From assembly GCF_023206215.1 (NCBI RefSeq), contig NZ_CP065800.1:1984001-2048000 (forward strand): a stretch of 64,000 nt of DNA, in the 5' to 3' direction. The DNA comes from Butyrivibrio fibrisolvens. Lineage in GTDB: Bacteria > Bacillota > Clostridia > Lachnospirales > Lachnospiraceae. Under the pieces are notes generated by a model. It was not told where the DNA came from, did no database searches, and saw only the letters and a list, made by a program, of their open reading frames with translations. A program made the translations under genes and the position numbers. Shown here in pieces: positions 1 through 64,000 of the stretch; the stretch's first letter is position 1, and each line of letters begins with the position of its first letter.

Positions 1-1
1 C

Positions 2-523
2 GGAAGTTTTCTTGGTCCGATTCCTACACCTGTTATTATTACAGCTGTATGTGTATGTATCCTGGCTATTGTCCTTAAGAAAACAGCCCTTGGTCTTTAT
101 ATTCAGTCTGTTGGTATTAATTCAAAGGCAAGCCGCATAGCAGGACTTAATTCAAGACGTATCATCTTCCTTACATATGTTATCTGCGGCCTTTTTGCAG
201 GAATTGCAGGAATCGTGAATTCATCCAGGATCACTTCTGCGGACTCCAATAACATAGGCTTGTATCTGGAGATGGATGCAATCCTTGCAGTTGCACTTGG
301 CGGCAACTCTCTTGGAGGCGGTAAGTTCTCACTGGCAGGTTCTATAGTAGGTGCATATACGATCCAGGCTATAACTACAACCCTGTATGCTCTGGGCGTA
401 TCAACAGATCAGGCTCCTGTATTTAAGGCAATCATCGTTATCATAATAGTTGCAATCCAGTCACCACCTATCAAGGCATATCTTAGAAAAAGAAATGCAG
501 CAAAGGAGGTGGCTAGAGTATGA
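2..523 (+). CDS. ytfT: Sugar ABC transporter permease, YtfT-like (5' end outside window)
   Basis: Partial gene: the reading frame is open from the window edge to the TGA at 521-523, so only about 173 C-terminal residues are present. It is an inner-membrane permease of the BPD_transp_2 (ribose/galactofuranose) family. The visible part holds the conserved cytoplasmic stretch with SVGINSKASRIAGL and the following GLFAGIAGIV and LAVALGGNSLGGG segments typical of YtfT/RbsC proteins. Its stop overlaps the start of the next permease (ATGA), so the two are translationally coupled and probably form a heterodimeric channel. The matching ATPase and binding protein would be expected just upstream, outside the window. 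The substrate is inferred from the YtfQ-like binding protein downstream. Confidence 0.85.
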   Translation, partial: GSFLGPIPTPVIITAVCVCILAIVLKKTALGLYIQSVGINSKASRIAGLNSRRIIFLTYVICGLFAGIAGIVNSSRITSADSNNIGLYLEMDAILAVALGGNSLGGGKFSLAGSIVGAYTIQAITTTLYALGVSTDQAPVFKAIIVIIIVAIQSPPIKAYLRKRNAAKEVARV

Positions 524-1560
524 GCAAGCAGACAGAAAGTAAAAAGAAGACACTAAACAGTCATACCATCCTACTGATAATAACAATAATACTATTTATA
601 GTATTGTATGCAGGCGGCTGCATAGCATATGGAAGTAAAGGTTTTACCCATCTTCAGACTTTTTTGAATATCCTTATTACTAATGCAGGACTTATCTGCG
701 TAGCATGCGGGCTTACCTGTGTCATGCTGACAGCTGGAATTGATATCTCAGTCGGCGGACTTATAGCTATGGACTGTATGCTCCTTGCAACAGGTATGCG
801 CAATGGAATCGGAGCATTTCCCATGATAGTTCTGGTACTTGTGATAGGACTTATATTTGGCGCGGTTCAGGGATATCTGATAGGATACCTTGAGATACAG
901 CCATTTATAGTAACTATGGCCGGTATGTTTTTTACCAGAGGTATGACTGCAGTTATATGTACTGAGCAGGTATCTATAACACAGGATATGAACAAGGCGT
1001 TCTATGATATAGCCAACATCAAGATCAAGCTCCCCTTTGGAGGATATGTCAATGGTAAGGGAGTGTATATGGCTCCATATGTGAGAGTAGGTGTTATCAT
1101 AGCTTTGTGCGTATTGATCCTGATATTCCTTATGCTAAGGTATACAAGATTTGGAAGAAGCTTGTACGCAGTAGGCGGCAATGCACAGTCTGCCGCGATG
1201 ATGGGTCTTAATGTCAAGCTTATCAAGATGAAGACTTATATATTGTCATCATTTTTGTGCTCGATTGGAGGCATATGCTTCTGTCTTAATACTATGTCAG
1301 GTTCTGTACAGCAGGCTTTGGGACTTGAGATGGATGCCATATCATCAGCGGTCATAGGTGGAACACTCCTGACTGGAGGTGTTGGCAACGTTATAGGTTC
1401 ATTCTTCGGAGTACTTATAAATGGAACGATCTCTTCAATAGTTAAGACCAATGGTAAGCTTGCAAGCTCCTGGCCCAATATCCTTACAGCAGCGCTTCTG
1501 TTCCTATTCATCGTAATTCAGAGCATAGCTGCAACTCTTAGAACAAGAAAAGCAAAGTAA
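520..1560 (+). CDS. yjfF: Sugar ABC transporter permease, YjfF-like
   Basis: A 346-residue polytopic membrane protein of the BPD_transp_2 family. The match to YjfF is recognisable throughout: LTAGIDISVGGLIA near residue 80, PFIVTMAGMFFTRG near 130, the loop YAVGGNAQSAAMMGLN near 220 and AVIGGTLLTGGVGNV near 285. It is the second half of a two-permease channel for a furanose-type sugar in the E. coli ytfQRT-yjfF order. The ATG overlaps the upstream stop by four bases, and an AGGAGG-like site lies in the 3' end of the upstream gene. The operon ends at the hairpin just after the stop. Confidence 0.88.
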   Translation: MSKQTESKKKTLNSHTILLIITIILFIVLYAGGCIAYGSKGFTHLQTFLNILITNAGLICVACGLTCVMLTAGIDISVGGLIAMDCMLLATGMRNGIGAFPMIVLVLVIGLIFGAVQGYLIGYLEIQPFIVTMAGMFFTRGMTAVICTEQVSITQDMNKAFYDIANIKIKLPFGGYVNGKGVYMAPYVRVGVIIALCVLILIFLMLRYTRFGRSLYAVGGNAQSAAMMGLNVKLIKMKTYILSSFLCSIGGICFCLNTMSGSVQQALGLEMDAISSAVIGGTLLTGGVGNVIGSFFGVLINGTISSIVKTNGKLASSWPNILTAALLFLFIVIQSIAATLRTRKAK

Positions 1561-1566
1561 TGATGA

Positions 1567-1590
1567 ACCCCCGGCTATGTGGCCGGGGGT
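1567..1590 (+). terminator. Rho-independent-type hairpin
   Basis: A perfect 9-bp, GC-rich stem (ACCCCCGGC / GCCGGGGGT) with a 6-base loop starts six bases after the permease stop. The U-tract after it is weak (ATTGTAT). Confidence 0.75.
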
Positions 1591-1611
1591 ATTGTATCGT
1601 AATGGTATAAG

Positions 1612-1634
1612 TTTGAAAATGAAGCGTTTTCAAA
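1612..1634. promoter_or_regulatory. Candidate operator, cre-like dyad
   Basis: An interrupted palindrome, TTTGAAAA-N7-TTTTCAAA, surrounds a core that on the minus strand resembles a catabolite-responsive element (TTGAAAACGCTTCAT, one mismatch to the degenerate CcpA consensus). It lies about 220 bases upstream of the YtfQ-like gene. The CcpA role is inference. Confidence 0.35.
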
Positions 1635-1656
1635 TCCAAATCGAAGACGTTAGTTC

Positions 1657-1700
1657 CATCAATTTGAACCATTAGGCACTTGCTTTACTCGCGACTTGAG
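1657..1700 (+). repeat. Intergenic repeat family, copy 1
   Basis: About 44 bases that recur, with roughly seven differences, in reverse orientation at 19423-19466. The shared cores are GAACCATTAG and CTTTACTCGCGAC. No coding potential is seen. The rest of 1591-1855 shows only A+T-rich sequence and the dyad at 1612. Confidence 0.6.
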
Positions 1701-1855
1701 GGTATCTATGATAAAATTAAATCTGATATATATCAGTATGCAAGATTGTCAAGATTTATATAAAGATGTAGATAGATTCACAGACAAGTGATTTGATCAA
1801 AATGTAATACACTAAATTCAATATCGACAGAGAAGGGGCTTGAGCTACGCAACAT

Positions 1856-3031
1856 ATGCAAAAAAGACTTGGCAGGATTATATCTATTTTATCTATAATA
1901 AGTATTCAATCAATATGTATATGCGGCTGTATGGATCAAAACAGTTCATATCTTCAGGATTACGGACAGATGGTCAATGAAACTGAAGCTGACTCCAATG
2001 CTTCGGATACTTCTTTTAATGATGTAGCAGAGTCGGAATCATTGGATGAAGCCGGGATATATGTCAATACAGGAGATACCATCACAGTTGGTTTTTCACA
2101 GATAGGAGCCGAGTCTGACTGGAGGCTTGCCTGCACCAATTCTGTGGTATCGGCATTTACAGCAGAAAATGGCTACAATCTCATATATGATGACGCCCAG
2201 CAGAAACAGGAGAATCAGTTCAAAGCAATCAGAGAATTCATAGATCAGGATGTTGATTATATAATCCTTGATCCTATCGTTGAGACCGGTTGGGAAGGCG
2301 CCCTTCTTGAAGCTAAGGAAGCAGGGATTCCGGTTATAATCGTCGATAGAAGAGTAAGCGTAGAGGATGATTCATTATATACCGCCTGGGTCGGAGCTGA
2401 TTTCTATCTTGAAGGAGCAAGAGCCTGTGCATGGCTTGATGCCTTTCTTTCTAAAAAAAATATTGAAAGTGAGATTGGCATAATAGATATTCAGGGAACG
2501 CTTGGAGCGTCTGCTCAGATAGGCAGGAGTAAGGCACTTGAAGATGCTGTGGATACCCATGATAACTGGACTTTGCTTGCAGCAGAAAGCGGAGATTTTG
2601 TCAAAGCAAAAGGCCGGGAAGTCATGGAGCAGATGATAGAAGAGTATGGCTACAAGATAGACATAGTCTACTGTGAGAATGACAATGAGGCCTACGGCGC
2701 TATAGAGGCATTGACTGATGCCGGCTACAAGATAGGAAGTGATATTGAGAATGGTGATGTGATGATCATCTCTTTTGACTCAACAAGAGAGGGCCTGGAG
2801 CTTACACTCGATGGGACGATAGCAGTTGATACAGAGTGCAACCCTTTGTACGGGCCTGTCCTGACACAGACTATCGCCTGCCTTGAAAACAATACCTATC
2901 TGCAAAAAGAAAGCTATGTTCTTGAAAGTCAGTTCTCGGCGGACAGAACGGTATATTCCACAAGAATAGATGGAAATACATACAAGGTAACTATACTGTC
3001 ACAAGATATAATCGATCAGAGAGTATACTAG
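1856..3031 (+). CDS. ytfQ: YtfQ-like sugar-binding lipoprotein
   Basis: A 391-residue lipoprotein: a short basic start, a hydrophobic stretch and a Cys-rich lipobox ending near Cys25 (ICICGC), then an acidic low-complexity linker to about residue 75. The rest is a Peripla_BP_4 fold closely matching YtfQ, the galactofuranose-binding protein: ITVGFSQIGAESDWR, DAQQKQENQFKAIREF, ETGWEGAL, QGTLGASAQIGR and AESGDFVKAKGREVMEQM. It is separated from the permeases by a terminator, so it is transcribed on its own and may feed the permeases upstream or act in sugar sensing. The ribosome site AGAAGGGG is 17 bases before the ATG, rather far; no in-frame alternative start exists because TGA precedes at 1841. 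Confidence 0.85.
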   Translation: MQKRLGRIISILSIISIQSICICGCMDQNSSYLQDYGQMVNETEADSNASDTSFNDVAESESLDEAGIYVNTGDTITVGFSQIGAESDWRLACTNSVVSAFTAENGYNLIYDDAQQKQENQFKAIREFIDQDVDYIILDPIVETGWEGALLEAKEAGIPVIIVDRRVSVEDDSLYTAWVGADFYLEGARACAWLDAFLSKKNIESEIGIIDIQGTLGASAQIGRSKALEDAVDTHDNWTLLAAESGDFVKAKGREVMEQMIEEYGYKIDIVYCENDNEAYGAIEALTDAGYKIGSDIENGDVMIISFDSTREGLELTLDGTIAVDTECNPLYGPVLTQTIACLENNTYLQKESYVLESQFSADRTVYSTRIDGNTYKVTILSQDIIDQRVY

Positions 3032-3081
3032 TGTGCTGGCTCATTCATATTTGATTAAATATGAACGAGTCAGTACACTAG
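3028..3081. repeat. 25-bp inverted repeat overlapping a stop codon
   Basis: Arms 3028-3052 and 3057-3081 pair over 25 positions with two G-U wobbles and one mismatch around a 4-base loop (GATT). The left arm contains the TAG stop of the binding-protein gene. No U-tract follows, so it is not a classical terminator; it may protect the 3' end of the mRNA. Confidence 0.8.
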
Positions 3082-3291
3082 AACTGGCATGGCAAATTAA
3101 CCTGCTTAATTCGCTGATTTTGCACTTTTTTATTAGAAAAATAATGTTAGAATTATCTTGTAAGCACGAAGTGACTGCCGCAGATGACGGTGGTTGCCAC
3201 AAAGCTTATGATCCGGTATCTGATCTGACCGGAGATGTTTCTTATTTATTTTCAATGGAAAAATTTATTGGCCACGAAAGGAGATAAAATT

Positions 3292-3675
3292 ATGGATATC
3301 ACAGTTGAAGCAGTAGAAAAGGTAATTGACGCTACAGGCGTAGATTTTAAGACTGCAAAGAAGGCACTTGAAGAGACAGATGGTAATCCTGAAGATGCTA
3401 TCAAGTATCTGACTCCTGAGAAAGATAATACTGAGGTTCAGGACATCATCGATAAGATCAAAGCCAGGGTTGAAGAGGGCAATGTTACAAAAGTTCAGAT
3501 CCGCCGCAAGGATGAAGTGCTCCTTAGCTTACCTGTCAACGTAGGAATTATCGGGGGCGTTGTAGGTGTGGCAGCAGCACCGTGGGCATTCATCGCAGGC
3601 GCTATCGCAGCATTCGGATTTGGATGCACAGTTGAGATCGTTAAGAAAGACGGAACTGTTGATAAGGTAGAGTGA
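3292..3675 (+). CDS. UBA-like / DUF4342 protein
   Basis: 127 residues. Residues 1-45 form a UBA/NAC-type three-helix motif (VIDATGVDFKTAKKALEE, NPEDAIKYL). Residues 50-127 match DUF4342, with a glycine-alanine-rich hydrophobic segment (GIIGGVVGVAAAPWAFIAGA) that could contact the membrane. Small proteins of this architecture are common in Clostridia; the function is unknown. The start at 3292 is chosen because AAAGGAG sits 8 bases upstream and the UBA motif begins there. Confidence 0.75.
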   Translation: MDITVEAVEKVIDATGVDFKTAKKALEETDGNPEDAIKYLTPEKDNTEVQDIIDKIKARVEEGNVTKVQIRRKDEVLLSLPVNVGIIGGVVGVAAAPWAFIAGAIAAFGFGCTVEIVKKDGTVDKVE

Positions 3676-3787
3676 GCTGATAACAGAATATGACAATTTA
3701 GTCAAAAGTCATATTGATCGCTGGCTATTTGAGTCAGGATATGATCTTAAATTTGACAATGTGTATGAGCAGCTGGTAAGACTGTAA
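3671..3787 (+). other. Short open frame without a standard start
   Basis: After the DUF4342 stop, a different frame stays open for 38 codons. It encodes a plausible peptide ending in SGYDLKFDNVYEQLVRL, and its stop falls inside the terminator stem. No ATG, GTG or TTG start is present in the frame. It may be a gene remnant or an extension reached by frameshifting; not convincing as a gene. Confidence 0.25.
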
Positions 3788-3803
3788 AGTTTTACCAGCT
3801 TTT
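3771..3803 (+). terminator. Rho-independent-type hairpin
   Basis: A perfect 9-bp stem, AGCTGGTAA / TTACCAGCT, with a 12-base loop followed by a T-rich run. It would end the DUF4342 transcript. Confidence 0.65.
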
Positions 3804-3878
3804 GTTTTATGACTTCATGTTGATGGCAAAATGAGCGGCCCCGCAGGTTTGGTATGTTACACGCCGTGAACGGGAAGG

Positions 3879-3903
3879 TTGAGCTTGCGGCGCAAGTGCT
3901 CAA
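3879..3903. repeat. Small hairpin in spacer
   Basis: TTGAGC-TTGC / GCAA-GT-GCTCAA forms a stem with a two-base bulge. It directly precedes the 119-bp repeat and looks like another unit of the local hairpin series. Confidence 0.4.
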
Positions 3904-3910
3904 ATCTTAT

Positions 3911-4029
3911 AATATGACGTAAGGGTCAAAAGTCATTTCGATTCGAGCTTGCTCAAAATCGAATATGAATTTATGACCCGCCAAACATGAGCAAAGTAGC
4001 ACGTAGTGCGGATTTGCGAATGTTTGAGG
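3911..4029 (+). repeat. 119-bp composite palindromic repeat, copy 1 (modules A+B)
   Basis: Nearly identical (one or two differences) to the reverse complement of 7412-7530. Module A (3923-3979) is an imperfect hairpin running from GGGTCAAAAGTCAT to ATGAATTTATGACCC, with the centre CGAGC-TT-GCTC. Module B (about 3982-4027) is a second hairpin, CAAACAT-GA-GCAAA / TTTGC-GA-ATGTTTG, with an inner GCAC-GTA-GTGC. Partial copies of module A lie at 10538-10601, 28083-28112 and 33530-33575. Confidence 0.85.
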
Positions 4030-4062
4030 GTGCAAGACATCCGGGGATGTCTGCTTTGCGCC
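4029..4062. repeat. Hairpin module E
   Basis: GACATCC-GG-GGATGTC is a perfect inner stem, enclosed by GGTGCAA / TTGCGCC with one wobble. It is present only in copy 1 of the composite repeat, between module B and a fragment of module C (GTGAGAGTTTCGAAGAA) that runs up to the ribosome site of the next gene. Confidence 0.6.
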
Positions 4063-4108
4063 GACCGGAGTGGAACGTAGATGTGAGAGTTTCGAAGAAG
4101 AGGTTAGG

Positions 4109-4537
4109 ATGAAAAAAAGAGATGATATTAAAACTCATACGCATATAGATGAAAATGGTCATGAGTATACCCATACGCATGAAGACCATGATCATGTGCA
4201 TGCTCATGACAATAATACACATGAAGGCCATGATCATGCTCATACTCATACTCATCACTCTCATTCACATACCCATGACCCCAAGGAGATGAAAAAGATC
4301 ATAAATCGTATCTCCAAATCAATCGGTCATATGGAATCCATCAAGCGTATGCTTGAAAATGGTGAAGACTGTGCTGATGTTCTAGTTCAGATAGCAGCAG
4401 TTAAATCAGAGATCAATAATGCAGGCAAGGCACTACTCAAAGAGCACCTTGATCACTGCATAGTAGAAGCGGTAGCTCAAAATGATACCGAGTCTGTAGA
4501 CAAGATGAACAAAGCAATTGATTATTTTATGAAGTAA
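4109..4537 (+). CDS. CsoR/RcnR-family metal-responsive repressor with His-rich N-terminus
   Basis: 142 residues. Residues 50-142 are a CsoR/RcnR (DUF156) four-helix DNA-binding domain. The Cu(I)-type ligands are visible: Cys in NGEDCADV and His/Cys in HLDHC, giving the Cys-His-Cys set of CsoR. Residues 8-55 are an unusual extension in which about half the residues are histidine (THTHEDHDHVHAHD, HTHTHHSHSHTHD), able to bind several Zn, Ni or Cu ions. The start at 4109 follows AGGTTAGG. No efflux pump or copper chaperone gene lies nearby, so the regulated gene is not obvious; autoregulation through the hairpin-rich leader is possible. It converges with the AraC gene, with only 12 bases between stops. 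Confidence 0.8.
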   Translation: MKKRDDIKTHTHIDENGHEYTHTHEDHDHVHAHDNNTHEGHDHAHTHTHHSHSHTHDPKEMKKIINRISKSIGHMESIKRMLENGEDCADVLVQIAAVKSEINNAGKALLKEHLDHCIVEAVAQNDTESVDKMNKAIDYFMK

Positions 4538-4549
4538 GATTCACACCTT

Positions 4550-5449
4550 TTAGGTGGTGGTGTACTTTTTTCTGTACTTTAGAGGTGTGATTCCCTCGTA
4601 TTTGTTGAACATATTTATCAGACCTCTTGCATCTGAGAATCCGCAGTCCATGGCTATTTCGAGAACGGACTTGGAAGAGCCTGTAAGAGCATCCTTGGCA
4701 GAATTGATACGCATTCTTGTCAGGAATTCTTTATAGGTTATTCCCATATTGGATCTGAAGAATCTGGAAAAATAGCTGGCAGAGTATCCAAAGTGCTGTG
4801 CGGCAGACATCTCATTTATATCCAGCCTGTAGTTATCTTCTGTATAAGAGATTATCTTTCTTAAAATATCAGCATTTTTTCTGTCTTTTTTAGGCATTTC
4901 CATGTCTTTAAGAGTCAGGTCATCTCTGCAGATATAATATAAAAGCTCATGTACCAGGCCGATGAGGCGCATATTTTCGTATTTATTCAAAGCTTTTCCA
5001 TCAGCATATCTTGCAAGATCTTTCATTATCTGAGCGGGTCTTTCTTCGCTTGTTTTAAATACCGGCAGGAAGTACAGGTCTTCAAAGTTTGGAATGAAGC
5101 TTCGAAGAAATGAATCACTTATCTGAAGCACGGTAGTCAGTGTCTCAGGCATGTCATCATATGGAGTTGTCCTGTTGGATATGACCTTGTGAATACTTCT
5201 TGAGTTAACGATGATGAACTGGTCAGCTTCCAGATGGTGAGGTACACCATCTGTATAGTATATTCCGTCATTTGAATAAGAGTAGACTATTTCAAGCTCG
5301 TTGTGCCAATGATCGAGAACATCACTGGCAGTAGAAAGGTTACCGTTTCTGTAAAGATCCCTTTTATGCACATTTAATATATTGAAAGGCATCTCTGTAT
5401 GGTAGTGTACTACTTCATATGAGATATCTTGAGTGGTTGATTCCGGCAT
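4550..5449 (-). CDS. AraC-family transcriptional regulator
   Basis: 299 residues. The N-terminal half is a cupin-type sugar-sensing domain (HWHNELEIVYSYSNDG, then HHLEADQFIIVNSRSIHKV). Residues about 195-295 are the double helix-turn-helix AraC domain (FGYSASYFSRFFRSNMGITYKEF, split by the linker from ALEIAMDCGFSD-type sequence near 265). ATAAGGGG lies 5 bases before the ATG. It is divergent from the GPH symporter across a 392-base gap, the usual arrangement for a local activator of a sugar uptake gene; that target is inference. Confidence 0.85.
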   Translation of the reverse strand: MPESTTQDISYEVVHYHTEMPFNILNVHKRDLYRNGNLSTASDVLDHWHNELEIVYSYSNDGIYYTDGVPHHLEADQFIIVNSRSIHKVISNRTTPYDDMPETLTTVLQISDSFLRSFIPNFEDLYFLPVFKTSEERPAQIMKDLARYADGKALNKYENMRLIGLVHELLYYICRDDLTLKDMEMPKKDRKNADILRKIISYTEDNYRLDINEMSAAQHFGYSASYFSRFFRSNMGITYKEFLTRMRINSAKDALTGSSKSVLEIAMDCGFSDARGLINMFNKYEGITPLKYRKKYTTT

Positions 5450-5841
5450 ATTTTCCCCTTATACGTCAGATTATATTTGGCAAAAAAGTTTTTATTGCAT
5501 CAGGTATAAAAAATTAAGATATGATATCAGGCGCTTTAAAAGACAGCTTGATATAGACATACTGTTATATGTATCAGAGATAATTATATAAGACGAAGAT
5601 TAAAAGTCAAGAAAACGTAATTTTTGTGGCAAGAAATGTAAAGAGCAAATTATCAATTTTTAATATATTAGTTTCCAGAGAAGGAATTAAGGGTCCGGTT
5701 TTATAATAGCTATTAAAACAGCGATGAAAAGTGATCCGGTGGCTTACATATCTGTATTACCGGCATAAGCCAATAGAGCATAGGAGGTACGCAAGGATAG
5801 TAACAGCCGGATCGAGGACCCTATATAAAGGGAGGAAACAT
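5450..5841. promoter_or_regulatory. Divergent control region of araC-type gene and symporter
   Basis: 392 bases between divergent starts. A TATAAT-like -10 is at 5702-5707 for the rightward gene, but I see no good -35 at 17 bases and no clear AraC half-site repeat. No other structure stands out. Confidence 0.35.
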
Positions 5842-7212
5842 ATGGAAGCTATATACGAACAAAGTCAGGACAAGAAAGTACGTCTATCTACCACAGAGAA
5901 ATTATCTTATGGAATTGGTGACTGCGGCGCCAATGTAATAGTTGCTCTGGCATCATCTTTTCTCACAGGATATTATACAGATACTGTAGGAGTTGCTGCA
6001 GCTGCTATAGGAACCATGATGTTGCTATGCAGAGTATTTGATGGTATTACTGATCTTATTATGGGTGCAATTGTTGACAAGACTAAGTCAAAATATGGTA
6101 AAGCAAGACCGTGGCTTTTGTGGACAGCACCACTTATGGGAATATCACTCTTTTTGATATTCAACGTACCGGCATCACTTGGTGCAACTGGTAAGCTTAT
6201 CTACATCTATCTTACATATATCTTCCAGAACTGCATCATCTATACAGCTAACAACCTGCCTTACAACGCACTTCTTAGCCGTATGACACTTGATGTACAG
6301 GACAGAGCTCAGACAGCTTCTATCAGATTCGTGATGACTCAGGTTACATCACTTATCACAAACGTAATCACAGCTAACCTTATAGCAAGCGTCGGCTGGA
6401 GATCAATATCAGCTATCTATGGTACTGTTGCATGTGTTATGTGCGTTCTGTGCTTCCTTGGAGTAAGAGAGCACGTAGATGCTGAGGATGATGGAACAGT
6501 CAAAGTAGAAAGAGTTCCGCTTTCAAAGGCTCTTCCGGCACTTTTTAAGAACAAATATTTCTTCATTCAGGCACTTATGTTCATGTTCCTGTACATCAAC
6601 GTAGTAACAACAGGTTCTATGACCTACTATTTCTGCAACAGCGTACTTGGAAACATCGCATTCCTTTCATGGACATCAGTAGCCGGAACTGTACCTGCTA
6701 TGATCGTAAATCTTATGATGCCGGGACTTGTTGCAAAGTTTGGAAAAAGAAAACTCATGATCACAGGCGCAACAATCATGGCTATAGGCTCATGCATCAT
6801 CGGAGCAGCAGGTTCTAACCTTCCACTTGTAGTACTTGGACTTATAGTTAAGGGATTTGGTACAGGACCTATCATGTCAGGAATCTTCGCAACAACAGCT
6901 GACGTAGTTGACTATGGTGAATGGAAGACAGGAGTTCGTTCTGAAGGACTTGTTAACAGCTGCACAAGCTTTGGTATGAAAGTTGGTATCGGCCTTGGAT
7001 CAGCTATCTGCACATGGATCATCGCAATCGGCGGATATGTAGGAACTGCAGAAGTCCAGACAGAAGCTGCGCTTGCATCAATCCGTTTTGGATATGGATA
7101 CTTTGGAGCAATCCTGTCACTGGTAGTACTTGCACTGTGCATCATCATGAACATTGACAAGCACATCGACCAGATTCAGAGAGACCTTGAAGCTAAGAGA
7201 TCTATGGCTTAA
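5842..7212 (+). CDS. GPH-family sugar:cation symporter (MFS)
   Basis: 456 residues with about 12 membrane segments, matching the glycoside-pentoside-hexuronide:cation symporter family (MelB/XynB/UidB type). Diagnostic stretches are EKLSYGIGDCGANV at the start, DGITDLIMGAIVDKTKSKYGKARPWLL split over TM2 and loop 2-3, NLPYNALLSRMT, and DVVDYGEWKTGVRSEGL in the central loop. It probably imports an oligosaccharide, beta-xyloside or glucuronide coupled to Na+ or H+. The start at 5842 follows AAAGGGAGGAAA. An in-frame TTG-type extension to 5731 lacks a ribosome site. The adjacent AraC gene is the likely regulator. Confidence 0.88.
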   Translation: MEAIYEQSQDKKVRLSTTEKLSYGIGDCGANVIVALASSFLTGYYTDTVGVAAAAIGTMMLLCRVFDGITDLIMGAIVDKTKSKYGKARPWLLWTAPLMGISLFLIFNVPASLGATGKLIYIYLTYIFQNCIIYTANNLPYNALLSRMTLDVQDRAQTASIRFVMTQVTSLITNVITANLIASVGWRSISAIYGTVACVMCVLCFLGVREHVDAEDDGTVKVERVPLSKALPALFKNKYFFIQALMFMFLYINVVTTGSMTYYFCNSVLGNIAFLSWTSVAGTVPAMIVNLMMPGLVAKFGKRKLMITGATIMAIGSCIIGAAGSNLPLVVLGLIVKGFGTGPIMSGIFATTADVVDYGEWKTGVRSEGLVNSCTSFGMKVGIGLGSAICTWIIAIGGYVGTAEVQTEAALASIRFGYGYFGAILSLVVLALCIIMNIDKHIDQIQRDLEAKRSMA

Positions 7213-7343
7213 ATGGTATAAAGGCATTTCAACCAAAATAGGGGATAGGAATTAAATAATAGTGCGGATGAACTGATTTTAGGTTCATTCGCATTATTAA
7301 ATAACAAGTGTAGTAATAAGACTATAATTGATATAATGAGGTA

Positions 7344-7368
7344 GGTGTCAAAAGTTCCTTTTGACACC
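7344..7368. repeat. Hairpin module D
   Basis: A perfect 11-bp stem, GGTGTCAAAAG-TTC-CTTTTGACACC, about 130 bases after the symporter stop; it could also terminate that transcript. It is flanked by GGTAG / CTACC, which extends the symmetry. Confidence 0.65.
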
Positions 7369-7380
7369 ATATGACTACCG

Positions 7381-7412
7381 GATTGTTCCGTTTCTTCGAA
7401 ACTCTCACAATC
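7381..7412. repeat. Hairpin module C
   Basis: On the minus strand: ATTGT-GAGA-GTTTC-GAA-GAAAC-GGA-ACAAT, two nested stems. The same module occurs at 33488-33517, and its first half occurs at 4083-4100. Confidence 0.65.
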
Positions 7413-7530
7413 CTCAAACATTCGCAAATCCGCACTACGTGCTACTTTGCTCATGTTTGGCGGGTCATAAATTCATATTCGATTTCGAGCAAGCTCGAAT
7501 CGAAATGACTTTTGACCCTTACGTCATATA
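7412..7530 (-). repeat. 119-bp composite palindromic repeat, copy 2
   Basis: Reverse-orientation copy of 3911-4029, containing modules B and A. Together with modules C and D it fills most of the 397-base gap between the symporter and the esterase. Confidence 0.85.
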
Positions 7531-7609
7531 ATAAAATATAGTTAAAAAATATTATTAAAAAGAATATTTTTGGGTAAAAGATATATATATACGAAGTGAG
7601 GTAGTAAAT

Positions 7610-8506
7610 ATGTCAAAGACAAGCGACACAATAAGAGAAATGTTTTCAAAAGGCGATGCCATGAGAGATGCAGGCCTTGAGATTCCTGCAGATATAAAAA
7701 GATATAGTGATATTGCTTATGGTGATAAAGGTCAGCATCCGCAGTGGCAACTTCTAGATGTATACAGACCTGCCAATATTCAGGAAGATAAGAAACTTCC
7801 GGTGATCGTAGTCATCCACGGCGGCGGATGGGTATATGGTGACAAGGAAGTATACAAGTACTACTCAGCTTCTCTTGCACAGAGAGGCTTTGCAGTAGTT
7901 TGCTATTCATACAGACTTGCACCTGAATATACATTCCCAGCTAGCCTTGAAGATTCTTGTGCTGTTATTAACTGGATCGTAGATAATGCAGATAAATACG
8001 GCTTTGACCTTGATAATATCTTCGGTGTTGGCGATTCTGCAGGTGGTACGCTTATAGGTATTACAGCAGCCTTCCTTACCAACAAGGAGTATGCTGACAA
8101 GTTCGATTTCACAGCATCCGACAAGTTCAGGTTCAAAGGCATTGCATTCAACTGCGCTGCATTTGAGATAAAGTCTGTAAAAGAAGCTGATGACAACATG
8201 GGATCACTTATGGACGATCTTTTTGGCAAAAAAGTCACAGATGATGATCTTGAAGTTGTGAATACAGGTAACTACATTACAGACGCTTATCCGCCATCCT
8301 TCCTTATGTCTGCAACAGGAGACTTCCTCAAGGATGAGCTTCCCAAGATGGCAGAAGTTATGATCAGAAACTCTGTACCATTTACCTGCAAGTACTATAC
8401 AAGTCCAAATGGAGAACTCGGACATGTATTCCACTGTAACATGAGACTTCCGGAAGCTGTCCAGTGCAACGACGACGAAGCACAGTTCTTTAAATCGCTG
8501 ATATAA
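7610..8506 (+). CDS. Alpha/beta-hydrolase esterase (hormone-sensitive-lipase type)
   Basis: 298 residues, no signal peptide, so cytoplasmic. The oxyanion motif HGGGW is at residues 70-74 and the nucleophile elbow GDSAGG gives Ser143. The likely triad partners are Asp238 (SATGDFL) and His272 or His275 (GELGHVFH). This is the Abhydrolase_3 / hormone-sensitive-lipase family, which includes acetyl and feruloyl esterases acting on imported decorated oligosaccharides. The ATG at 7610 follows GAAGTGAGGTAG. It lies downstream of the symporter but is separated from it by the hairpin array, so it probably has its own promoter. Confidence 0.8.
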   Translation: MSKTSDTIREMFSKGDAMRDAGLEIPADIKRYSDIAYGDKGQHPQWQLLDVYRPANIQEDKKLPVIVVIHGGGWVYGDKEVYKYYSASLAQRGFAVVCYSYRLAPEYTFPASLEDSCAVINWIVDNADKYGFDLDNIFGVGDSAGGTLIGITAAFLTNKEYADKFDFTASDKFRFKGIAFNCAAFEIKSVKEADDNMGSLMDDLFGKKVTDDDLEVVNTGNYITDAYPPSFLMSATGDFLKDELPKMAEVMIRNSVPFTCKYYTSPNGELGHVFHCNMRLPEAVQCNDDEAQFFKSLI

Positions 8507-8534
8507 AAAGAAAATAGTTCTAAAGTATTGAATA

Positions 8535-8595
8535 CCCCCTTCCATGCGAACAAGAGAAATAATATAATCTTGTACTGCTTGGAAGGGGGCTTTTT
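8535..8595 (+). terminator. Terminator-like hairpin after esterase
   Basis: CCCCCTTCCA (8535-8544) pairs with TGGAAGGGGG (8580-8589), followed by CTTTTT. The loop is long (35 bases). Confidence 0.6.
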
Positions 8596-8600
8596 GTGGA

Positions 8601-8643
8601 AAAACGGGAAATGATATTATTGAAACTTCCCATTTCCCGTTTT
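8601..8643. terminator. Second, bidirectional-looking hairpin
   Basis: A perfect 13-bp stem, AAAACGGGAAATG / CATTTCCCGTTTT, loop of 17 bases, ending 35 bases before the next gene's start. It could terminate read-through or attenuate the following gene. Confidence 0.65.
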
Positions 8644-8678
8644 ATTATATTAATATAATAAAAACTTTGAGGTGGAAC

Positions 8679-10526
8679 ATGGATTATATCACATCAGCAA
8701 AAGCTGCAGAAAAACTTGGAATATCCCGTAGAATGGTAAATGCAATGTGCCAGAAGGGAACTATAAGCGGTTCCAAAAAAGTTGGCAATAGATGGATGAT
8801 ACCACTTGATTATATCGAAAAAATGGGAAATGGGAAATTTTCAAACAAACCACTTCCCATTGGCGTCTCTGATTTTGCCAAGGCTATTACAGATTATTAC
8901 TATATAGACAAGACTTTGCTGATAAAAGAATTAATCGATAACAGGCCGCTTGTTTCTCTTTTTCTACGTCCCAGACGTTTTGGTAAGACATTGAATATGG
9001 ATATGCTTCGTACCTTTTTTGAAAAAGCTGAAAAAGATACAAGTGTATATTTTCAAAAAACCAAAATATGGTCTTCTGGACGGGAGTATAGAGAATATCA
9101 AGGCAAATTTCCTGTTGTGTATTTTAATTTTAAAGATATGAAGTTCGATAAATGGTCTGAAATGCTTATAAATATAAAAGCAATTATTCAGTCAGAGTAT
9201 GAAAGACTTATATCTCAAATAGAGCAGAGTAATCTAACGGAGCTTGATAGAGTCTATGTTGATAAAGTCATTAATGGTACATTAGAAGAAGCTCTGTGGT
9301 CGGGAACATTGGGGAAGCTTACGCAGATTCTGGACAGGTACTGCGGCAAGGCCCCTATAATAATGATAGATGAATATGATACACCTATTCAGCAAGGACA
9401 TATGTATGGATTTTATAATGAAGTCATAGGCTTTATGAGAAACTTTCTATCAGGTGGGCTCAAGGACAATAAGCATATGACAATGGCTTTTCTGACCGGT
9501 ATATTAAGAGTCGCTAAGGAAAGCATATTCAGCGGACTAAACAATCTGATGGTCAATTCTGTTATAGATAACAATTATAGTTCGTACTTTGGATTTACAG
9601 AACCAGAAGTAAAAAAACTCCTAAAGGACTACGGCGTATCTGAGCAATTTGCAAAGGTCAAGGAGTGGTATAATGGATATCATTTTGGTGATACGCAAAT
9701 ATATAATCCATGGTCGGTACTTAATTATGTATCTCAAAACTGTATCACCAAAACCTATTGGCAATCTACCGGAAGTAATGATGTCATAGGCGAGATTATC
9801 TCAAACGGATCCAATGAACTTATAGAGGAGATAAGAGAACTTCTTGGAGGAGGCAAAAAAAGTGTATATCTTGATATATCTGTAGTATATCCGGAGATAG
9901 GGAAAAGCTTTTCTTCTGTTTATAGTTTTTTGCTTATGGGAGGGTATCTTACTCTTGATTCAGCGGAATCACTGTATGATGGTAATACTGTAGGAGAAGT
10001 CAGGATTCCCAATATAGAAGTGATGCATGTTTTTGAACAGGAGATACTTTCAAGAACTGGGAATATAGTCTCAGGTGAAGATGCTATTGGTTTCCAGCAC
10101 GCGCTTTTAAGTAAGAATAATGAAGAAATGCAGAAACGATTAACTGAATTTCTAAAGGAGACGATCAGCTATTTTGATGCGTCTGCAGAAGGTTTCTACC
10201 ATGGTATGCTTCTGGGGCTAAGTGCCTCATTGAATAGGTTTTATGAGATTAAGTCCAATAGAGAAGCCGGTGATGGGCGCTATGACATAGCGCTTATTCC
10301 GAAAGCCAAGGATAATACAGGATACATAATTGAAGTAAAATCTCTATCAAAAGTCAAAAAAAATATATCCGAAAATGACTTGTTACAGCTACTTGACTAC
10401 GAAGCTCAAATGGCTTTAGATCAAATAGATGATATGCATTATGCAGATGCTATGAAGAAAGCAAAGATATATAAAATTGGAGTGGCATTTTACAAAAAGA
10501 ATTGTCGCGTGATCGGAAGAAAATGA
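8679..10526 (+). CDS. AAA-ATPase-like / PD-(D/E)XK (DUF1703) protein with N-terminal HTH
   Basis: 615 residues in three parts. Residues 1-48 are an excisionase/MerR-type winged helix (AKAAEKLGISRRMVNAM, VGNRWMIP). From about residue 58 follows an AAA-ATPase_like domain with the family hallmark ITDYYYIDKT, Walker A RPRRFGKT (97-104) and Walker B APIIMIDEYDTPI. The C-terminus is a DUF1703 PD-(D/E)XK nuclease-like domain (GDGRYDIALI, YIIEVKS). Such proteins are often multicopy in gut anaerobes and have no settled function; a nuclease or mobile-element-linked role is inference. The start at 8679 is preferred over the upstream TTG because GAGGTGG is 4-9 bases before it. Confidence 0.8.
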   Translation: MDYITSAKAAEKLGISRRMVNAMCQKGTISGSKKVGNRWMIPLDYIEKMGNGKFSNKPLPIGVSDFAKAITDYYYIDKTLLIKELIDNRPLVSLFLRPRRFGKTLNMDMLRTFFEKAEKDTSVYFQKTKIWSSGREYREYQGKFPVVYFNFKDMKFDKWSEMLINIKAIIQSEYERLISQIEQSNLTELDRVYVDKVINGTLEEALWSGTLGKLTQILDRYCGKAPIIMIDEYDTPIQQGHMYGFYNEVIGFMRNFLSGGLKDNKHMTMAFLTGILRVAKESIFSGLNNLMVNSVIDNNYSSYFGFTEPEVKKLLKDYGVSEQFAKVKEWYNGYHFGDTQIYNPWSVLNYVSQNCITKTYWQSTGSNDVIGEIISNGSNELIEEIRELLGGGKKSVYLDISVVYPEIGKSFSSVYSFLLMGGYLTLDSAESLYDGNTVGEVRIPNIEVMHVFEQEILSRTGNIVSGEDAIGFQHALLSKNNEEMQKRLTEFLKETISYFDASAEGFYHGMLLGLSASLNRFYEIKSNREAGDGRYDIALIPKAKDNTGYIIEVKSLSKVKKNISENDLLQLLDYEAQMALDQIDDMHYADAMKKAKIYKIGVAFYKKNCRVIGRK

Positions 10527-10537
10527 GAACATTAAGT

Positions 10538-10601
10538 ATAATATGATGTAAGGAGCAAAAGTCATTTTGATTAGAGCTTGCTCGAAATCGAATATGAATT
10601 T
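10538..10601 (+). repeat. Degenerate module A copy
   Basis: ATAATATGATGTAAGGAGCA continues into AAAGTCATTTTGATTAGAGC and then TTGCTCGAAATCGAATATG, a diverged copy of module A with the 3' arm lost. It ends just before the ribosome site of the next gene. Confidence 0.6.
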
Positions 10602-10620
10602 GCACAGATCGGAGGAAATT

Positions 10621-11115
10621 ATGTTCAGAAAAATGAGAAGATTCAGGCAGCAGCTACCGGATGAAGAGGCAATCAAGATCCTTGAAAATGGCAAAACAGG
10701 CGTACTTGCTGTTAATGGTGATGATGGTTATCCGTATACAGTTCCTATCAACTATCTGTATAGGGACGGTAAGATCATAATCCATGGTGCCAAGGCAGGT
10801 CACAAGTATGATGCCATGCTTAAAAGTGATAAGGTATCCTTCTGCGTTATCGACAAGGATGAAGTCGTTCCGGATAAGGTTACCAATTACTTTAGAAGCG
10901 TAGTAGCTTTTGGACGAGTTAAGATAATAGAAGATGAAGACTTGAGAAAAGAAGCCGCGCTTGCCATAGGCAGGAAGTTCTCTCCTGAAGAAGCTGTTCA
11001 GGAAGACATGAGAAGATCATATGCCAATGTTGTGATGTATGAAATTAGTATAGAGCACCTGACAGGCAAAGAGGCTATAGAGCTTGTGGCTATGAAGGCG
11101 GCTCAAGATAAATAG
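10621..11115 (+). CDS. Pyridoxamine 5'-phosphate oxidase-like flavin-binding protein (NimA type)
   Basis: 164 residues of the PNPOx-like split-barrel fold: GKTGVLAVNGDDGYPYTVPI (first strands), IIIHGAKAGHKYDAM (FMN/phosphate contact region), VSFCVID and FRSVVAFGRVKII. These proteins bind FMN or related cofactors and resemble 5-nitroimidazole reductase NimA; the substrate here is unknown. The start at 10621 follows GGAGGAAATT. An upstream in-frame extension into the repeat (to 10567) lacks a ribosome site and does not match the family. Confidence 0.78.
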   Translation: MFRKMRRFRQQLPDEEAIKILENGKTGVLAVNGDDGYPYTVPINYLYRDGKIIIHGAKAGHKYDAMLKSDKVSFCVIDKDEVVPDKVTNYFRSVVAFGRVKIIEDEDLRKEAALAIGRKFSPEEAVQEDMRRSYANVVMYEISIEHLTGKEAIELVAMKAAQDK

Positions 11116-11307
11116 CTAAATTATATACAGCCGATGTCGTAATAGATGGAAGAAGCTGTACAGTAACTAATACACAGACGACTGCCAAATGATATTTATG
11201 ACGTCTTGAATGAAGTGACAATAATTCATAATTTTGTTAAAAATGGTATAGTGTATTTGAAAAAGATTTTTGAAAAAACAACTTAAGAAAGAATAAAGGT
11301 GTTAGAA

Positions 11308-12360
11308 ATGGCTAGAAAGAAAAATGATTTTAAGGTTTACACAGATTTTATCATGGAGAAGAGTAAGGAGCTTCTGTCAATTGACTCTCCTACAGGCTAT
11401 ACAGATGATGCAGCAGCCTGGGTCAAGAAGGAGTTTGAAACACTTGGCTTTAAAGCTTCATTTACAGGTAAGGGCGGCGTTCTTGTAGAACTTGGTGGCA
11501 AGGATAAGAAAAATGGCCTCTTCCTTGAAGCCCATACAGATACTCTTGGCGGCATGGTATCTTCTATTAAGGGAACAGGTCGCCTTGTAGTAACACCTCT
11601 TGGCGGAATGAATGCTAATAATGCTGAGACAGAGAATGTCCGTATTGTTACTAAGTTCGATGGAGATTATGAAGGAACATTCCAGCTTGTAAATGCATCA
11701 ATCCATGTTAATGGTGAGTACAATGATATCAAGAGGACTTTTGATACCTGCGAAGTTGTCCTTGATGAAGATGTTAAGTCTAAAGAAGATGTTGAAAAAC
11801 TTGGTATAAGCGTAGGCGATATCGTATGCTTTGATCCTTGTACACGTATCACAAAGTCAGGTTATATCAAGAGCAGATTCCTTGATGATAAGTTCAGCGT
11901 AGGTATACTTCTTGGATATGCCAAGTATCTTAAGGATAACAAGATCACTCCAAAGCGTGCAGTATATGTACATGTAACTGTATTCGAAGAAGTAGGTCAC
12001 GGCGGATGTGCATCAGTTCCTGAAGGCGTAACAGAAGCAATCTCAGTTGATATGGGATGCGTCGGCGAAGGTCTTACATGTACAGAGCGTCAGGTATCCA
12101 TATGTTCCAAGGATAGCGGCGGACCCTACGCTTATTCAGTAGTTAAGGGACTTATAGAAGCTGCTAAGAAGATGGGCGCTGACTATGCTGTTGATGTATA
12201 TCCTCATTACGGATCTGACGTAGAAGCTACACTTCGTGCAGGCTTTGATGTTAAGCATGGTCTTATCGGCGCAGGAGTATATGCTTCTCACGGTTATGAG
12301 AGAAGCCATAGAGACGGAGCTGAGAATACACTTAAACTTCTTATAGGCTATATAGATTGA
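11308..12360 (+). CDS. M42-family metalloaminopeptidase
   Basis: 350 residues, cytoplasmic, matching the M42 (glutamyl aminopeptidase / FrvX) family. Visible metal and catalytic residues are His-Asp in EAHTDTLGG, Asp in SRFLDDKFS, the Glu pair in VFEEVGHGG, Asp in SVDMGC and His near the C-terminus (YASHGYERSH). These enzymes trim short peptides with two Zn or Co ions. Start 11308 is chosen because AAAGGTG is 6 bases upstream; a GTG at 11299 is possible. It has its own terminator. Confidence 0.88.
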   Translation: MARKKNDFKVYTDFIMEKSKELLSIDSPTGYTDDAAAWVKKEFETLGFKASFTGKGGVLVELGGKDKKNGLFLEAHTDTLGGMVSSIKGTGRLVVTPLGGMNANNAETENVRIVTKFDGDYEGTFQLVNASIHVNGEYNDIKRTFDTCEVVLDEDVKSKEDVEKLGISVGDIVCFDPCTRITKSGYIKSRFLDDKFSVGILLGYAKYLKDNKITPKRAVYVHVTVFEEVGHGGCASVPEGVTEAISVDMGCVGEGLTCTERQVSICSKDSGGPYAYSVVKGLIEAAKKMGADYAVDVYPHYGSDVEATLRAGFDVKHGLIGAGVYASHGYERSHRDGAENTLKLLIGYID

Positions 12361-12402
12361 TATTTAATAAGTATCAAAAGCATACTTTTTGGTTACTATA
12401 GT

Positions 12403-12449
12403 AAAACCACTGCCAATCATTACAAAAACAAGATATTGGCAGTGGTTTT
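12403..12449. terminator. Bidirectional terminator
   Basis: A perfect 15-bp stem (AAAACCACTGCCAAT / ATTGGCAGTGGTTTT) with A-run and T-run flanks, between two convergent genes. Confidence 0.9.
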
Positions 12450-12482
12450 TATATCTTTACAATTATTCAGATTTACGAACTA

Positions 12483-13364
12483 TTATTTTTTTCTTAAGAT
12501 AGCTTCATTATCAGAGAAATAATACTCACTGATATATACACCTTCAGGAACAGCAAATATAGAATCAGTAGCAACTGTATCTGTAGGCGAGAGCTTGCTT
12601 CCGTTGAACATGATGTAGTCGATAGTTTCAAGTCTTACAGGATTCTGAGCATTTGAGAAATCCATAGACAGAACCCAGAAGATCATATCAACCTTGCCGG
12701 ATACAAGAGCAGCAGCGCGGCTTCCGGAATTGATCGTTACAAGCTCAATATTCATATCAAGTCTCTTGCCAAGCTCTGCAAGGATTGCCGTATTGAATCC
12801 CATAGGAGTTCCGTCTTCTGATACATAGTCCATAGGAGGAAGATCGCCTGTTACTCCGACCTTTAATGTATCTCTTCCATCTACAGTTTCAAAAGTGACT
12901 GCTTCAGGCTGACCGCCTTCTATTATCTTGGTTATATATTCATCCTGAAGACTTGATAGCGTCCCATCTTCCTGCATAGCGATGATCGCGTCGTTGCAGG
13001 CAGGAAGGAGATCAACATGGGCTTCGCCAACGCCCAGAGAGTAGTTCTCCAAAGGATCAGCTGTTTCTACAACATACTTGCCATCTCCTTGAGTATTAGC
13101 GATATATTCTGCTACGGACTTACTCAGAGGAATATAATCAATATCACCGCGGTCCAGTCCCAGGAGCATGGTAGACAGATCATCGTAGCGGACTACGCCC
13201 GACTCGGTGCCATCGGTATAGTGAATGACATATTCATAGCTAAGGCTTCCTGCCAGCTCGCCTGATGTAGATCCGGAATCTGTGGCAGTTGTTCCATTAT
13301 TACCGCATGACATCGTGAAGATACATGAAACAGTTAAAATAGCAGATAACAGTGATTTTTTCAT
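12483..13364 (-). CDS. Amino-acid-type substrate-binding lipoprotein, rearranged
   Basis: 293 residues: a type II signal with lipobox TMSCG (Cys20), then SBP_bac_3-like sequence. Residues about 45-150 resemble the second lobe of such a protein (LDRGDIDYIPLSKSVAEYI, DAIIAMQEDGTLSSLQDEYI). Residues about 165-290 resemble the first lobe (LKVGVTGDLPPMDYV, MGFNTAILAELGKRL, ALVSGKVDMIFW). The order is thus lobe II then lobe I, as if two tandem binding proteins were cut at both ends. No permease or ATPase is adjacent, so it may be a sensor or decaying. CGAAAGGAG precedes the ATG. Confidence 0.7.
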   Translation of the reverse strand: MKKSLLSAILTVSCIFTMSCGNNGTTATDSGSTSGELAGSLSYEYVIHYTDGTESGVVRYDDLSTMLLGLDRGDIDYIPLSKSVAEYIANTQGDGKYVVETADPLENYSLGVGEAHVDLLPACNDAIIAMQEDGTLSSLQDEYITKIIEGGQPEAVTFETVDGRDTLKVGVTGDLPPMDYVSEDGTPMGFNTAILAELGKRLDMNIELVTINSGSRAAALVSGKVDMIFWVLSMDFSNAQNPVRLETIDYIMFNGSKLSPTDTVATDSIFAVPEGVYISEYYFSDNEAILRKK

Positions 13365-13744
13365 AGTGCTCCTTTCGATTGCTGCTTCATACGCTTATAG
13401 ATATTGATTGAGAAAATACCGATATGCTCTATAGCTCCATTCCCTTTTATTACTCTTACATTTGGTCGTTTATAAAGTGTTGCAAGGCTGAGAATAATAA
13501 TACCCATACCATATACATTCTTATCGGATGATATTATCCATTTGTTTAGAAAAAGAATAGAAGATATGACCTTAATATGTCGAGAATCATAGATTTAAAG
13601 GTAAAAGTTTTAGTAATAAGAAATAGAAATAAGATAATAAACTTCCCTGGCATGACACTGACCAAGTGGGAAGTCTGCAAATAAACAAGAAAATGAATAA
13701 GAAAATGAAAGAGAAAATAGATAAATTTTTAGAATATAAATAAT
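13365..13744. other. Spacer without recognised features
   Basis: 380 A+T-rich bases between two leftward genes. Only a loose AACTTCCC / GTGGGAAGT dyad near 13640-13675 is visible; its right half recurs at 40080-40100 and 52740-52760 as GTGGGAAGTTTGCAAATAA-like sequence. The leftward promoter of the binding-protein gene should lie near 13400-13560 but is not clear. Confidence 0.4.
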
Positions 13745-13792
13745 AACACATGGAGCTTTAGCGATAATCTACCAAAGTTCCATGTGTTTTTC
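13745..13792. terminator. Bidirectional terminator after thiolase
   Basis: AACACATGGAGCTTT pairs with AAAGTTCCATGTGTT (one wobble) with T-rich flanks on both strands. Confidence 0.75.
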
Positions 13793-13844
13793 GCGTGAAA
13801 TATTAATTTCAATCAAACTACTATTATTGTTATGCCTGAAAGTA

Positions 13845-15029
13845 TTATTCGCGCTCTACAATTGCAGCTGCGCCCATGCCGCCGCCTACGCACAAGGTTG
13901 CAAGACCTTTCTTGGCATCCCTTTTCTCCATCTCATGAAGGAGAGTGACGAGGATTCTGGTGCCGGAACATCCTACAGGGTGACCCAGGGCGATAGCTCC
14001 GCCGTTGACATTGAGCTTGTCCATATCAAATCCAAGATCCTGGCCTACTGCAACAGACTGAGCTGCGAAAGCTTCGTTAGCTTCGATAAGATCAAAGTCA
14101 CCAATCTTGTAACCGCACTTATCCATTACTTTTCTTGTAGCAGCAACAGGTCCGATTCCCATGATCTGAGGATCTACGCCTGCAAGCTCGCCGCCGATCC
14201 ATGTTGCCATAGGCTTAACGCCAAGTTCTTTAGCTTTCTCTTCGCTCATAACGATGATGGCAGCAGCTGCATCATTGATACCTGACGAATTGGCAGCAGT
14301 TACAACGCCTCCGTCCTTCTTAAATGCAGGCTTGAGACCTGAGATGCTTTCTGCTGTAACACCGGCACGCGGTCCTTCATCTGTATCGAAGAGGATAGTT
14401 TCTTTTTTCTTCTTAACTTCTACAGGAACTATCTCATCCTTAAACTTGCCTTCTGCGATGGCTTTCTGAGCCTTCTGCTGGCTCCATGCTGCGAACTCGT
14501 CAAGCTGCTGCCTTGTAAGGTGCCACTGCTCAGCAATATTCTCAGCTGTGATGCCCATGTGATAGTGATAGAATGCGTCTGTAAGAGCATCTGTGATCAT
14601 GGCATCTTCCATAGTAGCCGGTCCCATACGATATCCAAAACGAGCCTGACGCAGAAGATAAGGAGCCATGGACATGTTCTCCATACCACCAGCTACGATG
14701 ATATCAGCATCGCCCATAGAGATGAGCTTGGCAGCAAGGTTCACACAGTGAAGACCTGAACCGCACAGTACGTTGATGGTAGTAGCAGGAACCTCAACAG
14801 GTATACCTGCATTGATAGCTGACTGCCTTGCAGGATTCTGACCAAGGCCTGCCTGTATTACACAGCCCATGTAGACTTCATCAACCTGCTCTGGCTTAAT
14901 GCCTGTTCTTTTTAGTGCCTCTTTGATAACAACTGTTCCAAGCTCAGGAGCAGGTGTATTAGAAAGAGTTCCTCCCATTGTTCCTATAGCCGTACGACAC
15001 GCGCCGGCAAGTACAACCTTTCTTCCCAT
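13845..15029 (-). CDS. thlA: Acetyl-CoA C-acetyltransferase (thiolase)
   Basis: 394 residues, the usual length of biosynthetic thiolases. It condenses two acetyl-CoA to acetoacetyl-CoA, the first step of the butyrate pathway. The nucleophile Cys is in [10 protein letters not shown] (near residue 88), the His in [14 protein letters not shown] and the second catalytic Cys in [11 protein letters not shown] near the end; [13 protein letters not shown] and [10 protein letters not shown] are also family hallmarks. The start at 15029 follows a strong GGAGG. The other butyrate genes (crotonase, 3-hydroxybutyryl-CoA dehydrogenase, Bcd-Etf) are not next to it here, so it stands alone with its own terminator. 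Confidence 0.93.
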
Positions 15030-15194
15030 AAATACCTCCAATATGTTTTGTATTGCAGATGTATACATCTGTAAAAAATACTACTAATAAATATTATATT
15101 CTTGAAGTAGAGAGATTTCAAAACTAAACTTAAGAGCGCCTCTTCCTTGATTTGTTTTTTATTGTTGTAAAGTGGCGTTTTTATCAGGGAGTTA

Positions 15195-15254
15195 TTCGTT
15201 TCATGAAAATGTCATTTGTCTCATTAAAATGTCATTCGTCGAATGAAATGTGCA
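15195..15254. repeat. Three tandem 20-bp repeats upstream of thiolase
   Basis: Units 15195-15214, 15215-15234 and 15235-15254 share the frame TTYGTY-TCATRAAAATGTCA (third unit more diverged), with traces of a fourth. They lie 170-225 bases upstream of the thiolase start and could be an operator array. Confidence 0.5.
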
Positions 15255-15429
15255 ATTTGTCGGAAAGTCATTTACAAAGCTCTAATTGTATGTATAATGA
15301 CAAAAGCGCTTGGCGGTTGCGGTTTGTGCAGATATATCTGATAAGCAATTCCAGCGTCATCATGTGCAGATGTAGATACAGACAGCATGATTAAAATAGC
15401 TAAGATAAAGTTTCCTAGTACTTAAAAAA

Positions 15430-15473
15430 AAATCATATAGATTCGATTTTTATTATTCGAATCTATATGATTT
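15430..15473. repeat. 17-bp perfect inverted repeat
   Basis: AAATCATATAGATTCGA (15430-15446) is exactly complementary to 15457-15473, with a 10-base loop. An A-run precedes the left arm, so read leftward it would be a terminator with a U-run. The remaining spacer 15030-15578 shows only the tandem repeats above. Confidence 0.7.
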
Positions 15474-15578
15474 GCACAAGAATGAAAAATACTATGTGGT
15501 AGGAGATAGTGTATTATTATTCTTTAATGTAGACCATATAGATTGATCGCTTTTTAGGTAGAAAGGTTTTGGATTACA

Positions 15579-16064
15579 GTGGAAGCAGTTTGTTTTGCAA
15601 GTGGTTGTATTATACCGATATGTTTGTTTTTGACAATTATATATTGGATTAAAGGAATAAGATATAAGAAATCCAAATATTTTAGAGGAAAGGTCATTTA
15701 TAGTAGAGGGACAAAGATTGTTGTAGTAAATAGGAGGCGTGGTGAGATATATGAGACATATAATGTTAGCTATGAATATAAAGGTAAGACACTGGAAGGA
15801 GAAGTGTGCACCAGTGAAAAAGGTCTAGAACCTGGAGATGATATCTTTATTTATATATATGATCCGGAAGGAGTTCATGAAATCCAATCAGATATAAACT
15901 GGAGAAAATTTAAATTTTCTGCTGGGTTTAGTTTGCTAATGACGGTAGTGTTTTTGATAAGTTGGTCTTTACGATCAAGTATTGAAACAACACATTCCTA
16001 TACGCATTTTGATGAGGAAGAGATGAAAAAACTAGTTGAGGAGTATTTGGAACATAAAAAATAG
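15579..16064 (+). CDS. DUF3592-like membrane protein
   Basis: 161 residues with a membrane segment at about 5-25 and another at about 112-130. Between them is a beta-rich domain (GKVIYSRGTKIVVVNRRRGE, VSYEYKGKTLEGEV, GDDIFIYIYDPEGVHEI), the arrangement of DUF3592 proteins. The function is unknown. The start is a GTG with GAAAGG 13 bases upstream. It resembles the protein at 30237 in architecture. It stands alone. Confidence 0.6.
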   Translation: MEAVCFASGCIIPICLFLTIIYWIKGIRYKKSKYFRGKVIYSRGTKIVVVNRRRGEIYETYNVSYEYKGKTLEGEVCTSEKGLEPGDDIFIYIYDPEGVHEIQSDINWRKFKFSAGFSLLMTVVFLISWSLRSSIETTHSYTHFDEEEMKKLVEEYLEHKK

Positions 16065-16192
16065 CGTGAAAGAAATAACTCGAATTAATGAATGCCAATA
16101 GCATTATTATAGCAATATATAGCTTGTGAGCGGCTTTTTACATGATTATGATGATATTAGAATATGAAAAATGCAGTTCAAAGGGGCCGGTT

Positions 16193-17275
16193 ATGAGAAA
16201 GAAAAGCATTTCGATTTTATTGGCAGCAGTTATGACCGCATTGTGCGCATGTGGTGCAAATTCACAGGAGGATAAAGGTATGGGAGCAGAAAACAGTAAC
16301 GAAGAGATTAGCATGGAAGTAGCAAATAGTAGCGAAGAGAGCAGCGTGGCTACAGATAACAGCAGTGAAGACTTAAGCTCTTTTGCTTCAGGAATAAAGA
16401 CAGAGGATGACTCAGAAGGTGCTGACACAGAGTTCGTTCTTAACGATGAGATAGATGAAAGATGTCCATTACTAATCGAGTCAAAGCGCGGTGATGTAGA
16501 ATACGGCGAGTTCACACATGCAACTTATTATTCTGAAACCTGCGGACTGGAGAGGGGTTATAGCATACTTCTTCCTGCAGACTATAGCGAAGATAAGCAG
16601 TATCCGGTTTTATACCTTTTACATGGTATCTTTGGTAATGAGTATTCTTTTTCCTCAGATGGAGAGAATAGAATTAAAGAGATCGTAGGCAATATGGCGG
16701 CAGATGAGCTCATAGAAGAGACAATCGTTGTGTGCCCTAACATGTACGCAACATCTGATCCTAATCAGCAGCCTGGTTTTGATAGCGAGAGCGTTCTTCC
16801 TTACGATAACTTTATCAACGACCTTGTCAATGACCTTATGCCTCACATTGAGAGCGAGTATTCAGTCCTTACAGGTAGGGAAAATACTTATCTTGCAGGC
16901 TTTTCAATGGGCGGTCGAGAGACAATTTATATCACCCTTCAAAGACCTGAGCTTTTTGGCTATGTCTGTGCGATATCTGCAGCTCCGGGAATTGTTCCTA
17001 CAACAGACAAATTCATGACTCACGAAGGAATGATAGAAGAGAGCGAGATGAAATTTGCTGACGGTGCAGTAGAGCCGGAGGTATTCATTGTCTGCTGCGG
17101 TAGCAGGGATTCAGTAGTTGGAACATATCCAAAGCAGTATCATGAGCTTTTAGAAGCTAACGGCGCTGATCACATCTGGTACGAGATTACAGGCGCAGAT
17201 CATGATAATAATGCTATCAAGAGCGGTCTTTTCAATCTCTTCAAGCAGATCGCCTATGATAAGAGCAAGTCTTAA
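16193..17275 (+). CDS. Secreted esterase lipoprotein (esterase D / feruloyl-esterase type)
   Basis: 360 residues. A lipoprotein signal ends in LCAC (Cys20), followed by a Ser/Glu-rich linker to about residue 85. The rest is a PF00756 esterase: YPVLYLLHGIFGNEYSF, the nucleophile elbow GFSMGG and the catalytic His in GADHDNN. Members release ferulate or acetate from xylan. ATG 16193 is chosen because AAGGGG precedes it and the signal peptide begins there. A paralogue with the same layout lies at 25350-26480 on the other strand. It is followed by 200 bases of spacer interrupted by an insertion sequence. Confidence 0.83.
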   Translation: MRKKSISILLAAVMTALCACGANSQEDKGMGAENSNEEISMEVANSSEESSVATDNSSEDLSSFASGIKTEDDSEGADTEFVLNDEIDERCPLLIESKRGDVEYGEFTHATYYSETCGLERGYSILLPADYSEDKQYPVLYLLHGIFGNEYSFSSDGENRIKEIVGNMAADELIEETIVVCPNMYATSDPNQQPGFDSESVLPYDNFINDLVNDLMPHIESEYSVLTGRENTYLAGFSMGGRETIYITLQRPELFGYVCAISAAPGIVPTTDKFMTHEGMIEESEMKFADGAVEPEVFIVCCGSRDSVVGTYPKQYHELLEANGADHIWYEITGADHDNNAIKSGLFNLFKQIAYDKSKS

Positions 17276-17530
17276 ACTATAGTTCCCGATCAACTTTTCT
17301 AACCACGTTTCAACGACACCTCTGCAGGGCAGGAGATCTTAAATAGCTTGTAGCAATCATTCATGATCTTTGTTGCCTCTGTTGTCAGTTCGGCAAAATC
17401 TTACAAAGAATGATTACACAATTATAATTGAAATTCGATGGGATTTTGTGTCAAATACGGTATAATCCATTGAAAAGGGGCTGTCGCACTAAGTAATTAG
17501 TGCTCAGCTCCCTGTTTATGCCCAAAACAC

Positions 17531-17560
17531 AAAAACCAGGCTTCGAAAAGCCTGGTTTTT
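17531..17560. terminator. Insulating hairpin inside IS end
   Basis: A perfect 13-bp stem, AAAAACCAGGCTT-CGAA-AAGCCTGGTTTTT, 10 bases before the transposase ATG. It would block transcription entering from flanking genes, a common way for insertion sequences to limit their own activity. Confidence 0.8.
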
Positions 17561-17570
17561 GCTGTAAAAT

Positions 17571-19205
17571 ATGTTTATGCGACTAAACCAAATCTTACAA
17601 GGAGATTATACAGTATCTTCCTTGTATCATCAAATCAAACTTCCGCTAGACATAGAAATATCTATTCCATCTGATGATCCGGTACGCCTGGTTAGTGCAT
17701 TTGTGGAGGAGATGAATCTTTCTGATCTTTATGAGACTTATGACAGAATCAGAAAGAGTCAGGCCTCACCGCGTCAGATGCTTAAGATTGTTATCTATGC
17801 AGCAATGAACAGAATCTATTCCAGTCGTGATATTGAATCATCCTGCAAAAGAGATATCAATTTCATGTATCTTCTTGAAGGTGCACCCGCACCCGATCAT
17901 TCTACATTAGCAAGATTTATTTCCCTACATCTCTCACAATGTTCAAAGTCTGTAATGTCGCAGGTTGGAACTATACTTCTGGATCTTGGAGAGATATCAG
18001 GTGAGAATATATTTATCGATGGAACAAAGATTGAATCTGTTGCCAACAAATATACTTTTGTATGGAAAAAAGCCGTGACCAAGAACATGGCTAAACTTGC
18101 AGAGAAAATCTGTATGTTCTGTGCGGAATGCGAAGAACTCTATGATTTTAAGGTTGTATATAAAGACCAGATATCACTTCGCACTTTGAAACGATTAAGA
18201 AAGAAGCTTTACAAGATCAAAAAAGATGAGGCTATCGAGTTTGTACATGGCATTGGTAAAAGGAAAACAATGCTTCAACGCTCAATCGAAAAACTTGAAG
18301 AATATACAGAAAAGCTTAAAGAATACACAAACAAGCTTTATAAATGTGGCAGACGAAATAGCTATTCTAAAACGGATAACGATGCCACTTTCATGAGAAT
18401 GAAAGAAGACGCTATGCTTAATGGTCAGCTTAAACCTGCATACAACCTGCAGCATGGTGTTGATGCAGAATATGTAACCTGGCTCGGCATTTACCCGAAT
18501 CCAACAGATACTCTTACTCTGATACCTTTCCTAAAAGATATGGAAGAACATCTTCCCTTCAAATATAAAAACATAGTTGCTGATGCCGGTTATGAAAGTG
18601 AAGAGAATTATGTTTTCATTGAAAACAACGATCAGACCGGATATATAAAACCACAGAATTATGAACTGTCAAAAACAAGAAAGTTCAAAAAAGATATCAG
18701 TAAACGAGAAAACATGGACTATGATTCTGAAACTGACAGTTATACTTGCAAGAATGGAAAAAAGCTCTTAGCTGTATCCAAAAGAAAACAAAAGACAGCG
18801 ACCAGTTACCAACGTGAAGTAACAATATATGAGTGTGAAAGTTGCCATGAATGCCCATTCAAGAAAGACTGCATAAAAGGCAATAACTGTAAAACTCCAT
18901 TTGAAGATAGGAAAAAGGTTCTTTCTGTATCAAGAAAAATGGAAGAAAAACGTGCAGAATGTCTTGAACGAATAACTAGTGATTATGGAACACAGCTACG
19001 AATGAACCGTAGCATACAAGCAGAAGGTTCGTTTGCAAACGTGAAAGAAGATATGAATTTCAGACGATACCTTTATAAAGGAAGTGAGAATGTTCTGGCA
19101 CAGAGTACACTTTTGGCAATAGCTTTTGACATCAACAAACTCCACCATAAGATTATGTCTGAGCGAACCGGAACACATCTATTTGAACTGAAAAAAGTGT
19201 CATAA
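17571..19205 (+). CDS. IS1182-family transposase
   Basis: 544 residues. The N-terminal DUF772 helical domain (residues about 25-130; LVSAFVEEMNLSDLYETYD, DINFMYLLEGAPAPDHSTLARF) is followed by a DDE nuclease domain with Asp in IFIDGTKIES, Asp in NIVADAGYES and Glu in QAEGSFANVKED. A Cys-rich zinc-finger-like insert (YECESCHECPFKKDC) precedes the last catalytic residue. All three acidic residues and the length are intact, so it could be active. No ribosome site precedes either ATG (17571 or 17577), suggesting weak translation. Confidence 0.9.
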   Translation: MFMRLNQILQGDYTVSSLYHQIKLPLDIEISIPSDDPVRLVSAFVEEMNLSDLYETYDRIRKSQASPRQMLKIVIYAAMNRIYSSRDIESSCKRDINFMYLLEGAPAPDHSTLARFISLHLSQCSKSVMSQVGTILLDLGEISGENIFIDGTKIESVANKYTFVWKKAVTKNMAKLAEKICMFCAECEELYDFKVVYKDQISLRTLKRLRKKLYKIKKDEAIEFVHGIGKRKTMLQRSIEKLEEYTEKLKEYTNKLYKCGRRNSYSKTDNDATFMRMKEDAMLNGQLKPAYNLQHGVDAEYVTWLGIYPNPTDTLTLIPFLKDMEEHLPFKYKNIVADAGYESEENYVFIENNDQTGYIKPQNYELSKTRKFKKDISKRENMDYDSETDSYTCKNGKKLLAVSKRKQKTATSYQREVTIYECESCHECPFKKDCIKGNNCKTPFEDRKKVLSVSRKMEEKRAECLERITSDYGTQLRMNRSIQAEGSFANVKEDMNFRRYLYKGSENVLAQSTLLAIAFDINKLHHKIMSERTGTHLFELKKVS

Positions 19206-19422
19206 ATTTTGAATTTTAAAATAAAAAATTTGTATCAGCGTCGATAATTCAATCGGCTTATTAAAGTACGCCCAAAGACAGAGTATATAAAAAATATATA
19301 GTAAAAAAGCCGTTTTTAAGGCATGAAAAAGGGGCCTCGCCCAGATGATCAAATCATCTAGTGCGACAGCCCCTCTTTTACAATCTATTGAATCAGAGAT
19401 TCATGATTATGAATTTTTTAAT

Positions 19423-19466
19423 CTCATGTCGCGAGTAAAGTGAGCTACTAATGGTTCCAATTGATG
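19423..19466 (-). repeat. Intergenic repeat family, copy 2
   Basis: Reverse-orientation relative of 1657-1700 (shared GTCGCGAGTAAAG and CTAATGGTTC). Confidence 0.6.
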
Positions 19467-19486
19467 AAGCTTGCGACATCAATTGG
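19457..19486. repeat. 10-bp perfect hairpin after pectinesterase
   Basis: CCAATTGATG-N10-CATCAATTGG, followed on the plus strand by TTTT. It lies 18 bases beyond the stop of the leftward pectinesterase gene and may end or protect that transcript. It overlaps the repeat at 19423-19466. Confidence 0.5.
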
Positions 19487-19504
19487 TTTTGTATATGGAA
19501 GTCT

Positions 19505-22500
19505 TCAAGCTTTTTCTTCGCGTTCCTGCATCTCGATGATGAATATTACCATGCAGCATGCAAGCATGATGATTGCAAGGTGTGCTGCGATAGAGGAACT
19601 ATCACCTGTAGAAGCAAGTCTTCTTCCTGAGATACTGCTGTCGCTATTTGAAGCAGATGTTCCATCTTCGGAAGGTGTTACTGAAGTGTTAACAGTAGCT
19701 GTATCCTGATCTCTGGAAGCTCCAAGTACAGCGCTTTCGTTTGTTGATGCTGGGCTGCTTTCAACATTAGATGTCTCGTTATTATTCTGAGTAGCAGAAG
19801 CACTTCCTTCAGAAGCTGTATTAGAAGCTGTCTGAGTTGCGGATGCACTTCCTGTGTTAGCAGCATTACCGGAAGCAGTAGTATTACCTGCTACAGCTGT
19901 GTTAGAGCTGTTTGATCCTGAAGCTTCAGTAGAACCGGTAGAGCTTTCATTAGAAGCCTCAGTAGAGCCTGTTGAGCTTTCATTAGAAGCCTCAGTGGAG
20001 CCAGTTGAGCTTTCATTAGAAGCTTCAGTAGAGCCTGTTGAGCTTTCATTAGAAGCTTCAGTAGAGCCTGTTGAACTTTCGTTAGAAGCTCCTGTATTAG
20101 CATTTGCAGGATCATCACTAGGATCATTTTCAGGATCAACTACTGGCTTTGGCTCCGGAGTAACTATACTAACTGATGTAAGAGTAGGCTCCCAGCCAAG
20201 CAGCTTAGTATAACCTGCAAAGGTAAGACCAAGCTCTTCAAGATCTTCTATGTTCTCATAAATAGTACTGATATTATTAGTGCCATCAGCAGTTTTTCTT
20301 TCCTTTACGACTTCAAGTGTGTTTGAATCATAAGTATTGAATTCTCTATATGTTACAGTATAAGGCTCTCTGCCACTCATCTTGAACCAGCCGTCCTTGT
20401 GGATAGTAACACCTCTTGAGATAGTTGTATTACTAAATGTAACCATGGTCTTGGTATCCCAAGGTCTTCCGAGATAGCTTGCGCCAAGTTTTTTGCCGCT
20501 ATTAGAAATAGCTACTTTAGACTCTGCTATAAATGGATCAGAAACATCTGAAGTTGTAGTAGTATTAGGACCAGTAATAGTGCAGTCTTCAAAGAGGTAT
20601 CCGTATGTAGAACCTTCGCCTCTTGCAGCTGTGATATATGAGTGCTTCTTGGCACCATCTGAGTAGCCTTCAAAGTGAAGCTCGCAGTTTTTGAATGCCC
20701 AGTCGCCATATCCGAAGATATAGTCAGTATTACCAGATATCTTACTATCTATGAAGTAGCCACGTGTTCCAGGACCTGTATAAAGTGTATCCTGGCTTCC
20801 AAGAACTGTTACGTTATAGAACTCTGCATCGGCAGCTTCTATAGCAAGTGCGGTAGCTCTCTCTGTAGCTGCTACGCATGTTACATCTGCGCCTTCTTTT
20901 CTTTCGAAAGAAGTCTTTGAGTCGCCATATGCTGCGGCGTTAAGTGTTACGCCGTCTTCAAGCTCTTCTTCAGTCATATAGAGGTTGAAGGAGTTCTCGA
21001 AAGTGATACCGCTTGCTTTGAAGCCTGTTGCATTCTTCTTGACATATGTTGAAGCGCCCCACTTAGTAACAGTTCCCTTAGAAGTCTGGTTGTAAGCTGC
21101 CTCTTCATCATAATATCCGTTCTTGGCACTATAATAGGTATAGCCGATTCCATAGTACCATGTAAGCTTAACATCGCCGTCTGCAAGAAGAGTTACATTA
21201 GGTGTGTTTATAACAATCTGTTCTCTGTATGTTCCGGCATTTATCTGAACTACTACGCGATGGTCACCGGTTCTTGTGTTAGTGATAGCATCGATAGCTT
21301 CCTGAACTGTATCGAAATTGTAGTCTCTGCCGTCTGTATATCCTACGTATACTCTGTCTGCATCGCCTACTGTGATGTCAGATTTCTTTTTACCAAAATA
21401 GAGGTCTCTTGTAGTATCTTCGCCTGCTACAGTAACTGTAGTAGAAGTTGTGTATTTAGTATTAGATACCTTGACTTTGTAAGTACCGTCTCTAAGACTT
21501 ACTTCATATCCTGCGTTATCAGCCAGAACAGTTGCCTCATACTTAGCCTTATCCTTGGTATTTACAAATGTAAGTGTTCCAAGATCTGCATCTGCAGTAA
21601 GGCCTATGAACTTACCTGTTACCTTGTAAGAGTTAATAAGTGTTGCAACAAAATCATAACCAGAGAGTTCATCATCTTCAGAAACAGTTATCTTGTTATC
21701 TGCAGCGATCTCATAATCAGGGCAGTCTGTAAGAGATACAGTGTATTCTATACCAGGTACTACGTTAATGCCTTCATATGATCCGTCTTTTGCAAGAGTT
21801 ACTGAAACTTTATTATTTTTAGAATCAGTAAATGTGATCTGTGACTTGTTTTTCTCAATATATTCTTCGTCAATTCCTGTTACAGTGCCGCTTATAGCTA
21901 CTGTAGATGCCTTGATTATAGTGATGTCATGAGTTGATGTACCAGAAGCAACTGTATTAGTGCTGTCACTTACATCATATCCTACAGGTCCTACGATGCT
22001 GATGCTGTAGCTATGACCGTTTTTGAGGTATACTGCGTATTTGTCATTATTATAGTCGATATCAGCGTATACGCTTCCTACACTTTCATCATCTGTACAT
22101 GTAAAAAGAAATTTATAATCATCAGAAAGTGACTGTCCATCTTCGAAACTGATGTTTCCTGAAAGGACGCTCTGGCTCTTATTTCCTTTTACAATTCTGT
22201 AAAAATCAGGCTTGCCGCCATTGGTATTCTCTGTATAGATTGTGTATGTACCGCTTGTAGTAGCAGTGAATGTATAGGATGCAGGACTTCCCGCATTTAA
22301 TGTAAATGTCTCATCCTGAGAACCGTCAGCTGACTTGAAGTGAGCTGTCTCTGTTGTGGCTGTGGCAGAAGAGCTGAACTTAACTCCCATATAAAGAGTA
22401 AAAGTATCGCCCTGCTCAACGTTTGCTATTGTGATGTATCTGCTAGTAGGAGCTCCCTTCTTGATAGAAGTCTTACCATTACCGTAGTAATAACCTGATG

Positions 22501-24145
22501 ATGTGTAGTCATCAAATGAGTAGATACCTTTTTTATTAGTTGCTTGATAGGTCTTACCTTCAATGCTTGTTGCTGTATAGAATCTGTCGCCTTTGCCCAT
22601 ATAAAGAGTAAGGTCGCCAAAAGATACAGAAGTATTTGAAGTTACGCTGGATGTCTTAGTATTGCCCTTGCTGTCAGTGTATGAACCGATTGAACTGATG
22701 TTTTCGATGTCTTTGGTAGAGATCATGTCTGTGGCACCTTCGATGCCTGATGCCTGACCACCAAAATCCCATACGGATATATCGCCGTTTCCTTTATCAT
22801 CAAGTGCTGACTTGGGATATTCGATCTCGATGCTGTAGAGATAGATCTTGCCTGTTGCAAGAAGAGTTACATAGCCGTAGCCCTTACCTGTGTATTCGTA
22901 TGTATCTCCTGAGAGGAGCTTGGTCTCTCCATCTGCAAGGAAAGATGAACCGTTATCATAATAAGTTACCTTAAGAGTTCCTGCTCTGTTAAAAGGAACT
23001 ACTATAAGAGTTGTGTCATTGACAAGTGCGTCATCCTTAGAATCATTATCTCTGGGCTCGAACTTACCTGTAGATGCATCAATATAAAGTTCCTTATAGC
23101 TTCCTGTTTTACCTTCGTATTTGACATATGATTCTGCGTCATATTCTGTGAAGTCCCAGGTATAATTCTTAACAGGATATGAGAAGAACTTAGTATAGTC
23201 TGTTTCTTCCGGCTCTGTGACCTCGGGTTCTTCAGCTTCCTTCTTGGATATTGTAAGGCTCTGAAGATATGTAGAATTGTCATCTGCAGCATTTATTGTA
23301 AGCTTTACAAGTGCAGCCTGATCACCACTATATTCATAGGTGTATGTGAATTGATGATTAGCCCCTGTTATCTCGGCACTTGTTATATCAGAATCTGCTC
23401 CGTCGCCAGCTATGCTGAGTTCAAGATTATAGTTATTCTCATATGCAAGAATGGTGATAACAGAGTTTGCAGGAACTGCAAAATATAATACTGTTCCGGC
23501 GTTGAACTGTCCCCATGATGCACCATTAGGAGCGTATTTGCCGGCTGTAGTGGTATCTATATATAAGTTATTATATAAAAGATGATCTACATCTACAGAT
23601 GAACCATACTGTACTGTCTGATTTATTCCATTAGTAGAAAAATCCCATGAAGTATAATCTGCTTTTGAAACATCAACAGGGATCTCATTAGCTGCATCAT
23701 CTGCTGTGTTATCAGAAGCTTTTGCTTCTTTCTCTGAACCGTTAGCGCTCTTATCTTTATCAGCGCTGGATTTATCAGATTCAGATTCTGCATTAGCTTC
23801 GCCATTATTAGAATCAGAAGTATCATCGCCTGCAGCATCATCTGCTGTAGCTGTTGTATCGCCATTAGAAACGCTATTATCAGATCCTTTATTGCTATCT
23901 GTCTGATCGTTAGCTGCAGTGCTTTCGCCTGATCCTGTATCAGAAGAGGAGCCTTTTTCAGCCTCTGAATCCGTTACATTGCCGGAAGTATTATCTGCTG
24001 GCACAGCTTGTGTATTTGTAGTTTCAGTTTGCTGATCATTTTCCTGCGCCATGCTCTTTACAACATTGCCGCCAAGAAGTGTCATAGATAGAAGCGCTGC
24101 GAGTATAAAACTTTGAACGCGCTTACTGCTAGAATTCTTTTTCAT
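19505..24145 (-). CDS. Giant wall-anchored pectinesterase (CE8) with accessory domains
   Basis: 1546 residues. Residues 1-36 are a Sec signal peptide, followed by a Ser/Thr/Asp/Asn-rich linker to about 190. Then come three related beta-domains that each open with a WDF motif (near residues 195, 355 and 480), which look like carbohydrate-binding modules, and several Ig- or carboxypeptidase-regulatory-like beta-domains to about 920. Residues about 930-1265 are the CE8 pectin methylesterase, with the catalytic motifs GSQDTLY and GNTDYIFG and the YLGRPW signature. The tail has five 11-residue repeats (about 1354-1408), a Ser/Thr/Ala-rich spacer, then LASTGD, a membrane helix and REEKA, a variant sortase signal. 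It would sit on the cell wall and remove methyl groups from pectin. The start at 24145 is set by the signal peptide and AGG site. Confidence 0.9.
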   Translation of the reverse strand: MKKNSSSKRVQSFILAALLSMTLLGGNVVKSMAQENDQQTETTNTQAVPADNTSGNVTDSEAEKGSSSDTGSGESTAANDQTDSNKGSDNSVSNGDTTATADDAAGDDTSDSNNGEANAESESDKSSADKDKSANGSEKEAKASDNTADDAANEIPVDVSKADYTSWDFSTNGINQTVQYGSSVDVDHLLYNNLYIDTTTAGKYAPNGASWGQFNAGTVLYFAVPANSVITILAYENNYNLELSIAGDGADSDITSAEITGANHQFTYTYEYSGDQAALVKLTINAADDNSTYLQSLTISKKEAEEPEVTEPEETDYTKFFSYPVKNYTWDFTEYDAESYVKYEGKTGSYKELYIDASTGKFEPRDNDSKDDALVNDTTLIVVPFNRAGTLKVTYYDNGSSFLADGETKLLSGDTYEYTGKGYGYVTLLATGKIYLYSIEIEYPKSALDDKGNGDISVWDFGGQASGIEGATDMISTKDIENISSIGSYTDSKGNTKTSSVTSNTSVSFGDLTLYMGKGDRFYTATSIEGKTYQATNKKGIYSFDDYTSSGYYYGNGKTSIKKGAPTSRYITIANVEQGDTFTLYMGVKFSSSATATTETAHFKSADGSQDETFTLNAGSPASYTFTATTSGTYTIYTENTNGGKPDFYRIVKGNKSQSVLSGNISFEDGQSLSDDYKFLFTCTDDESVGSVYADIDYNNDKYAVYLKNGHSYSISIVGPVGYDVSDSTNTVASGTSTHDITIIKASTVAISGTVTGIDEEYIEKNKSQITFTDSKNNKVSVTLAKDGSYEGINVVPGIEYTVSLTDCPDYEIAADNKITVSEDDELSGYDFVATLINSYKVTGKFIGLTADADLGTLTFVNTKDKAKYEATVLADNAGYEVSLRDGTYKVKVSNTKYTTSTTVTVAGEDTTRDLYFGKKKSDITVGDADRVYVGYTDGRDYNFDTVQEAIDAITNTRTGDHRVVVQINAGTYREQIVINTPNVTLLADGDVKLTWYYGIGYTYYSAKNGYYDEEAAYNQTSKGTVTKWGASTYVKKNATGFKASGITFENSFNLYMTEEELEDGVTLNAAAYGDSKTSFERKEGADVTCVAATERATALAIEAADAEFYNVTVLGSQDTLYTGPGTRGYFIDSKISGNTDYIFGYGDWAFKNCELHFEGYSDGAKKHSYITAARGEGSTYGYLFEDCTITGPNTTTTSDVSDPFIAESKVAISNSGKKLGASYLGRPWDTKTMVTFSNTTISRGVTIHKDGWFKMSGREPYTVTYREFNTYDSNTLEVVKERKTADGTNNISTIYENIEDLEELGLTFAGYTKLLGWEPTLTSVSIVTPEPKPVVDPENDPSDDPANANTGASNESSTGSTEASNESSTGSTEASNESSTGSTEASNESSTGSTEASNESSTGSTEASGSNSSNTAVAGNTTASGNAANTGSASATQTASNTASEGSASATQNNNETSNVESSPASTNESAVLGASRDQDTATVNTSVTPSEDGTSASNSDSSISGRRLASTGDSSSIAAHLAIIMLACCMVIFIIEMQEREEKA
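19920..20084 (-). repeat. Five in-frame 33-bp tandem repeats
   Basis: Five copies of a 33-bp unit inside the pectinesterase gene, each encoding ASNESSTGSTE-type 11-residue repeats in the wall-spanning stalk. Copies differ by only a few bases, mostly third positions, so copy number may vary between strains. Confidence 0.9.
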
Positions 24146-24294
24146 AAACAACCTGCTTTTCCGGATGTAAATCCTTTTATTTGTGGAAGCCCTTACATTG
24201 GGGGGACAAGCCACGATGGCCATAATATCAAAAAGGGTATCATCATTATTAGCATATTTTTAACTATTTTTGTAAGAGCTTTCATTCATGCGGC

Positions 24295-24320
24295 GAAACT
24301 CGCACTAATACTAGAGTTTC
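24295..24320. promoter_or_regulatory. Candidate operator upstream of pectinesterase
   Basis: GAAACTC-N12-GAGTTTC dyad, 150 bases upstream of the leftward pectinesterase start and 142 bases upstream of the rightward yfcE-like start. No other structure is seen in the 316-base gap 24146-24461. Confidence 0.3.
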
Positions 24321-24461
24321 CAAACAAAAAATTTTTGATCCCTTTGAAATATAGTATTATGTAAGTGCAAAACAAAAGCTGACATCTCATTCATATAAAC
24401 AGCCAACCATGTAAAGGCTGCTATATTACTGATGTTATAAGGCATGAAGAAGGAGGAAACT

Positions 24462-25025
24462 ATGAGATATTTTATTGCCAGTGATATTCACGGTTCATAT
24501 TATTGGGCTGATAAGATGATGGATAGATTTGCAGGTTCAGGTGCAGAGCGCATGATATGCCTTGGAGATATACTCTACCATGGTCCTAGGAATGATCTTC
24601 CAAGAGACTATGAACCTAAGAAAGTTATAGAACTTATGAATTCTATCAAAGACCGTATATGGGCTGTTCGCGGCAACTGCGAAGCAGAAGTTGATCAGAT
24701 GGTACTGGAATTCCCTGTCCTTGCTGATTATGCGATACTGGCTCTGGGCGGTCATACATTTTTTGCTACACATGGACATCTGTATGATGAAAACAAAAAG
24801 CCCCCGCTATCAGCAGGTGATGTCCTGCTACATGGACATACACACCTGCCGGTATGCGAGAAGCTTGTATTAAATGATAAGGGTGAATACTTCTATCACT
24901 TAAACCCTGGCTCTGTCTCTATACCAAAAGGCGGCAATCCCAATAGCTATGCGGTCTTAGATGACAATGTATTCATTATATACGATTTTGAAGGCAATGT
25001 AGTAAAAGATATTAATCTCCACTGA
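24462..25025 (+). CDS. yfcE: YfcE-family phosphodiesterase
   Basis: 187 residues, a calcineurin-type metallophosphoesterase with all five metal motifs: ASDIHG, CLGDILYHG, RGNCE, ATHGH and LHGHTH. E. coli YfcE hydrolyses phosphodiester bonds in vitro; its natural substrate is not settled. ATG 24462 follows AAGGAGGAAAC. It is monocistronic, with a large palindrome after its stop. Confidence 0.9.
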   Translation: MRYFIASDIHGSYYWADKMMDRFAGSGAERMICLGDILYHGPRNDLPRDYEPKKVIELMNSIKDRIWAVRGNCEAEVDQMVLEFPVLADYAILALGGHTFFATHGHLYDENKKPPLSAGDVLLHGHTHLPVCEKLVLNDKGEYFYHLNPGSVSIPKGGNPNSYAVLDDNVFIIYDFEGNVVKDINLH

Positions 25026-25066
25026 TTGTATGAATTATAGATATATTAACGCAGACTACTTACTCA

Positions 25067-25330
25067 GAAGAACCTGCATCACCAAAGGCTTTACAGAGGT
25101 GGGAAGTATATAGATCATTGCTACACTTTTTAATCGTTTTATAAAATTCATGAGCGTGATAGATGGAAATTTTTATTCTGACCGGGGTCCACATGTTTGA
25201 GCGAAGCGAGTTTGGACCCCAGAATAAAAATCTCCAGATATCATGCCATGAATTTATGAAACGATTAAAAGTGTGGCAAAGATCTATATACTGCCCACCC
25301 CTGTAAAGGCTTTGGTGATGCAGGTTCTTC
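25067..25330. repeat. 264-bp near-perfect palindrome between convergent genes
   Basis: Arms of about 120 bases (25067-25191 and 25213-25330) align as reverse complements with roughly 14 differences, including two or three small gaps. The outer ends are GAAGAACCTGCATCACCAAA and its complement, and the inner ends are GGGGTCCA / TGGACCCC. The loop, about 21 bases, contains GCGAAGC, a known very stable mini-hairpin. No open reading frame is evident. It fills the gap between the yfcE-like gene and the esterase, and would act at least as a bidirectional transcription barrier. Confidence 0.92.
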
Positions 25331-25349
25331 CGATTGGCAGCCTGAAACT

Positions 25350-26836
<1,487 letters not shown>

Positions 26837-28039
26837 ATGATAAAGAATAAATTCTTAGCTGTATGTGTACTTGCTACAGCTATGTTACTTAGTGGATGTA
26901 CATCGACTGTTGATGCATCAGAAAGCGGACTTGATACATCTGTTCAGGCTGCACAGAGCGCATCTGAGGGAACTCTTGAAGGAACTGAGCCCGGTGAGTC
27001 AGCAACTGACCTTCGTGGTCTCAAAGAGACAGGCCATCAGGCAGTATCAGTTCTTGATGACAGCATAGAAGCTTCAACCTCAGCACCTTCAGTTGAAGCT
27101 ACAACATTTGATCCCAAGAATTATGCTCTTCCTGCATATGAGAACTCTGATCCGGAATATGGAACAAGGACACTTATGTCTGAAGAGGGATTCAAGAACG
27201 CAGTATCAACTTATTGTCATGTGTTTGTTACAGATTATGCTTCACAGGTTACTATAGAGAACTATAATGCGCCTGTGGGAGATATGATCAAGATCCATGC
27301 TGTTGTAATAGATACAACTGTTCTTGGAAGCGCCAGCAATCCTGCCAATGTCAATGTCGACTTTGAAGTATCTATAAAGACCGGCATGGGCAAAGTTACT
27401 AAGCCTGACGGAACCTATGATGTTGATCTTAAGACTTTCTCATCATATGCAGATCTTGGAGTTGCAGCACAGACTCAGAATACGCTTAACAAGAATGTAG
27501 TTACCAGATATGGCGATCTTTATAACATATTCAAGAAAAAGGTCAGCCAGAAATCATCAGATTATCTGTATGGAATATACATAGTCGACTTCGACAATGA
27601 TGGTGATAAGGAAGGTCTTGCCCTTACAGTATCTATACCTCAGGGCAATGATCCTACAGAATATCTTGCTACTTGTGAAAGCTTCACCAATGCTCATCTT
27701 TGGTTTGTAACAGAAGATGGAGTAGCAACTTATGTAGAGCCGCCGGCTGATTATGATATGAGTATTGTATACGGAATGGCCAGCAGTATGTACGGTGATG
27801 GAACCAGCGTAGTGATGCTCTCAGCTATAGAGTCAGATTACAATAGATACAGTTATGTTATTGACTTCCATAGCGGCAAACCCAAATTCATTGGCAAGCT
27901 CTTAAATGCTTATGTTGACTCTAATGGATTTATAAGTACCTGCGGTGCCCTCAGTATAGGCGGAACTAACTTCAGCTTCCCTGAGACATATGCTATCAAT
28001 GGTGGCAAGCTTGAGCTTATAAAGTCATATCCTTATTAA
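26837..28039 (+). CDS. Lipoprotein of unknown function
   Basis: 400 residues. The signal peptide has lipobox LLSGC (Cys18), then an acidic Ser/Thr-rich linker to about residue 90. The rest matches no family I recognise. Its most distinctive part is YIVDFDNDGDKEGL near residue 255, an Asp-rich loop of the calcium-binding EF-hand or FG-GAP kind. Strands such as NSFSFPET and YSYVIDFHSGKPKFIG suggest a beta-rich fold. The start at 26837 is favoured by the signal peptide, although AAAGGAG lies 14 bases away. It follows a divergent esterase and may be an accessory surface protein. Confidence 0.6.
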   Translation: MIKNKFLAVCVLATAMLLSGCTSTVDASESGLDTSVQAAQSASEGTLEGTEPGESATDLRGLKETGHQAVSVLDDSIEASTSAPSVEATTFDPKNYALPAYENSDPEYGTRTLMSEEGFKNAVSTYCHVFVTDYASQVTIENYNAPVGDMIKIHAVVIDTTVLGSASNPANVNVDFEVSIKTGMGKVTKPDGTYDVDLKTFSSYADLGVAAQTQNTLNKNVVTRYGDLYNIFKKKVSQKSSDYLYGIYIVDFDNDGDKEGLALTVSIPQGNDPTEYLATCESFTNAHLWFVTEDGVATYVEPPADYDMSIVYGMASSMYGDGTSVVMLSAIESDYNRYSYVIDFHSGKPKFIGKLLNAYVDSNGFISTCGALSIGGTNFSFPETYAINGGKLELIKSYPY

Positions 28040-28082
28040 ATAATAAAAGCAAGACCAGAAGATGCTTTGACTTAGTATGATA

Positions 28083-28112
28083 ATTTTGACCCTTATGTCA
28101 TATAATAATTTT
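28083..28112 (-). repeat. Fragment of module A
   Basis: AATTTTGACCCTTATGTCAT continuing into ATAATAATT matches the outer end of module A in reverse orientation. Confidence 0.5.
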
Positions 28113-28118
28113 TAGTAA

Positions 28119-28157
28119 AAAGTGGTGATCCAATCCAGTGATCATCACTTTTTTCTT
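28119..28157 (+). terminator. Rho-independent terminator
   Basis: AAAGTGGTGATC pairs with GATCATCACTTT (one wobble) around a 9-base loop, then a T-run. The following 28160-28451 is A+T-rich spacer with no clear element. Confidence 0.8.
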
Positions 28158-28451
28158 TTCATTATAATGAGTTTGTGATTTTATAATCCTTGAACGTAAT
28201 TTTGTCCGGGGGAGTTTGAGTTAAGTAACAATTCTTGCATATTAAAAAGGTATGATAGCTCTTGTAGCAGCGCTAGTAGTGGACAGATAATATATGACTA
28301 AGAGCAAATAATGATATACTTTGCGCATAAATCAATAAGAAATCGTGTAAGATTATTTTTATTATATATGTAGTTGTATTGTAGCGGTATTGTCAGTTCT
28401 ATATAAAAGAAGTTTAGGTCGCTATATATCTATATGATTGAGGAGGGGTGT

Positions 28452-29936
28452 ATGAAAAATCTTGAACAGAAATTAAATCCATATATGCCGTCATGGGAGT
28501 ATGTTCCGGACGGAGAACCTTATGTATTCGGAGACAGGGTATATGTATACGGATCTCATGATAAGTTTAATGGAGATGTATATTGTATGCTTGATTATGT
28601 GTGCTATTCTGCGCCTGTAGATGATCTTGGTGCATGGCGCTATGAAGGCGTTATCTACCGCAAGGATCAGGATCCTGCCAATGAAGATCTTCAGGGCAAT
28701 CTGTATGCACCTGCTGTAACTGTTGGCCCTGATGGAAGATATTATCTTTATTATGTACTTAGCTCCTGGGGAGTAGTATCAGTTGCTGTATGCGATGAGC
28801 CTGCAGGCAAGTATGAATTCTATGGTTATGTACATCATGCAGATGGAACCTACCTTGGTCAGAAAGATGGAGACGAACCTCAGTTCGATCCGGCAGTCCT
28901 TACAGAAGGAGACAGAACCTATCTGTACACAGGATTCTGCGGAGTAGGAGATAAGTCAAGACATGGAGCTATGGGTACGGTTTTAGGACCTGATATGCTG
29001 ACTATAGTAGAAGGTCCTGTATTTGTAGCACCGGGTGAACCATATAGCCACGATACATCTTTTGACGGACATGCATTCTTTGAAGGTCCTTCTATCCGCA
29101 AGAAGGATGGCAAGTACTATTTTATCTTCTCAACACAGCTCTTCCATGAGCTTGGCTATGCTGTAAGTGATGATCCGCTTAAGGGATTTGAATATAAGGG
29201 CGTGCTTGTTAGTAACGGTGATCTTAATATAGATACCTATAAGCCAGCAGATAAGCCCATGTTCTACTGTGCCAACAACCACGGAAGCATGGTTCAGATT
29301 GGTGATGACTATTATATCTTCTATCACCGCCATACCAATGGAACCAACTACTCAAGGCAGGGCTGCTTTGAAAAGCTCAAAGAAAAGGCTGACGGAACCT
29401 TTGAGCAGGCACCTATGACATCATGCTGTGGTATGGAGCCATTAAGAAGTGAGGGTACATATCCTACATATATCGCATGTAATCTTTTTACAGATACAGA
29501 TGTAACCTACATCCCATGGTCAGGCTGGATGGATGACCGATTCCCTAAGATCACTCAGGAAGGCGGAGATATCATACCCAAGGACCGTATGGAAGCTCCA
29601 ATATGCTCTGAGCCTATAGTAGAGGATCACGGTTCATGGCGCCGCACTAATTATGCATATATAGCCAATATGAGAGATAGCGCTACTGCCGGATTTAAGT
29701 ATTTTGACTGCAAGAATGTAAAGAAGATGTCAGTATGTACCAAAGGTTATGCGACAGGAGAGCTTGAAGTCCGTACTAAGTGGGACGGAGAAGTCATAGG
29801 ATTCTTCGAGATAGGCTATGCCAATGAATGGCATGAAACAAAGGCTGATATCGAGATTCCTGACGGAGTGCATGATCTGTTCTTTACATTTAAGGGAACA
29901 GGACATCTGCAGTTCGCTGCATTTTCTTTTTGCTGA
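28452..29936 (+). CDS. GH43-family glycosidase (beta-xylosidase / arabinofuranosidase type)
   Basis: 494 residues without a signal peptide, so intracellular. The five-bladed propeller of GH43 spans about residues 15-310: GDRVYVYGSHDKFNG at the start, LYAPAVTVGPDGRYYLYY, QFDPAVLTEGDRTYLYTG and FFEGPSIRKKDGKYYFIFS, where the Glu is the likely general acid. Residues about 370-494 are a beta-sandwich like CBM6 (NYAYIANMRDSATAGFKYF, VHDLFFTFKGTGHLQF). It probably removes xylose or arabinose from imported oligosaccharides. ATG 28452 follows GAGGAGGGG. Monocistronic. Confidence 0.85.
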   Translation: MKNLEQKLNPYMPSWEYVPDGEPYVFGDRVYVYGSHDKFNGDVYCMLDYVCYSAPVDDLGAWRYEGVIYRKDQDPANEDLQGNLYAPAVTVGPDGRYYLYYVLSSWGVVSVAVCDEPAGKYEFYGYVHHADGTYLGQKDGDEPQFDPAVLTEGDRTYLYTGFCGVGDKSRHGAMGTVLGPDMLTIVEGPVFVAPGEPYSHDTSFDGHAFFEGPSIRKKDGKYYFIFSTQLFHELGYAVSDDPLKGFEYKGVLVSNGDLNIDTYKPADKPMFYCANNHGSMVQIGDDYYIFYHRHTNGTNYSRQGCFEKLKEKADGTFEQAPMTSCCGMEPLRSEGTYPTYIACNLFTDTDVTYIPWSGWMDDRFPKITQEGGDIIPKDRMEAPICSEPIVEDHGSWRRTNYAYIANMRDSATAGFKYFDCKNVKKMSVCTKGYATGELEVRTKWDGEVIGFFEIGYANEWHETKADIEIPDGVHDLFFTFKGTGHLQFAAFSFC

Positions 29937-29953
29937 TACAAAATGACTCCTGG

Positions 29954-30008
29954 GGGCGGGATTAAGGAACCTTTTCGACCCCCTAGGGCCGGGGTTAAGG
30001 GACCATTT
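29954..30008 (+). repeat. Two imperfect direct repeats after GH43 gene
   Basis: GGCGGGATTAAGGAACCTTT and GGCCGGGGTTAAGGGACCATTT-like units in tandem about 10 bases apart, G-rich compared with surroundings. Significance unknown. Confidence 0.4.
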
Positions 30009-30060
30009 CTGTGATATCTATTCTGCGCTTGAGGAATTGCCTGGGTGCTTCAATAAAGCT

Positions 30061-30098
30061 AAAGAAGAAGGAGTTGTGATCATCCTTCTTCTTTTTTT
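30061..30098 (+). terminator. Rho-independent terminator
   Basis: AAAGAAGAAGGA / TCCTTCTTCTTT perfect stem with a T8-like run. Confidence 0.85.
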
Positions 30099-30236
30099 AC
30101 GATAAAATGCATTTCATCAAGTAAAAATGGTGTTTCATCGGATATTTAAGATATGAGCCGGCATATCATGTATAATAACGGCGATATAAGTGATCGTTTT
30201 TACCATAATTATGTGAGGTTAGAGGAATATTATTAA

Positions 30237-30761
30237 ATGGAAATGAAAATATGTATAAGTGGTATAGTGATTGTTTTTCTTTTAGGAATTGTGCTTTTTG
30301 GTGCGTTGTTTCTAATAACCCAAGTATTGTTAGGATTTAGGTGCAAGAATAAGATAGAAGCTGTGCTTGTTGATGTGGAAATAAGTAAAACGGAAGATGG
30401 TTCACAACGTGTTGCGGTACCTCATGAATCCAGATATTCAAAGTATAGTAGCTACTCTTACAAGCCAAAGAAGGAATATGTAAACAAAAAAACATATAGA
30501 TATGCATATAGTCCTGTATACCAGTATGAGTACGATAATTATAGCTTTACCAGACATCCTGTGAACAACTTGGACTATTTTGATAATAAAGTTTTTGAAA
30601 AAAAGAATTATAAAATCGGCCAAAAGTGTTACATTTACATAGATCCGAAACGTCCTGCTGTTTGTATGACAAAAAGATTCTCATTGATGAATACAATAAT
30701 GGCTATCTTCATTATTGCTGGGGGATGCTATATGTTTTTGGCTTTTTTGTTAAAAATATAA
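30237..30761 (+). CDS. DUF3592-like membrane protein
   Basis: 174 residues with membrane segments at about 5-32 and 150-173. Between them is a Tyr/Lys/Ser-rich domain (SKYSSYSYKPKKEYV) with NYKIGQKCYIYIDPKRP, the phrase by which DUF3592 proteins are recognised. The function is unknown. AGAGGAA lies upstream of the ATG. Layout similar to 15579-16064. The 200 bases after it show no gene. Confidence 0.55.
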   Translation: MEMKICISGIVIVFLLGIVLFGALFLITQVLLGFRCKNKIEAVLVDVEISKTEDGSQRVAVPHESRYSKYSSYSYKPKKEYVNKKTYRYAYSPVYQYEYDNYSFTRHPVNNLDYFDNKVFEKKNYKIGQKCYIYIDPKRPAVCMTKRFSLMNTIMAIFIIAGGCYMFLAFLLKI

Positions 30762-30961
30762 ACGGTGTCAGATTGGATCATAAAATGTGAATTATTATCG
30801 TATTGTGGGGAGGTTTTACTGTGAGTATAAAGAAAAAGAGTTGATTATGCAAGAAGAAACGATCTTAGTACAGTTATGATGGTGAGATTGTTGAAGTAAG
30901 AGAATGATGTAATGATCAATTACTATAAATAACAATTAGTTTCGGCAAGGAACAGTATAGC

Positions 30962-31636
30962 ATGGATTATAGAGTAATAGTTACCAAAAGAAGTATATAC
31001 AACATACTACCTTGGGCAATAATTTATTTCTTGCTACCGATATGTGTATTCTTCGATTTCAAATATGACCTGAATATTTTAAAATGGGTACTCCTGGCTT
31101 TTGCCATATATACCATTCCTAGTATTTATTTTGCATTAGTATTTGTAAATGAAAAGATAATTGTGTCTTCTGAGGGAATCATACATATCCTTCCAACCAA
31201 GAAAGAACTGGTATATCGTTGGGGGGATGTAAAAAAGGTATATCTGGGTAGTTGTGGTCAGTATGCCAATTCCATGCTGATAATTCTTTTATCTGATCGT
31301 AAAAAGCTAAAGATTCCATTTTATTTAAAAGGATACGAGTTACTAAAAGAATACATGGTTGATCACGGAATACTTGGTATGTATTCGGATAGTCCCTTAT
31401 ATTACTACACCAATATGGGAAAGCATTCGAAATATATCTACGATAAATCTTCAAAAATACAGAGTTTTGGAGATAGTAAGGTAGACATCTCAGATGTGAT
31501 GGATACGGTTGCATCTGGTGAGTATCTACTCGCGTCGGATATCCTGAACCAAAAGACAAATATAGGTATGGACGAAGCGTTTCTATATGTCAGACAGATA
31601 AAGTATAAGAATGAGAGAAAAAATAAGAATCAATAA
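30962..31636 (+). CDS. Small membrane protein with PH-like domain, unknown function
   Basis: 224 residues. Two membrane helices at about 12-32 and 38-60 are followed by a beta-rich domain (IIVSSEGIIHILPTKKELVYRWGDVKKVYLG) resembling bacterial PH domains of the YcxB/bPH type, then a long polar tail. No family can be assigned with certainty. A similar arrangement, doubled, is seen at 46892-47848. Confidence 0.55.
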   Translation: MDYRVIVTKRSIYNILPWAIIYFLLPICVFFDFKYDLNILKWVLLAFAIYTIPSIYFALVFVNEKIIVSSEGIIHILPTKKELVYRWGDVKKVYLGSCGQYANSMLIILLSDRKKLKIPFYLKGYELLKEYMVDHGILGMYSDSPLYYYTNMGKHSKYIYDKSSKIQSFGDSKVDISDVMDTVASGEYLLASDILNQKTNIGMDEAFLYVRQIKYKNERKNKNQ

Positions 31637-31691
31637 TAGCCAATAGGATTAAGAGATATGTCTAAACAATATTATATTTAGAGATAAAAGT

Positions 31692-31775
31692 AAAAGCCAC
31701 TATCCAGGTTTGATATGTACCTTTTTACCGGACATCCTGTAAGAGGGGGACATATCTGTATGGGTAGTGGCTTTC
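31692..31775. terminator. Long bidirectional hairpin between convergent genes
   Basis: AAAGCCACTATCCA pairs with TGGGTAGTGGCTTT (one mismatch) and an inner GATATGT / ACATATC stem extends it. It ends both the upstream gene and the leftward GH39 gene. Confidence 0.75.
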
Positions 31776-31776
31776 T

Positions 31777-33315
31777 TTATCTTGTAGTTATAGTTCTTTC
31801 GTAGCTATAACCTCTGTCGGACTTAACTTTAGACTTAGAAAGCTCGAAATAAACAACTGTTTCCGGATCTAAAGTCTGGTCAAAAGAGATACTGCCTTCG
31901 CTTGCTGTGAGTCTGTCTGATGTTACCTGCGGGAAAGCAGCAGATTTTATCAGCTTGGTCTGCTCGCTATTCGGTGTTGCAGGCTCGCCTAGATCATGCC
32001 AGAGCTTAAGCGGGTTAGTAGTCTTAGGACTTACTGTCTTTATGATCAGAGTGTATTCATTATCAGCATCCTCGCCCTTAGCAATATCTTCAAGGCTAAG
32101 CTTTATATCAAGACTATCATCGGAACTTTCGTTAAATAAGACTCCGGCATATCCCTTTGCAGTCTTTTCTATAACAGCATTATCATTCTTAAATACGCAG
32201 CCCTTTCCTAACTTCTTAAGATCTGTATAGAACTTGAATGTCCAGAATGTAGGCTTTGGAATGCTTCCTGCTGCGACAAGTCCAAATCCTCCATGGAAAA
32301 GAGAAAATGGAACGCCGGTCTCTTCGAATACGTCACCAAAAGTCCAGTAAGAATAAGACTCGTTCATATCTCCAAGACGTGAAAGCTGACGCGCCATAAG
32401 CGCTGCGTTTAAGTTAGTGTCATGGATTACACCCTTTGGAGTATAAGAGGAACTGAATTCTGTGATGTGAATAGGAAGTCCCTTGTATTCGTCATAAGAG
32501 TCTATGATATCTCTTGTGGACTGAAGATTGGCAAAGCCTTCTTCTTCATCCATCAAAGCTGAGTAGTCGTAGTGACCGTCGGCTTCAGGGAACTCTATTG
32601 TGTAGTGGTGCCTTGTGATAAAGTCAGGCTTTAAGCCACTTTCTTTGCAAAAATCTAGGAAGCCCTTGATCCACTCGGCATCCTTGACGCCGCAGATTGC
32701 AGGACCGCCGACCTTGAATGATGGATTGAAATCTTTGATCGCTGTGAAAGTCTCTTTGAAGAGCTTGCAATATTCCTTCACATCGGCATGCTCCCAGAAT
32801 CCCGGAAGATTAGGCTCGTTCCAGACTTCAATAGGCCATGTAGTCACATCACTTTCACCGTATCTGTCTATGAGATGTGACAGAAGAGCTACTACAAGGT
32901 CGCACCATCTTTCGTAAGATTTGGGCGGAGTAGTATTTCCTTTCCAGTAAAAGACAGTCTGAGTACCGCTTGCAAGATCCTTGGGCATAAATCCAAGCTC
33001 TATAAATGGACGGATATTGAGCTTTAAATACTCATCCATGATGCGGTCAAGATAGGTATAGTTGTACTCGACTTTATTAATTCCATCCTCTTCATACTCA
33101 TGGTATATAGCTGTATCATCTGTGAATATGCCGTGGCCACGGATGTGCTTAAAGCCAATCTCTTCCTGTACGAAAGCGAGCTCATCCAGATATTCTTTGG
33201 TAAGAGCAAGTCCGAAACGACCTGTTCCCACACAGAAGTCTACATTGTTGTAAAAAGGTGCTGAGTCTGCAGCCTTTACGGATATAGACTTATTTATAGT
33301 TTTCTGATTCTCCAT
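31777..33315 (-). CDS. xynB: GH39 beta-xylosidase
   Basis: 512 residues, cytoplasmic. The (beta/alpha)8 barrel of GH39 is clear: FKHIRGHGIF near residue 55, the general acid Glu167 in IEVWNEPNLPGFW, the nucleophile Glu286 in IHITEFSSSY, and RHHYTIEFP. A beta-sandwich follows from about 380. GH39 xylosidases release xylose from short xylo-oligosaccharides; length and catalytic spacing match Thermoanaerobacterium/Geobacillus XynB. Start 33315 is chosen from AAGGGGG. It lies next to spacer repeats, not in an operon. Confidence 0.9.
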   Translation of the reverse strand: MENQKTINKSISVKAADSAPFYNNVDFCVGTGRFGLALTKEYLDELAFVQEEIGFKHIRGHGIFTDDTAIYHEYEEDGINKVEYNYTYLDRIMDEYLKLNIRPFIELGFMPKDLASGTQTVFYWKGNTTPPKSYERWCDLVVALLSHLIDRYGESDVTTWPIEVWNEPNLPGFWEHADVKEYCKLFKETFTAIKDFNPSFKVGGPAICGVKDAEWIKGFLDFCKESGLKPDFITRHHYTIEFPEADGHYDYSALMDEEEGFANLQSTRDIIDSYDEYKGLPIHITEFSSSYTPKGVIHDTNLNAALMARQLSRLGDMNESYSYWTFGDVFEETGVPFSLFHGGFGLVAAGSIPKPTFWTFKFYTDLKKLGKGCVFKNDNAVIEKTAKGYAGVLFNESSDDSLDIKLSLEDIAKGEDADNEYTLIIKTVSPKTTNPLKLWHDLGEPATPNSEQTKLIKSAAFPQVTSDRLTASEGSISFDQTLDPETVVYFELSKSKVKSDRGYSYERTITTR

Positions 33316-33477
33316 ATAATCCCCCTTAGATTTAATATAATCTTGAAAATCTGCACCAAATGCAGAACTGATCATCATACAAAAATAATCTAACCAAGTT
33401 TTGAACTTATATTCTATCGAATTATTGCTATAATTTTCTCATTTACTTTTGGTCTGTATATATTTAAAATTATTTAA

Positions 33478-33575
33478 TGACACCAGGATTGTGAGAGTTT
33501 CGAAGAAACGTTACAATTCGGGTGACACCAGGGTCAAAATTCATTTCGATTCGAGCTTGCTCGAAATCAATTATT
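33478..33575 (+). repeat. Modules C and A, flanked by a 10-bp direct repeat
   Basis: Module C (33488-33517, ATTGTGAGAG to ACAAT) is bracketed by TGACACCAGG at 33478-33487 and 33523-33532, like a target duplication. It is followed by a 3'-truncated module A (GGGTCAAAATTCATTTCGAT, then CGAGCTTGCTCG). The array ends 11 bases before the ribosome site of the S66 peptidase gene. Confidence 0.7.
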
Positions 33576-33598
33576 TATTCTTGCTGCGGAGGCCTATT

Positions 33599-34631
33599 AT
33601 GATAAAACCAAAAAGATTACAAAAAGGGAGATAAGATTGCAATTGTAAGCCTGTCCTGGGGAGGGCTGGGTGATTCCGGGCTTATTCATAAATATGATAT
33701 TGCAAAAGAGCGTTTGGAACGAGACTTTGGATTAGAGGTTACTTCGATGCCGCATGCCCTTAAAGGGAGTGAGTTTGTTTATTCTAATCCGCAGCTAAGA
33801 GCTAAAGACTTAATGGATGCTTTCTTGGATCCTTCCATAAAGGGGATTTTTAGTGCTATCGGAGGCGATGATTCCATAAGATTATTGCCTTACATAGATT
33901 ATGAGATCATAAGGAATAATCCTAAGATCTTTCTGGGATATTCAGATACTACTGTCACTCATTTTATGATGAACAAGGCCGGTGTGGTTTCCTATTATGG
34001 TCCATCCGTTATGGCGGAGTTTGGTGAGTATGTTCAGATGTTTGATTATACCAAGAACTCAGTCACAAATATATTATTTGAAGATTCAAAAGGATATGAG
34101 ATTATTTCCAGTGATTACTGGTCAGACGATCATGTGTCATGGTCTGAAGAAAATGTAAATAAGAAAAAGAAAACACGTCCGGAGGAGCATCATTATGAAG
34201 TGCTGTCTGGAAGTGGTGTTATCACAGGAAAATTATTGGGCGGATGCATTGACGTATTCCCTATGATCGTCGGTACACAGATATGGCCAGATCTTGATGA
34301 ATGGAAAGATAAGATACTTCTGCTTGAAACAAGCGAAGAAAAGCCTAGCCCTGATCTTATAAAATATTACCTTAGGAATCTTGGCGCACAAGGGATACTG
34401 AATAGAATAAAGGGAATTGTTGTAGGAAAGCCTCAGGATGAACAGTTCTATGAGGATTACAAAGAGGTATACAAAGCAGTGTTAAAAGAGTTTGATTGCC
34501 AGACCTTACCTGTTATATACAATGTCAACATAGGTCATGCGGTTCCTATCGGGACTCTTCCGTTAGGAATAGAGTATGAAATAAATCTTGACCAAAAAAC
34601 AATCAGATTACTGGAGTCTGCGACAGAATAG
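33599..34631 (+). pseudogene. S66-family peptidase (LD-carboxypeptidase / MccF type), frameshifted near start
   Basis: The protein is about 343 residues if one extra base is ignored. It starts at ATG 33599 (GCGGAGG upstream) with MIKPKRLQKG. The frame then hits TAA at 33632 because of an extra base in the AAAAAGGG run at 33621-33628, while the correct sequence continues in another frame (GDKIAIVSLSWGGLG). The rest is a normal S66 serine peptidase: FSAIGGDDSIRLLPYID with the nucleophile region, FLGYSDTTV, LLGGCIDVFPM, LLLETSEE and NVNIGHAVPIGTLPLG with the catalytic His. Family members cleave LD-peptide bonds in wall recycling or inactivate microcin C. It may be a sequence error, a recent mutation or +1 slippage. 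Confidence 0.75.
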
Positions 34632-34655
34632 ATTACAAAACAATGGAGGATTATC

Positions 34656-35507
34656 ATGCAGCAAAAGATAAAGACAGGCCTTGTCCTTGAAGGCGGCGCT
34701 ATGCGAGGTATGTTCACGGCAGGCGTTTTAGATGTGATGATGAAAAATGGCATAGACTTTGACGGAGCTATCGGAGTATCCGCAGGAGCGGCTTTTGGAT
34801 GCAATATAAAATCAAGACAGCCCGGAAGAGTCATAAGATATTCAACCAAATACTGCACAGACTGGAGATTCTCAAGCTGGAAATCTTTTTTCAAAACAGG
34901 TGATCTCTACGGCGCAGAGTTTTGCTATAAGACAATACCTTACGAACTTGATCCGATGGATTTTGAAACTTTTGACAAAAATCCTATGGAATTCTACGGA
35001 GTATGTACCGATGTAGAGACGGGCAAACCCTACTATCACAGATTCTCAAACGGCATGGGCAAGGATATGTACTATTTTACAGCATCAGCTTCAATGCCTG
35101 TGGTATCCAAGATAGTAGAAGTGGACGGTCATAAACTCTTAGATGGAGGAGTAGCAGATTCTATCCCGATAAAGTTCTGGGAGCACAAAGGCTATAACAA
35201 AAACGTAGTAGTACTGACTCAGCCCCTTGAATATATCAAAAAGCCCAACAAAATGCTGCCTCTTATAAAAGCTATGTACAAACAATATCCTAACATGGTA
35301 GAGGCTGTAAGAGTAAGACACATCCACTACAACAAAACTATAGAATATATAAGAGAAAAAGAACTAAAAGGTGACCTCTTCGTAATAAGACCACCCAAAG
35401 CTCTTGAAATAGGCAGCATGGAGCATAACCCAGACGAACTTCGCCGTGTATATGAAATTGGTATAAAAACCATGGAATCTAAGCTTGAAGACTTGAAAAA
35501 TACCTGA
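34656..35507 (+). CDS. Patatin-like phospholipase (YjjU type)
   Basis: 283 residues, cytoplasmic. The patatin motifs are complete: oxyanion GLVLEGGAMRGMFTAGVLDV, the nucleophile in GVSAGAAFG and Asp of the dyad in LDGGVADSIP. The length and the C-terminal YNKTIEYIREKE region match YjjU-like acyl hydrolases. The ribosome site GGAGG is 8 bases before the ATG. It follows the S66 gene by 24 bases and is probably co-transcribed with it. Confidence 0.88.
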   Translation: MQQKIKTGLVLEGGAMRGMFTAGVLDVMMKNGIDFDGAIGVSAGAAFGCNIKSRQPGRVIRYSTKYCTDWRFSSWKSFFKTGDLYGAEFCYKTIPYELDPMDFETFDKNPMEFYGVCTDVETGKPYYHRFSNGMGKDMYYFTASASMPVVSKIVEVDGHKLLDGGVADSIPIKFWEHKGYNKNVVVLTQPLEYIKKPNKMLPLIKAMYKQYPNMVEAVRVRHIHYNKTIEYIREKELKGDLFVIRPPKALEIGSMEHNPDELRRVYEIGIKTMESKLEDLKNT

Positions 35508-35574
35508 ATTAATAAGCTAAATATTTACTATTGTCTATCTGATTATAGCATCATAAAATATAACTAAATTATGA

Positions 35575-35748
35575 GAAGCAGAAACTATCAATGCTGATCT
35601 TGGGGGATTGGCAATAGGTGGAGAGTTTTTGCGTGGACTGCTGGCAGGACACGTGGTATTTAGAGAAGGGACGCAGGAAACTGTTCATCAGGGTGAAGCT
35701 CGAAAAAGCTTTCAGCTCTTTGCGAAAACTTACAATTCAGGACGTTAG
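35575..35748 (+). other. Open 57-codon frame without Met start (possible remnant)
   Basis: A frame between TGA at 35572 and TAG at 35746 reads like protein (DLGGLAIGGEFLRGLLAGHV, then EARKSFQLFAKTYNSG) but has no ATG. A TTG near 35602 has GGGGG directly before it. Its end runs into the palindrome. It may be a truncated gene; no family recognised. Confidence 0.25.
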
Positions 35749-35901
35749 TAAATAAAATCATAAGCCGATTTTGAAAATGTTCCTGATCTTTCTTAGGGGA
35801 TTAGGAGCTGAAGTGTAGCACGTCTACGTAAGCGGATAAGACCCTTAGAAAGATCAGGGTTATTTTCACATGAGGCGTTGATTTTATTTACTAACGTCCT
35901 G
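35738..35901. repeat. 164-bp palindromic element upstream of histidine kinase
   Basis: Outer arms of about 60 bases are reverse complements with about 14 differences and a small gap, from CAGGACGTTAGTAAATAAAA inward to CTGATCTTTCTTAGGG / CCCTTAGAAAGATCAG. The central 40 bases are unpaired except for short dyads. Further hairpins follow at 35902-35943 (GAAGGC-AAA-GCCTTC). Confidence 0.85.
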
Positions 35902-35973
35902 AAGGCAAGATCTTCCTGAAAAACTGAAGGCAAAGCCTTCCTGCATGTGCGTTCATCCTTAGGGGGGAGAGGC

Positions 35974-37794
35974 GTGAATAAGAAATGGACTATGCGCCAT
36001 GTGATCATGGCGATCAGTACTTTTTGTACGATTTTTGCTTTGGTTCTTCTTACAGTTTTTTTCTATCTGACATCTCATCGCAAGATCAGCGATGAAAGCA
36101 TAAGGGAAAGCACTGAAACATTGGGACGTATGGAATACGAGCTTGAGAGCAGGATCCATACGCTGCATGTTCAGATGCAGACCATGTACAATGAAGCAGA
36201 GCTTATGGGGGAGCTGAAAAAGAAAACGGATGGCGGGAAAGCTGATCTCAAACCTTTCTATTTTACTGCGTCTGAATATGCCAAAAACCATTTCACATCT
36301 ACAGATGATCTGGTGGCGATATATATATATGATTCAGATGACTGCCTTGTAAGTTCTTATCGAAAATCTGTTGTTTATTATCCCAATAATTTATATGAAA
36401 GTAGTGAAGATACTAATAGTGACAAGATCCTTGAATACGTATACTCCAAGGATACAAGACTTCTTGTTACAGGCTATGATAATCAGGCGGCGGGAAGACA
36501 GATAGTACACCTTGTATTAAAACTTCACGGATATACTGACAAAACAAGGTGTTATGGGTATCTTGTATGCGATTTTGACAGTAGCGTCTTTTCAGATATC
36601 ATGCACAAATATACTTCATCGGATAATGTCATCATGTGGCTTCAAAGCTGCAGTGATGATGTCATAACCACCATAGGATACAGTGATGGAGCTGAGAAGA
36701 TATTTGCAGATATAAGTAGAATCGTCTTAGATACCAAGGGTCGTGACAACCTGTCGCTGGGCGTTGAATATGACGATTACTACTTGACCTCCAAGGCCTT
36801 TGACCATCATAGCATAAATGCATTTATGCTTACTCCTATGTCCCTTGCTCTTGCTACCCAGAGCACTCTTTTTAGGACACTTATCGTCACATCTATTATC
36901 ATGATGTTCTTTACGTTTATTGTTAGTTCTTTTATCGCAGGATTTTATTCCAAGTCGGTTGAAGATATGCAGAAGACTGTATACCGCATCAGAAATGGAG
37001 AGACGGAGCTAAGGTTATCTCCCAGGGAAAAAGGCGGAACCAAGGAGCTTGAGATACTTGGTACTGAGTTCAATGATCTTCTTGATCAGATAGAGAAGAT
37101 GATAGCTGAGAAATATGAGTACCAGCTTCTTATGGAGAGAACAGAATATCAGGCTCTTCAAGCTCAGATCAATCCTCATTTCCTATACAATACTCTGGAT
37201 ACTATGAGCGGCATAGCTAATTCCCAGGGCTGTACTATGGTAAGTGGTCTGTGTCAGTCGCTCTCTGCAATCTTCAGATACAGTCTCGATATATCGGATG
37301 CACCATCTACTATAGAGAATGAACTTGTACATGTGCGTAACTATCTATACGTAATGGATGTTAGAAATGGTAATAGTATACAACATGAGTTTGATATCAA
37401 AAGCGAAGTCCTTCAGGATGAGATCCCCAGGATCACGATCCAGCCTATAGTTGAGAATTCTATTAATCATGGACTTCGCTATGTTAAGAGAAAAGATAAA
37501 AAACTCTTTATAAAGGCAGAGCATATCTATGAAGGAAAGAAAAAGTACCTGACAATATCCATAGAAGATAACGGCATCGGTATGGATGTGGGGGGACTTA
37601 ATGAAGAGCTTTCTAAAAACAGTATTTCAAGAGTTGAGAAGGGTAAGTCCATAGGAATACTTAATGTTAATGCCCGTATCAAAAAGGCTTATGGTGACGG
37701 CTACGGGATACACGTATATAGCGAGAATGATAATAATGGAACAAGGGTAGTTATCAAGCTGCCCATAAGGCAAAGGGGGGAGGAAGTTGTCTAA
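35974..37794 (+). CDS. YesM-type sensor histidine kinase
   Basis: 606 residues. Two membrane helices (about 12-32 and 295-320) frame a 260-residue extracytoplasmic sensor domain. A HAMP domain follows (MQKTVYRIRNGE), then His_kinase (LQAQINPHFLYNTLDTMSG, phospho-acceptor His near residue 398) and HATPase_c (IEDNGIGM, GIGILNVNARI). The start is a GTG at 35974 with AGGGGGGAG upstream. It overlaps its response regulator by eight bases. With the binding lipoprotein and ABC importer downstream, it probably senses a sugar or the sugar-loaded binding protein and switches on that importer. Confidence 0.9.
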   Translation: MNKKWTMRHVIMAISTFCTIFALVLLTVFFYLTSHRKISDESIRESTETLGRMEYELESRIHTLHVQMQTMYNEAELMGELKKKTDGGKADLKPFYFTASEYAKNHFTSTDDLVAIYIYDSDDCLVSSYRKSVVYYPNNLYESSEDTNSDKILEYVYSKDTRLLVTGYDNQAAGRQIVHLVLKLHGYTDKTRCYGYLVCDFDSSVFSDIMHKYTSSDNVIMWLQSCSDDVITTIGYSDGAEKIFADISRIVLDTKGRDNLSLGVEYDDYYLTSKAFDHHSINAFMLTPMSLALATQSTLFRTLIVTSIIMMFFTFIVSSFIAGFYSKSVEDMQKTVYRIRNGETELRLSPREKGGTKELEILGTEFNDLLDQIEKMIAEKYEYQLLMERTEYQALQAQINPHFLYNTLDTMSGIANSQGCTMVSGLCQSLSAIFRYSLDISDAPSTIENELVHVRNYLYVMDVRNGNSIQHEFDIKSEVLQDEIPRITIQPIVENSINHGLRYVKRKDKKLFIKAEHIYEGKKKYLTISIEDNGIGMDVGGLNEELSKNSISRVEKGKSIGILNVNARIKKAYGDGYGIHVYSENDNNGTRVVIKLPIRQRGEEVV

Positions 37795-39463
37795 AAGAAG
37801 GTATAAGGTACTTGCAGCTGATGATGAATATTGGAGTAGAGAGAACATCAGGACTCTTTTGCCATGGGATACATATTCAATAGATTTCTTAGAGCCTGCA
37901 CAGGATGGGGAGGAGGTTCTTGAGAGAATCCCTGTAGAAAAGCCCGATATAGTGATGACTGATATCAATATGCCCTTCATGGACGGGCTGGAGCTTCTTA
38001 ATAAGATCCATGAGATGTATCCGGATATCGTATCTGTTGCAATATCCGGTTATGACGATTTTGAGAAAGTTAAGGGAGTATTTCTAAATGGCGGTATCGA
38101 TTATCTGTTAAAACCTGTAGGTAGAGAGCAGATGGTCGATGTACTCAAGAAGTCACTGGAAGCTCTGGAGAGCAAGGGGAGCGATTATGTTGTATCTTCT
38201 TTTGTAGAGGATAGTGAGCTTTCCATGATCCTGTCAGGTAAGCTATATCAGGCCAAAAAACAGACTGAGATATCTGCAACAAGGAATGTGGAGCATATTC
38301 CTTCACTGCTTCTAAAATTCCATGATACCTCTAAGATAAGTCAGATGTACCAAAATGATATGGCCAAAATGTCTCTTGGAATCAAGAACATGATAAGGGA
38401 AGTTACTTTTCGTTTTGAAAATGATGATAATAGTATAGTTTTGTTTAACTATAGTACCAAGGTCAATGAATTTATCATGTGCAGCTCTTTTGGCGAAGAG
38501 GTGCTGTTAGAGATTGCAAAGGGGATCCTTGATAAGTTCTCATTGGATGAATATGGCCCCATAACTGTTGTTTATAAGGCTAAGACTCAGGCCGTAGCTG
38601 ATATGGCTAAGACCTACCGCGATATGATAACAGGACTTATGAACAGACCCTTTGACAAGAGGCATGCGATCGTAAATTCTGACAAGGGTTTGGTTTATAC
38701 CAAGGCGGATGAAGGTAACGGACCTCTTATCTATTATCTAAGACCAGATTCTAAAGAAAAACAGTTTATACGTGATGGGGGAAGGTCTGTCTATGACAGG
38801 ACTCTTACAAGAAGTCTGGAAAAAGAGATAATAGATGCCATAAACAAGGAAAGCGCCTATGCCTTGACCAAGTGCCTTATAGAAAAAAGCGGCCTTATCA
38901 GCTGCGATGAAGATGGCTGGACTTTGTTCGAAATATCGCAGTACATTGCAAGGCTTGGAGGCATCATCTGGGGGATGGATAATCTTCCTAAAGCTGCATA
39001 TGAAAACAGGGAAGAGATTGAGAATGGCATTGGCTATGCTCAGATGATGCTTGATAAAGAAAGCCTTCTAGACAATATAAAACTTGCAGTATCCATGATA
39101 TGTGAAGATAACGGTGCATCGGTGGATACTTCAATAATGGGACAGGTCGAGCAGATCCATGACTTATTATTAAAAAGATACTATGAGCATTTTACGCTGT
39201 CTCATCTTGGAGAGCAGTATCATGTAGATCCTACCTATCTTTCAAGAGTCTTTTCTCAAAGATATGGAGAGTCTATAACAGCTTTTATCGCAAGGATCAG
39301 GATAGAGAAGGCTATCGAACTGATGATAAGGAAGCAAAGTTTTGAAGCTATATCATTTGAAGTGGGGTATGAAGACTATAACTATTTTAGCAGAGTATTC
39401 AGGAAGCAGACCGGGATGAGTCCGAGTGAATATAAGAAGAAGCTGGAGGAGAGTCATATATAA
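37787..39463 (+). CDS. YesN-type response regulator, AraC family
   Basis: 558 residues. The receiver domain at 1-125 has the acidic pair in AADDEYW, the phosphorylation Asp in VMTDINMPFMDG, Ser/Thr in VAISGYDD and Lys in YLLKPVG. A long middle region precedes the AraC-type double HTH at about 455-555 (HFTLSHLGEQYHVDPTYLSR, ISFEVGYEDYNYFSRVF). The start is a TTG at 37787 with GGGGGAGGAAG upstream, translationally coupled to the kinase. It is the likely activator of the importer starting at 40373. Confidence 0.9.
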   Translation: MSKRRYKVLAADDEYWSRENIRTLLPWDTYSIDFLEPAQDGEEVLERIPVEKPDIVMTDINMPFMDGLELLNKIHEMYPDIVSVAISGYDDFEKVKGVFLNGGIDYLLKPVGREQMVDVLKKSLEALESKGSDYVVSSFVEDSELSMILSGKLYQAKKQTEISATRNVEHIPSLLLKFHDTSKISQMYQNDMAKMSLGIKNMIREVTFRFENDDNSIVLFNYSTKVNEFIMCSSFGEEVLLEIAKGILDKFSLDEYGPITVVYKAKTQAVADMAKTYRDMITGLMNRPFDKRHAIVNSDKGLVYTKADEGNGPLIYYLRPDSKEKQFIRDGGRSVYDRTLTRSLEKEIIDAINKESAYALTKCLIEKSGLISCDEDGWTLFEISQYIARLGGIIWGMDNLPKAAYENREEIENGIGYAQMMLDKESLLDNIKLAVSMICEDNGASVDTSIMGQVEQIHDLLLKRYYEHFTLSHLGEQYHVDPTYLSRVFSQRYGESITAFIARIRIEKAIELMIRKQSFEAISFEVGYEDYNYFSRVFRKQTGMSPSEYKKKLEESHI

Positions 39464-39472
39464 AGAGGAAAT

Positions 39473-39652
39473 CCGCGATAGATAAGAGTACCTGAAAAAG
39501 AAACCAGTGATGTAGAAGAATACTTGAATCAAAAGTGAATCTGTGACGTATAAGAATACTTGTATCAAGAGTGAATCTGTAATGAATAAGATTATATGTA
39601 TGAAGAGGGGGATTGTAATGAATAAGATTATTTGTATAAAAAAGGCGATCGT
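39473..39652 (+). repeat. Five tandem 36-bp repeats spanning a gene start
   Basis: Units 39473-39508, 39509-39544, 39545-39580, 39581-39616 and 39617-39652. The middle and last pairs are the closest (AAGAATACTTGNATCAANAG; AATGAATAAGATTATNTGTA). The last unit contains the start codon and first codons of the lipoprotein; the unit before it carries its ribosome site. Confidence 0.8.
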
Positions 39653-40049
39653 AATAGGAATAACATCCTGCATTCTTATAGGCTGCGGCAAAAGCGAACC
39701 TGCTATAGATGGTGTCGTAGATATCTTTGATTATGTATCAGTTGATTTTGACGGCGCTAACGGACAGGGCAAGGCCAATGTAGTCATAGATTATGACAAC
39801 TTGGAACTTGAGATGGTAGGAGGAAGAGACAAGCTTGAAGCACTTGATGATGTGGAGGATCTAGGCACTTTGAATAAATATATCAATGTATGCGCATCAC
39901 TATCATTTTCCTCGGATAAGTATACAGAGCTATCTAATGGAGATGTTGTGACAGTTTCGGTTGTATATGACAAGGAAGCTGCCAACATGGCAGGAGTAGT
40001 CTTTGGAGATGAGCTGTCCCATGAATATACGGTAAGTGGTCTTAAGTAG
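39618..40049 (+). CDS. Small lipoprotein, unknown function
   Basis: 143 residues. The signal peptide ends in LIGCG (about Cys20). The mature part is one beta-rich domain (VDIFDYVSVDFDGANGQGKA, VINYDN-type strands, LSNGDVVTVSVVYDKEAAN) that resembles the DUF5011/Ig-like repeats of surface proteins but cannot be assigned. The start at 39618 follows AAGAGGGGG. An earlier ATG at 39582 or 39543 would add a repeat-encoded copy of the signal start. It sits between the two-component genes and the importer. Confidence 0.6.
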   Translation: MNKIICIKKAIVIGITSCILIGCGKSEPAIDGVVDIFDYVSVDFDGANGQGKANVVIDYDNLELEMVGGRDKLEALDDVEDLGTLNKYINVCASLSFSSDKYTELSNGDVVTVSVVYDKEAANMAGVVFGDELSHEYTVSGLK

Positions 40050-40071
40050 GGTCATATACTTTTTATAAACT

Positions 40072-40094
40072 CAAACTTCCAAGTGGGAAGTTTG
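40072..40094. repeat. Short hairpin of the GTGGGAAGTTT family
   Basis: CAAACTTCC-N5-GGAAGTTTG. Relatives occur near 13664 and 52740. Confidence 0.5.
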
Positions 40095-40169
40095 CAAATA
40101 AAGTATTCAAGGATATTGTATAGCTCAAGTGATAAGGTAATTATTTGTATGGTACTTTTTGTAAAAGGA

Positions 40170-40204
40170 ATAGGACGAATTTAAAAATCGTCCTATTTTT
40201 TTTG
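40170..40204 (+). terminator. Rho-independent terminator
   Basis: AATAGGACGA / TCGTCCTATT perfect stem with a 9-base loop and T8 run. It separates the regulator and lipoprotein genes from the importer genes. Confidence 0.88.
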
Positions 40205-40372
40205 AAAAATATTCCTAACAGGTTATGGGCAGGATAAAAGATAATGTCTTTAGATACAGCAGGGCTACGCATAGGAAGGGAATATTGACATTTATATAAT
40301 GACATTCCCAGGTAATGTTGTATAAGACCTGCAGGGGAAGATTTTTCTACTAATGAAGGAGGATGTTTTTTT

Positions 40373-41563
40373 ATGAAAAAACTAAGCAAAAAGCTGATGG
40401 CGGCAATTTGTACTTCGGCTCTTATGGTAGGGACTATAGGATGTAGTTCATCTTCTGGCGGCGGAGCTGAAGGCGGCGCCGGATCAGCAGGTGGGGGATC
40501 AGGGAGTCAGGAAGCTCAATCGGATATTACTATAGGCGTGTCTATATGGAGTTCTACAGACGTACTCGGAAGCCAGTGCAAGAAGGTTGTAGATAAGGCA
40601 GCAGGTGCTCTTGGTGTTAAGACTCAGTGGGTTGACCAGGGACATGTATCAGAGCAGGTTACAGCATCTGTTGAGACTTTGTGCGCAGCAGGATGTCAGG
40701 GCATCATCATTTGTAACTCGGCTGATTCCGAGATGACCTCAGCTATCAATACCTGTGATGAGTACGGCGTATATATCGCTCAGTTCTTCCGTATCATCTC
40801 AGAGAAGAATAGCCCTGAAGTTTATAAGACAGCCTGCAACTCCAAGTATTATGTTGGCGCAGTTCACGAAGATGAGGTTACCAACGGATACACACTCGTT
40901 AATCTCCTTATTGAGAACGGCGACAGGAATATAGGACTTGAAGCTTGGACAGTAGGTGATGCTACATTCCAGGCTAGATGGGAAGGATATCAGAAGGCTG
41001 TTGATGAGTGGAATGCAGCTAATCCTGATGATCAGGTTACTATGAGTGAGCCTGTATATGCCAATACATCTTCTGAAGAAGGTGCGGCAGCAGCTATGTC
41101 ACTTTATAACTCAATGCCCGGTATGGATGCACTTATTGTAGCAGGCGGCGGTGGAGATCCTCTTGTTGGCTCTATTGGAGCTTTTGACAATGCAGGTCTT
41201 ACAGGTCAGATAGATGTAGTATCAACAGACTTCCTTGATGATCTTGCTGATCAGCTGTCATCAGGCGGTATGTATGCAGAGTCAGGCGGACATTTCTGTG
41301 ATCCTCTTTTTGCATTCCTTATGGTTTATAACGCTGTTCAGGGCAACTATGTTAAGGAAGCAGGTACATTCGGATATGAGATTCTCTTCCCTTATATCTA
41401 TGTATCATCTCCTGAAGATTATTCTAATTATGAACAGTACTTTGTAAATGCAGATCCATATACAGATGAAGAGATCAAAACTATGGCAGGATACAGCTTT
41501 GAGGATCTTAACAAGGCTGCAAGCGAATTATCAATTGACGATGTTATAGCTCGTCACCAGTAA
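40373..41563 (+). CDS. Ribose-type sugar ABC binding lipoprotein
   Basis: 396 residues. The lipobox TIGC (Cys24) is followed by a Gly/Ser-rich linker, then a Peripla_BP_4 domain (ITIGVSIWSSTDVLGSQC, GCQGIIICNSADSEMTSAI, MDALIVAGGGGDPLVGSI). It captures a sugar outside the membrane for the permease pair downstream. The substrate cannot be read from the sequence; the GH39 and GH43 enzymes nearby make a pentose or xylo-oligosaccharide plausible. AAGGAGG precedes the ATG. A terminator-like hairpin after its stop should give it higher expression than the permeases. Confidence 0.88.
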   Translation: MKKLSKKLMAAICTSALMVGTIGCSSSSGGGAEGGAGSAGGGSGSQEAQSDITIGVSIWSSTDVLGSQCKKVVDKAAGALGVKTQWVDQGHVSEQVTASVETLCAAGCQGIIICNSADSEMTSAINTCDEYGVYIAQFFRIISEKNSPEVYKTACNSKYYVGAVHEDEVTNGYTLVNLLIENGDRNIGLEAWTVGDATFQARWEGYQKAVDEWNAANPDDQVTMSEPVYANTSSEEGAAAAMSLYNSMPGMDALIVAGGGGDPLVGSIGAFDNAGLTGQIDVVSTDFLDDLADQLSSGGMYAESGGHFCDPLFAFLMVYNAVQGNYVKEAGTFGYEILFPYIYVSSPEDYSNYEQYFVNADPYTDEEIKTMAGYSFEDLNKAASELSIDDVIARHQ

Positions 41564-41578
41564 TATAAGCTGCAATTT

Positions 41579-41620
41579 ATATGCCGTACAACTATCACTT
41601 GGGCTGTACGGCATATTTTC
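41579..41620 (+). terminator. Intra-operon partial terminator
   Basis: A 12-bp perfect stem, ATATGCCGTACA / TGTACGGCATAT, followed by TTTTCTT, between the binding protein and first permease gene. Confidence 0.75.
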
Positions 41621-41731
41621 TTATAAGACAGTACTTGGTGCTGACATCTGTTTTTTAATAACGAGATCTTATAAAAATATATCAAAACATTTTTTTGCAT
41701 GTAAATAATAAACTCTAGGAGATGAGCGTTT

Positions 41732-42670
41732 ATGAAGAAGTTTAAAGAAAGCCAGTGGTATGGAATAGTCATTCTGGTACTCATGGCCATCTTGTTCTGG
41801 TCTGTATTTAAGATACTAAGACCCGATACATTTGGTTCTCCGGACAAAGTGCTCCAGTATATCAAAACTGCATTTATATATGCAATTGGTGGATGCGGTC
41901 TATACTTTATCTGCGTTATGGGACCATTCGACTTTTCAGTTGGTGCAAATATCGTTTTATCAGCAGTTGTAGCTGTAACTGCAAGTAAGTATTTTGGCTA
42001 TGCAGGACTCATCATAGCTCCGCTATTATGCGGTACTTTGGTGGGACTATGCAACGGCATCGTGTACATGAAACTTCAGATATCGTCACTTATCGTAACG
42101 GTAGGTCTTTCGCTTATATATGAGGCACTGGCTATTTTTGCAACTAATGGTAAAGAAGCTGTCCTTGACAAGAATCTGCGTGCCTTTGGCGATTATCCAT
42201 GGAACATTGTTCTGGCATTTTCTGCATACCTCATATGCGGTTTTATCCTAAGGTACACCAAGTTTGGAACATACGTTTATGCTATAGGAAGTAACGAAGT
42301 TGTCGCAAGGAACATGGGCGTTAATGTAAAAAAGTACAAGATCCTTGCATTTACAGTATGCGGATTCTTCGTAGGCATCCAGAGTATTCTTACAATAAGC
42401 TATGGAACATCTATGACATCTGCTTCCAACCTTGCATCCATGAGCCGTAACTTCACACCGCTTATGGGAACCTTCTTCGGACTTGCATTCAGGAAATATG
42501 GCCATCCTATTGTGGCAATAGTAATAGGAGAGATCATAATATCACTTATGTTCAACGGATTCGTAGCACTTGGTGCACCTATCACTATACAGAACGTGAT
42601 CACAGGTATCGCGCTTCTTGCAATCGTAACTATGACAACAAAGCCGGTCAAAGGGCTGGTAGTAAAGTAA
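41732..42670 (+). CDS. Sugar ABC transporter permease
   Basis: 312 residues, polytopic BPD_transp_2 permease: GPFDFSVGANIVLSAVVA, the coupling loop YAIGSNEVVARNMGVNVKKYK and MSRNFTPLMGTFFGLAF. It pairs with the permease at 44193 to form the channel. TAGGAGATGAG precedes the ATG. The ATPase gene follows after 12 bases. Confidence 0.88.
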   Translation: MKKFKESQWYGIVILVLMAILFWSVFKILRPDTFGSPDKVLQYIKTAFIYAIGGCGLYFICVMGPFDFSVGANIVLSAVVAVTASKYFGYAGLIIAPLLCGTLVGLCNGIVYMKLQISSLIVTVGLSLIYEALAIFATNGKEAVLDKNLRAFGDYPWNIVLAFSAYLICGFILRYTKFGTYVYAIGSNEVVARNMGVNVKKYKILAFTVCGFFVGIQSILTISYGTSMTSASNLASMSRNFTPLMGTFFGLAFRKYGHPIVAIVIGEIIISLMFNGFVALGAPITIQNVITGIALLAIVTMTTKPVKGLVVK

Positions 42671-42682
42671 AAGGAGAGGAAC

Positions 42683-44179
42683 ATGAGCGAAGTACTATTA
42701 CATGCCGAAGACATAGACAAGCGCTTTGGTATAACACATGCCGTGAATCATGTTACTTTGGACTTTTACAAAGGCGAGATTCACGCGCTTATAGGAGAGA
42801 ACGGCTCCGGCAAGTCAACATTCACATCGATGCTTACCGGAATATATGAAAAGGGCGGCGGCACTTTTACCCTTGAGGGCAAAGAGATAAATCCCAAGAA
42901 CCAGGTAGAAGCCAACTATGAAGGCGTGGCGATCATAGTTCAGGAAGTTGGCACACTTTCAGGCCTCACCGTTGCTGAGAATATTTTCTTGGGAAAAGAA
43001 GATGAGTTTACCAAAAAAGGTATCAAAAATTCCAAAGCTATGAACAAGAAGGCTCAGGAACTCCTCGACAGCTATGGTTTTAACCACATCAAGGCTACAG
43101 CCCTTATTGATACCTATAATTTCGAGGAAAGAAAACTTATCGAAATAGTTAAGGCAACCCACTTCGGACCAAAGATCCTCGTTGTCGATGAGACGACCAC
43201 AGCTCTTGGACATGAAGGAAGAGCCGAGCTTTTCAAAGTTATGAAGAAGGTAAGGGATAGCGGTAACTGCGTTATTTTCATATCCCATGACCTTGAAGAA
43301 GTAATAGAACAGTCTGATAACATATCTGTTCTTCGTGACGGGGTTTTGATCAATACAATATCAGCTAAGGGTGCAACACCTGATGACCTCAAAAAGCTTA
43401 TGGTTGGTCGCGAGATGAGTGATAACTATTACCGCACCGATTATGGCGAAGAGATAAGCAACGAAGTAGTTCTTCGCGGCGAGCATATAAGCGTAAGGGA
43501 TGAGCTTGATGACTTCAACGTAGAACTTCATAAGGGTGAGATACTCGGAATCGGCGGTCTGTCTGAATGCGGAATGCATGAAGTCGGCAAGGCCCTCTTC
43601 GGAGCTTCCTATGACAGAGAAGGCACCGTGACCTTATATGACGGAACCAGGATCAACGACATCCCGGATGCCATAAGCCACTCCATAGCCTATGCATCCA
43701 AGGACAGAGACACCGAATCACTTGTTATTAACGACACCATCAAGGACAACATCTGCCTTCCTTCAATAGAGAATCTTAAGAGAAAAAAGATTCTGCACGA
43801 CAAGGACATGACAAGCTTTGCAGAAAAGTTCGCCAAGCAGATGTCTACCAAGATGGAGAGTGTCAACCAGTTCGTGTCAGCTCTTTCCGGTGGTAACAAG
43901 CAGAAAGTCGTCCTCGCCAGATGGATTGGCAAGGACTCAGATATCATCATCCTTGACTCACCCACAAGAGGAATCGATGTCAAGGTTAAGGCTGATATCT
44001 ACTCAATGATGGATGAGATGAGAAAAAATGGTAAGTCCATCATTATGATCTCGGAAGAGATCATGGAACTTATCGGTATGAGCGACAGGATTCTGACAAT
44101 GAAAGATGGTAAAGTAAGCGGCGAATTCAAACGTTCAAAGGAGCTTACAGATGAAGACCTTATTGCAAAGATGGTTTAA
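42683..44179 (+). CDS. Sugar ABC transporter ATPase, two fused domains
   Basis: 498 residues, RbsA/MglA type. The first domain has a normal Walker A (GENGSGKS) and Walker B (ILVVDETTTAL), but its signature position reads TYNFEERKLIEIVKA instead of LSxGxQQ. The second domain has a relaxed P-loop (GIGGLSECGMHEVGK), as usual in this family, and a full signature LSGGNKQKVVLAR with Walker B IIILDSPTRGID. ATP hydrolysis would thus be carried by one composite site. AAGGAGAGG precedes the ATG. Co-transcribed with both permeases. Confidence 0.9.
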   Translation: MSEVLLHAEDIDKRFGITHAVNHVTLDFYKGEIHALIGENGSGKSTFTSMLTGIYEKGGGTFTLEGKEINPKNQVEANYEGVAIIVQEVGTLSGLTVAENIFLGKEDEFTKKGIKNSKAMNKKAQELLDSYGFNHIKATALIDTYNFEERKLIEIVKATHFGPKILVVDETTTALGHEGRAELFKVMKKVRDSGNCVIFISHDLEEVIEQSDNISVLRDGVLINTISAKGATPDDLKKLMVGREMSDNYYRTDYGEEISNEVVLRGEHISVRDELDDFNVELHKGEILGIGGLSECGMHEVGKALFGASYDREGTVTLYDGTRINDIPDAISHSIAYASKDRDTESLVINDTIKDNICLPSIENLKRKKILHDKDMTSFAEKFAKQMSTKMESVNQFVSALSGGNKQKVVLARWIGKDSDIIILDSPTRGIDVKVKADIYSMMDEMRKNGKSIIMISEEIMELIGMSDRILTMKDGKVSGEFKRSKELTDEDLIAKMV

Positions 44180-44192
44180 AGGGGGAAAAGAA

Positions 44193-45164
44193 ATGAGCGA
44201 TTTTGCTATTATGAATAAAAAGGGAAAATCTGATGTTTCCTTCTTTGACAAAAATACATTAAGAACTGCAATGCCCTTCATAGGATTCCTTCTTATCTGC
44301 CTTATCTTTTATATACTTACAGGCGGTAAGATATTTGCTGCAGCTAATATAAAACTCCTCTTCAGTCAGACTTACATGCTGATGATAGCATCTTCCGGAG
44401 TATTCATGGTAATGACAATGGGCGGACTCGACTTTTCCCAAGGTTCAATGCTGGGTGTATGCTCAATCGTCATATGTTACCTCTCCAACTACAACATAGT
44501 GCTCGCCATGCTCGGCGGCGTTGCAGTCGGCGGACTTGTAGGACTTATAAACGGATACTTTAACGTTAAGCGCAAGATCACATCATTCATCGTTACTATC
44601 TGTATGATGTACCTGCTGCGCGGCGTTGTAGCATACGCAACCACCAAGTCCCCTGTATATGGCGTAAGCGACATTGCCAAGTACAACACACTTGGATTTA
44701 ACCTCACATTTACAGTGATCATTCTCCTGGTGCTCTTTGTAGCCTTCACCTACACAGGTCTTGGCAACAGACTTAAAGCCATCGGCGCAGGCGAAACCGC
44801 CGCAAGATTCGCGGGTATCAGAGTTGAAAGAACCAAGATGCTCATCTACATTCTTGCTGGCTGCGTAACAGGACTTGCAGCATTCATTAACTCAGTAAAA
44901 GTCGGTTCCGTAACATCAACAGCCGGTAACCAGCTTGAAACCCAGATCATGATCGCCCTCGTACTCGGCGGAATGCCCGTAAATGGCGGCGCTAAAGTTA
45001 AATTCTACAACATCATCCTGGGCGTATTTACTTATAAGATACTTGCATCCGGCCTTGTAATGATGGGCCTTACATCTCAGATCCAGCAGCTGCTCCTCGG
45101 AATCATCTTCCTCGTAGAGGTAGCGATCTTCTCAGATAGAAAGACGGGAATGATCGTGAAGTAA
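44193..45164 (+). CDS. Sugar ABC transporter permease, second subunit
   Basis: 323 residues of the BPD_transp_2 family: MGGLDFSQGSMLGVCSIVI, the loop KAIGAGETAARFAGIRVERTK and ALVLGGMPVNGGAKVKF. Start 44193 (GGGGGAAAAG upstream) lies 13 bases after the ATPase stop; an earlier in-frame start overlapping the ATPase is less likely. It completes a binding protein, two-permease, fused-ATPase importer. The strong terminator 42 bases later ends the operon. Confidence 0.9.
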   Translation: MSDFAIMNKKGKSDVSFFDKNTLRTAMPFIGFLLICLIFYILTGGKIFAAANIKLLFSQTYMLMIASSGVFMVMTMGGLDFSQGSMLGVCSIVICYLSNYNIVLAMLGGVAVGGLVGLINGYFNVKRKITSFIVTICMMYLLRGVVAYATTKSPVYGVSDIAKYNTLGFNLTFTVIILLVLFVAFTYTGLGNRLKAIGAGETAARFAGIRVERTKMLIYILAGCVTGLAAFINSVKVGSVTSTAGNQLETQIMIALVLGGMPVNGGAKVKFYNIILGVFTYKILASGLVMMGLTSQIQQLLLGIIFLVEVAIFSDRKTGMIVK

Positions 45165-45206
45165 AAGCAAGATAGAACCTTCTTTAAATGAATAAAGTGC
45201 ATTATT

Positions 45207-45253
45207 AAAGTAAAAATACACACACTGTATATATCGTGTGTATTTTTACTTTA
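45207..45253. terminator. Strong bidirectional terminator
   Basis: A perfect 17-bp stem, AAAGTAAAAATACACAC / GTGTGTATTTTTACTTT, with a 12-base loop. Confidence 0.9.
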
Positions 45254-45278
45254 TCTTTGTGTTGCTTTCACAGACCAT

Positions 45279-45593
45279 ATGGGAATGGTAATACGAGAAT
45301 TTGAGGAAAATCCATTGCAGAAGATTGTGCTACAAGTTGAGACGGATATTGTATGCAAGAACTGCCCTAATAATGAATCTGGCATCTGTACCAGTAAGGA
45401 TAAGGTTGAGCGATACGACCGTGGCGTCTTAGAAGCATGTGGACTTAGTGAAGGAACCGAGATCTCATATGAAAAATTTTTGAAAAAAGTCCGAGAATTT
45501 GTCATAGAGACAGGCAGGCGAGAAGAAATATGCGGAGATTGTAGCTGGGATTATATTTGTAGGAATAAGAGTGTTAATAGAATATGTGATTAA
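45279..45593 (+). pseudogene. DUF1284 protein, N-terminally truncated
   Basis: 104 residues matching the body of DUF1284: VIREFEENPLQKIVLQVETD, ICTSKDKVERYDRGVLEACG and the Cys pairs CKNCPNNESGIC and ICGDCSWDYIC, which suggest a metal or Fe-S site. The usual start (RPHHxLCxxFFxGxGYS) is missing. Upstream in the same frame, without a start, LCVAFTDHMG is readable, as if an internal stretch had been deleted and the first residues replaced by the adjacent terminator. No ribosome site precedes the ATG. Probably a decaying gene. Confidence 0.55.
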
Positions 45594-45846
45594 ACAGGAA
45601 ATTAGAAAGTAGGGCAGTACATGATATGTATATTGTGTACTGCCTTTTCTTTTGCCATTAAAGTCTTTTGTCATCATAGTTTTTCATCAAAGTCTTTTAA
45701 CTAACAAAGGAAATGGAAGAATTACATTTTATCTTATAAAATCGACCGATTATCGGATCTTGTGGTTTTAAGTTTGGAATAATGATAATCTTGGTAATGT
45801 CAGTAGGTAAAAATCCATTATAAAATTTAGAAAAGAGAGAGACGGT

Positions 45847-46818
45847 ATGAAGAACAATACAAAAGTTTTTGTAGCAGTTCTGGTAGTTTTAGTAATAGGC
45901 GTTGTTACTTTGGGGTCAGCATTATTTCTTACGTCCTGGATCAGGGACAGAATACCGGAAACAGAAGAGGAAGAATACTCTTCAAACGATGAAGATAGAT
46001 CCAAAGAGGAAAAAGATCTATACGATGAAGACAAGTACATCGGCTTTACCTACGGAGGAGGCGGCTGGGGATCATATTTTGAATGTGCCGGCGGCGATGT
46101 GATCATATATAACGACGGCAGGGCAGAGCTTATATTTGAAGATGAAGTAGTTTATGAGACCACTGTTGATATTGATGATCTTAAAGATAAGATTGACAGA
46201 GATGACCTTAGAACCATGAAGATAAAAGAGGACACAAGCGTCTGCGATGGAGACTCTGAGTACATTTATCTTTATCTGAAGGATGGTACAAAAAAGGATG
46301 TTGGCGGTTATATGGTAAACACCAAGAAGTTCAATCGCTATTTTTCAGTTCTGCTTTCAGCTTTTAAACAGGGCGAGCTTGAGAATGCTCTGTATGAGGC
46401 AAAGCTTATTTATGCAAAAGCTAATAATATCTGTTCCTATGAAGGCTGGGACCTTGTAGATTATGTTGCTGAAATTACAGACATTGAGCTAGGCGACCTT
46501 TACTGCATGGCTGAGGGCGAGGTCGAAATCGATTATTCAGAAGGATACAGTGAACTTGCTTATATCCGTATCAGCTTGTTTAATGGCGCTACAGAAACCA
46601 TTGAAGAGCAATTTGCCGAAAGAGACAGGGAGATTAAAGAAGTAAATTCCATCCCGGGATATAAGGACCACGAGATTGCGCAGTTGCTTAAATCAGAAAA
46701 TTGCATAGGAGTTTATTACTTCTTTGATGATGGCTGGAATGGCGCCAAGACAAGGTCTATGGAGATGTATCTTACGACAGATGATGAGGGGAATGAGTAT
46801 CTGTACTTTTTTGAGTGA
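45847..46818 (+). CDS. Membrane-anchored protein of unknown function
   Basis: 323 residues. One N-terminal membrane helix (about residues 7-30) is followed by a strongly acidic segment (EEEEYSSNDEDRSKEEKDLYDEDK). The soluble extracytoplasmic part has beta strands (GDVIIYNDGRAELIFEDEVVYETTV, SEYIYLYLKDGTKKDVGGYM) and a C-terminal region. No family recognised. AGAGAGACGGT precedes the ATG. The next two genes are also membrane proteins of unknown role, all rightward, suggesting a small operon. Confidence 0.6.
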   Translation: MKNNTKVFVAVLVVLVIGVVTLGSALFLTSWIRDRIPETEEEEYSSNDEDRSKEEKDLYDEDKYIGFTYGGGGWGSYFECAGGDVIIYNDGRAELIFEDEVVYETTVDIDDLKDKIDRDDLRTMKIKEDTSVCDGDSEYIYLYLKDGTKKDVGGYMVNTKKFNRYFSVLLSAFKQGELENALYEAKLIYAKANNICSYEGWDLVDYVAEITDIELGDLYCMAEGEVEIDYSEGYSELAYIRISLFNGATETIEEQFAERDREIKEVNSIPGYKDHEIAQLLKSENCIGVYYFFDDGWNGAKTRSMEMYLTTDDEGNEYLYFFE

Positions 46819-46891
46819 TTGAAAAACATAAGAAGTGTTTATAACGGCGTCATGAAAATTCAATTATTTGTGAGGATTAACGGAATTAGAG

Positions 46892-47848
46892 ATGAATTTT
46901 AAAAATACGTATTATTCTAAAAATGGCAAGATGGTGTTTAGACTTGATATGACACCACTTACAATATTATGGCTAGTGATAGCAGTGCTCTTTATAGTTA
47001 TTGGAGTATTATTTGATGACTGGGCTACAAGAATATTCTGTATTGCATTTGCACTTGTACCGGCACCAATTTTTTATCCGTTTAGATATCTCATTATAAC
47101 AGACACAGAATTCGTCATGAGTTTTGGCATTTTCAGGAGAAAAATTAAGTTCAGCGATGTTGAAAAATGCATCGTTAGAAAAGGCTATATTAGTCAGTAT
47201 AATTGCATTTACTGTTTTGATGCCAACGGCAAAAGAAAATCATTTGGACTAGCTTACTATGAAAACATTGATAAGATATATCATGAGCTTTCAAAGCACG
47301 TAAAAAATATAGAGGTATTCCGTGATGGAGATTATGAATTTCGTGAGAACAAGTTATCTGACGAGGCAAAGAAGATTATTGAGGTATCTTTACAAAAGCC
47401 AAAAAGGATTGTGTATTTATTTATTGCAATCCTCTTTTTTGCGGTGGCAGGAGGTATAAGTTATTACATTTATAGTGAATGGGATAGCTTTTATACATTA
47501 TCAGACAGGATATGTTTTCATTACGGCTATCCTGTTTTTATCCTGGTTATGGTTTTGTTAGCGTTTGTATGTCTTAATGATGCATTTGCCTATATAAAGG
47601 TGAAGGACGAAACCATAGTTATTAAAGGCTTATATTCAAAAAAACGCTTGATCAAACCAGGAGATATTCGCAAATGGCGAAAAAATGTGGAATTTAGCAT
47701 AGTTAAACGACAATTGCTTATATCTAAAGAAATCAGGATCACTGATTACAACGGTAAAGAGCATAAAATCTCTTCTGCACAGACAGAGTATTTTGATGAA
47801 GTTCTGAATTTTTTGAAGACATATGCTTCTAACAAGGAAAGTAAATAA
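46892..47848 (+). CDS. Membrane protein with two PH-like halves
   Basis: 318 residues with two similar halves. Each has a pair of membrane helices (about 20-65 and 170-220) followed by a bPH/YcxB-like beta domain (ITDTEFVMSFGIFRRKIKFSDVEKC; VKDETIVIKGLYSKKRLIKPGDIRKW). The duplication is seen from the layout, not from a strong sequence match. Function unknown. GTGAGGATT lies before the ATG. Confidence 0.6.
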   Translation: MNFKNTYYSKNGKMVFRLDMTPLTILWLVIAVLFIVIGVLFDDWATRIFCIAFALVPAPIFYPFRYLIITDTEFVMSFGIFRRKIKFSDVEKCIVRKGYISQYNCIYCFDANGKRKSFGLAYYENIDKIYHELSKHVKNIEVFRDGDYEFRENKLSDEAKKIIEVSLQKPKRIVYLFIAILFFAVAGGISYYIYSEWDSFYTLSDRICFHYGYPVFILVMVLLAFVCLNDAFAYIKVKDETIVIKGLYSKKRLIKPGDIRKWRKNVEFSIVKRQLLISKEIRITDYNGKEHKISSAQTEYFDEVLNFLKTYASNKESK

Positions 47849-47928
47849 TCAGTATAAACAAGCTTTATTGAATCTAGTACTATTAACAAGAAAGGATTAA
47901 CGCGCTAATATGCGTGATTTGGTTCATT

Positions 47929-48402
47929 ATGAAAAAACAACACAAAGTTAAGAAAATACTACTTATAACGATTGGTATTATTGCGCTAGCGATCGTTATG
48001 ACTAGCGGCATCGGATATTACCTGATGTGCAAAGCGGCGATTTCAAGGATTGAAAGCTTGAACATGCCGGATGGCATCACGGTTTACGGCCAGACCAAGG
48101 CTGAAGCGTCAGATATTTACTGGGTTCACATGAGAGCAGAAAAGGTCATTATCTGTGACGGTGGACCGGAATATGTGCAGAAATACTTAGAGGAAAACAA
48201 TTCGGACCTGGCTCTTATGAATATTGATGTTGAATACTTCACAGGCATGACTGATATGTGTATGTATGATTTTGATGCGCTCTCTGATGAAGAACGCGAC
48301 AGAATATTGGACGATGATAGCGATAGATATGTTCGAATCGTATATGAACATAAGTATTTTTGGTTGCCAGTTAGCTGGTATTATTTAGAACCGATTAGCT
48401 AA
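47929..48402 (+). CDS. Small single-pass membrane protein, unknown
   Basis: 157 residues: a basic start (KKQHKVKK), one membrane helix (about 10-32) and an acidic extracytoplasmic domain with no recognised family (GITVYGQTKAEASDIYWVHM, DALSDEERDRILDDDSDRYV). AAAGGATT at 47891 is far from this ATG, so the start could be the in-frame GTG at 47914. Confidence 0.55.
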   Translation: MKKQHKVKKILLITIGIIALAIVMTSGIGYYLMCKAAISRIESLNMPDGITVYGQTKAEASDIYWVHMRAEKVIICDGGPEYVQKYLEENNSDLALMNIDVEYFTGMTDMCMYDFDALSDEERDRILDDDSDRYVRIVYEHKYFWLPVSWYYLEPIS

Positions 48403-48410
48403 CAAGGTTA

Positions 48411-48554
48411 GTGATAGAGTTGGTGAATTGTAAGAATCTATACCGAATTTATCATCTTAAATATTCAGGTGGTAAAACCAGATATCAGGAATTTAATGAC
48501 GGTCAGGCTGTAGTAGACTATATTGAAAAACAGTTTATATATGAGTATTTGTAA
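48411..48554 (+). CDS. Possible 47-residue small protein
   Basis: A GTG-started frame nine bases after the previous stop, with AAGG upstream. It encodes a plausible soluble peptide (CKNLYRIYHLKYSGGKTRYQ, then EFNDGQAVVDYIEKQF). The codon choice is like its neighbours. It may be a real small gene or the end of a lost one. Confidence 0.4.
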   Translation: MIELVNCKNLYRIYHLKYSGGKTRYQEFNDGQAVVDYIEKQFIYEYL

Positions 48555-48632
48555 AGCATATTTCTAAATTCAGAAAAAAGAAGTAGTATAAGATAATAAT
48601 ATGGTTGATATGATTGAAAGGATTATTTGAAT

Positions 48633-49004
48633 ATGAATCTCATCGGAAACTTAATTTGGATAATATGCGGTGGCTTATTTAGCGCTATAGGATGGTGGCT
48701 GGCAGGTATTCTTTGGTGTATCACAATAGTTGGAATTCCTGTCGGTCTGCAATGCTTTAAAATGTCATCATTATCACTAAATCCATTTGGAAAAGAAGTG
48801 ATAGATGAGGGCGGAGCAGTATCTTGTCTATTAAACATTATCTGGTTCTTTGTATCTGGCTTGGAACTTGCTATTGGGAATTTTTTTATCGGATGCGTTC
48901 TTTGCGTTACGATTATTGGAATCCCTTTCGGCATGCAGTTTTTCAAGATCGCCAGATTAGCACTTTTTCCCTTTGGAGCGAGAATAGTGAAGACTACATA
49001 TTAA
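48633..49004 (+). CDS. yccF: YccF-family inner membrane protein
   Basis: 123 residues with the duplicated YccF domain: NLIWIICGGLFSAIGWWLAG with ITIVGIPVGLQCFKM, then NIIWFFVSGLELAIGNFFIG with VTIIGIPFGMQFFKI, each followed by a Leu-x-PFG turn. Members are small membrane proteins of unknown function. The start at 48633 follows AAAGG. Confidence 0.85.
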   Translation: MNLIGNLIWIICGGLFSAIGWWLAGILWCITIVGIPVGLQCFKMSSLSLNPFGKEVIDEGGAVSCLLNIIWFFVSGLELAIGNFFIGCVLCVTIIGIPFGMQFFKIARLALFPFGARIVKTTY

Positions 49005-49010
49005 GCAATA

Positions 49011-49039
49011 AAGGTGACGGGAATCGAACCCGTCACCTT
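49011..49039. other. tRNA T-arm-like hairpin
   Basis: A perfect 11-bp stem, AAGGTGACGGG / CCCGTCACCTT, with a 7-base loop. On the minus strand the loop is TTCGATT and the sequence GGGTTCGATTCCCGTCACC is that of a tRNA T-arm and acceptor end. No D-arm or anticodon arm precedes it, so it is not a tRNA gene. It follows the yccF-like stop by 6 bases. Confidence 0.6.
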
Positions 49040-49097
49040 AAAAAACGAATCTATTTGATTTCCTGAAATTATATTTCATCAAGGCAATTTTAAGCAG

Positions 49098-49559
49098 TTA
49101 GTGACTGATTTGTGCTTCCAACTCTTTAATCTTGGCTTGAAGATCTGCGATAGTTGAGTCTTTCTGAGAAATAGTGGCATCCTTCTGTGATAACTGAGCA
49201 TCTTTCTGAGAAATAGTAGCATCCTTCTGTGATAACTGAGCATCTTTCTCAGATATAGTAGCATTAGCAGTATCAAGTTGATCCTGCAACTCGTCAATCA
49301 TATAAATAACAGTGTTCTGATCAAGTTCTTGGAGTTCTTTCGAAAACATTTTCATTACCTCTTCAACATTGAGACACATATCATAAAGATCTTGATACAT
49401 GGGCGTGAAAGAAGGATATTTCTCAATAAGCTTTCCAATGTAATTAATATCATCACATCCCAGAAATGTAAGCCATGCATCAAATTCATCATTTATACCT
49501 TCATTATGAAGTTTGTCCATGAAAATATCAATGGGAATGAAGATACAGTTCTCCAGCAT
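49098..49559 (-). pseudogene. C-terminal fragment of an Rpn-type PD-(D/E)XK transposase-like protein
   Basis: 153 residues that match only the end of Rpn/PDDEXK nuclease-family transposase proteins (DKLHNEGINDEFDAWLTFLG, FTPMYQDLYDMCLNVEEVM, KELQELDQNTVIYMIDELQD). The nuclease domain is absent. The tail is a heptad coiled coil built from near-exact SQKDATI / SQKDAQL repeats. The apparent ATG lacks a ribosome site, so this is probably a truncated copy. Confidence 0.6.
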
Positions 49560-49654
49560 ATTAAGCGTTAATCCTGAGTTTATAGAAACTGGTACAATTA
49601 ACTTTCTGAAAATATATCTTTAGATGAATGCTGACATATACAAGGGAAGGGTAA

Positions 49655-49783
49655 TTATTCCATCTTCACTAATCCATCAGCATATGAAAAATTTTCAAGC
49701 TGAAAGCCACTCTTTACCATGACAAATTTGCCTTCATTAGATTTACTGTTTCCAAGGATAAAAAACTGATATTGACTGTTCTT
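49655..49783 (-). other. Short open frame after coaBC, possible remnant
   Basis: A 43-codon frame continues from inside the coaBC 3' end without a start and reads YQFFILGNSKSNEGKFVMVK, then SGFQLENFSYADGLVKME. It looks like protein but has no ATG. Perhaps the residue of a lost gene. Confidence 0.3.
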
Positions 49784-49785
49784 GA

Positions 49786-51036
49786 TTATTTTTTACACCT
49801 ATCTAATATCGCATTTGCTGCATCAAATTTACTCATAAGAGGAAGATGATCAATACCATCTTTAGTTATAACAGTGATGACATTTGTATCTACACCAAAG
49901 CCTGCGCCTTCGACTTTGACATTGTTTGCACAGATAAGGTCGAGATTCTTTCTATCTAGCTTATCCTTGGCATGAGCTTCAAGATCTTCTGTTTCCATTG
50001 CAAATCCACAGAGAATCTGGTCGCTCTTTTTATGCTGACCTATCCATGAAAGAGTATCTTCGGTTCTTTCGAGGGTTAAGGTTATAGTATTATCTTTAGT
50101 TGATATACTATTAGTATTATTGCTGGAATTTATACTATCAGTATTATCTTTGAATATATCTTCCTTACGAATCTTATTGTCAGCGATTGTCTGAGGTCTA
50201 TAGTCTGCTACAGCAGCAGTTGCTATTACTATATCTGCATCAGATGCTCTTTTGGTAGTCTGTTCGAAGAGTTCTTTAGCACTTGAGATACGGATGAGAT
50301 TTATATGTGAAGGAGCCTGTATATTAACGGGGCCTGATACAAGAGAGACATCTGCGCCTCTAAGCATAGCAGCCTTAGCTAAGGCGTATCCCATTTTTCC
50401 GGTTGAATAGTTAGTTATGAAGCGGACAGGGTCAAGGGCTTCTCTTGTAGGACCTGCTGTTATCAGGACTTTTTTGCCGGACAGGTCTTTTTCAAAAGCG
50501 CAGTGATACAGGATCTCTTCAAGTATCAGCTCTTCCTTGGGGAAGCGGCCTTTGCCACTGTCTCCGCAAGCAAGGTAGCCTGATTCTGGTGTCATGATGG
50601 CAAAGCCGTGCTCCTTAAGATGTTCAAGATTCTCCTGAGTTATACTATTTTCATACATTCGGGTATTCATGGCAGGGACTATGAGTTTTGGACATGTTGA
50701 TGCAAGAACTGTTGTAGTTAGCATGTCATCAGCTATTCCATGTGAGCACTTGGCGATAATATCTGCACTTGCAGGAGCTATGGCTATGATATCAGCTCTT
50801 TTTGCAAGTGATACGTGTTCTACTGAGAATTCAAAATTTCGGTCAAATGTGTCTGTGAGGCACTTATTGCCGGTTAAGGTTTCGAAGGTGATGGGATTTA
50901 TAAAGTTGATAGCGTTCTTTGTCATTATGACATGAACATCTGCACCTTCTTTTTTGAGCATACTTGCAAGATTTGCAGCTTTGTAAGCGGCGATACTGCC
51001 TGTAACGCCCAGTACAACTGTTTTGTTTTCTAACAT
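49786..51036 (-). CDS. coaBC: CoaBC: phosphopantothenoylcysteine decarboxylase / phosphopantothenate-cysteine ligase
   Basis: 416 residues, bifunctional enzyme of coenzyme A synthesis. CoaC domain at 1-185: VVLGVTGSIAAYKAANLASML, IAPASADIIAKCSHGIADDML and PAMNTRMYEN (substrate clamp region). CoaB domain at about 190-416: VLITAGPTREALDPVRFITNYSTGKMG, ATAAVADYRP, GFAMETEDL and DLICANNV. A Ser/Asn/Asp-rich insert (near 310-330) is unusual but lies in a flexible loop. GGAGAAT precedes the ATG. It is head to head with coaX, so two CoA-pathway genes share a 199-base control region. Confidence 0.95.
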   Translation of the reverse strand: MLENKTVVLGVTGSIAAYKAANLASMLKKEGADVHVIMTKNAINFINPITFETLTGNKCLTDTFDRNFEFSVEHVSLAKRADIIAIAPASADIIAKCSHGIADDMLTTTVLASTCPKLIVPAMNTRMYENSITQENLEHLKEHGFAIMTPESGYLACGDSGKGRFPKEELILEEILYHCAFEKDLSGKKVLITAGPTREALDPVRFITNYSTGKMGYALAKAAMLRGADVSLVSGPVNIQAPSHINLIRISSAKELFEQTTKRASDADIVIATAAVADYRPQTIADNKIRKEDIFKDNTDSINSSNNTNSISTKDNTITLTLERTEDTLSWIGQHKKSDQILCGFAMETEDLEAHAKDKLDRKNLDLICANNVKVEGAGFGVDTNVITVITKDGIDHLPLMSKFDAANAILDRCKK

Positions 51037-51235
51037 AGATTCTCCTATCGGTATTGTCCATATATATTTTTCCAAAAACTGAATTTATTAGAGCGCCAGA
51101 GATGACATCGCTTTTGGAAATATGGTACAATCCATTATTGTTATATAGTTACTATGATTTGGACTATTAAATGAGTAGCTATAAAATACGTAAGTATTCT
51201 AAACTATTTTTTTGCTCAATGGAAGTAAGATAGGT

Positions 51236-52003
51236 ATGATTTTAGTTTTTGATATAGGTAATTCAAATATTACAATAGGCGCTTATGACAAAGATGAGCT
51301 TGCTTTCACAGCAAGACTCATTACAGATAGTGAACTGGATGCTGAGTCCTATGCAGATAAGATACAGGGGATTCTTTTTGCAAGACAAAAGACAGCTGAG
51401 GACATCGTTGGAGCTGCTGTATGCAGTGTAGTTCCTGCTGTGACAAGGACTATATCCATGGCAGTTGAGAAGTTGTCAGGAAGTAAGCCGCTTATAGTAG
51501 ATTCAAGTACGGATTATGGTCTTAAGATCTGCATGGACAATCCAAGGAAAGTCGGAACTGACCTTCTGGTGGGAGCTTCCTGCGCTGCCTTCAAGTACGA
51601 GGCACCTCTTTGCGTTATAGATCTTGGGACTTTCACTACTTTGTGCTATGTAAGCAGTAACCTTGAGTATCAGGGGACTATCATAATCCCCGGAATAAGG
51701 ACTACAGGAGATTCATATTCAAGAGGCGCTCAGCTCTTTGAGTTCGAGATTAAAAGTCCGGGGCAGCTCCTTGGAACTAATACAGAAGGCAGTATGCTAT
51801 CAGGACTTATGCATGGGACTTCCGCTATGCTGGACGGACTTCTGGACAGAATAGAACAGGAGAAGGGAGAACTTAAGAGCATAGTAATAACGGGCGGATT
51901 TTCTGAGATGATAGAGCCTTTGTTACAGCATAAGGTTATCATCGATGAAGAGCTGTTATTAAGCGGTCTTCTAAGGCTTTATTATAGCAATATCTTTGGA
52001 TGA
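51236..52003 (+). CDS. coaX: Type III pantothenate kinase CoaX
   Basis: 255 residues. Phosphorylates pantothenate, the first step of CoA synthesis. ASKHA-fold motifs: MILVFDIGNSNITIG at the start, NPRKVGTDLLVGA, VIDLGTFTTLCYV and GIRTTGDSYSRGAQLFEFE, then ITGGFSEMI near the end. Type III enzymes need a monovalent cation and are not inhibited by CoA. The start at 51236 is set by the family; the ribosome site (AAGATAGG) is weak. Confidence 0.93.
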   Translation: MILVFDIGNSNITIGAYDKDELAFTARLITDSELDAESYADKIQGILFARQKTAEDIVGAAVCSVVPAVTRTISMAVEKLSGSKPLIVDSSTDYGLKICMDNPRKVGTDLLVGASCAAFKYEAPLCVIDLGTFTTLCYVSSNLEYQGTIIIPGIRTTGDSYSRGAQLFEFEIKSPGQLLGTNTEGSMLSGLMHGTSAMLDGLLDRIEQEKGELKSIVITGGFSEMIEPLLQHKVIIDEELLLSGLLRLYYSNIFG

Positions 52004-52063
52004 GTGACTGCTTAAAGCTCTGCTTTGGTAATAATAGCGATCAGACATGTGACCTTGGCTATA

Positions 52064-52507
52064 TTATAGACTGTCAGCCTGTTCGGATGACTGATTGTTT
52101 TTGGGACCCCAGGGCTTCTGGAGATCCTCGACAACAATATTCTCATCAACCTTGACGACAACCTGATACTCATCTTCGTAGACTATCTCTCCCGGATAAT
52201 TAGTATATACAACGTAGTAGGGATGGTTATATCTTTCAAGAAGCCATAACATGGGATTGATCATCTTCATCATAAGCTCTGCATTCTCAACCTTGAAGTA
52301 GCAGATGACTTTCTCCTGGCGCTGGCACTGGGGAGGCCATGGAAGGACTTCTGCAAACCAGGAATCGATCTCCAGAAAGAGATCTATATCTTCCTGCTCC
52401 ATGGTTTTGTCCTGAACCATCTGGTTGAGCATGCTGAAGATCCCTTTGCCGGTTTTAGTATTGGCGGCAAGTTCTTTGCCTTGAATCCTGACGTATTTAA
52501 ATTTCAT
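52064..52507 (-). CDS. Conserved-looking hypothetical protein
   Basis: 147 residues, soluble, no signal peptide. Notable sequence: EIDSWFAEVLPWPPQCQRQE, ENAELMMKMINPMLWLLERYNHP and DEYQVVVKVDENIVVEDLQKPWGPK. I do not recognise the family. It is flanked by coaX (converging) and a spacer. A weak GGGAT precedes the ATG. Confidence 0.6.
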   Translation of the reverse strand: MKFKYVRIQGKELAANTKTGKGIFSMLNQMVQDKTMEQEDIDLFLEIDSWFAEVLPWPPQCQRQEKVICYFKVENAELMMKMINPMLWLLERYNHPYYVVYTNYPGEIVYEDEYQVVVKVDENIVVEDLQKPWGPKNNQSSEQADSL

Positions 52508-52948
52508 ATGTTATCCCAGTATTTTGGCGCCTGTATATGGCAGCGACGATCATGGTGGATGTAACTTGTGACTTATATATGTGATGGTGTTTATAAAAAC
52601 ATGTACTTGAAAATATGTATACAATCGAAAAAACGATTGTATATTTTTATTTTACAGCATTATTTGATGGAAATGAATAAGTTATGGAAGTTATATACTG
52701 TCTGCCATTGTAAAGAATTTGGGGATGTCGGAACGTTCGAGTGGGAAGTTTTGTAAATAAGGCATCTATATCATTAGATATTTCCATGGTATTATAAGCT
52801 ATAGCTTACTGACTTGGTGAAGAGATTTAAAATTCTGCCTTCTTATGCGAAGTTTTGAAGATTCGGCATGGCATAAGTGGGCAGTTTGGATTATAAAGTG
52901 CCGAGCTGGCAAGCGGATGTAGTGCAAGATATAAAGGAGTTTTTGATA
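52508..52948. other. 441-base spacer with hairpin
   Basis: Contains the strong terminator-like hairpin at 52618-52652 and, near 52740-52760, a copy of the GTGGGAAGTTTTGTAAATAA motif also seen near 13664 and 40085. No gene is evident before the hairpin, so it could end a short untranslated RNA starting near 52510, or act as a leader attenuator for the next gene. Confidence 0.4.
52618..52652 (+). terminator. Rho-independent terminator without an upstream gene
   Basis: TATACAATCG-AAAAAA-CGATTGTATA perfect stem followed by TTTTTATTTT. Confidence 0.8.
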
Positions 52949-53569
52949 ATGAAAAGAGAGTTTAAATTCTACGGATGGGACAGCTGCGATGTCTCACCTG
53001 TTAATGAAGATTATGATGTTATAGCAGATCCTAAGGAGATGTATGTGATCCTGACTGAGATCTGGAGCAAGGATACCTGTGCACCGAGGCTTCGAGATGG
53101 ATGGTCCAAGGAGAATATGACTCTGGGGCAGTGCTCTATAACAGCATTCCTGGTACAGGATGTGTTCGGAGGAGAAGTATACGGCATACCCAGAGAGGGC
53201 GGCAATTTCCACTGTTATAACGTTGTAGACGGTCATGTTTTTGATCTTACAAGTGAACAGTTTGGAGATGAAGTCCTTTCATATGAGGGCAATCCTGAGC
53301 AGCTTCGAGAGGATCATTTTGCAAGTGCTGAGAAGTATGAGCGTTATAAGCTTCTTAAAAGCGGATTTGATAAGCTTGTTCAAAAGCACAGACAGCTTAA
53401 ACTTATCGACGGCGCTGCAAGAGGCGATGTAAATGCAGCTGCAGGACTGGCAAGGGGATACTTCGATGGAAGCTTTGGTGAAGTTAATAAGGCTAAAGCC
53501 AAGAAGTGGGCTTCATATGCAGCTAAGCATGGCAGTGTAGAGGCACAGGAGCTTCTGAGTAAGCTTTGA
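52949..53569 (+). CDS. YunG-like protein with C-terminal Sel1 repeat
   Basis: 206 residues. Residues about 30-130 match the YunG family (WSKDTCAPRLRDGWSKENMTLGQCSITAFLVQD, GNFHCYNVVDGHVFDLTSEQF), with Cys and His residues arranged like a papain-fold pseudo-protease. The tail (160-206) is a Sel1-like repeat (GAARGDVNAAAGLARGYFDG, AKKWASYAAKHGSVEAQ), which mediates protein contacts. Such a fusion is uncommon. The start at 52949 follows AAAGGAG. RsmH follows 27 bases later and is probably co-transcribed. Confidence 0.7.
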   Translation: MKREFKFYGWDSCDVSPVNEDYDVIADPKEMYVILTEIWSKDTCAPRLRDGWSKENMTLGQCSITAFLVQDVFGGEVYGIPREGGNFHCYNVVDGHVFDLTSEQFGDEVLSYEGNPEQLREDHFASAEKYERYKLLKSGFDKLVQKHRQLKLIDGAARGDVNAAAGLARGYFDGSFGEVNKAKAKKWASYAAKHGSVEAQELLSKL

Positions 53570-53596
53570 TTTTTGGAGAATAGGAATAAAAATCGT

Positions 53597-54643
53597 ATGG
53601 AAGAAAAACAGCACAAAAGAAGAGTCCACTATTCAGGCAAGTACCCCAAAAAGTTTGAAGAAAAGTACAAGGAGCACAATCCTGAAAAATACAAGGACAC
53701 AGTTGAGCACGTTATAAGCAAGGGCTCAACTCCTGCAGGAATGCATATCTCTATAATGGTTAAAGAGATACTGGACTTTTTACAGATACAGCCTGGGCAG
53801 CAGGGGCTTGACTGCACATTGGGCTATGGCGGTCATACCCGCAAGATGTTAGAGCAGCTTCAGGGAAGTGGATGCATATACGGCCTTGACGTAGATCCTA
53901 TTGAGTCCAAGAAGACTACGCAGAGGTTAAAAGATGCAGGATTTGGCGAGGATATTTTTAAGTTTAGACTCATTAATTTTGCCAATATAGATAAAGTCTG
54001 TGAAGAAGCCGGCAAGTTTGATTTTGTTCTTGCTGATCTTGGCGTATCCTCTATGCAGATAGACAATCCCGAAAGAGGCTTTTCATACAAGATCGACGGT
54101 CCTCTTGACCTTCGACTCGATCCTGAACACGGCCAGTCTGCAGCAGAAAGACTCCATAGCATCACTCAGGAAGAGTTTGAAGGTATGATGATAGAGAACT
54201 CAGATGAGCCTTATGCCAAGGAGATCGCGAGCAAGGTCTTTTCACTTATGAAAAAGGGGAATCCTATGGATACTACGACAGCTTTAAAGAATGCTATCGC
54301 TGATGCCCTTTGGAAAGTTGACAAAGATGAGAAAGAGCAGGCTATCAAGAAGAGCTGCGCAAGAGTATTTCAGGCACTTAGAATCGATGTTAACAGCGAA
54401 TTCGAAGTTCTGTATGCGTTCCTTGAAAAGCTCCCCGGCATACTAAAACCCGGCGGCAGAGTAGCGATACTTACTTTCCACTCAGGAGAGGACAGACTTG
54501 TAAAGAAGTCCTTCAAAGCTTTGAAAAAAGAAGGAATATATTCTGAAGTTTCGGATGAAGTAATAAGACCATCTGCAGAAGAATGCAGAGTTAATCCAAG
54601 AAGTAAGTCAACCAAAATGAGATGGGCGATTAGAAGTGAATGA
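53597..54643 (+). CDS. rsmH: RsmH-type 16S rRNA m4C1402 methyltransferase, extended N-terminus
   Basis: 348 residues. SAM-dependent methylation of 16S C1402 is the family reaction. Motifs: LDCTLGYGGHTRKML, YGLDVDP, FDFVLADLGVSSMQID, ERGFSYKIDGPLDLRLDP, CARVFQALRIDVNSE and RVAILTFHSGEDRLVK. A charged extension of about 50 residues (HKRRVHYSGKYPKKFEEKYK) precedes the domain, and the usual HxPVLL entry reads MHISIMVKEIL. It is not next to mraZ, ftsL or pbp genes, so it is likely a second paralogue, as found in some Clostridia. A TTG at 53573 is an alternative start. Confidence 0.83.
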   Translation: MEEKQHKRRVHYSGKYPKKFEEKYKEHNPEKYKDTVEHVISKGSTPAGMHISIMVKEILDFLQIQPGQQGLDCTLGYGGHTRKMLEQLQGSGCIYGLDVDPIESKKTTQRLKDAGFGEDIFKFRLINFANIDKVCEEAGKFDFVLADLGVSSMQIDNPERGFSYKIDGPLDLRLDPEHGQSAAERLHSITQEEFEGMMIENSDEPYAKEIASKVFSLMKKGNPMDTTTALKNAIADALWKVDKDEKEQAIKKSCARVFQALRIDVNSEFEVLYAFLEKLPGILKPGGRVAILTFHSGEDRLVKKSFKALKKEGIYSEVSDEVIRPSAEECRVNPRSKSTKMRWAIRSE

Positions 54644-54680
54644 ACCCATAGGGACGGAAAATGACCTCTGTGGTACGAAG

Positions 54681-54723
54681 CCAAGGAAACAGTTTAAGTT
54701 AAAAACTAAAACTGATCCCTTGG
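54681..54723. terminator. Bidirectional hairpin between convergent genes
   Basis: CCAAGG-A-AACAGTTT pairs with AAACTGAT-CCCTTGG. An outer GAAAATGACC / GGTCATTTTC stem (54657-54666 with 54737-54746) extends it into the last codons of the lacI-type gene. Confidence 0.7.
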
Positions 54724-54739
54724 TAGTGTATGCCGGGGG

Positions 54740-55771
54740 TCATTTTCTGGTGCTGTTTCTGAACATGGGTGTGCATTCTACATGGGTCCAGCTGTAGGGA
54801 ATGCCGGGATTGCCGATCCTTCTAAGGAGAACTTCTGCTGAGATGCGGCCTATCTCTACACTGGGGATCTGGACGGTTGTAAGTGCAGGCTCTACGATAG
54901 AGGCCTGAGGTGTTCCGTCGAATCCTGTTACCATTATGTCGCCCGGAATAGATAATCCCATCTTTTTAAGAGCATTCATTAGATGGGCTGCAAGGAAGTC
55001 ATTTGCGCATACAAAGGCATCCGGCAGCTCTTTCATCTTATTAAGTCTTGATACGATCCAGTCTGTGTCTGCGTATGGAGATGCATCCGGATCTAAGATG
55101 CAGTAATCTTCGTTATAATCTATGCCGGCATCTATAAGGGCTGTCCGGTATCCTATCCATCTGTCATAGAAACTTCCGCAGTGTTCACAATCGCCGTAGA
55201 ATCCAATCTTTCCGGCACCTTTACTTATAATATAGTTTACTATTTCTATGATTCCTGCGCGACTTTCCATAGCTACGAAGTCGCATCCCATGAGCTTTTT
55301 GAAAGCGTGTGTGGGACTGTCGAGCATTATCGTAGGGATTCCGAGCTTACATATATAATCAAGATAGTCTTGATCAAACATCTCTATTCCCACTATTCCG
55401 GCGGTCTGATCCGGGATGAAATGGGGCGGCAGCTCTTTTCGTTTAAGCTCTTCTGAAGATATCTCGAACATCTTAAGGTTATAACCTGCTCTGCATATCC
55501 TGTCTGTAAAAGTAGTAACAAAATATGTACCAAAATGGTATTCAGCAGGGAGCTTATTGGAAAGAAGTGCGATTACCTTTCCATGAGAAGACTGCTGGAA
55601 GACTTTTTCGCTGGGGATGGCTTTGTATCCGAGCTCCTCAGCTTTTTTTAATATATGATTACGTGTATTTGAAGGGACATTACCTCGTCCGTTGAAAACT
55701 TTGGATACTGTATTTCTGGATAATCCGCAGGCGTCTGCGATATCCTGCATAGTCACTTTATTGTTGGCCAT
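54740..55771 (-). CDS. LacI-family repressor
   Basis: 343 residues. The LacI HTH is at 1-55 (VTMQDIADACGLSRNTVSKVFNGRGNV, split over helices 2 and 3, then hinge ILKKAEELGYK). The ligand domain (about 65-340) is of the Peripla_BP_3 type (GIVGIEMFDQDYLDYICKLG, DAFVCANDFLAAHLM, VTGFDGTPQASIVEPALTTV). It is divergent from an LplBCA importer and its spacer contains TGTAAAC operators, so it probably represses both directions until a sugar binds. ATG 55771 is chosen since GAGG is 8 bases upstream. Confidence 0.9.
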   Translation of the reverse strand: MANNKVTMQDIADACGLSRNTVSKVFNGRGNVPSNTRNHILKKAEELGYKAIPSEKVFQQSSHGKVIALLSNKLPAEYHFGTYFVTTFTDRICRAGYNLKMFEISSEELKRKELPPHFIPDQTAGIVGIEMFDQDYLDYICKLGIPTIMLDSPTHAFKKLMGCDFVAMESRAGIIEIVNYIISKGAGKIGFYGDCEHCGSFYDRWIGYRTALIDAGIDYNEDYCILDPDASPYADTDWIVSRLNKMKELPDAFVCANDFLAAHLMNALKKMGLSIPGDIMVTGFDGTPQASIVEPALTTVQIPSVEIGRISAEVLLRRIGNPGIPYSWTHVECTPMFRNSTRK

Positions 55772-55886
55772 GTTCATTACCTCATATTGATCTGATATTT
55801 ACATATGATAATAGCGCATCAAGGCTTGTCTTAATGCATTCATCAGATATCTTTAAAATCTTAGCATATCAAAAAAGTCAAAACAA

Positions 55887-55902
55887 GTTTACAAATGTAA
55901 AC
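55887..55902. promoter_or_regulatory. LacI-type operator palindrome
   Basis: A perfect 16-bp palindrome, GTTTACAAATGTAAAC, 116 bases upstream of the repressor start, followed by two more ATTTACA half-sites (to about 55925). LacI-family operators are commonly palindromic and of this size; assignment to this repressor is inference from position. Confidence 0.65.
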
Positions 55903-56054
55903 AATTTACACACTGACGATTTACATCTACATACATCCTGTATTTTGGCGCTTTGAGCAGAATATTATTAATATTGTACAAAAAATGGATGCTTAATACA
56001 GTTACTATTGAATATTGACGATAAAAAATCGTGGATGTAAAATCATAATCATCA

Positions 56055-56090
56055 AATGTAAACAATGTAAATAATGTAAACATTGTAAAC
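56055..56090 (+). promoter_or_regulatory. Four tandem 9-bp operator half-sites
   Basis: AATGTAAAC, AATGTAAAT, AATGTAAAC and ATTGTAAAC run head to tail, each carrying the TGTAAAC half-site of the palindrome at 55887. They lie 71-106 bases upstream of the first permease start. Confidence 0.65.
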
Positions 56091-56160
56091 CAAAATATGT
56101 GGCGGTTATCTTTACATATTTATGTTATTGAACTGCCAGCATGTACCGGGGAGGATCTAT

Positions 56161-57087
56161 ATGAATAAAAAGCCTAGAAAGACGTTGGTGCGTGGGTTTA
56201 AGGATAATCTTCCTTATCTTCTTATGCTACTACCTGCCATTGTAACTGTTTTTCTTTTTAACTATCTGCCGATATATGGAGTTCTTATCGCTTTTCAGGA
56301 CTTTATGCCCGGCGACAAGATTTTTTCAGACACAACCATATGGGTAGGATTTAGTAACTTTACAAGATTCTTTAGTGATGTTCAGTTCCTGCCGCTTATG
56401 AAAAACACTTTTTTATTGTGTATCTATGGTTTTATCATTGGTTTTCCACTTCCAATAATTGTTTCGCTTTCACTTAATGCACTTAGAAAAAAGAAAGCAG
56501 GCAAGATATTCCAGACCATTTTTACAGCGCCGCATTTTATATCTCTTGTAGTACTTGTTGGTATGCTGCAGCTCTTCTTCGGAAGATATGGACTGGTCAA
56601 CAATATAGCGGCCGGTATGGGGCTTGAGAGATTCTCTTATTTCCTTGAAAACTCAGCTTTCAGACCTTTGTATATCTTGTCCAGTAACTGGCAGGATTTT
56701 GGATGGAGTGCAGTGATCTATATTGCAGCTTTATCTAACGTGGATCCGGGTCAGCACGAAGCTGCTATGATCGACGGTGCCAGCAGATTCCAGAGGATAC
56801 TTCATGTTGATATTCCTGCGATCATGCCTATGATAAGCGTGATGCTGATCATGTCCATCGGCGGTCTTATGGGAGTTGGTTATGAGAAAGCTCTTCTAAT
56901 GCAGACAGACGGTAACCTTGCCGTGAGCGAACTTATAGCAACTTATGTATATAAGAAGGGTCTTACAGGAGTTCCTGATCAGGCATATGCTACAGCAATC
57001 GGACTTTTTAACTCGGTTATCAATGTGGTACTTCTGATCATTGCCAATACGCTTTCGAAGCGTTTTTCTGAGAACTCTCTTTGGTGA
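56161..57087 (+). CDS. LplB-type sugar ABC permease
   Basis: 308 residues, six membrane segments, MalF-like BPD_transp_1 family of the LplB/YtcP group: LPYLLMLLPAIVTVFLFNYLPIYGVLIAFQDF split over TM1 and loop, and the EAA loop QHEAAMIDGASRFQRILHVDIPAIMP that contacts an ATPase. No ATPase gene is present, as is usual because such importers share a common MsmK-type ATPase encoded elsewhere. GGGGAGG precedes the ATG. Confidence 0.9.
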   Translation: MNKKPRKTLVRGFKDNLPYLLMLLPAIVTVFLFNYLPIYGVLIAFQDFMPGDKIFSDTTIWVGFSNFTRFFSDVQFLPLMKNTFLLCIYGFIIGFPLPIIVSLSLNALRKKKAGKIFQTIFTAPHFISLVVLVGMLQLFFGRYGLVNNIAAGMGLERFSYFLENSAFRPLYILSSNWQDFGWSAVIYIAALSNVDPGQHEAAMIDGASRFQRILHVDIPAIMPMISVMLIMSIGGLMGVGYEKALLMQTDGNLAVSELIATYVYKKGLTGVPDQAYATAIGLFNSVINVVLLIIANTLSKRFSENSLW

Positions 57088-57115
57088 AAATATATGTTTT
57101 CGCAACTTTGAATCA

Positions 57116-57237
57116 GAAATCCGCATTTACTGCGGATTTCGTAAGAAAGTGAATCGGTAGGTAAATAGGCTAGGCACCGAAGGTGTTCTCAATTGGCCTA
57201 TTTACATGACTTTTGGAACGAAGTGACAAAAAGTCAT
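57116..57237. repeat. Cluster of three hairpins between two permease genes
   Basis: Hairpin 1 (57116-57140): GAAATCCGCA-TTTAC-TGCGGATTTC. Hairpin 2 (57161-57205): GTAAATAGGC / GCCTATTTAC with inner CACC-GAA-GGTG. Hairpin 3 (57206-57237): ATGACTTTT / AAAAGTCAT. None has a U-tract. They fill the 170-base gap up to the next ribosome site. Confidence 0.8.
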
Positions 57238-57257
57238 ATTTTATAAATGAGGTTAAT

Positions 57258-58202
57258 ATGGATAATTCTATCAGCAATACTTCTGCTTTAAATAAAGAGA
57301 AAGCTCTAAAAATAAGAAAAACATTCAAGAAGATATCGTTTGGAGATAGAGTATTCTATTTTTTCAATACTTTGTTTCTGACACTGCTTGCACTGATAAT
57401 CCTGTATCCTGTTTATTTTATCATCATCGCATCTATATCAGATCCGGATGCAGTTTTGGGTGGTCAGGTTTATCTATATCCTGTCAAGATCACACTTGAT
57501 GGATTTGAGAAGATACTTCACAGAAACGATATCTGGACAGGTTATCTGAATACTATCTGGTACACAGTGATCACTGTGGTGTTGTCACTTGCTGTAACGA
57601 TTCCGGCAGGATGGGCTCTTAGCAGGAAGAAACTTCCGGGCAGGAAATTCTGGATGGTCTTTTTTATAATTCCCATGTTCTTCGGAGGTGGTCTTATTCC
57701 TTTTTACAATGTTATGAGCAGTCTCCATCTTATCAATTCACAGTGGGCTATCATACTTCCGGCTATCCTGTCTGTATGGAATCTGTTCATGACCAAGACT
57801 TTCTTCGAGTCTTCGATCCCTGAAGGATTATTGGAAGCGGCCAGAATTGATGGTGCGGGGAAGTTCAGGACTTTCTATTCTATAGTACTGCCACTTGCCA
57901 AACCTATCATTGCGGTTATGGCACTATACTACGCGGTAGGTCAGTGGAACAGCTACTTTAATGCGATGATCTTTTTGCAGGATGAGACCAAGTATCCGCT
58001 TCAGCTTGTACTTAAAGAGATACTGATCGCATCAGAAAGCACGGTAGGAGGCAGCGGAGAGACAATACTGCAGCAGTACAGACTTGCTAACCAGCTCAAA
58101 TACGTATCGGTTATCGTATCAAGTATTCCGGTTCTGTGCTTATATCCTTTTGTTCAGAAATATTTTGCACAGGGTGTAATGCTTGGATCTCTTAAAGACT
58201 GA
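57258..58202 (+). CDS. LplC-type sugar ABC permease
   Basis: 314 residues, MalG-like BPD_transp_1 family of the LplC/YtcP group: LALIILYPVYFIIIASISDP, the EAA loop LLEAARIDGAGKFRTFYSIVLPLAKP and the family C-terminus KYFAQGVMLGSLKD. It forms a heterodimer with the preceding permease. The start at 57258 follows GAGG; a longer in-frame start would fall inside hairpin 3. Confidence 0.9.
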   Translation: MDNSISNTSALNKEKALKIRKTFKKISFGDRVFYFFNTLFLTLLALIILYPVYFIIIASISDPDAVLGGQVYLYPVKITLDGFEKILHRNDIWTGYLNTIWYTVITVVLSLAVTIPAGWALSRKKLPGRKFWMVFFIIPMFFGGGLIPFYNVMSSLHLINSQWAIILPAILSVWNLFMTKTFFESSIPEGLLEAARIDGAGKFRTFYSIVLPLAKPIIAVMALYYAVGQWNSYFNAMIFLQDETKYPLQLVLKEILIASESTVGGSGETILQQYRLANQLKYVSVIVSSIPVLCLYPFVQKYFAQGVMLGSLKD

Positions 58203-58287
58203 GTATCTTCAAGTGCTTGTCATGGAGGAATAATAAGAACACTATATTAGATCATGTATCTGTATAAATACCATTTGGAGGAAAAAT

Positions 58288-59979
58288 ATGAAAAGGTATA
58301 AAAAACTAAGCGCTCTGGTTCTTGCAGCGGTTATGACTTCGTCGCTTGCCGGTTGCGGATCAGGAGATAAGCAAAGTGCATCAGCATCTGACATAGATGC
58401 TCTTGTAAGTGAGTATGGATTTCAGTGGGAGGATCCTACAAAGCCTATAGTCAATGAAAAGGGTTCACAGGAGATAAGCTTCAATATCTATTCTTCTAAG
58501 AATGCTTCTGCACTTGATTATAACGACATGAAGATCATGCAGGATCTGTATGATCAGACCGGTGTCAAAGTAAACTGGGAGAATGTATCTGAATCTGTAT
58601 ATTCCCAGCAAAAGAGCCTTATCTTTGGCAACAGTGAGAATCGTCCTGATGCTATCTATCATGCAGGTATGGATTCAGGAGAGATAATCAAGTATGCAAA
58701 GCGTAAAGTTCTTTTGCCAATAAGTGATTATCTTGATTATATGCCCAATCTTAAAAAGCTTCTGGAAGAACGTCCTGATATCAAGAACCAGCTGCTAAAT
58801 GTAGAGGATGGCAAGATCTATTCCCTTCCTCGTATTGAAGAGATGGGACTTTTAGAGTTCCCTAACCTTCTGTTTCTGAATGCTCAGTGGGCCAAAGATG
58901 CTATAAATGCCGGAGCAGTTACAGGTTTATCTGAAAGCGATGTCCAGGATGGACTTACTCTTACGGCTGATCAGATGGAGCAGATCCTTGCTTACTTCAG
59001 AGACAATGATATGAACGGCAATGGTAAGAGCGATGATGAACGACCTCTTAGCTTTGTATATAACAACTGGCAGGGCAATCAGTGTGATCTGTACGGAATG
59101 TTCGGCCTTAATGATAATCTTGAGCACAGAGTTGTTGTAGATGGCAAGGTGACATATACAGTTACTGATGACAGATTCAAGGAAGCTACCAACTATATTG
59201 CAAGCTGGGTAGACAATGGCCTTATCGACAAGGTTTCATTTGAGCAGAGCCAGGACAACTTCCTTGCAGGCGGCAAGGGCCTTGAAACATATGGCGCTTT
59301 CTACTGGTGGGAGAGTGAGACAGTAGTATCTAATCCTGAAGATTATATCGTATGCAGTCCTCTTATCGGACCAAACGGCGATCAGACAATCTGTGTATCT
59401 AATAACCCTGAGATTGGAACCGGTGAAGTTGTAGTATTTGCAGATTGTAAATATCCTGAGATCCTCCTTGCATACTTCGACCGCTACTATGATCCGCTTA
59501 TATCCGCTCAGATCAACTATGGTCCTGTAGGCGTTGTATATGAAGAGGAACTTGATGATAGCGGAATGCTGGTTCAAAAGCCGCTTCCGGAGGGAGTTAC
59601 AGCTGATGAACTTCGTCTTCAGAATGCGCCTCTTGGCATCATCAATCTTGGAGAGTATGCATGGAACAATGTTGTCAACATGGAGCCTAGAGCGAAGCTC
59701 CGCCTTGAGAGACTTGATCAGGTGGCAAGACCTTATGTAGATGCTAAGGTAACCCCATGTCCTAACCTTCAGTTCACTCTTGAAGAGCTCAATACTCTTG
59801 GCAATTACGAAAGCAACATGAATGACTATATAAGGACCAATCTCATCGCATGGCTTATGAAGGGCGGCGTGACAGACAGCGACTGGGAAGCTTTCCAGAA
59901 TGACCTTAATGGCAAAGTTAAACTTCCTGAGATCCAGCAGGTATATCAGGATGCTTATGACAGATATATAAGTCAGTAA
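58288..59979 (+). CDS. LplA-type sugar-binding lipoprotein (SBP family 1)
   Basis: 563 residues, the large size usual for LplA-type proteins. The lipobox is SLAGC (Cys22). SBP_bac_1 features include FNIYSSKNASALDYNDMKIM, LYDQTGVKVNWENVSESV, DMNGNGKSDDERPLSFVY (a calcium-binding-like loop) and the C-terminal ARPYVDAKVTPCPNLQFT. It captures an oligosaccharide for the LplB/LplC pair. GGAGG precedes the ATG. A fructan-derived or other plant oligosaccharide is suggested by the GH32-like gene downstream. Confidence 0.9.
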   Translation: MKRYKKLSALVLAAVMTSSLAGCGSGDKQSASASDIDALVSEYGFQWEDPTKPIVNEKGSQEISFNIYSSKNASALDYNDMKIMQDLYDQTGVKVNWENVSESVYSQQKSLIFGNSENRPDAIYHAGMDSGEIIKYAKRKVLLPISDYLDYMPNLKKLLEERPDIKNQLLNVEDGKIYSLPRIEEMGLLEFPNLLFLNAQWAKDAINAGAVTGLSESDVQDGLTLTADQMEQILAYFRDNDMNGNGKSDDERPLSFVYNNWQGNQCDLYGMFGLNDNLEHRVVVDGKVTYTVTDDRFKEATNYIASWVDNGLIDKVSFEQSQDNFLAGGKGLETYGAFYWWESETVVSNPEDYIVCSPLIGPNGDQTICVSNNPEIGTGEVVVFADCKYPEILLAYFDRYYDPLISAQINYGPVGVVYEEELDDSGMLVQKPLPEGVTADELRLQNAPLGIINLGEYAWNNVVNMEPRAKLRLERLDQVARPYVDAKVTPCPNLQFTLEELNTLGNYESNMNDYIRTNLIAWLMKGGVTDSDWEAFQNDLNGKVKLPEIQQVYQDAYDRYISQ

Positions 59980-60097
59980 ACCTGCAAGTATATCAAAACA
60001 AAATATAAAAGGTATTAGAGATTTTTTGTAGCAAAAATAAGTTCCTGTAAGTCTTATAGACAGCTAGGGACCAAATAATATAAAAGAGGGAATGAGA

Positions 60098-61933
60098 ATG
60101 AGAAAAAAGTTTGTGGCAATGCTTATGACACTTACATGTACAGTATCAGTAGCTGCCTGTTCAAACGGCGCAGCATCAGGCGGTGATAATACTGCTCCTG
60201 TAATAGAGGGAGCTGCTGATGCTACAGTTATGGCCGGAACAGAGTTTGATGCTCTTAGCGGCATAACAGCATCTGATGATCAGGATGGTGATCTTAGCAG
60301 TGTGATCAAGGTAGAGGCAACTCCTTCACTTGATTTTAAGAACGATAAGGCAACACCTGAGAACGCAGGATCTTATGAGCTTGTATATTCTGTAACAGAT
60401 AAGGGAGGTCTTACTACTGAAAGCTATGCAACTCTTACTGTTACCAAGATGACTGGGGACGAGGAAGTTTATAAAGAATTTGATTTTAGTAAGGCCGGAG
60501 AAGTAGATAATAAAGGCTGGGAAGTTAAGATCGGGGACAATGCCAAGGCAACAGGACAGCTCAAGCAGGGCGCATATGTTTTTGATATAGAAAATCCCGG
60601 AGAGTCTGATGGAGAAGTTGCTCTTTCCAAATCAGGATTTGAAGTCAAAAAAGCTGACTATACTGTAAAAGTCTGGGCTAAGTCAACAAAGCCAACATAT
60701 GCACATATCATTGCAAGAGATGAAAGCGCAGCAGACTGGGCTACTTTTGGCGGATCTTATAACGTTCAGATCACAGAAGAGGTAGCACCTTACGAACTTA
60801 CTTTTTCTTCAGATAAAGAGGGTAAGTGCGAGCTCATGATCAATATGGGCAAGATCACACCTAACCCTGATAATGCAGAAGATACAACACCTGAAGACTT
60901 CACTGTAACTATTGATAAGATCGAGATCTACGAAAGCGTTGGCGAAGAGGAGCTTGTAGCTTCATATACAGCAGAGCCTTCTAAAGACAATCTTGTTGTA
61001 GAAGCAGGCGACAGCGCAGAAGCTGCAGTGACATTTGAAGATGGCAGTGCCAAGACTGATATTACAGCTTATCCATCTGCTGACGGCGGAGTATGGAGCA
61101 TTAAGACAGACATCGCAATAGGCGATGTTAAGATCGAGAATGGAAAGAAGTACTATTACAGATTCAATGTTAATGCTGCTAACGGACAGACTGGTGAAGT
61201 TCTGGTAGAGAGCAGGGAAAAAGGCTTTGAGTGCAGAGCTAATTTTAACACGCTGGATGCACCTGCCGGCGAGGAGATAACAGTTGAGGGCGTATTTACG
61301 GCAGAAGCTGACGTGGAGGATCCTGTTATCCGCCTTCAGATCGGTAACGCTCCTGAAGGAGTAACTGATAACGAGATCGTTATAAGCAGCATCGAATTTG
61401 GAACAGTAGAAGGCGATAAGGAAGTTACTAAGACAATCGACTCTTTCATGGCATTTGGAAGAAATAGTGCCAACGCAGATAATACAGATCTTCCATGGGA
61501 GACCTTCAATGGAACTGATGAAGATAATGACAAGGGAGTTGGCGTTATCTGGGCAGAAGACGGAAACTTCTTCTACCGCATTGATAATGGAGGCACAGTA
61601 GACTGGCACAACAAGCTTATCTGCGGTTATACAGGCAATCCTCTCACTCTTGAATCAGATGCTTACTATACGATCGAGATAACAGTTAAGGCGCAAAAGC
61701 CTGTATCTTGCGGAGTATTCCTCAATCCTATGGGAGATTGGGATCCCAGAATCTCAGAAGGAATGGATATCACAACTGAGTATCAGACCTTCAGATTTAC
61801 TACTACAGATACGTTCATCACAGATATGGATTTCGAGCTTCTGTTCCAGTTTGGTTCTGAGGACACAGCAGCTATGGGAGAAAATACTATAGAGTTTTCT
61901 AACATTACTATCTATAAGATGAGCGCTATGTAA
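60098..61933 (+). CDS. Lipoprotein made of carbohydrate-binding modules
   Basis: 611 residues, no catalytic domain seen. The lipobox is VAAC (about Cys21). Residues about 35-120 are an Ig-like DUF5011-type domain (APVIEGAADATVMAGTEFDA, DDQDGDLSSVIKV). Then come three CBM4/9-like beta-sandwich units beginning near 125 (KEFDFSKAGEVDNKGWEV), 285 and 450 (FGRNSANADNTDLPWETF), each ending in a DKIEIY/SSIEFG/SNITIYK-type strand. It probably tethers a polysaccharide at the cell surface for the importer and enzyme next to it. The start at 60098 follows AGAGGG; 60092 is possible. Confidence 0.75.
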   Translation: MRKKFVAMLMTLTCTVSVAACSNGAASGGDNTAPVIEGAADATVMAGTEFDALSGITASDDQDGDLSSVIKVEATPSLDFKNDKATPENAGSYELVYSVTDKGGLTTESYATLTVTKMTGDEEVYKEFDFSKAGEVDNKGWEVKIGDNAKATGQLKQGAYVFDIENPGESDGEVALSKSGFEVKKADYTVKVWAKSTKPTYAHIIARDESAADWATFGGSYNVQITEEVAPYELTFSSDKEGKCELMINMGKITPNPDNAEDTTPEDFTVTIDKIEIYESVGEEELVASYTAEPSKDNLVVEAGDSAEAAVTFEDGSAKTDITAYPSADGGVWSIKTDIAIGDVKIENGKKYYYRFNVNAANGQTGEVLVESREKGFECRANFNTLDAPAGEEITVEGVFTAEADVEDPVIRLQIGNAPEGVTDNEIVISSIEFGTVEGDKEVTKTIDSFMAFGRNSANADNTDLPWETFNGTDEDNDKGVGVIWAEDGNFFYRIDNGGTVDWHNKLICGYTGNPLTLESDAYYTIEITVKAQKPVSCGVFLNPMGDWDPRISEGMDITTEYQTFRFTTTDTFITDMDFELLFQFGSEDTAAMGENTIEFSNITIYKMSAM

Positions 61934-61989
61934 GATAATGCAGATAATGGAAGATAGTAAAAGTTAGGGGATTTATATAAAGTGAGCAG

Positions 61990-62111
61990 ACAGGCCGGGC
62001 GGTACAAAATGCTTTGGCCTGTTTGACTTATATATGTAATGTGAATGATTGATGCCTACGGGATCATTAAAGATTAAGACCAAAACACTTGCTATAAAAT
62101 TAGTGTTTTGG
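61990..62111. repeat. Two hairpins before GH32-like gene
   Basis: ACAGGCC / GGCCTGT at 61990-62022 and CCAAAACACT / AGTGTTTTGG (perfect, 12-base loop) at 62080-62111. They may terminate the operon or attenuate the last gene. Confidence 0.6.
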
Positions 62112-62190
62112 CGTTGGTAAAAAACATACGAATTAGATACAGATTATCAGACTTTCTAATGATATGTCTGTACATGAGGATTTTTATTTT

Positions 62191-63741
62191 ATGAAAAATA
62201 AGTTATTAGGAATTGCCAGGATCATGAGCATTCTATGCGTCTTTACTGCGGGATGCAGTATTGGGCAGGAGCCTTTCCAAAAAAATTTAGAATATGATGA
62301 TGAAGGGGAACCTTTTGTGGAAAATACAAATGATAAAGATTTCTCGGAACTTACAACTCCCGGAAGTATGGAAAAAGCATATGAATACAAAAACTTTTTT
62401 CTCCCGGGATTATGTGGTACAAATCAGCCATATGTAGGTGACTGTATGGCATATTATGAAGACGGAACATATTATATCTATTATCTCAAAGATGGTGGAG
62501 ATTCATATAATCACTCGGTATTCCTGACCAAGACAACAGACTTTGTAACTTATGAAGAAGTGGAAGGCCCTGTGCTTGAAGCTGACAAAGCAGGCGGTCA
62601 GGATGCATGGATAGGAACAGGATCTGTTGTGAAAATAGGTGATGAATATCTATTCTTCTACACAGGACACGGATCTCATCCTACCTGTGAATATGCAGAG
62701 ACTATCAAGGTTGCAAGAGGAACTAGTCCTACAGAGTTTGAAAAGGACGAAACTTTCGAGATCATACCTCCTGATGAACTTGGACAAAAGAATGATTTTA
62801 GGGATCCGCAGGCATATTATGATGAAGAAACAGGTAATATAGTGCTTACAGTTACTGCATCTAAGGATAATGTTGCAAGGATCCTTAAGTACACGCTAAG
62901 CTCTGATCTTAAAGAAGTGACTTATGATGGAGTTATCTTCGATGATCCTACTAAAGAGTTCTGGAATCTTGAGTGTTCTGATACTTTTAAAATAGGAGAC
63001 AAGTATTACATCACATATTCAGCACAGGATGATACTCTCTGGTATGCAGTATCAGATACGCCTTACGGCCCTTATGAGAATGCTGCAAGAATTGATGGCA
63101 AGCTCTTCTATGCAGCCAAGCACGTAGAGGGCCCTGATGGAATGTATATGGTAGCATGGGCCAGAAGAAGTGATTCACCTTCTGACATCATGGGTGTAAC
63201 AGCCTGGGCAGGGAACCTTATAGTCATGAAGATCTGTCAAAATGAGGATGGAAGTCTGTATCTTGCACCTGTTGACAAGATCGTGGAGCAGTACAAGGAT
63301 AGAAGAAAGCCTCTTATGGCACAGGATGATGTGAACATAACAGCGGGCTCCAGATATTACTACGAAGAGTATTTTAACTGCTATGAAAGCTTTATGCTGA
63401 CCGGTAAGTTCACATATTCCGGTAATGGAAGTTTTGGACTAGCCTTTGATTATAATGGCAATAGTGATAATTATAAGATGATAAGCATAGATACAAGGAC
63501 TCAGCTTCTTGATCTTAATTTTAATGAAGGTACGACAGATATCACTTCTACAAGCGTATCACTTAAAGAAGGCGAGACATACTCTTTTACCTATATTCAG
63601 GAAGGATCTGTGGGCGTCTTCTATATAGATGGTCAGGCATCACTTACAGTAAGGCTCTACGGAGTGTCCGGCAAGAGCATCAGACTCTTTGCAGAAGACT
63701 GCACTGTTGATTATACGGATCTTAGAGAGTATACGAGGTGA
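62191..63741 (+). CDS. GH32-like secreted lipoprotein glycosidase
   Basis: 516 residues. The lipobox is TAGC (Cys21). The five-bladed propeller shows the clan J layout: VGDCMAYYEDGTYYIYYL (nucleophile Asp region, in place of NDPNG), the FRDPQAYYDEETG motif (stabilising RDP) and FWNLECSDTF (general acid Glu in EC). The C-terminal beta-sandwich (about 395-516) is like that of GH32 enzymes (GVFYIDGQASLTVRLYG). It probably releases fructose or a related sugar outside the membrane for the LplABC importer. GH43 is an alternative since the folds are shared. ATG 62191 follows GAGGA at 11 bases. Confidence 0.75.
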   Translation: MKNKLLGIARIMSILCVFTAGCSIGQEPFQKNLEYDDEGEPFVENTNDKDFSELTTPGSMEKAYEYKNFFLPGLCGTNQPYVGDCMAYYEDGTYYIYYLKDGGDSYNHSVFLTKTTDFVTYEEVEGPVLEADKAGGQDAWIGTGSVVKIGDEYLFFYTGHGSHPTCEYAETIKVARGTSPTEFEKDETFEIIPPDELGQKNDFRDPQAYYDEETGNIVLTVTASKDNVARILKYTLSSDLKEVTYDGVIFDDPTKEFWNLECSDTFKIGDKYYITYSAQDDTLWYAVSDTPYGPYENAARIDGKLFYAAKHVEGPDGMYMVAWARRSDSPSDIMGVTAWAGNLIVMKICQNEDGSLYLAPVDKIVEQYKDRRKPLMAQDDVNITAGSRYYYEEYFNCYESFMLTGKFTYSGNGSFGLAFDYNGNSDNYKMISIDTRTQLLDLNFNEGTTDITSTSVSLKEGETYSFTYIQEGSVGVFYIDGQASLTVRLYGVSGKSIRLFAEDCTVDYTDLREYTR

Positions 63742-63781
63742 TGATCGAAAATAGTAGGGCAACTGATATTGCCTAATGGAT

Positions 63782-63823
63782 AAGCTTCTCACATGAGAGT
63801 TAACTTCATGTGGGAAGCTTTTT
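63782..63823 (+). terminator. Rho-independent terminator
   Basis: AAGCTTCTCACATGA pairs with TCATGTGGGAAGCTT (one wobble), followed by a T-run. It ends the LplBCA locus. Confidence 0.9.
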
Positions 63824-63827
63824 AATT

Positions 63828-63980
63828 ATGGTAAGATGTACTGCCAAAAAGAGTAAACGAAGAAAAGAAACGAAGAAAAGAAGCAGTAAGCCGGAGGTAA
63901 ATAGAACTGCCAAAAACAAAGAAAACAGAACAGTTGGCAGTTATTCAAAAAGTAAAAATAAAAATCCCAAAAGAATTTAG
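63828..63980 (+). other. Doubtful Lys/Arg-rich 50-codon frame
   Basis: An ATG frame starting in the terminator tail encodes a highly basic peptide (KKSKRRKETKKRSSKPEV). It has no ribosome site and arises from an A/G-rich stretch, so it is probably not a gene. AACTGCCAA / TTGGCAGTT at 63905-63942 forms a small hairpin inside it. Confidence 0.2.
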
Positions 63981-64000
63981 AAAAAAATAAGAAGTGTACG

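Follow-up and report, generated by a model that had tools for sequence, protein, structure and literature searches.

Mosaic hairpin arrays in Butyrivibrio fibrisolvens probably derive from one MITE family that includes Clostridiales-1 RNA

Results

A complete MITE and four remnants in the window

We analysed a 64,000-nucleotide stretch of Butyrivibrio fibrisolvens DNA (the window), in which palindromic blocks are combined differently at five sites. Our main reading, to which we assign a probability of roughly 0.86, is that these arrays consist of copies and remnants from a single MITE family, with a mobiliser presumed to act in trans, decay after insertion and maintenance behind stop codons. 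The previously described sequences were present at all five sites. Their corrected limits, and the parts of the one complete copy, are as follows.

7337..7526, minus strand: complete 190-bp MITE, hairpins A-B-C-D in minus-strand order (TIR pair, duplication, RF01699 match of 109.8 bits, fold)
7332..7336, unstranded: left target duplication TATAA (sequence)
7527..7531, unstranded: right target duplication TATAA (sequence)
7509..7526, minus strand: left TIR TGACGTAAGGGTCAAAAG (TIR pattern search)
7337..7354, plus strand: right TIR TGAGGTAGGTGTCAAAAG, as read on the plus strand (TIR pattern search)
7462..7518, minus strand: hairpin A (predicted fold)
7415..7459, minus strand: hairpin B (predicted fold)
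7380..7413, minus strand: hairpin C (predicted fold)
7344..7368, minus strand: hairpin D, overlapping the right TIR and outside the Rfam match at 7372-7526 (predicted fold)
3915..4099, plus strand: truncated copy, A-B-E and part of C, without right TIR; next ATG at 4109 (RF01699, 68.5 bits)
10544..10601, plus strand: one-ended copy, hairpin A alone, 17 nt 3' of ORF 8667-10526
28083..28100, minus strand: TIR remnant, only the 18-bp end of A (TGACATAAGGGTCAAAAT)
33478..33571, plus strand: C then A, flanked by repeats TGACACCAGG

The copy at 7337-7526 has 18-bp TIRs and a perfect 5-bp target duplication, TATAA. Folding, as proposed in the earlier note, gave -75.8 kcal/mol (z -7.1); 200 shuffled sequences averaged -43.4 (sd 4.6). 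At the other window sites remnants of the MITE are present, in truncated, deleted or tandem form. Site 33478-33571 appears to be a tandem copy, the first unit having lost A and B by deletion.

Full-length copies share one order, one TIR pair and one duplication

The 18-bp TIRs of the family read TGASGTARGKGTCAAAAG. With up to three mismatches allowed, this end pattern has 63 + 66 = 129 matches across the genome of 4.45 Mb; the reversed pattern, used as a control, has 11 + 6 = 17. Ten full-length copies were found here, with 95.8-100% identity. Each is a unit of 190 or 241 bp that encloses no transposase gene; one TIR pair marks its ends, and one target duplication flanks it. Hairpin order is always A-B-(E)-C-D. 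The duplications, AT-rich and 5-6 bp long, were found at 10/10 full-length copies but at only 2/540 shifted and 10/90 swapped control positions. On plasmid pNP243 of Butyrivibrio fibrisolvens, 5- or 6-bp duplications flank 3/3 full copies and the single 39-bp form (1/1). Phage records gave no match.

The arrays had been interpreted as mosaics of modules that insert independently. The repeated blocks, their MITE-like character, a nested insertion and an optional block E (four complete matches) agree with the mosaic description. The nested insertion, at C2:117433-117665, is a full copy with duplication TATCA inside the end of a 39-bp-type copy. Hairpins as separate mobile units are not supported, given that all ten full copies have one order, one TIR pair and one duplication.

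Of 14 short TIR pairs (38-49 bp), only four are flanked by a perfect 5-bp duplication. Five of 12 short forms tested match deletion between the only 8-bp direct repeats of the parent (GTCAAAAG); a clean repeat junction is absent from the remaining seven, and for L011 the deletion-junction result is void. By eye, L011 is without A and has TATAA at both sides. Since 5/12 short forms fit repeat deletion and others are one-ended, separate blocks look like remnants. The five A-only copies all end within query positions 61-65. This common end counts against our best explanation; deletion does not account for these copies. One TIR pair, C1:2545558-2548137 (2580 bp, TAATA at both sides), was rejected as an insertion sequence (IS) and has ordinary chromosomal ORFs between its ends.

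Empty sites in related genomes

Empty sites, a further check suggested earlier, were found in related genomes. The window locus is empty in G020 and G011, where about 50 and 61 bp correspond to 398 bp here. Genome G033 has two fine-scale empty sites; judged by eye, insertion there cost few or no bases and removed no hairpin. At a trpG-trpD junction the stop codon is the element's own TGA, and this site is empty in a related species.

Hairpins A-B-C are Clostridiales-1 RNA

Hairpins A-B-C correspond to Rfam RF01699 (Clostridiales-1 RNA), described by Weinberg in 2010 (PMC2864571) and typed by Rfam as "Gene; sRNA". Two window sites score above the gathering threshold of 48 bits (109.8 and 68.5). 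The Rfam model covers A-B-C of the window element but not hairpin D or the right TIR, and target duplications are a further feature of the full unit here. RF01699 is present in 135 of 250 Lachnospiraceae genomes sampled; among the matches listed, a single genus genome has as many as 32. We read 30 Lachnospiraceae copies, a non-random sample of best copies, one from each of as many genomes. In 23/30 a right TIR lies beyond the Rfam boundary, and a duplication of 5 bp or more accompanies 12 of these 23 (3/460 in the control). The unit measures 185-212 bp in these 12. Duplications at L464, L478 and L481 were seen by eye and are outside the 12/23 count. Among open-access PMC titles and the starts of abstracts, we found no paper naming Clostridiales-1 a transposable element.

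This reading reclassifies as a mobile element what was a candidate RNA gene family with no assigned function, and it names a likely mobiliser, so that mobility and RNA function can both be tested. Covariation alone cannot tell an RNA gene from a folded transposon.

An IS1182-like transposase is the likely mobiliser

In relatives, TIRs flanking IS1182-like transposase genes match the MITE TIRs at 13-18 of 18 bases. The left TIR of the MITE is 17/18 identical to the IS of G014, and the right TIR 17/18 to the IS of L221. The transposases found to share TIRs are DDE-type and IS1182-like, not the REP-associated tyrosine type suggested earlier. By sequence, the group is IS1182-like but divergent, with scores of 125.2 and 136 bits that fall below the curated cut-off of 270 for NCBIfam NF033551. 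Two of five two-ended IS copies have a 5-bp duplication (TTATA at L334, TGACA at L336); the other three have none (L338 and L361, with internal stops in their genes, and L317). When IS halves split between contigs were matched, duplications TGGGA, TATAA and TTCCA were recovered at 3/4 five-prime ends. Judging from these ends, an IS1182-like insertion sequence probably moves the MITE.

A transposase sharing the MITE ends thus occurs in relatives, but this genome gave no matches to it (E 1e-3) and only 4/37 genus genomes encode it. Its co-occurrence with RF01699 is weak (19/26 versus 116/224 genomes, one-sided p 0.03), a count that assumes identical sets of 250 genomes, identified by the same handles, behind both searches. 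The window's own IS1182 element (about 17477-19373) was ruled out as mobiliser because its protein is barely alignable with the mobiliser and its ends are GGGGCTGTCGCAC. The IS copies on pNP243 (ISL3, IS66, IS30 and one unnamed transposase) yielded no ends matching the MITE. There is one match to rve integrases in this genome.

Copies in relatives often lie behind stop codons in the sense orientation

We took the 65 best-scoring RF01699 copies of relatives among the matches listed (64 from the genus, one from another family), a non-random sample in which orthologues are counted apart. Copies were assigned to class I or II by matching their first 22 nt to a regular expression, class II being without a canonical TIR; 50/65 fall in class II. 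Class-II starts lie between -15 and +9 nt of an upstream stop codon in 33/50 copies in the sense orientation, compared with 2/50 antisense and 25/1555 control positions. DNA transposition alone does not predict this orientation bias. Duplications were seen at only 6/65 copies, against 0-1 for each of the 19 controls.

Among 44 of the 50 class-II copies that were aligned, double changes occur at 17/23 predicted pairs; the outer stem and lower A stem have no predicted pairs on this alignment. Eight orthologous comparisons gave 11 compensatory, five one-sided and three broken pairs. A 173-nt copy is identical at orthologous sites in three species. In the G035 copy (L443) a stem is replaced, perhaps by gene conversion, with flanks 97-99% identical to G016.

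Our best reading is a MITE that is partly domesticated as a post-stop RNA element. A more specific proposal, which we hold only tentatively and with more doubt than belief, is a transposon-borne structured RNA. Here, a three-hairpin module carrying a stop codon would be delivered to gene ends by the IS1182-like element and kept, in the sense orientation only, as an intercistronic 3'-end regulator throughout a bacterial family; compensation or copy-to-copy conversion would rewrite its stems and leave the junction intact.

Discussion

The base of our explanation is visible in the DNA itself: 18-bp TIRs, AT-rich 5-6-bp duplications, near-identical dispersed copies and empty orthologous sites. An IS1182-like transposase, whose own IS carries nearly the same TIRs and makes 5-bp duplications, would have acted on the MITE in trans, cutting and inserting it. 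This transposase may since have been lost from this genome, or have diverged beyond detection. The mosaic look would arise after insertion, as deletion between short repeats at the hairpin bases removes whole hairpins, an end disappears, or copies insert beside or into each other. Other Butyrivibrio appear to retain many older copies without the right TIR, in which the closed three-hairpin fold is kept, in sense, just 3' of the stop codon. Selection may maintain this transcribed structure as a REP-like 3'-end element.

Strong covariation, the post-stop sense bias and the 173-nt copy identical in three species would also suit an RNA gene or cis-regulatory RNA that is conserved but not mobile, as the Rfam type implies, and that ordinary duplication has repeated. 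However, TIRs, target duplications, empty sites and the genus genome with as many as 32 matches (among those listed) oppose this. Insertion polymorphism contradicts it as the sole account, and we regard it as very improbable. Only marginally better placed, and still highly doubtful, is the proposal that the hairpins move, or once moved, each as a separate unit. Blocks A, C-D and E do occur apart and C precedes A once (33478-33571), but the single order in 10/10 full copies and the fits to deletion junctions argue otherwise. Short TIR-TIR forms excepted, no separate block was seen to carry a second TIR together with a duplication of its own.

Copies without duplications could instead reflect stem-loop replacement as in IS1272: a hairpin 3' of the stop would be replaced, leaving the old target palindrome as outer stem. 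The mobiliser is IS1182-like, and IS1272 and TnSha1 are described as taking the place of hairpins, including mapped terminators, with no duplication formed (PMC5678879, PMC4923244). Outer flanks of class-II copies are complementary over at least 2 bp in 27/50 (shuffled mean 5.6, maximum 11), though orthologous copies are counted separately in these figures. Class-I copies pair outward likewise (9/15), which is partly expected because duplications are AT-rich, and the two fine-scale empty sites show, by eye, little or no loss and no removed hairpin. We consider replacement unlikely. Palindromes 3' of stop codons and mosaic arrays also recall REP/BIME, with a Y1 REP-associated tyrosine transposase as mobiliser; 18-bp TIRs, 5-bp duplications and the DDE type of the genes found to share those TIRs leave this with almost no credibility.

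Comparison with known systems

MITEs are described as short, gene-less and folded, with TIRs, duplications and an autonomous partner with matching ends (PMC3049150, PMC3852290). The preferred reading, a MITE family, rests here on 18-bp TIRs, duplications, a unit below about 500 bp with no transposase inside, and empty orthologous sites; the partner with matching ends was found in relatives but not in this genome. The element thus shares with MITEs, as described there, the short gene-less form, TIRs, duplications, fold and matching-end partner. It differs from that general description in its closed multi-hairpin domain, covarying stems and, in relatives, post-stop sense bias.

BOX elements of streptococci, compared by description only (PMC3049150), are likewise modular, with outer parts, optional inner blocks, reported TIRs and TSDs, and a predicted RNA fold. 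Whereas BOX varies in boxB number, blocks of the present element are mostly lost, not multiplied. IS1272/TnSha1 belong to the IS1182 family, and the likeness is that the mobiliser is IS1182-like (PMC5678879, PMC4923244). In those accounts stem-loops are replaced without duplications, whereas the mobiliser group makes 5-bp duplications (2/5 two-ended and three contig-split copies).

REP/BIME copies of E. coli are reported within 15 nt of the upstream stop codon by PMC12306157, which cites a study where stop-proximal REPs downregulate translation. The element shares this position close behind the stop. Unlike REP/BIME, described as a single short palindrome, it spans about 150-175 nt, with 18-bp TIRs, 5-bp duplications and a DDE transposase partner. 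Should the post-stop copies prove functional, they would amount to an extensive natural collection of transposon insertions that became RNA elements, akin to REP sequences except for their long conserved fold.

Complete copies, target duplications and empty sites

We identified ten full-length MITE copies in the genome around the window (two contigs, 4.45 Mb). Nine are 190 bp long and 95.8–100% identical. The other, of 241 bp, includes an additional block, E. The window contains one full copy and one separate insertion sequence:

7337-7526, minus strand: full MITE copy with inward-facing ends TGACGTAAGGGTCAAAAG and TGAGGTAGGTGTCAAAAG, flanked on both sides by TATAA
about 17477-19373: complete IS1182-family element with ends GGGGCTGTCGCAC; gene at 17571-19205

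The MITE bears the marks of mobility. All ten full copies have a perfect 5-bp duplication (TATAA, TATTA, TAATA, GATTA, TATCA or TACTA). Shifted flanks matched in 2 of 540 controls, and swapped flanks in 10 of 90 because the targets have a common consensus. On plasmid pNP243 of B. fibrisolvens D1, duplications of 5-6 bp flank each of three full copies as well as a single 39-bp form.

The window locus measures 398 bp, versus about 50 bp and 61 bp in genus mates G020 and G011. In the close trio G016, G033 and G035, two G016 copies are missing from G033. One lies between trpG and trpD (TIGR00566, 214.9 bits; TIGR01245, 409.8 bits; both over cut-off), and G035 has the element at the identical position. 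The trpG-like gene of G016 has 187 codons and stops at the element's first TGA; that of G033, without the element, has 190 codons and ends RNI. At the other G033 empty site the flanks, read by eye, keep TACTGAA/TACTAAT, possibly the decayed remains of a duplication. The empty sites and target duplications that the earlier note proposed to look for were both found. Stem-loop replacement of the IS1272 type would explain copies without duplications, and would also account for palindromic flanks, but was not seen at the two readable empty sites.

Other repeats are shared with pNP243. Window positions 57091-57248 hold another young family, a repeat of ~150 bp that is 96-99% identical to three places on the plasmid. 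Two more families occur at 25137-25255 and 54722-54794.

The modules are hairpins of one element

The earlier note suggested that hairpins A to E are, or were, independent units. In the parent, a direct repeat of at least 8 bp was found at one junction, GTCAAAAG, out of 4275 tested, and 5 of 12 short forms are the product expected from deletion between these repeats. Many copies in this genome are one-ended, block E is complete in four matches and one full copy sits within the end of a short form. Therefore, the modules are hairpins of a single element, and their independence is not borne out. Arrays vary through parts lost from the element or things landed beside it. Five A-only copies, sharing an end point at query positions 61-65, fall outside the deletion account. 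TIR pairs 38-49 bp in size numbered 14, one of which is hairpin D within a longer copy, and 4 of the 14 had perfect duplications. At position 3599492 of contig C1 (L094) and at locus L017, another palindromic element (ACTAAAACTTCCCAC...) is apparently nested in, or abuts, decayed copies.

The hairpin block is the Clostridiales-1 RNA

Two window copies scored 109.8 and 68.5 bits against RF01699 in cmscan. The hairpin block is the Rfam Clostridiales-1 RNA; the model spans A-B-C and the closing stem, with D outside. Matches occur in 37/37 genus genomes, 2/24 genomes from other families of the order and 135/250 Lachnospiraceae genomes (114 over cut-off). Control genomes gave none in either the genus and order search (0/14) or the Lachnospiraceae search (0/14). 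Among the 30 top-scoring Lachnospiraceae copies, each the best of its genome, 23 had an identifiable right end beyond the Rfam end, mostly of TGATGTTGGGGTCAAAAG type. Duplications of at least 5 bp flank 12 of these 23, against 3/460 controls.

A candidate mobiliser in relatives

Scanning genome contigs for the right-end pattern gave 103 stretches, part of them at contig ends. These include a 1856-bp element with a 534-aa gene in a Blautia MAG (L259) and a 1869-bp element with duplication TTATA in RUG694 (L221). The transposase gene has three Pfam hits, including DUF772 and DDE_Tnp_1_6. Its best NCBIfam match is IS1182, under that model's cut-off. Relatives occur in 6/61 genomes (genus 4/37), 4/8 assemblies with pattern-bearing loci and 26/250 Lachnospiraceae genomes; across the 61, the B. 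fibrisolvens genome has none. Copies of this insertion sequence in genus mates G011 and G014 bear MITE-type TIRs, and one end of the G014 copy is identical to the Lachnospiraceae MITE right TIR (18/18). Duplications flank two of five two-ended copies and are absent from three. Halves split by contigs, once matched, gave TGGGA, TATAA and TTCCA (three of four 5' ends). Co-occurrence with RF01699 is weak (19/26 genomes with the gene, 116/224 others; p 0.03). A transposase sharing the ends, which the earlier note proposed to look for, occurs in relatives as DDE-type IS1182-like genes, with none found in this B. fibrisolvens genome. Such a transposase probably mobilised the MITE in trans.

The window's own IS1182 gene (NF033551, 352.8 bits, over cut-off) was rejected as mobiliser, since it falls in a different group from the TIR-sharing transposases. 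A second copy of its element, 99.8% identical, lies near C1 position 4058084. By eye, a common block around AATGGTTC-AATTG-TG and CATCAATTTG lies beside or inside other repeat copies (window about 19450-19500, the L003 right flank and L022).

Many of the relatives' copies follow stop codons

We examined 65 relatives' copies, drawn from the best-scoring RF01699 matches listed and including loci L116 and L208-L210. The GTGTCAAAA-type end is retained in 15 and not in 50. A stop closing an open frame 100 codons or longer, −15 to +9 nt from the element's 5' end, was found in sense for 33/50 copies without this end and 7/15 with it. Antisense stops near the other end numbered 2/50 and 0/15, and control positions gave 25/1555. 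The 30 Lachnospiraceae copies include seven post-stop in sense and none antisense. The ten full copies of this genome have no qualifying stop within 15 nt, the nearest being at 27 nt.

Across 44 of the 50 copies without the GTGTCAAAA-type end, double changes affect 17 of the 23 predicted pairs. Eight comparisons of orthologous copies, all with a flank at least 90% identical on one side or more, gave 11 pairs with compensatory changes, 5 changed in one partner only and 3 broken; double changes were absent in five of the eight. One copy is identical across 173 nt in three species. Judged from these alignments, the hairpin structure of relatives' copies is maintained. At L443 (versus L436 and L450), the stems are widely unlike the G016 orthologue although flanks are 97-99% identical, suggesting possible copy replacement.

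Old copies would have lost the right TIR, and selection may have kept a folded transcript behind stop codons. The nearest model for post-stop copies would be translation control as in REP elements, which PMC12306157 reports for those within 15 nt of stop codons.
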